Positions 1 through 20,149 of a stretch of DNA of 20,149 nt are shown here, piece after piece. The DNA is taken from IMG/VR virus record IMGVR_UViG_3300042349_000560, positions 1 through 20,149 of that record; one strand, given 5' to 3'. Source of the stretch: a virus. Below the pieces are notes generated by a model. That model made no database searches, was not told the origin of the DNA, and worked only from the letters and a program-made list of their open reading frames with translations. The position numbers and the translations under genes were made by a program. Each line of letters opens with the position of its first letter. Within the stretch, counting starts at the first letter, position 1.

Positions 1-7
1 TTTTCTG

Positions 8-748
8 GTGAGCATTTCCTGGGTAGGGTATAGCAAATCACCGGTCGGGCAAGTCCAAGAGCCAAACACTTCGGAGCGAATCCAAATGAAAAAAACCTTC
101 CGTCAAATCGTTGAATCCTGCAAGCCTTCACAACGTCCTCAAATGGAAGTTGTCGAGTGCTTGCAAGAAGCGATGGACCAGTATCCCATGCTCGGCGAAA
201 TGGAAATGAAGCCCGAAGAAAAGCCGATGGGCGAGGGCATGAAAAAGCCGATGGAAGAAGGCTACGGCGAGGATATGGATCCGGTTGACGGGATCAAGAG
301 CGCGTTCAAGGCCGCGATGATGAAGGTGCTCGACGACGATTCGTTGGACACCGCAGGAAAGCTTGCCAAGCTGAAATTGATGCTGGCTGTGAGTGACAAA
401 GCATCCGAGGCGATGGGCAGCGGTGCAATGGGCTCTGGCTCGACGGACGACGCAATGGACTCAGCGATGGAAGAATCCTACAAGGGCAAGATCGCAAGCC
501 TGCAAGAGCAGTTGCAGCGTGCGACCTGCCGATCGTTGCTGACCGAATCCCAAATCGAGGTTTCCGAAGTCAAGCTTAAGGCTTTGCTTCCGCTTAAGGA
601 ATCCGAGCGAATCGAGTTGGTCAAGAGCTGGAAGTCTGGAAACGTTTCCAAGCCTCGACCCGCTCGAACCGGATCGGTGATGCAAGAAAGCTCGGTTCCG
701 ACCGAGTACCCAAAGACCTCCGAGGACTTCCGACGAGCCCTTAACTAG
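8..748 (+). CDS. Scaffold-like capsid assembly protein (5' end uncertain)
   Basis: I do not recognise a catalytic domain. The middle of the protein is acidic and methionine-rich with short repeats (MGEGMKKPMEEG, AMGSGAMGSGS). The C-terminal third is a charged helix or coiled coil (around LQEQLQ and SEVKLKALLPLKESERIELV), as in phage scaffolds and in the scaffold tails of prohead proteases. It lies two genes upstream of the major capsid protein, where a scaffold is expected. The start is unclear. The frame is open to the window edge, so this may be the C-terminal part of a protease-scaffold fusion. A GTG lies at 8, and ATG 86 (MKKTFRQ) has GGAG at 73-76, which would give 220 residues. Codon use between 44 and 85 looks coding, which favours the longer form. 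The palindrome TGGAAACGTTTCCA lies inside the gene and encodes GNVSK. Confidence 0.6.
   Translation: MSISWVGYSKSPVGQVQEPNTSERIQMKKTFRQIVESCKPSQRPQMEVVECLQEAMDQYPMLGEMEMKPEEKPMGEGMKKPMEEGYGEDMDPVDGIKSAFKAAMMKVLDDDSLDTAGKLAKLKLMLAVSDKASEAMGSGAMGSGSTDDAMDSAMEESYKGKIASLQEQLQRATCRSLLTESQIEVSEVKLKALLPLKESERIELVKSWKSGNVSKPRPARTGSVMQESSVPTEYPKTSEDFRRALN
637..650. repeat. Perfect palindrome TGGAAACGTTTCCA, copy 1
   Basis: This 14-base perfect palindrome is followed by an A, giving a 15-base match to copies 2 and 3. It lies near the 3' end of the scaffold-like gene, where codons GGA AAC GTT TCC AAG read GNVSK. The AAACGTTT centre resembles LacI/GalR-family operators such as PurR sites. Its function is inferred only. 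Confidence 0.75.
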
Positions 749-799
749 ATTTTCGAATCGTTGTTTTTTTCGATCAACAAGCCAAAAAGGTAGGACATT

Positions 800-1519
800 A
801 TGAGTAAGGGTTTACTTGAGCCAGATGCAGCTCTGAAAGCACCGCGAACGTTCGGCGTGGTCGATCACTTTGCAGGACTTAACTCTGCGATTTGGACCTC
901 GACCCTGACCGACTCGGGAACGGCTGCGGTTGGCGATGAAGTCGGTGGAGTGCTGACGATCAGCCCCTCGGACGGAACCGTTGCCGACAACGACGAAGGG
1001 TACGTTGCGACCAAAGAAATCTTTAAGATCGCCAATCAAAAGCCGATCGCTCTTGCGGCTCGGACTCAGTTTGCACAAGCAGCAACGAACGCAGCAAACG
1101 TGTTCGTCGGGCTGATGAACGCGATGACTGCCAACGCTCTGCAAGACAACGGGGCAGGGCCCAAAGCTGACTTCTCGGGGGCTGGGTTCTTTGCGAAGGA
1201 CGGAAGCACAAGCCTGTTCGTAATCTACTCGGACGGGACCACTCAGACGATTGCGGAACTGACGGCCACCAACACGGTCAACAAGCTTGCGTACTTGGCT
1301 GCAAGTGCTGACTTCCAGTTGCTCGAAATTGACATTGTTCCGAAAACTTCGACGCTGGTTGACGTTGCGTTCCGTGTCAACGGAGTGACGGTCTACAAGA
1401 TGCTCGATCGGACCTACGCCAACGCGACTGAAATCTCTGCTGGCCTCGGTGTGAAGAACGGGACGGCAGCTCAACAGACCCTGAAGGCTGACTTCTTCGC
1501 CTGCAATCAATCGGTTTAA
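800..1519 (+). CDS. Beta-rich virion protein, probable head decoration protein
   Basis: The protein has 239 residues, no membrane segment and no signal peptide. It is alanine-, threonine- and glycine-rich with regular beta-strand spacing. The pattern resembles a LamG/concanavalin-like jelly roll: an N-terminal phrase VVDHFAGLNSAIW, a central GSTSLFVIYSDGTTQ strand pair, and a late DVAFRVNGVTVYKM strand. It sits between the scaffold-like gene and the major capsid gene, the usual position of head decoration (cement) proteins. The function is therefore inferred from fold impression and position, and a carbohydrate-binding capsid protein is an alternative. ATG 800 has a purine-rich AAGGTAGGA at about 787-795. 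It is separated from its neighbours by gaps of 51 and 68 bases. Confidence 0.5.
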   Translation: MSKGLLEPDAALKAPRTFGVVDHFAGLNSAIWTSTLTDSGTAAVGDEVGGVLTISPSDGTVADNDEGYVATKEIFKIANQKPIALAARTQFAQAATNAANVFVGLMNAMTANALQDNGAGPKADFSGAGFFAKDGSTSLFVIYSDGTTQTIAELTATNTVNKLAYLAASADFQLLEIDIVPKTSTLVDVAFRVNGVTVYKMLDRTYANATEISAGLGVKNGTAAQQTLKADFFACNQSV

Positions 1520-1563
1520 CCCTTCGAAACAAGTTGCTCCTATTGTGGGGGCGGCGGTAAGTT

Positions 1564-1576
1564 TTCTCTAAGAGAA
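1564..1576 (+). promoter_or_regulatory. Inverted repeat containing the ribosome binding site of the major capsid gene
   Basis: TTCTCT-A-AGAGAA forms an inverted repeat with a single-base centre. Its right arm supplies the AAGAGA Shine-Dalgarno-like sequence for ATG 1588. If folded as RNA, it could modulate access to the ribosome binding site, although the one-base loop means the stem would have to open at its tip. This may be chance. Confidence 0.3.
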
Positions 1577-1587
1577 TTGAAAAAAAC

Positions 1588-2742
1588 ATGCGAAACGCGA
1601 AAACAAACCGTCACCAGAATCTGCGACGGCTTTACGAGGCTTCGATCCGGGACCAGAACGTCGAACGCTTCATGGAGGACTTTCGACAGGCGCTTGAACA
1701 AGATCGAGCAAGCCTTGGGGATCGATACTCGGTCCGCGAGCTTTTCGAGCAATTTGTTCCCGATGGTCGCGAGGCGGTAGCAATGCTTGCGCCAACGACT
1801 TCGGGGGGATTCCAAATCCTGGAATCTGCGGAACTGGTCGACACTTCTCAGTTTGCGAACATCCTCGGACAGATCACCTACACGGCGACCCTGAACGGGT
1901 ACAACGCACCGGAGTACATCGGGGACCAACTGGTCGAAACGATTCCGACCGTGTTCTCCGGTGAACGGATTCCGGGTGTGGGGCGGCTCGGCGATGACGT
2001 TGATATCGTTGCTGAGGGCGGGGAATACCCGAACGCAGTTTTCGGTGAAGAGTTCGTCGACACGCCTGAAACAATCAAGCGTGGTCTGATCCTCAATGTC
2101 ACCCGCGAAGCGATCTTCTTCGACCGTACCGGGGTACTCATGAGCGAGTGCGGTAAGACTGGCGAGCGAGTTCGCGTGAGCAAGGAAAAGCGGATCTTCG
2201 ATGTGGTCTGCGGGATCGCAACGATCTATCGCCGGAACGGTGCGGCTGCGGTTGCAACATACCAGAGCGAAAACACGGTTTCGAACACTCTTGCTGACTT
2301 CACCTCGATTGATACGGTCGAACAGAAGTTCAACACGATGAGCGACCCGATCACTGGCGAACCGATTTCGATCGAGCTCGATACGATCTTGGTCCCCAAG
2401 GCCCTGAGCAACTTGGCAGGCCGGATCATGGCAGCAAGCCAAACTCGAAGCGGAACGAACAGCGGGAACACACAAACGTATGTTCCTGGAAACTCGGTCA
2501 ACGTGAACGCCAGGGTTTTGACAAGCCCCTACGTTCGCCAGAAAACGACCAACGACACGACTTGGTTTGCCGGTCGACCTCGTGAAGCTTTCGTCTACAT
2601 GCAAAACTGGCCGTTGACAGTGACCCAAGCCGGAGAGAATTCCGAAGTCGGATTCACCCGTGACATTGTCGTGCGGTACAAGACCTCCGAGCGTGGCGCG
2701 GCAGGCGTTCGCGACAGACTCAAGATGTGCCGATGCACTTAA
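1588..2742 (+). CDS. Major capsid protein (HK97-like fold)
   Basis: The 384-residue product has the length and layout of HK97-fold major capsid proteins. The N-terminus is a charged helical stretch (residues about 1-60, with EDFRQALEQDR), like an N-arm or delta region. An ILESAELVDTSQFANILGQ segment follows, then a beta-rich E-loop-like part (GERIPGVGRLGDDVDIVAEGG). A central domain contains VTREAIFFDRTGVLMSECG. The C-terminal part has the A-domain-like ELDTILVPKALSNLAGRI and ends in RDIVVRYKTSERGA, as is common near the end of these proteins. It has its own 5' gap and is followed by a strong terminator, as expected for the most abundant virion protein. ATG 1588 is preferred over an out-of-frame ATG at 1577 because AAGAGA lies upstream and the frame is long. 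The C-terminus RLKMCRCT carries two cysteines. Confidence 0.85.
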   Translation: MRNAKTNRHQNLRRLYEASIRDQNVERFMEDFRQALEQDRASLGDRYSVRELFEQFVPDGREAVAMLAPTTSGGFQILESAELVDTSQFANILGQITYTATLNGYNAPEYIGDQLVETIPTVFSGERIPGVGRLGDDVDIVAEGGEYPNAVFGEEFVDTPETIKRGLILNVTREAIFFDRTGVLMSECGKTGERVRVSKEKRIFDVVCGIATIYRRNGAAAVATYQSENTVSNTLADFTSIDTVEQKFNTMSDPITGEPISIELDTILVPKALSNLAGRIMAASQTRSGTNSGNTQTYVPGNSVNVNARVLTSPYVRQKTTNDTTWFAGRPREAFVYMQNWPLTVTQAGENSEVGFTRDIVVRYKTSERGAAGVRDRLKMCRCT

Positions 2743-2778
2743 GCCACTCGTAGTGGGCAGTTGGAAGGGACGGATCGG

Positions 2779-2810
2779 AAGCCGCCTGGGTAACACTGGG
2801 CGGCTTTTTT
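2779..2810 (+). terminator. Rho-independent terminator after the major capsid gene
   Basis: An 8-base perfect stem, AAGCCGCC (2779-2786) with GGCGGCTT (2799-2806), closes a 12-base loop. The run of six T at 2805-2810 follows directly. It begins 36 bases after the capsid stop codon. Confidence 0.85.
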
Positions 2811-2822
2811 CATGCCTATAGC

Positions 2823-2846
2823 GTCGGGAAAAAACCCGGCTAGAAT
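2823..2846 (+). promoter_or_regulatory. Promoter-like region: hairpin plus TAGAAT
   Basis: Directly after the terminator, GTCGGG (2823-2828), AAAAAA and CCCGGC (2835-2840) form a 6-base stem with one G-T pair. It is followed at once by TAGAAT (2841-2846), which resembles a -10 element. The same TAGAATT string recurs before the tail-tube gene. No -35 match to TTGACA is visible. The position, after a terminator and before a gene block, fits a promoter that restarts transcription. Confidence 0.35.
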
Positions 2847-2888
2847 TAGCGACGTACCGTTTTTTTAACTACTCAGGAGTACGAGCGT

Positions 2889-3389
2889 ATGTCGGACAAG
2901 AAACCCCAAAATCAAGAACCTTCCCTCGAAGATCGATTGGCAAAGCTTGAGCAGGCCGAAGCCGCGATGAAGGCCAGGGAAGAGGCCGTGCAGGCTCGGG
3001 AGGAATCCCTAGCGGCTCAGAAGGACTCAGGTGCTATCCGACCGATCCGACCTTCTGAGGCTGTGACAGTTGGCGAAGGGTATCTGTTCGAGGTCAGTGG
3101 GGCAGCGGTAGGTAGCACGCTTGAAACAAAGCAAATTAGATGCTGTGACGAATCGGAAGCGGTTCGCTGGTACGTCTTGACCACTTCGGATCCTGAAAAG
3201 CCAGGGAAGCAACTTGATGTGAACAAGTACCCTTTGAAGGTGAAATGCCTGGACCCTCGCAAGGCTGAACATCGTGTTGCTGCGCTCAGGCTTGCATCCA
3301 TCCGATCGAAGGCTGCAAGAGGGGGCTTGCTTACTGACGAAGAGCAAGGCTTGCTGGAGGCCGACGAACGCAAGCGGCTCAACTATTAA
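2889..3389 (+). CDS. Unknown virion-region protein with N-terminal coiled coil
   Basis: The 166-residue product is not recognised. Residues about 10-48 form a charged heptad-like helix (EDRLAKLEQAEAAMKAREE, then VQAREESLAAQK), probably a coiled coil. The middle (about 55-125) is a compact mixed alpha/beta segment with a CC pair (QIRCCDESEAVRWYVL). The C-terminus is helical and basic. It is the first gene after the capsid terminator and precedes small neck-like genes, so a minor head or connector role is possible but unproven. ATG 2889 has a good AGGAG at 2875-2879. That site is itself inside the short inverted repeat TACTC-AG-GAGTA (2870-2881). Confidence 0.55.
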   Translation: MSDKKPQNQEPSLEDRLAKLEQAEAAMKAREEAVQAREESLAAQKDSGAIRPIRPSEAVTVGEGYLFEVSGAAVGSTLETKQIRCCDESEAVRWYVLTTSDPEKPGKQLDVNKYPLKVKCLDPRKAEHRVAALRLASIRSKAARGGLLTDEEQGLLEADERKRLNY

Positions 3390-3429
3390 AGTGAGCAGTT
3401 GCAGCTTAGGATAGGGCAACGAGGGCAGC

Positions 3430-3690
3430 ATGAGCGTACTTACGGATCTGAAAGCACGACGAGCGACGGTTGCATCTACGCTTGCCTCTATGTCGATCAC
3501 TTCGATCGGTGGCAAGCCGAATGCAATGACGGCTGACGGTGGTACTTCGGTCGATCACGTTGGGTTCCGAAAGTCGCTTCTCGAAGAGTTGAAAATGCTC
3601 GATGAAGCGATCTTGCGCGAGGCTGACGTTCAAGCTGCGATAGACGACGAAGACGGCTCTTGGGAAATCGAATCACAGGTGTATTCATGA
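3430..3690 (+). CDS. Small helical protein, possible gpW-like head-tail joining protein
   Basis: The 86-residue product begins with a helix (LTDLKARRATVASTLASM). A short polar hairpin follows with the phrase DGGTSVDHVGFRKSLLEELKMLDEAI. A helix, a short beta turn and a second LLEEL-type helix are the layout of small gpW-like joiner proteins of phage heads, which have similar size. The assignment is a resemblance, not a proven match. The tail is acidic (DDEDGSWEIE). ATG 3430 has GAGGG at 3421-3425. The stop overlaps the next start in an ATGA junction. Confidence 0.5.
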   Translation: MSVLTDLKARRATVASTLASMSITSIGGKPNAMTADGGTSVDHVGFRKSLLEELKMLDEAILREADVQAAIDDEDGSWEIESQVYS

Positions 3691-4043
3691 TTGCGGTCAA
3701 CGTTCTGTCGGTTACGATTCCAGACACGCAAACCGAAAGCGATGCGATCACGATTCCAGAAGGATGCGTCCTTGCTGCGATCTCGACGAACAGCGACGGC
3801 TTCGACGGTGCGAACGTTGGGTATCAAGTGCAGTTTGACGGAACGAACTGGCTGACTGTAAACCAAGTCGATTCAACGACCCCGCACACAACGGCGCTGG
3901 GTGCTACCAAGTGTTATACCCCGGTCAATACAAACGTGTTCCTTGCTTCGGCTAGAGGGTACAAAGCAAAGCTTCGCCTCAAGGCTGCAACGGCTCAGAC
4001 CGGTGCGATCACGTTCCAACTACACTTCCGAGAGATTCAATAA
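3687..4043 (+). CDS. Small beta-rich protein of unknown function
   Basis: The 118-residue product is not recognised. It is almost all predicted beta strand, with alternating polar and hydrophobic residues (NVLSVTIPDTQTESDAITIP) and a C-terminal TGAITFQLHFREIQ strand. This is typical of small virion structural or decoration proteins. I chose ATG 3687 because it overlaps the previous stop as ATGA and has AGGTG at 3677-3681. A longer version from TTG at 3660 would lie inside the previous gene without a better ribosome site. Its stop TAA overlaps the next ATG (TAATG). Confidence 0.55.
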   Translation: MIAVNVLSVTIPDTQTESDAITIPEGCVLAAISTNSDGFDGANVGYQVQFDGTNWLTVNQVDSTTPHTTALGATKCYTPVNTNVFLASARGYKAKLRLKAATAQTGAITFQLHFREIQ

Positions 4044-4513
4044 TGCAACCGAAGTTTTTTGGCTTTCCTGAGTTCGCAATGGGTATCGCTCTCGGGCTGA
4101 TCCTCGGTCTTTTCATTGGGATTGGTCAATCGAAGCTTGGAAACGTTTCCAAAAATCAGGGCGCTGATCCGACTGACAAGATCGTCGCAGAACTTACCGA
4201 AGCGTATCAGCAAATGCTTTCCGAGCGTAAGGCCAACGCGGAAAAGCAGTCCGATCCTCAAGCGGGTCTTAAACTTGAACCCGCGATCAAAAAAGAGATC
4301 ATCGTTTTTACACTTCCGAATTGTCCACCCTGCAAAACTTGGCTGGAAAATTCGAAACGATTTTGGGATGCCGGCTGGACGGTCGGAGAGTGCGACAGTA
4401 CACAGCATTCCTACAAACAGGCTCCAACGTTTCAAATCTGTGTCGGGGACCGGTGCTATACGTGCGTAGGTTCGCTGTCTTTGGAGTATGCTGAGCAACT
4501 GGCAAGGAGATAG
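4043..4513 (+). CDS. Membrane-anchored thioredoxin-fold protein with CPPC active site
   Basis: The 156-residue product starts with one strong membrane segment (residues about 10-29). A linker and helix follow (about 30-75), then a thioredoxin-like domain from about 84. The strand IIVFTLPNCPPCKTWLENS carries a C94-P-P-C97 active-site motif at the start of a helix. An APTF at 127-130 has the position and context of the thioredoxin cis-proline loop. The following strand QICVGDRCYTCVG adds three more cysteines. The domain is shorter than a full thioredoxin (about 70 residues), closer to glutaredoxin or NrdH size. Topology is not proven: an uncleaved N-terminal anchor could place the domain on either side of the membrane. 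The start overlaps the previous stop (TAATG), and the lipid desaturase begins 5 bases after its stop. It may pass electrons to or regulate that enzyme, or reduce or shuffle virion disulfides. Confidence 0.75.
   Translation: MQPKFFGFPEFAMGIALGLILGLFIGIGQSKLGNVSKNQGADPTDKIVAELTEAYQQMLSERKANAEKQSDPQAGLKLEPAIKKEIIVFTLPNCPPCKTWLENSKRFWDAGWTVGECDSTQHSYKQAPTFQICVGDRCYTCVGSLSLEYAEQLARR
4137..4152. repeat. Perfect palindrome TTGGAAACGTTTCCAA, copy 2
   Basis: This 16-base perfect palindrome lies just after the membrane segment of the thioredoxin-fold gene. The codons GGA AAC GTT TCC AAA read GNVSK, the same residues and phase as copy 1 in an unrelated gene. Confidence 0.8.
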
Positions 4514-4518
4514 ACTCG

Positions 4519-5064
4519 ATGCTTGGATGGCTTGTTTTCATCGTCGGATCTTGGCTGGCTGCTGACTTCATTGCGGGGATTTTCCACTGGTGGGAGGATA
4601 CCTACCTCACACAAAGCGACTCGTTTATCGGGCGGCTGATCGGTGGTCCAAACCAGCTCCACCATGCGGACCAATACGCTTTCCTTAAGGGTTCGTATTG
4701 GGAGCGAAACTACACGACGATCATTCCAAGCCTTGCGGCAATGCTGATCTGTTTAGCTTTCGATCCACTGCGCGACGGATGGCTCACGATGCTGTTTCTG
4801 TCCCAGGCAAATCAGATTCACGCACTCGCGCACAGCAAGGGAAAGAACGGCTGGCTGGTTGTTTGGATGCAACGCCTGTACGTGTTTCAAAGCCCAAAGC
4901 ATCATTCTGTCCATCACCGGAACCCGTTCCATGTTCGGTATTGCGTCATGACGCCGATCCTGAATCCGGTGCTCGATGCTGTTTCGTTTTGGCGAGTCCT
5001 TGAATTTTTCGTGCTGGCGTGTTTTTGGATACCACCGAGGGTAAATCATGCAACTGATGATTGA
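4519..5064 (+). CDS. Integral-membrane lipid desaturase, Kua/TMEM189(PEDS1)/CarF/FAD4 type
   Basis: The 181-residue product carries the histidine motifs of the Lipid_desat family in order: HWWEDT (H23, D27), QLHHADQYAF (H48, H49), NQIHALAH (N98, H101, H105) and PKHHSVHH (H128, H129, H132, H133). YC (141-142), LN..LD and FWR.LE follow, as in human PEDS1 (TMEM189). Family members are di-iron, oxygen-dependent membrane enzymes: PEDS1 and Myxococcus CarF make the vinyl-ether bond of plasmalogens, and plant FAD4 desaturates phosphatidylglycerol acyl chains. Hydrophobic segments lie at about 1-22, 66-82, 88-103 and 160-172. All motif histidines are present, so it looks catalytically intact, but the substrate cannot be read. 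It has the strongest ribosome site in the window (AAGGAGA, 4504-4510). It sits between phage structural genes and overlaps the next gene by 17 bases. Confidence 0.85.
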   Translation: MLGWLVFIVGSWLAADFIAGIFHWWEDTYLTQSDSFIGRLIGGPNQLHHADQYAFLKGSYWERNYTTIIPSLAAMLICLAFDPLRDGWLTMLFLSQANQIHALAHSKGKNGWLVVWMQRLYVFQSPKHHSVHHRNPFHVRYCVMTPILNPVLDAVSFWRVLEFFVLACFWIPPRVNHATDD

Positions 5065-5602
5065 AAAGCTGAACGAAGCCCAGCACGTAAACTTGAGCGA
5101 CCAAGCGGCTGCTGATGCGATCAACCTGCTGATGGTTACGATTCCGGTCAACGTTCCGATCGGTGGGATCATTAAGTATGCTGTCGACAATGGGATTTAC
5201 GGCAAAGTAAATGCCGATGCTTACGATTCAAGCTTACCGAAAGAACAGCGCATAGCAATTTGGAACATCAAGGGTTGGGTCGACAACCCTAGCAATCCTT
5301 CCGAAGTCGCTGACCTTTCGTCGCAAACCGCTTTGACCATGATCGAAGATTTGGTTCAATATGGATACGCGACATTGTTGCAAGCCCAGGAACTCGGAGC
5401 GATGGGATTCAAAACGGTTCGCTGGGTCGACCATCATGGGTATGGTACTCAGTCGGCTCATTCGGTTCGAGTTATTCGCGACATCATGAACGGAGCGACA
5501 GCAAAGCGGGCTGGGTGGACGCAGCAAAACATTGACCGATACAACACGACTGAAGCGGCGATCGATCTTTGGAGAGACGGCGATCCGGACTTGGTGATCT
5601 GA
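5048..5602 (+). CDS. Phage protein of unknown function
   Basis: The 184-residue product has no motif I can name. It appears mostly helical: an N-terminal part with SDQAAADAINLLMVTIPVNV, a central NPSNPSEVADLSSQTALTMI segment and a C-terminal RWVDHHGYGTQSAHSVRVI. The phrasing (residue loss over time, small conserved turns) resembles adaptor proteins seen in virion clusters, but this is an impression. The two adjacent histidines in VDHH do not form a recognisable metal motif with the rest. ATG 5048 has GAGGG at 5037-5041 and overlaps the end of the desaturase gene. Its stop overlaps the next ATG (TGATG). It could belong either to the virion or to the desaturase insertion. Confidence 0.5.
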   Translation: MQLMIEKLNEAQHVNLSDQAAADAINLLMVTIPVNVPIGGIIKYAVDNGIYGKVNADAYDSSLPKEQRIAIWNIKGWVDNPSNPSEVADLSSQTALTMIEDLVQYGYATLLQAQELGAMGFKTVRWVDHHGYGTQSAHSVRVIRDIMNGATAKRAGWTQQNIDRYNTTEAAIDLWRDGDPDLVI

Positions 5603-6270
5603 TGGCAATTAGTCGAATCGGATCGTCCTCAGCACAAGCAACAACGATTGCAATCCCCAGCCACCAAGCCGGGGACTTGATTTTCATTTTTGCCGGTCGA
5701 AACAACACGACCCCCGCAACAGTGCCAAGCGGCTGGGTGCAACCGAGCTCCAGCGGTGCGAGCGGGGTGAGCGTTACCTCCGGCTGGAAGATCGCAAAAT
5801 CTTCGGGCGAAACTAGCGGCACGTGGACCAACGCGTCGGTGTTATTTTGCGAGGTCTTACGAGCCGATACGGGGATCTTGGCTTTTAGCACAGCCTCAAA
5901 CGGAGCGAATGCAACAGGGACATCGGTATCGTTTCCAGCCCTGACAAACGGTCTGGTTTACAGGGCAGGGACGCTCGATAATTGGTATATCGGGATAGCC
6001 ATGCAGCTTAACTCAGCGAACTCCCTCGAAACAGCCCCAAGCGGTATGGCCAACGTGGCGGTGGAATCATCGAGCGGCGCTTGGAAAGCGGTTTTGCACG
6101 ACACCAACGCAAGCCAGCTATCGAACTGGGCAACGGCAGCTACCACGGTGGCAACCGCAGCGGCTAGCTCAACGCGGGTCTATCAGTTGTTTGAGTTTGA
6201 CGGGCCGAGTTTTGGCGGTGGCGGTGGCGGCTTGATTTTGCCTAGGGCGATGAATGGAGGTCTGTTGTGA
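5602..6270 (+). CDS. Beta-sandwich tail or fibre-associated protein
   Basis: The 222-residue product is serine-, threonine-, alanine- and glycine-rich with repeated beta strands. It begins with an AGDLIFIFAG strand and has a PSGWVQPSSSGASG turn. It ends in a glycine run, GGGGGG, and the short tail LILPRAMNGGLL. A beta-sandwich body with a glycine hinge and a short conserved tail is common in phage fibre or adsorption proteins; the function is inferred from that. I chose ATG 5602, which overlaps the previous stop, over an upstream in-frame start at 5569 inside the previous gene. The next gene starts in a GTGA overlap, and the GGAGG serving it lies within the codons of this tail. Confidence 0.5.
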   Translation: MAISRIGSSSAQATTIAIPSHQAGDLIFIFAGRNNTTPATVPSGWVQPSSSGASGVSVTSGWKIAKSSGETSGTWTNASVLFCEVLRADTGILAFSTASNGANATGTSVSFPALTNGLVYRAGTLDNWYIGIAMQLNSANSLETAPSGMANVAVESSSGAWKAVLHDTNASQLSNWATAATTVATAAASSTRVYQLFEFDGPSFGGGGGGLILPRAMNGGLL

Positions 6271-7841
6271 GTCTCAATAAGCGCACAAGGGGAAAGACAC
6301 AATTCTCTACGCCTTTTTTCTTCGCGGACACTTCATCGGCGACCGGTGATGGTCTGAGCGGTGTTACGTCGGCATCGCCTGGATTAATGATGGAGTACCG
6401 CAGACAAGGCCAGTCAACCTGGACAAGCGTGACACCGCAATCAGGAAAAACGCTCGGAATCTATCTGTCGCGTGGCATTGTCGCGGATGGATCGCTAGCG
6501 GGGGCCTATGAAGTCGATTTCCCGGATGCAGCTTACGCTTCGGAGTCTGGCGTCGAGTGGGTTGCTCTGCGTGTTCGCGGAGTGACGAACATGCTTGCAA
6601 CCACCCTGATGATTGAGCTTGATGCAGCGGATTACAGCGATCCGGTTCGGCTAGGTCTTACGTCGCTGCCGAACGTCGCACAGGGCAGTGCTGGAGCCTT
6701 GCCGACTGGAAATGCAAGCGGTCAAGTGACGGTCGCAACACTCACGGCAGGAGCAATCCAATCGTTTTGGGATTTTCTTACTTCGGGCCTAACAACTGCT
6801 GGTTCAATCGGAAAATGGATCTTCGACAACCTGAACGCAACGGTAAGCAGTAGGGCAACGCTGGCTGAAATCGAGGGCTCAACAATACTGGCAAAAGATG
6901 CGACGGTTGCCAAAGAAGCAACGGCTAGCTCGATCTTGACTGCAATTCAAAACCTGAACAACTTGTCGGCAAAGATGAATATCTTTGGTTCTCCGTTGCT
7001 GGAAATCCCGGACGCTGGATCGACGGTCTATGCTTTCACGGTGGTTGTGAAGGACGACGAGGACAAGCTAGTAAGCCTGGACGCATCGCCAACGATCACG
7101 GCTGCAAATGCGGCAGGGACGAATCGATCAGGAAACCTTTCAGCGGTTTCGAACCCTTCGACGGGTCGCTACACGTTCACTTATTCGGTCCCGTCTACGC
7201 ACGCTGCGGAAAGCCTCCGGATCACGGTTTCTGGTGCTGTCTCCACTGAGGCTCGGTACATCGAGTGGATTGGTGCGGTGGTCGATTATGACACGCTGAC
7301 GATCCTCAATGCGATCAAGCTCAAGACCGACAACTTGCCTGCAAACCCTGCGGCGGTTTCGGACATTCCAACAGCGAACCAAAACCGTGATGCGGTCTGG
7401 AATGCCTTGACTACGGTTACCTATACTGACGGATCAATGGGCGATAGGATTCTCGTCTCGAACAACAACACAAGGGAAGTCAGCGTAACCGGGAGCGGCC
7501 ATATCGCTTCGGTGTTGCATGATGCCGAGCCAAACTCAATTCCAGAAGATGCGTTTCAAGCTGGTGCTTTGTCAGCAAGAGTGCTTGCAGACGGGGCAAT
7601 TGATGCAGGGTCAATCGTTGACGGTGCATTCAATGGCAAGGGCAACTGGTTGACTACTCTTGGTGCAAACGCTCCTTCTGGTTGGATCAATGAAGGCGCG
7701 ATTGCAAACAATGCGATAACCGGCGATAAAATCGCTGCTTCGGCGGTGACGAAAGTCACGGTCGGTCTTTTCAAGTACAATGACGTTCAGCGATGGAATA
7801 GCCCTGCGAACCAAATCGACGTAACGATATCGAAGGTCTAG
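6267..7841 (+). CDS. Tail fibre-like protein
   Basis: The 524-residue product has several modules. An N-terminal domain (about 1-125) contains LMMEYRRQGQSTWTSVTP and AGAYEVDFPDAAYAS. A linker of small repeats (about 140-235) includes STILAKDATVAKEATASSI. An immunoglobulin-like or beta domain follows (about 245-340, with GRYTFTYSVPSTHAAESLRI). A second linker region then leads to a C-terminal repeat-like part with ADGAIDAGSIVDGAF and ANNAITGDKIAASAV, phrases frequent in trimeric phage fibres. It is likely a receptor-binding or side fibre. The start is GTG 6267 with GGAGG at 6256-6260, in a GTGA overlap. Its place between head and neck genes is unusual, because fibres normally follow the tail hub genes. 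Confidence 0.6.
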   Translation: MSLNKRTRGKTQFSTPFFFADTSSATGDGLSGVTSASPGLMMEYRRQGQSTWTSVTPQSGKTLGIYLSRGIVADGSLAGAYEVDFPDAAYASESGVEWVALRVRGVTNMLATTLMIELDAADYSDPVRLGLTSLPNVAQGSAGALPTGNASGQVTVATLTAGAIQSFWDFLTSGLTTAGSIGKWIFDNLNATVSSRATLAEIEGSTILAKDATVAKEATASSILTAIQNLNNLSAKMNIFGSPLLEIPDAGSTVYAFTVVVKDDEDKLVSLDASPTITAANAAGTNRSGNLSAVSNPSTGRYTFTYSVPSTHAAESLRITVSGAVSTEARYIEWIGAVVDYDTLTILNAIKLKTDNLPANPAAVSDIPTANQNRDAVWNALTTVTYTDGSMGDRILVSNNNTREVSVTGSGHIASVLHDAEPNSIPEDAFQAGALSARVLADGAIDAGSIVDGAFNGKGNWLTTLGANAPSGWINEGAIANNAITGDKIAASAVTKVTVGLFKYNDVQRWNSPANQIDVTISKV

Positions 7842-7843
7842 CC

Positions 7844-8293
7844 ATGCCAGTCGTCACTACATTCTGTGATTTCTTTGGATGCTCAGGCGGTGGTCCAGCT
7901 CCAAGCCCTGGATCGGGGACCGTGCCGAATCTGCTGTCGGTCGACTATCAAGGCGACTGGCTTTACATCGACGGTATCGAGGATCTGACGTTTGCTTTCG
8001 GGCCGCAACGGTACACGACCCAAACGGCATCGGGAACCGTGGCAAAGGCGAAACGATCGGCTTTGACTGATCGTGAGGTCGCGGTCGCTGCTTCGACTTT
8101 CGGCTATGAGCCGGATGATATGACGTTCGTGGTTTGGGCAGAGACTTTGGTTGACACGACGAATACAATCATCGAGCCGGAACCGGGGGACAAGTTCACC
8201 GCGTTTGATTTCGACTGGATCATCAAGAGCAAAAAACGCAACGCTGATCTTTCTCAGTGGCGATGCACGGTACGAAAGAGCACGAAGGAATGA
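7844..8293 (+). CDS. Probable neck protein (head closure/stopper by position)
   Basis: The 149-residue product starts with a short CDFFGCSGGGPAPSPGSG leader: two cysteines and a proline-glycine linker. A beta-rich domain of about 120 residues follows (DYQGDWLYIDGIEDLTFAFG, then GDKFTAFDFDWIIKSKKRN). It immediately precedes the tail-completion and tail-terminator genes, where siphophages usually encode the head-closure protein, and a small beta-barrel would fit. No sequence motif proves it. ATG 7844 follows the fibre stop by 2 bases and has AAGGT at 7833-7837. Its stop overlaps the next start (ATGA). Confidence 0.45.
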   Translation: MPVVTTFCDFFGCSGGGPAPSPGSGTVPNLLSVDYQGDWLYIDGIEDLTFAFGPQRYTTQTASGTVAKAKRSALTDREVAVAASTFGYEPDDMTFVVWAETLVDTTNTIIEPEPGDKFTAFDFDWIIKSKKRNADLSQWRCTVRKSTKE

Positions 8294-8754
8294 AAGACAT
8301 ATCGATCGAACTTCTGGTCGATGACGTTCAGCAAACGATCGGTCAATTGCAGTCTTTCGACTTCAAGCCGGTCTTTGCGTCGGTGCTTAATGTTTTGCAC
8401 TCGGGATTCGAATCGAACTTTGATCAGACCCGAGCACCCTATGGGACTTGGCCTCCGCACTCTCCGAAGACGATTGCTCTGTACGGTCCGCACCCTCTAT
8501 TGATTTTGACCGGGGCGATGAAAGCCGCTGTCACTCAATCGGGATCCGCTGACCGAATAGAAGAGATCACGCAAACCGAAGCAATAATTGGAACGTCGCT
8601 TTTTTATGCACCGTATCAACAGTACGGAACTTCTGGACCGAACCCGATTCCTGCAAGGCCGTTCTTGTGGCTTGCGGGTGATTACGTCGACCAACTACAC
8701 GAAAGATTCGCTGATGAAGTCGCAAGCAAATTACTCGGAATTACAACTACCTGA
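8290..8754 (+). CDS. Tail completion / virion morphogenesis protein (gp10- or Mu gpG-like)
   Basis: The 154-residue product has the ordered landmarks of this family. An N-terminal helical part is followed by FESNFDQTRAPYGTWPPHSP. A DPHPLLILTG-type turn (here GPHPLLILTGAM) comes next, then IIGTSLFYAPYQQYGT, and IPARPFLWL near the C-terminus. Proteins with these landmarks act at the head-tail interface during tail completion. Length and gene position, just before the tail terminator, agree. I chose ATG 8290 because it overlaps the previous stop as ATGA and has GAAGGA at 8284-8289. An upstream in-frame ATG at 8257 has no such support. Confidence 0.75.
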   Translation: MKDISIELLVDDVQQTIGQLQSFDFKPVFASVLNVLHSGFESNFDQTRAPYGTWPPHSPKTIALYGPHPLLILTGAMKAAVTQSGSADRIEEITQTEAIIGTSLFYAPYQQYGTSGPNPIPARPFLWLAGDYVDQLHERFADEVASKLLGITTT

Positions 8755-8896
8755 GCTCGAACCTGATTGGATTCCTGCTCCAACTGCTGCGCCGGCAGGC
8801 AGCAAAGAGAAGGTCGAAGTCTTGCGACAACGTGTCGAAAAAAACGAACAGCTTTGGCACCCAAACGATGATAAGACGATGGTGAAACGATGCTAG
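8714..8896 (+). CDS. Small conserved-looking protein (60 aa), unknown function
   Basis: The frame starts at ATG 8714 inside the end of the previous gene (41-base overlap) and ends within the start of the next. The product is acidic and proline-rich at first (LPELEPDWIPAPTAAPAGS), then helical (KEKVEVLRQRVEKNEQ), and ends with LWHPND. The APAGS...KV.VLR.R...N..LWHP.D pattern resembles a small protein I recall as recurrent in planctomycete genomes; that memory cannot be checked here. The ribosome site is weak (GAAAG upstream), so translation is probably coupled. Without this gene there would be a gap of about 135 bases between two tightly packed genes, which supports it being real. Confidence 0.5.
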   Translation: MKSQANYSELQLPELEPDWIPAPTAAPAGSKEKVEVLRQRVEKNEQLWHPNDDKTMVKRC

Positions 8897-9411
8897 GATC
8901 GAGAATCAAAATCCTTGGGGACGCAATCGTAGCGACTTTGAATCGCGATGCGGATCTTGCAGCAAGAGCATTCACGCTTCGCAAGAAACCGTACAACCGA
9001 GGGCGAACGTGGGTTACTGGTGGTCGGGTGTCCCCGCTCGGGTGCGAAGAGCAAACCAACGAGAATTCACAAGACCGGCGAGCGTTCCGGTTCGTGATTT
9101 CGATCTCCGATCCAGGCGATGGGGATCTTGTCGGTGGAATGGAAGATCATCTTGGGGCGATAGAACGAATCGAAAATATCTTCGCGAACAAAGCCCACGG
9201 AGATATGCCGGTCACGCTGCGGACCACGGCTCAAGCTGCGCTTGATGCTGCGACGGCCGCAGGGAAATTTCCAACGACGAAAATTCAAGCGATCGAACTC
9301 AAGTTTGCTCCGGTCTTCATTGATCCGGCATTCGAGGCCGGCTACGATGTGAGTTCCTGTATTGTCACGATCGAATGCACCATGAACCGTTTGGATTCTA
9401 AATTGCTATGA
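8890..9411 (+). CDS. Probable tail terminator protein
   Basis: The 173-residue product has an N-terminal helix (RIKILGDAIVATLN), then a beta strand pair with DRRAFRFVISISDPGDGDL. A long helix follows (EDHLGAIERIENIFANK), then more strands (ELKFAPVFIDPAFEAGYDVSS, IVTIECTM). This alpha-beta order and length, placed between the tail-completion gene and the major tail protein, fits tail terminator proteins, which cap the growing tail tube and join it to the head. It is called on architecture and synteny rather than on a diagnostic motif. The start ATG 8890 overlaps the previous stop, and its stop overlaps the next ATG (ATGA). Confidence 0.55.
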   Translation: MLGSRIKILGDAIVATLNRDADLAARAFTLRKKPYNRGRTWVTGGRVSPLGCEEQTNENSQDRRAFRFVISISDPGDGDLVGGMEDHLGAIERIENIFANKAHGDMPVTLRTTAQAALDAATAAGKFPTTKIQAIELKFAPVFIDPAFEAGYDVSSCIVTIECTMNRLDSKLL

Positions 9412-9725
9412 CCAATGAAAACGTTGAGAAAACAGAACCGATCTTGGAAACGTTTCCAAAACCTGAGCCTGTCATCGAGGTATCGGGGACGATCGAAACA
9501 GGTCTTGCTCCCGCTGAACAGACAGAAACCAAGGCCACAATCGATGGAGTGTGGATCGTCTACGGGCGGCTTGCCGTCTGCGATACCGAACAGGAAGCAA
9601 TCAAGCTTTTCGAGGCTTGCTTCCAGGTCCAAAGTTCGGCAGTCCCGAGCGATCGATTCCCGGCACCTGGGGAGAAGGTTCTGCACCTGCGCGACAGCAT
9701 CCCGGTTTACGGTCGTCCTGAGTGA
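9408..9725 (+). CDS. Small unknown protein before the tail tube gene
   Basis: The 105-residue product has an acidic, disordered-looking N-terminus (about 1-42, many E, T and P). A compact domain follows with ATIDGVWIVYGRLAVCDTEQEAIKLFEACFQV, and the C-terminus contains LHLRDSIPVYGRPE. No family is recognised. The start is ATG 9408 in an ATGA overlap with no clear ribosome site, so it is probably translated by coupling. The palindrome copy 3 lies in its disordered N-terminal part, where the codons read LETFPK. Confidence 0.5.
   Translation: MTNENVEKTEPILETFPKPEPVIEVSGTIETGLAPAEQTETKATIDGVWIVYGRLAVCDTEQEAIKLFEACFQVQSSAVPSDRFPAPGEKVLHLRDSIPVYGRPE
9444..9459. repeat. Perfect palindrome TTGGAAACGTTTCCAA, copy 3
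   Basis: This is the same 16-base palindrome as copy 2, but here it is read in a different codon phase (TTG GAA ACG TTT CCA AAA, LETFPK). The shift in reading frame argues that the DNA, not the protein, is what is conserved. Confidence 0.8.
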
Positions 9726-9737
9726 GCAGACCGGGGA

Positions 9738-9755
9738 TAGAATTCAGGAAATTCT
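9738..9755 (+). promoter_or_regulatory. Promoter-like TAGAAT with inverted repeat before the tail tube gene
   Basis: In the 51-base gap before ATG 9777, TAGAAT (9738-9743) resembles a -10 element and follows CCGGGGA. It overlaps the inverted repeat AGAATT-cagga-AATTCT (9739-9755). The same TAGAATT string occurs at 2841. No -35 consensus is visible, so this may be a promoter, an operator or chance. Confidence 0.35.
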
Positions 9756-9776
9756 AAACCTCTTTGGGAAACCAAA

Positions 9777-10658
9777 ATGTCGCAAGCAACTGCAAGCCGT
9801 CTGATCGTTCACGATAACCTTACCTGGGGCAGCGGGATCGGAGTAGCGTTCAACGAATGCTCCCTGGTCGGTCAGCGAACGAACCTCATGCACCAAGGCC
9901 ACCGAGGAACACGGCAGCGAGCTAGTTGTCGATCTCGGACGGTGACGGACAAATGCGGGGGAAATATCTCCGGGAACTTCGGCGTGCAGGAAATCGACTG
10001 GTTTCTGACTCGGGCGATCGGTCACGTTGGAGCATCGCCTTACATTCCTGCTGAGACGATCCTTCCGTGGAATGCCTTGCTTGACAAGGTGGCTGGAATT
10101 TTTATCTACAACAAGCTGCGCATCACTTCGCTTGAAATCTCAGGCCAGGAATCGCAGTATCTCAACTGGAACGTGGCCTGTGTCGGAGAGCTCGAAGAAG
10201 TCTTTGGATCAACGTACCCAACGACACCGGTCCCTGAGTGCGGGACTGCATTCACCTTTGCCGACTGCACGCTGACCTACGGTGGAACGGCTTACAAAAT
10301 GCAGTCGTTCCGGCTGCTGATCGACAACATGCTCGATCCGAACCAATACGAAAACTCGCTGACTCCAACACGTTTTGAGTCGCAAGATTTTGGCGTTCAG
10401 CTTTCGGTTCAGACAGCGTACCGTTCTGATACGAGTGCGCTCTACGATGCGGCTTTGGCCGGTGCTGAGGCATCGTTAGCAGTGACCGATGGTACGACTA
10501 CCTATTCGTTCAACTTCGGGAATCTCAAGTACATGGCCGGTGGGCCGACCGTTCCGGGCCGAGGCCGGATCAATCAACCGCTGACGTTCGAGGCTGCTCG
10601 AAAAACAAACACCGGTACCGCGACCGGTGACAACCAATTGCATATCGTTAAGTCATAG
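9777..10658 (+). CDS. Major tail (tube) protein
   Basis: The 293-residue product starts with LIVHDNLTWGSGIGVAFNEC. A strand and helix region follows with CGGNISGNFGVQEIDWFLTR, then DKVAGIFIYNKLRITSLEISG. The second half is beta-rich (GTAYKMQSFRLLIDNMLDP). Tail tube proteins of siphophages have this strand-rich layout and this position, between the terminator and the tail assembly chaperones. It stands alone between two non-coding gaps and is followed by a terminator, consistent with high expression. Six cysteines (at about residues 28, 51, 60, 150, 170 and 178) are unusual for a tube protein. The ribosome site before ATG 9777 is weak (GGGAAA only). Confidence 0.75.
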   Translation: MSQATASRLIVHDNLTWGSGIGVAFNECSLVGQRTNLMHQGHRGTRQRASCRSRTVTDKCGGNISGNFGVQEIDWFLTRAIGHVGASPYIPAETILPWNALLDKVAGIFIYNKLRITSLEISGQESQYLNWNVACVGELEEVFGSTYPTTPVPECGTAFTFADCTLTYGGTAYKMQSFRLLIDNMLDPNQYENSLTPTRFESQDFGVQLSVQTAYRSDTSALYDAALAGAEASLAVTDGTTTYSFNFGNLKYMAGGPTVPGRGRINQPLTFEAARKTNTGTATGDNQLHIVKS

Positions 10659-10661
10659 CGT

Positions 10662-10674
10662 GCTGAATTTCAGC
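10662..10674. repeat. Inverted repeat GCTGAA-T-TTCAGC after the tail tube gene
   Basis: These perfect 6-base arms flank a single T, four bases after the tail-tube stop codon. It is followed by TATACT (10678-10683), which is -10-like, and then by the terminator. It could be part of a processing or regulatory site; the evidence is only its symmetry and position. Confidence 0.35.
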
Positions 10675-10684
10675 GGGTATACTC

Positions 10685-10709
10685 AGGGGGCTTTCAGTCC
10701 CCTTTTTTT
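10685..10709 (+). terminator. Rho-independent terminator after the tail tube gene
   Basis: A GGGG (10687-10690) and CCCC (10699-10702) stem, extended by a G-T and an A-T pair, closes an 8-base loop. It is followed by seven T (10703-10709). The stem is short, so termination may be partial and allow some read-through into the chaperone and tape measure genes. Confidence 0.7.
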
Positions 10710-10721
10710 ATTGAGGTTGCT

Positions 10722-11093
10722 ATGGGTTCACCTTTCGTTCGTGCTGGCGTTGCGTTTCCTGCATTCATAAAGGCTCAAGAGGGCCTGCACCCACAGATAT
10801 TCTTTCGTTTCCGACGAGCTGATGCGGTCTCAATCGAGAGGCAACACAAGGCATTCAAGAAGGAAACCGACATCGAAAAGCTGGTCGAGTCGATGCAGGC
10901 TTTCGTCTCGCAGTATCTGCAAGAGTGGGAGTATTCCGAACCGGTCAACGTCGAGAATATCAAAGCGTTGATGCACCCAATTTTGCTCAAGACCTACTTC
11001 ATCATCATCCAGCAAGAGCCTTCCGATCCGATTCCACCGGAGTATCTGGCGACCGGCGAGACTGGGACCGCCGAGGGCGAGCAAAAAAAATAA
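10722..11093 (+). CDS. Tail assembly chaperone, short form (lambda gpG-like)
   Basis: The 123-residue product is mostly helical, with a basic N-terminal part (FFRFRRADAVSIERQHKAFKK), a central helix with VESMQAFVSQYLQEWE and a disordered acidic tail (GETGTAEGEQKK). It lies between the tail tube and tape measure genes, the fixed position of tail assembly chaperones, and ends exactly at a slippery A run. It therefore fits the short (G-type) product that binds the tape measure protein during tail assembly. The ribosome site GAGG (10713-10716) is close to ATG 10722. Confidence 0.75.
   Translation: MGSPFVRAGVAFPAFIKAQEGLHPQIFFRFRRADAVSIERQHKAFKKETDIEKLVESMQAFVSQYLQEWEYSEPVNVENIKALMHPILLKTYFIIIQQEPSDPIPPEYLATGETGTAEGEQKK
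11073..11093 (+). other. Programmed -1 ribosomal frameshift site (A_AAA_AAA)
   Basis: In the chaperone frame the codons read GAG CAA AAA AAA TAA. The heptamer A_AAA_AAA (11084-11090) is directly followed by the stop TAA. A -1 slip continues with ATA ACG TCG into the open frame up to 11485. GAGGG at 11073-11077, just upstream, resembles the Shine-Dalgarno-like stimulator known from dnaX frameshifting. No obvious downstream pseudoknot was seen. Confidence 0.75.
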
Positions 11094-11485
11094 CGTCGGC
11101 ATTTTTGCTCAGGCTTACGAATCCTGCACTAGCAGCGAGGTCTTGCGAAATATGCCGAGAGATTATGTTCAATGAGGAAACCGGCCAACCGATCAAGGCC
11201 AGGGACGGCAAAGGGTATGCGAAGCGGCTGCACAAAACACCTTGCGAAGCTTCCATCGGGTGCGCAAAGGGCCACTACAATGACAAGCCGGACCTGAACG
11301 CGACTCAAGAGGCGGTGATCACTTTGTACCTTGCATCGCGATCGACTGGCGGGGCGATGTTGAACGAAGCAGAACGGGCCGATTGGTGGCTTGCTGAGAC
11401 GTTCGGACAGCTTCGGGAAATCGAACAGCGAGTGGATCGATCGACGATGGAAACCATGATCTTAGGAGCAATCACACGTGGCTGA
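11090..11485 (+). CDS. Frameshift extension of the tail assembly chaperone (gpGT-like), with cysteine motif
   Basis: This is the -1 frame continuation after the slippery site. The joined product would begin at 10722, use residues 1-123 of the short form and add 131 residues, for 254 in total. The extension contains CEIC (C142, C145 of the fusion) and later PCEASIGC (C175, C181). Four spaced cysteines suggest a small zinc-binding knuckle. A helical part with WWLAETFGQLREIEQRVD follows. An independent start at ATG 11165 would cut off the first cysteine pair, and no start nearer the stop has a ribosome site, so frameshifting is the better explanation. Its last bases overlap the GTG start of the tape measure gene. 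Confidence 0.65.
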   Translation: MTSAFLLRLTNPALAARSCEICREIMFNEETGQPIKARDGKGYAKRLHKTPCEASIGCAKGHYNDKPDLNATQEAVITLYLASRSTGGAMLNEAERADWWLAETFGQLREIEQRVDRSTMETMILGAITRG

Positions 11486-13874
11486 AAATGCAGAACGTGG
11501 GGTGATCTTCAACCTGAAAGCCAACGTTGACGCGCAAGCGAAAACAAACGTTGATGCTTTTTTTGAGTCGATCATCGGTGGACAAGCTAAGGTCAACTCT
11601 GCGGTTGATTCTGTTGCGGTAACAACACAATCCCAAGTCAAAGCGACCATCGAAAAGATGGCGAACGAATTAGGGCAGGCGCAGGAAAGGGTTGTTGCTG
11701 ACGCTTCTGCAATCGCGCAGAAAACGGCTGAATCGAATCGAACCATTCAAACCGAATCTGCTGCTAGCGCAGAGCAATTTGCTTCTAAGGCCAAAATTGC
11801 CAATGCTTCGGTAGCTGAAAGCCAAGAGAAAACCGCCAAGGAAATAGTTGAATCGTGGACAAATTCCTACACCGCTTCGTCTGTCGCGGCTGAAAAGGCC
11901 GCAGAGGAATCGGTCGATACGGTCAAGGAATCTGCAAAGTCGATCGCAGAACGAATTCGAGAGCTTGAGGGTGAAAAAACCCAAATTCGAAAGATATCCG
12001 CTGATGCTGAACGAGCGGACTACATTCACGCTCAACTAGCCTTAGTCGATATCACTCGTCGAAGGATCGAAGCGGAAGATGCTTTGATCGAGGCTCAAGA
12101 TCGCGAGGAAAGCAAACGCAAAATACGACCGTTGAACGACAATGTTATTCGCCTGCGATTAGACGAACTTGAGGTCGAAAAGGAAATCGCAAAAAAGAAA
12201 AAGATTTTCTTGGAGGCGGAGAAAAAAGAAAAAGCGGCTCTCGTTGAGCAGGAGCTTAAAGGTCTAAAGTCGATCGCTGCCGAGCAGGAAAAAGTGGCCT
12301 CCATCGCAGCAAGTCGAAACGAACAGATCGGAAGGTCGGTCGGTCGCGTGGTCTCGGCATTCTCCGAAGGGTCCGAAGCACTGATGCGGTTTGCCAACGG
12401 TTTCAAGTATCTTGGCTTGGTCGGGGAAAAAGACCTGCAAAAGCTGACTGATGCGCTGTTGACAATCCAGGGGACGACCCAGGTATTCACCGGGGCAATC
12501 CGGTTGGTGCGTCAAGCGAGCGAAGGGTATGACGCATACCGAAAGGTAGTACTACTGACGGCTGAGGCTCACGTTGCATTGACTGCGGCTCAAAGTGCTT
12601 CGGCTGCTTCGGGAGCGGCTGCGGCTGCTGGTGCTGGTGGCTCGACGATGGGTCGAATGGCAACTGGCGCTGCAGGTATCGGAGCAAGGCTCGGCATGGC
12701 TGCTGAGACTGTTGGTATTGCTGCCGGTGGCGCTGGCCTGACTATCTTTGCCGGCGCGTTGGCTGCTGCCTCTGGTGCGTTGTTCGCTACGGTTTCGGCG
12801 GTGGATACGTTCCGCAATGCGTTGAAGTTCGGTGCAGGTGGCGGAGCTGCTGAGGGTTCGCTGACTCAGACGATCGGTACAAGCAGCATGAACCCGTTCG
12901 CTAGGGCGATGGGGACCGGATCGGCTATTGAGGCTGGACAGACTGTTGCTCGGGGATTGCTTGACCCGTTCAACCTGTTTGGGCTTAAAGGAAAAACTAC
13001 CGGCGAAAAGCAGGCCGAGGACGAAAAGAAAAACATCGATCGATTAGCTCAAATTCAGGCAACCCGAGCAGAGCAGCAACGACGCGACGAAGAGGACTTG
13101 AACAAAATCGTTTCAGAGCGATCAGCGATCGAAATGCAACGAGCAGCAATCGAGCGAGAAACGATGCAACATCGGCTCGGCGCGATGGCTGCTGAGGAAC
13201 GTCGGGCCAGAATCGTCGAAGAGATTTCATCAATCGAAAACGATAGCACGCTTACGGCAGAACAACGCGCCAAGCAGATGATTCAGTTCTCGACGCAACG
13301 ACTTTCGGTCGAGCGTGAAATCTCTGCCGAGCGGATGAGGTCTGCCCAGGAGACTCTTGCGGCTGCGAAGCAAGAACTGCAAACCAAAGAGCAGCAATTG
13401 AAATCGGCCCAGGATGCGGCTTTGTCTGCCCAGGAGCGATTCGGTTTGCTCAGCGCCGAAGAACAGCAACAATTGCTCGCTTCCCAAAAGCAATTCGCGG
13501 CTGGGGCTCAAGGTGTCGGGGTAGAAGACCTGCGGAAGCTTCGAGGGTTCTCGGGCGCGATGGATGAGCAGATTGCATCCGAGGCAAGGCGACGGGCTCA
13601 GGCTGCTGGGTTCGGTGCGTTCCAGGCCGAGGACGTTAAGCGGATTCAGCAACTCGAAACCGAACGGCAACAAATCGAGGTCAAGGTCAAGGCCCAAGCC
13701 CAGGTTGTAGCTACCTTGGAAGTCGATTCGAAGAAGGTGGCCGCTGAAATCAATAAGCAGATCGATGCTCAGTACGGTATTATCCTCAAGACGATGGCCG
13801 AGCAGATTGGCATGACAAGCGCGAAGGTCAAAGAGATTGAGGACGGGATGCGAAATCGACTCACGAGGATCTAA
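11478..13874 (+). CDS. Tape measure protein
   Basis: This is the longest gene in the window (798 residues). It has the standard tape measure build: long coiled-coil stretches at about 140-285 and 520-760 (many E, K, Q, A, R), a conserved-looking LMRFANGFKYLGLVGEKDL at about 302-320, and a central small-residue hydrophobic region at about 365-445 that may insert into the host membrane. It follows the chaperone genes directly. At about 0.15 nm per residue, a rule of thumb, the tail would be near 120 nm. The start is GTG 11478 with TAGGAG ending at 11468; it overlaps the chaperone extension by 8 bases. The stop overlaps the next ATG (TAATG). Confidence 0.85.
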   Translation: MAENAERGVIFNLKANVDAQAKTNVDAFFESIIGGQAKVNSAVDSVAVTTQSQVKATIEKMANELGQAQERVVADASAIAQKTAESNRTIQTESAASAEQFASKAKIANASVAESQEKTAKEIVESWTNSYTASSVAAEKAAEESVDTVKESAKSIAERIRELEGEKTQIRKISADAERADYIHAQLALVDITRRRIEAEDALIEAQDREESKRKIRPLNDNVIRLRLDELEVEKEIAKKKKIFLEAEKKEKAALVEQELKGLKSIAAEQEKVASIAASRNEQIGRSVGRVVSAFSEGSEALMRFANGFKYLGLVGEKDLQKLTDALLTIQGTTQVFTGAIRLVRQASEGYDAYRKVVLLTAEAHVALTAAQSASAASGAAAAAGAGGSTMGRMATGAAGIGARLGMAAETVGIAAGGAGLTIFAGALAAASGALFATVSAVDTFRNALKFGAGGGAAEGSLTQTIGTSSMNPFARAMGTGSAIEAGQTVARGLLDPFNLFGLKGKTTGEKQAEDEKKNIDRLAQIQATRAEQQRRDEEDLNKIVSERSAIEMQRAAIERETMQHRLGAMAAEERRARIVEEISSIENDSTLTAEQRAKQMIQFSTQRLSVEREISAERMRSAQETLAAAKQELQTKEQQLKSAQDAALSAQERFGLLSAEEQQQLLASQKQFAAGAQGVGVEDLRKLRGFSGAMDEQIASEARRRAQAAGFGAFQAEDVKRIQQLETERQQIEVKVKAQAQVVATLEVDSKKVAAEINKQIDAQYGIILKTMAEQIGMTSAKVKEIEDGMRNRLTRI

Positions 13875-14602
13875 TGATTTTACAAGTCGGGCCTGTCACA
13901 CGGCCAAACAATGAAGCGGTAGTGGTCCCAAGCTACACTCCGATTTATGACCTGACCAGACGGGTCGAGGCGATGCGTATTCGTTGGGAAATCACCGGGC
14001 GCGTGGTAAATTATCCGGTCGCTACGCAAGCAATCACTTCGACTCAAATCAGGGAGCTTGAGGCTGCTTTTAAGTCGACGAATCCAAGGTGTGCTTTGCT
14101 CGGAGATGATCGGTCTGCTACTCCGTACTTGCTCGATCCAGGGCAATTGATGCAGGGTCCGTACTTGGTCGACTATTCGTTCCCAACTTCCGAGGCTGAG
14201 GTCTATGCGACCGGACTAGCGTATCGAGTCTCGATCGAAGGCGTCCAGTATGTCGGGACTGGTGGTACTGACCTGCTTGAGTTCTCGGAAGAGCTTACCG
14301 AGGATCCGGGGGGAACAACCTACGTTTATGTCGGAGGGGCAGTCAACCTCGCAGAGCGGCAGGTTGCTTTTCAAAGCAAATCGTTCAAGTACACTCAAGC
14401 CGGTTCGGCAACTGGACTGCTGGCGTACCCTGTGATTCCACCTCCTATTTGGCCGTTCGCATTGCTAGGCTCTCCAAGGGTTTCTTTGCAGAACCCGATT
14501 AACCAAGGTACTATCAATACGGGATTTCCGGTCACCTGGGAGTACAACTACGAGTGGCCGGTCAAACTCTACGGCGTTCCTCATCGAAACAATCGAGGCT
14601 AA
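13874..14602 (+). CDS. Distal tail-type protein (unknown, by position)
   Basis: The 242-residue product is beta-rich with few charges. Its landmarks are an N-terminal VGPVTRPNNEAVVVPSY, an EAMRIRWEITGRVVNYPVAT segment, TQIRELEAAFKSTNPRCALL, and a C-terminal GFPVTWEYNYEWPVKLYG. It directly follows the tape measure gene, where siphophages encode the distal tail protein that forms the hub ring. The middle RWEITGRV strand-loop-strand would fit the N-terminal ring domain of such proteins, but no motif proves it. ATG 13874 has GAGGA at 13865-13869 and overlaps the tape measure stop. Confidence 0.5.
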   Translation: MILQVGPVTRPNNEAVVVPSYTPIYDLTRRVEAMRIRWEITGRVVNYPVATQAITSTQIRELEAAFKSTNPRCALLGDDRSATPYLLDPGQLMQGPYLVDYSFPTSEAEVYATGLAYRVSIEGVQYVGTGGTDLLEFSEELTEDPGGTTYVYVGGAVNLAERQVAFQSKSFKYTQAGSATGLLAYPVIPPPIWPFALLGSPRVSLQNPINQGTINTGFPVTWEYNYEWPVKLYGVPHRNNRG

Positions 14603-14605
14603 ATC

Positions 14606-15844
14606 ATGGCAACAAAATACTGGGTCGGTCGGGCTGCTTCGGTCACTCAAATAACGAAGGTTGTTTTTTCTTCGATCGTTTCGACGAACACGTATTCGGT
14701 GACGATCAACGGAAAGACCGTCAGTGCTGTGGCTGCATCAACCTCGCTCGGGGATCTGATCGACGCGTTGGTGAATGCCTGGAACAGTTCGGCAGAACCG
14801 GAGCATCGAGAAATGGTCGCGGCTCGACGGGAGGATCCAACGCTGTCGGGCCTGCAACTGACTGGAACCAATCCAGGCGTACCATCGACGGTTACCGCGG
14901 CGGCAACGACCGGAACGGCAACGGTGACGCAACCTGCCGTGGCAAGCGGTCCGAACTTCTGGAACGTGGCCGACAATTGGCTCGGGGGTACTCTCCCCGC
15001 GGCGGCTGACGATATCGTGGTTCGAGATTCCTCGGTCTCAATCCTGTACGGGCTGACCGATACGAACAACTACGCAAGCCTGAAAATCGAATCGAGCTTC
15101 ACTGGGACGGTTGGACTCCCGGACACGAATGCAGTCGGGTATCCAGAATACCGGACCACAAGGCTGACGCTTGGCACTGGATCAGCGATCGTGGTCGATC
15201 TTGGGTATGGAGTGGGTGCGTTCTCTGGACGCATCAGGCTTGATGTGCAGGGCTCAAACGTGACCTATACGGTCTCGGGCGCGGGGTCAAACTTCGGGGC
15301 TGCGTTCCCGTTCGAGCTTCGCAATCCTGGAGCCGGTTCGACGGTCAGAGTCTATGCCGGTGGGGTGCTGGTCAATTCCTCGACAACCGGGACGGTAGCG
15401 GCTTTGGATGTGATCCAACGGGATACCGTGGCGGCTGCACCACAAGTAAGCATCATGCCGGAAATAACGTGCACGACGATCGAAGTCTACGGTGGGACTC
15501 TATTGCTCGAAGGATCGGCAACGACGCTGATTGCTCGGGAGCGTGCTCAGGTGACGGTAGCAAGGGCGGCTGCGGTCGCGACGGTCAAAGTATCAAATCA
15601 GGCTCGGATCAACTGGGATTCCTCGGGAGGCATCACAACAAAGCTACACGTTGAGCAGGCCGGTACGATCGACTTCGGGCGCGTCGGGACTTCGAAGACC
15701 GTGGCTGCGTGCGATCTGTTCGCCGGGGGTTCGTTGCATGACCCATTGGACAACATCACGTTTACCGCTGGCGTAGTTCTCCAGGCGTGCAGAATATCCG
15801 ATGTGACGCTGGATCTAGGGGTCGGAGTGACGATCAATGGCTAA
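14606..15844 (+). CDS. Tail protein with beta-solenoid-like repeats
   Basis: The 412-residue product has an N-terminal domain (about 1-115) with QITKVVFSSIVSTNTYSVTI and SLGDLIDALVNAWNSS. This resembles a domain often present at the start of phage tail proteins. The rest (about 120-412) contains FWNVADNWLGGTLPAAADDI and then many short strands with glycine turns (TCTTIEVYGGTLLLEGSATT, then AQVTVARAAAVATVKVSN). This pattern suggests a parallel beta-helix or beta-solenoid, as in adsorption proteins. No catalytic residues of a depolymerase can be recognised. ATG 14606 has GAGG at 14595-14598. The last bases overlap the start of the next gene. Confidence 0.5.
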   Translation: MATKYWVGRAASVTQITKVVFSSIVSTNTYSVTINGKTVSAVAASTSLGDLIDALVNAWNSSAEPEHREMVAARREDPTLSGLQLTGTNPGVPSTVTAAATTGTATVTQPAVASGPNFWNVADNWLGGTLPAAADDIVVRDSSVSILYGLTDTNNYASLKIESSFTGTVGLPDTNAVGYPEYRTTRLTLGTGSAIVVDLGYGVGAFSGRIRLDVQGSNVTYTVSGAGSNFGAAFPFELRNPGAGSTVRVYAGGVLVNSSTTGTVAALDVIQRDTVAAAPQVSIMPEITCTTIEVYGGTLLLEGSATTLIARERAQVTVARAAAVATVKVSNQARINWDSSGGITTKLHVEQAGTIDFGRVGTSKTVAACDLFAGGSLHDPLDNITFTAGVVLQACRISDVTLDLGVGVTING

Positions 15845-17732
15845 CGCGCCTCAGGGTACTTTTCAGTTCGCCGGGGTGTTTGCTGAGGGCGAGTTTCAAG
15901 TCCATCGGTCCGGATCTACGTTGCCTGATACGATCACGGCTCAATTCAACTTGAACTCAGTGATTCCTCAGTACGGGGATATTCGCGTCTCGTACGGGAA
16001 TCAATCGATCACGATTCCTGGATGCCGAGTGGTTCGAGCAGAGGTACAGGGCGGTACTTCGGGCCGGTACCGTGAGGTTCAATTCGAAGATCGACGCTGG
16101 CGTTGGCAGTATGCGTATGCGTTCGGGAACGTAAACATCAAAAGCATCACGCTATTTAGATCGAGTGCGAATCGAGTCACTACAATCGAAGCAATCAATT
16201 TTTTGCTCGGTATAATCGGAGAGCAAAACGCGCAGTTTTCACCGCCTGATCTGTTCGGGTACCCTGCTTTCGATCCGTTTGGAAACATTGAAAAATGGAA
16301 CCCGTACACGACGGCTAAGCACTTTGACGGTCGTACAGTAGCTGAATGCCTCGATGAAATCTTAAGCGAATACAACGCTCGGCTTTATCTTGGCTGGGAC
16401 AATCGCGTTCGCATTTTCGTTCCTGGGTACGGGGCCAACATCCCGAACGATCAACGGGTGATGGATTACACGGTTTCGACTACTCCACCGGTTGTTCCTG
16501 AAACTGTTGTTTTTGAATTTCCAGACACAAACTTTTCGAATGATTTTGTTATGGAGGCCGTAGGTTACTTGTGGGACACGAAAGCAGAAAATCCTAGCAC
16601 TTCGCTGGTTCCTATCGACAAGTTGAACTACGGGCCGCTGAACCCAGTAACCGGGAAAGTAGACTGGTCGTACTCGGACCCTCCGCTGTTCAATCGGATC
16701 CAGGACAAACGAATCCGAGAGCTTTGCAGGCGTACTATTTTCAAGCTGTACCGAATCGATTCGTCCGTTCGAGTTTCCTTGCTGAATCCGTTTCAAAACA
16801 CGAATACTCAGGGGCTTGGCCTTGAGTTCAACCCGAATGATTTTGTTTTAGATGATGCGTTGTACTACGACCATCCGATGTCGCAAGCATTCCGGCAACC
16901 ACAAAAGCCTAGCTCATGGAATTACGCAGGCATCGATGCGGACTATCAACGTTTAATGTTCGACGAACATTCACATTTCAGCGTCATGGGATACTTCGCA
17001 GATAGAACCTTGCATCAGACGAATAACAACGTTGTGATTCCAGCAAACTATCAAATGACGGGGCTGGAGTTTGCTGGGTTTGACGATGCGACTCTGCGTA
17101 CAACGTTTCCGAATAGCGTTTACAACGGCTCGTTCGAATTCGATGCTCAGGAACGCTTGGTCAAGCTTTCAAATGCGTTGGTGTTCATCAATCGCAATCC
17201 TGCTGGTGCTGTGCAAGCTGCAACGTATCAGCCAGCAAAATTGATCTTAAGGGCAACTCATAAGCTGCGCAGGCGTGCCGATTTTGAATTTATTCGAACC
17301 GTAATTCCGTTTCGGCTCAACAGTCCTCTTTCGGTTCCCGGCATGGTAGAAAAACTGAGAGTCGACGATCGGCTCTGGTTCGATCGGTTTTCCGGTGTTG
17401 GCATAGATTCACTCACTCTAGATCTAAGGGGGTATGTCGATAACTATGTTGCATCGAAAATTGTCTCCGAGTCTGCTACAGTCCCGATGAAAGGGTTTGC
17501 GTTCGACGTATCGCCGGACGGGAATATCCCAACGGTTTCGTTCTCTCGGAACTCGGCGGGTCAATGCACGACTACCGTTCAATGGCAAAAGGAGAATCCT
17601 GTAATGTCTCCTCGGTACAATGAAATCAGTGATTGGCTTCATTCGAAATCAACAAGACAAGCCGTCGCAAGAAACGAAAAAAGGCAAGCTTCACAACTTC
17701 AAGCGTTCTTGCAAAGAAATGGTCTTGTCTAA
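15837..17732 (+). CDS. Tail hub / baseplate-type protein
   Basis: The 631-residue product begins with small beta strands (QFAGVFAEGEFQVHRSG). It then shows features often seen in tail hub proteins (gp27- or Tal-like): a helix for a binding groove (FLLGIIGEQNAQF), the segment FDGRTVAECLDEILSEYNARLYLGWDNRVRIFVPG, and a TVVFEFPDTNFSNDFVMEAVGY strand region. The phrase A-E-C-L-D-E-I-L-x-x-Y-N-A-R-L-Y resembles the beginning of the second hub domain, where a helix is followed by strands. The final part (from about 590) is basic and helical (SKSTRQAVARNEKRQASQLQ). ATG 15837 has GGAG at 15824-15827, and the stop overlaps the next ATG (TAATG). Confidence 0.55.
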   Translation: MANAPQGTFQFAGVFAEGEFQVHRSGSTLPDTITAQFNLNSVIPQYGDIRVSYGNQSITIPGCRVVRAEVQGGTSGRYREVQFEDRRWRWQYAYAFGNVNIKSITLFRSSANRVTTIEAINFLLGIIGEQNAQFSPPDLFGYPAFDPFGNIEKWNPYTTAKHFDGRTVAECLDEILSEYNARLYLGWDNRVRIFVPGYGANIPNDQRVMDYTVSTTPPVVPETVVFEFPDTNFSNDFVMEAVGYLWDTKAENPSTSLVPIDKLNYGPLNPVTGKVDWSYSDPPLFNRIQDKRIRELCRRTIFKLYRIDSSVRVSLLNPFQNTNTQGLGLEFNPNDFVLDDALYYDHPMSQAFRQPQKPSSWNYAGIDADYQRLMFDEHSHFSVMGYFADRTLHQTNNNVVIPANYQMTGLEFAGFDDATLRTTFPNSVYNGSFEFDAQERLVKLSNALVFINRNPAGAVQAATYQPAKLILRATHKLRRRADFEFIRTVIPFRLNSPLSVPGMVEKLRVDDRLWFDRFSGVGIDSLTLDLRGYVDNYVASKIVSESATVPMKGFAFDVSPDGNIPTVSFSRNSAGQCTTTVQWQKENPVMSPRYNEISDWLHSKSTRQAVARNEKRQASQLQAFLQRNGLV

Positions 17733-18367
17733 TGTTCCTCGATCAGCAAGTCACTTACGCATTCAAGAACGAAACCGGCGAAGAGATACCCCCCTACGGC
17801 GTGGTAGTGATCGAAGGCGCGACGCTCGAAGAAGGTCAGATTGTCTTTTCGGTTCGCAAGCCAACAGCCAGCGACGAGATTGACCAAGAGCCAGCAAGCG
17901 TTCTGTTTAACGCGATTCAGCCTGTACCGGATGGATTGTTTGGCGTTGGAACACGAACCCTGCCGGTTCAAGCCCTAGTCGAGCAACCATCGTCGGACCA
18001 TCCGAGCGGTCTTGCTGTCGGGCTCAAGGATGATTCGTTTGCTCTGGCCGAAGGCGGGAGCTGCTTTAAGATCCTGGCGAAAGACCTGACGGACCCTCAT
18101 ATTCAGTCCGGGCATGGGGTGTACTTTGTCGAGGGTTATCATGGAAAGACGGATTTTCATATCGGGATTACAACCAGTGCAATCACTGCGTTCTCAGGCG
18201 GTGTCCTGGGAAGCGGCACGGTAATGCTCAAGGCGATTTCTTCTTCGAATACTCTGATCAATGATAAAGAGATCACGATGAAAAATCCTTCGTCTGCGAT
18301 CGCAACTGCTAAACTGGTGTTTGTTTGGAGAACGCGAAAAGACTATTGCGGCGTGGAGGTTTGTTAA
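17732..18367 (+). CDS. Unknown tail protein
   Basis: The 211-residue product is beta-rich and acidic, with no membrane segment. Landmarks are an N-terminal VTYAFKNETGEEIPPYGVVVI, a long acidic middle, GVYFVEGYHGKTDFHIGITT, and a C-terminal AKLVFVWRTRKDYCGVEVC with two cysteines. I recognise no family. The segment NETGEEIPPYGVVVI reads like an N-terminal strand-turn of a tail or fibre domain. I chose ATG 17732, which overlaps the previous stop; a longer version from 17633 would lie inside the hub gene. Only one base separates its stop from the next GTG. Confidence 0.5.
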   Translation: MFLDQQVTYAFKNETGEEIPPYGVVVIEGATLEEGQIVFSVRKPTASDEIDQEPASVLFNAIQPVPDGLFGVGTRTLPVQALVEQPSSDHPSGLAVGLKDDSFALAEGGSCFKILAKDLTDPHIQSGHGVYFVEGYHGKTDFHIGITTSAITAFSGGVLGSGTVMLKAISSSNTLINDKEITMKNPSSAIATAKLVFVWRTRKDYCGVEVC

Positions 18368-18368
18368 G

Positions 18369-19751
18369 GTGGGTAAAATTGGAACATGCTGTTGTGCTTG
18401 CGAGTGCGTTCTGTTTTCCGAACTTCCGACGATTTCCATAGGCGGCATGACCGGCCAAGGATGGCAGGGCTCTTTGTGTTGCTTCTATCAAGCCTTTACT
18501 TTCAACGCGACGCAAACCGATAGCGTGATTACCACGGCTCCGATATGGACATCGAGCGCGACGCAAGACCGGACGCAAGAGGTTAGAGTTGGGCTGAACG
18601 CTCGCCAGCGAATGTATTCGTTTCCTGGGCCAGGTGATTGGTGCGACGACGTAGACTACCAAGAAGAGTGCTGCCCCGAGCGAAACATAGTAATGGGTAC
18701 ACTCCGGGAGATTTTGCAAGAGACGCTAGAGCATAAGCTCCGAGTGCGATACAGACGCGAATCCGTCGAAGTCCAATACTCAAAGCAGAAAGTTGATTGC
18801 GACGGCTCTGAGGTTTGCAGATACGTTGTCAAGCTTTCAATTTTTTACTCTTACGACTACACATACCTGACCGAAAGACAATCAAGCCGAGAGGTAATAT
18901 CCACACCGGCAGGCGGTTGCTTTGTTGTTGCAGGGCCAGATAGCAACGGTCGAGAGGCATCCTTTACGGATGAGTCCGCAGGCACTACGGAAAGCGGCAG
19001 CGGATTCGGTACGTTTCGCGTCGATCGAATTAAATACTATGAGTCGGCTCCGACCGGAACCATTACGTTTGTTACCACGGATACCGATACTTGCGACCGA
19101 ACAAACTTCACCGATCCGGTTTGCGAGACCGAAGGTAATTACATTTCGCAAGTATGCTTAACCGCCGACATGGAAAGCCCACCTTGTTGGTGCGGCGGAA
19201 CTACAGTTGGGTTTGAAAATGACACTTACGACGGATCTGGCGGGTGCTCGCCTTACGCTTTGCTTTTTAGTTGCGGGGATGTTTTTTGCACCTTTGGCGC
19301 GGACCTTTGCCCAGAGGAGCAGGTCTCTTGCCTCAGCACTGTGCAATGCTCGGTATTGCAGACTGCTGAGGGTTGCAGCGATCCGGTTTTTGTGCTAACG
19401 GGACTAGATCCGTCCTGGGTGATTGGCGATCAATTCTTTTCGTTTTTTTCAGACTGCTGCATTTCGGGAGGCGCGACGCTTTGCGCTAGCTACCCATTCG
19501 GGCCAAAATCACCTTGCAACGACGTTCCATTAGGCTCGGGCCTTGAGTGCGATGAAGAGTGTTGCCATTCTTACATCGACTTCGAGGAGTCTTGCCCGAA
19601 TTGCCACTTGTTTATCGTTAGCTGCGAGCCAAAGTACGGACCCGGCGATCGGACAGTAACCGCGCACACAATCACGACCAGCTGCTCAGGGCCGACAGCT
19701 AGATCGGCTTGCATTCCAACCCCTTCATCGTTCCAGATTGTACTATCATGA
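18369..19751 (+). CDS. Very cysteine-rich tail protein (about 37 Cys in 460 aa)
   Basis: The product has 460 residues from GTG 18369, which is supported by GGAGG at 18355-18359; an upstream in-frame start at 18321 lies inside the previous gene. By my count about 8 percent of residues are cysteine. The cysteines begin immediately (TCCCACEC) and occur in pairs and clusters (SLCCFYQ, EECCPER, SPPCWCGG, FSDCCISG, ECDEECC, SCPNC). No signal peptide or membrane segment is visible. A stack of small disulfide-bonded or metal-binding domains is likely, as in adhesive or adsorption proteins. It follows the hub and tail genes and precedes an Erv/ALR-like gene, so it is probably a virion tip or adsorption protein. 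The function is inferred. Confidence 0.55.
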   Translation: MGKIGTCCCACECVLFSELPTISIGGMTGQGWQGSLCCFYQAFTFNATQTDSVITTAPIWTSSATQDRTQEVRVGLNARQRMYSFPGPGDWCDDVDYQEECCPERNIVMGTLREILQETLEHKLRVRYRRESVEVQYSKQKVDCDGSEVCRYVVKLSIFYSYDYTYLTERQSSREVISTPAGGCFVVAGPDSNGREASFTDESAGTTESGSGFGTFRVDRIKYYESAPTGTITFVTTDTDTCDRTNFTDPVCETEGNYISQVCLTADMESPPCWCGGTTVGFENDTYDGSGGCSPYALLFSCGDVFCTFGADLCPEEQVSCLSTVQCSVLQTAEGCSDPVFVLTGLDPSWVIGDQFFSFFSDCCISGGATLCASYPFGPKSPCNDVPLGSGLECDEECCHSYIDFEESCPNCHLFIVSCEPKYGPGDRTVTAHTITTSCSGPTARSACIPTPSSFQIVLS

Positions 19752-20149
19752 GCACATTGAACATTGCAGCTCCGGCAAACAAAGACGCAGTCACCAAAGA
19801 ATCGCTCCCGGTAGTCTCAACGACGAACAAGCCCAGCGTTTCGGCTCAAGGTTGCCGAACGACCACGACCGACGTAAAGGCCCAGCGAGAGGCGCACAAA
19901 GCCAAGCAAGGCCAATTCGGTTGGGCCAAGCTCCACGGCTATCGCGGCTGCGATCCCCAATGGCTCGACATCTGGCAGTACCTGATCCCGCAGCGGTGCG
20001 ATTGCAAAGACGGCTACCAGCGGATACTTGCCGAGATGCCACCGGACTTCACATCCCCCGAAGCATTCTTCGCTTGGGGCGTTCGGCTCCACAACGCGGT
20101 CAATGCGAAGCTTGGCAAGCCCGAAATCACGATCGAAGAAGCCTACTCT
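19748..20149 (+). CDS. Erv/ALR-like protein (HNxVNxxLGKP motif), 3' end outside window
   Basis: The frame is open from ATG 19748 to the window edge (134 codons) and starts in an ATGA overlap with the cysteine-rich gene. Residues 1-60 are polar and disordered-looking. From about 64, the order RGCDPQWLDIWQYLIPQ, CDC (84-86), PPDFTSPEAFFAWGVRLHN and HNAVNAKLGKP (115-125) resembles the Erv1/ALR sulfhydryl oxidase fold. In that fold, a CxxC is followed by a helix and the FAD-contacting HNxVN. Here the cysteine motif is CxC, not CxxC, so activity is doubtful. It could be a non-catalytic structural relative. The family resemblance is by motif memory only. Confidence 0.6.
   Translation, partial: MSTLNIAAPANKDAVTKESLPVVSTTNKPSVSAQGCRTTTTDVKAQREAHKAKQGQFGWAKLHGYRGCDPQWLDIWQYLIPQRCDCKDGYQRILAEMPPDFTSPEAFFAWGVRLHNAVNAKLGKPEITIEEAYS

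Follow-up and report, generated by a model that had tools for sequence, protein, structure and literature searches.

Do phages carry their own enzymes of the Lipid_desat superfamily, and what would such an enzyme do for them? The question is raised by a gene in a virus record of 20,149 bases, the whole of which was analyzed and is called the window here. A sequence-only reading had taken this gene for a phage-borne membrane lipid desaturase of the PEDS1/CarF/FAD4 family. The open reading frame is present as described there, and the features that bear on the question are collected in Table 1.

Table 1. Positions of the candidate desaturase gene, its signals and its neighbors in the window
Feature	Coordinates	Strand	Basis or remark
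Major capsid protein (context)	1588..2742	+	PF25209, 67 bits; phrog_133
Membrane-anchored thioredoxin-fold protein, 156 aa, candidate redox partner	4043..4513	+	AF2 domain, fold matches, adjacency
Shine-Dalgarno AAGGAG	4504..4509	+	9 nt before desaturase ATG
Predicted Lipid_desat (PF10520) membrane desaturase, 181 aa	4519..5064	+	ATG start; PF10520, invariant ligands, AF2, dN/dS
Codon Asn45, phage-clade signature	4651..4653	+	aligned with PEDS1 Phe118
Codon Gly58	4690..4692	+	aligned with PEDS1/CarF-specific His131
Conserved 184-aa ORF	5048..5602	+	start overlaps desaturase stop by 17 nt
Tail completion/Neck1 protein (context)	8257..8754	+	phrog_26, 68.9 bits
Tail tube protein (context)	9777..10658	+	PF18906, 66.1 bits; phrog_290

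A Pfam profile search, set beforehand as the check on family membership, matched the protein to PF10520 (Lipid_desat) at 119.9 bits, where the cut-off is 26.4 (E 1.6e-34), so the outcome that would have overturned the assignment, no match, did not occur. The match spans residues 12 to 174 of the protein and positions 1 to 173 of the 175 in the profile. The histidine motifs occur in the order given by the sequence-only reading (HWWEDT at 23-28, HH at 48-49, NQIHALAH at 98-105, and HHSVHH at 128-133), followed by YC (141-142), LN (148-149), and FWRVLE (157-162), and three hydrophobic stretches are predicted; membrane segments had been noted before.

All eight iron-ligand histidines (23, 48, 49, 101, 105, 129, 132, and 133) are present together with Asp27. 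By spacing, they correspond to H96, H121/H122, H187, H191, H215, and H218/H219 of mouse PEDS1, with D100 equivalent to D27; the eight histidines and D100 are essential in the mouse enzyme (PMC8960569). In an alignment of 87 sequences, with invariance judged on those covering the positions, the eight histidines and the aspartate are kept in every sequence except one (L004:10001-10543), which is 92% identical and otherwise intact but carries Asn where the others keep the essential His129 and is possibly an inactive natural variant. Comparison with nine relatives gave dN/dS values of 0.04 to 0.16, indicative of strong purifying selection; given these values and the near-invariance of the histidines and the aspartate, the open reading frame is real, far beyond chance.

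An AlphaFold2 model of the protein is all-helical and confident (pLDDT 90, pTM 0.86). It matches the Lipid_desat protein A0A3G5A308 of Harvfovirus in BFVD (E 4.9e-5, TMq 0.66), and the PDB yielded no match by sequence or fold that would provide a solved structure for the family. Judged by its sequence, the gene specifies a PF10520 protein, carried by a phage, whose predicted di-iron site is intact.

The surroundings of the gene are those of a phage. Capsid, Neck1, and tail tube genes lie around it, as expected from its earlier placement in a virion gene block, and this position within a virus contig indicates that it is not chimeric. The gene is phage-encoded and conserved in phages (virion neighbors, at least 125 viral relatives), which fits the genomic side of the definition of a phage auxiliary metabolic gene. 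Its codon usage is in line with the other genes of the window (z 0.11), and a recent acquisition, judged by codon usage, is thereby ruled out. The ribosome-binding site had been called the strongest in the window; AAGGAG is indeed among the longest matches, but two others also reach six letters. We found no excess over shuffled sequences of promoters or terminators that would belong to the gene in the manner of a classic moron. Reading frames of the desaturase and its neighbors overlap or nearly overlap, and the 17-nt overlap with the downstream ORF recurs in four related loci (L005, L008, L013, and L014); searches of Pfam and NCBIfam with this ORF gave zero matches.

Relatives of the desaturase are numerous in environmental viruses. 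A single-protein scan recovered 16 viral relatives; 15 of these are nearly complete in length and 58 to 94% identical. An alignment scan confirmed at least 125 stretches of IMG/VR viral contigs with relatives, of which the best 80 were kept; an extra seed brought in more distant relatives. Two of 50,697 annotated phage records hold a relative. The cultured Erythrobacter phage vB_EliS-L02 encodes one at 38% identity, annotated as hypothetical, with PhoH on one side and portal on the other. The second, at 26% identity, comes from an uncultured phage of 595 kb (L019, LR756511.1, about position 54,600). PHROGs has no family for the desaturase. PF10520 scored above its cut-off in 2 of 395 Bacteroidota genomes and 16 of 198 Spirochaetota genomes, a genome-collection alignment scan with narrow patterns confirmed three loci, and no homologue was found on plasmids.

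In the tree, 60 of the 61 viral sequences fall into one clade that has two chromosomal genes from Bacteroidota at its base; these 62 rows have a support of 98/95, and the spirochaete CarF-type sequences stand apart from the viral clade. Deep placement in this tree is tentative because branches are long and cellular sampling is limited: it comprised two phyla and one narrow genome scan. The copy of the 595-kb phage falls outside the viral clade and carries His at the PEDS1-specific position, so it may be an independent acquisition.

The gene moves between phages. The window desaturase is 88 to 91% identical to the copies in L005, L009, and L010, which share just 0 to 2 of the 23 other window ORFs and are otherwise nearly unrelated, while L025 shares 16 window ORFs at a mean identity of 64% and has a desaturase of 58% identity. 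The desaturase gene is thus kept and passed on between unrelated phages. Among relatives of the window capsid, one variable site is occupied by both the thioredoxin-fold gene and the desaturase, by the thioredoxin-fold gene without the desaturase, or by a subtilase together with other genes.

Few clues to the host emerged. The capsid of the window has no match among annotated phages, and its portal-region match is short and uninformative in this respect. Two unrelated desaturase phages (L088:2419-2841 and L042:3107-3502) encode small secreted proteins that share a GVGF/GVGM...AI..CC pattern, a possible host hint; these two proteins, which had raised a suspicion of Planctomycetota, had no match on plasmids. 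Another contig from this virus group, 60 kb long (G003), carries a gene cluster at L090:7790-9869 for GTP cyclohydrolase I (241 bits), a QueD-like member of the 6-pyruvoyl tetrahydropterin synthase family, a radical-SAM (QueE-like) protein, and a Vut_1-like transporter; the cluster probably serves 7-deazaguanine DNA modification.

The gene immediately upstream, which ends 6 nt before the desaturase, encodes a protein with a transmembrane helix at about residues 10 to 26, a CPPC motif at 94 to 97, and a predicted cis-Pro128. AlphaFold2 predicted its C-terminal domain (83 to 156) with confidence, and the top PDB fold matches of this domain are, with few exceptions, thioredoxins or constructs that carry a thioredoxin tag; taken alone, the sequence match is weak (phrog_22, E 0.0098). 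Across 22 relatives, C97, W100, F130, and the predicted cis-Pro128 do not vary. Among loci of the desaturase clade whose identity is about 46% or higher, 31 have enough flanking sequence; in 28 of these, unrelated phage backbones included, a thioredoxin-fold gene lies within 400 bases of the desaturase, in varying order. The most distant phage desaturase relatives have no such neighbor.

An exclusive pairing is ruled out by the seven loci that have the thioredoxin gene without a desaturase (L134 to L139 and L143). Together with three thioredoxin-fold relatives that lack the first active-site Cys (L005, L007, and L014), these loci indicate that a partnership would not be obligate. PMC12456178, citing Horn 2020, reports that peroxiredoxin Q (PRXQ) enhances FAD4 activity, which makes a redox partnership plausible. 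By analogy, the thioredoxin-fold protein plausibly supports the desaturase as a redox partner in the subgroup to which the window belongs.

Two positions set the phage proteins apart within the superfamily. Phe118 is fully conserved between PEDS1 and FAD4, and the F118A variant retains 6% activity (PMC8960569); the equivalent residue is Asn in 84 of the 87 aligned sequences. His131 (H113 in CarF) is specific to PEDS1/CarF (PMC8960569, PMC9131029), and H131A leaves PEDS1 inactive or strongly reduced (PMC8960569). Its equivalent is Gly in 79 of the 87. The CarF-type spirochaete sequences L021 and L022 have Phe and His at the respective positions. On these sequence grounds, and as sampled against two cellular phyla and one narrow genome scan, the desaturase is best called a member of a third, phage-dominated Lipid_desat subfamily.

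We infer the following course of events. The protein would be a Lipid_desat oxidoreductase with an active di-iron center, embedded in the membrane and part of a subfamily that is dominated by phages and separate from both CarF/PEDS1 and FAD4. As one of the genes in the virion block, it would presumably be expressed late in infection. With O2 and electrons drawn from the host, the enzyme would form a double bond in a glycerolipid of the existing host membrane, and in the window's subgroup the thioredoxin-fold protein would support it as peroxiredoxin Q supports FAD4. The phage might benefit through membrane properties at assembly or lysis, or through oxidative stress; the effects on lysis, superinfection, or oxidative stress that the sequence-only reading had suggested are conjectural. 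Taken jointly, we consider this reading moderately probable. Since phages carry their own version of a lipid enzyme, many environmental phages probably alter host membrane lipids during infection.

A bolder and less likely possibility is that phages have evolved a third functional class of Lipid_desat enzymes that performs a lipid modification other than those of CarF/PEDS1 and FAD4, has a membrane-tethered thioredoxin-fold partner in one lineage, and prepares the host envelope for assembly or lysis.

Genes found near the pair in several phages raise the idea of a cassette in which lipid change, thioredoxin, small membrane proteins, and protease would act jointly on the envelope at phage exit. 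A subtilase-like gene is near the desaturase in L005 and L017 (PF00082, 163.5 bits in L005), a papain-like or similar gene is nearby in L010, L015, L016, L023, L024, and L028 (PF00112, 22.2 bits in L024), and small ORFs with transmembrane segments and coiled coils occur there as well. In L131 and L132, which have a backbone like that of the window, a subtilase directly follows the gene that, in the window, lies ahead of the thioredoxin/desaturase pair. These proteases and small membrane proteins suggest an envelope-exit cassette, but no holin, endolysin, or spanin was recognized by profile, the window has no adjacent protease, and one clade, probably temperate, has the desaturase beside an integrase instead; as an account of the gene, we find a lysis cassette doubtful.

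After the phage-borne subtilase genes (L131:3555-4475 and L005:6944-7870) come a gene whose product is predicted to be secreted and genes for small membrane proteins, and the subtilase of L131 occupies the variable site after the capsid genes. The integrase of the other clade is a tyrosine integrase (PF00589, 39.6 bits) and adjoins the desaturase at L054:10932-11840 and about 17 further loci. A place near the integrase is typical of lysogenic-conversion genes. With an integrase beside the gene, phages of this clade are probably temperate, and the desaturase may serve lysogenic conversion in them.

Rather unlikely, in our assessment, is a FAD4-like acyl desaturase that would act on an acyl chain, close to its carboxyl end, in phosphatidylglycerol or a similar lipid, with the thioredoxin-fold protein as helper. 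The superfamily is the same, His is absent at the position of H131 as it is in FAD4, and the neighboring gene recalls the pairing of FAD4 with PRXQ (PMC12456178). However, the Phe common to PEDS1 and FAD4 (PMC8960569) is Asn in the phage protein, the residue at position 131 is Gly and not the Arg usual in plants (PMC9131029), and PRXQ is a peroxiredoxin, whereas the phage neighbor is a small thioredoxin-like domain.

The enzyme could also be a lipid hydroxylase or another di-iron lipid oxygenase. Related di-iron folds are capable of either desaturation or hydroxylation, and the protein has a match to FA_hydroxylase (PF04116), albeit below threshold (25 bits against a cut-off of 31). The PF10520 score is far higher, and characterized members of that family are desaturases, so that we regard hydroxylation as improbable.

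The sequence-only reading had named PEDS1 and CarF, which form plasmalogen vinyl-ether bonds, alongside FAD4; the PEDS1/CarF part of it is not supported. A true plasmanylethanolamine desaturase making plasmalogens in an ether-lipid host is very unlikely, although CarF is homologous (72.5 bits over 163 residues to the CarF equivalog model NF045946 of NCBIfam) and the catalytic histidines and aspartate are common to both. That score is far below the equivalog cut-off of 500 bits, nearly all of the phage clade has Gly and Asn at the positions of His131 and Phe118, and the desaturase lies outside the CarF-type clade in the tree; we reject orthology with PEDS1/CarF on the strength of both residues, the tree, and the equivalog score. 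Alphaproteobacterial and plant homologues without this His were unable to replace carF (PMC9131029). Among viral contigs, 26 pattern matches to CarF-type proteins were obtained and none was confirmed.

A host gene fused to phage sequence by misassembly is a negligible prospect: the sequence-only reading had named such a join as its possible undoing, but a chimeric contig is ruled out by the identical gene order in independent contigs (L003, L004, and L006, with most genes at 80% identity or more), the codon usage of the desaturase fits the phage, and relatives are present in two deposited phage records.

The gene belongs to a phage subfamily of lipid desaturases that is genuine, conserved, and mobile. 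As a phage function it is new, but its superfamily is a known one, and so is the idea that phages alter host lipids. The earlier statement that no phage example is established holds for PF10520 in the literature searched: a search of the main texts of open papers found none tying PF10520, Lipid_desat, PEDS1, or TMEM189 to phage genes. It does not hold for lipid desaturases of another class, which are established in cyanophages (Roitman 2018, cited in PMC8776855) and polar phages (PMC7300359). The relative next to portal in cultured Erythrobacter phage vB_EliS-L02 makes phage effects on host membranes testable now, and the variation that nature offers at positions 118 and 131 may account for substrate selectivity across the PEDS1/FAD4 superfamily.

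Compared with known systems, the phage protein shares with CarF/PEDS1 (TMEM189) the PF10520 domain, the essential histidines and aspartate, and a membrane location, but it is phage-borne and has 181 aa against the 281 aa of CarF; PEDS1 is the animal plasmalogen-making enzyme, and phages have a distinct variant of this related enzyme. FAD4, the plastid 16:1 delta3-trans phosphatidylglycerol desaturase, is likewise a PF10520 protein without His at 131 and works with a thioredoxin-fold peroxiredoxin, and the phage gene adjoins a gene for a thioredoxin-fold candidate partner, but the phage protein differs in its Asn for the conserved Phe, its Gly for the usual Arg, and a neighbor that is not a peroxiredoxin. 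Harvfovirus A0A3G5A308 is a virus-borne Lipid_desat protein of similar predicted fold, yet it comes from a giant virus and not a phage, at 23% identity. The fatty acid desaturases (vFADs) of cyanophages and polar phages are also phage-encoded and proposed to desaturate host membrane lipids, but they are related to stearoyl-CoA/delta9 desaturases and have a different histidine arrangement; FA_desaturase, the delta9-type class, is absent among the Pfam matches of the window protein up to an E value of 1. The PF10520 proteins add to phages a widespread class of lipid-modifying enzyme, unreported in the main texts searched and distinct from the delta9-type phage desaturases.
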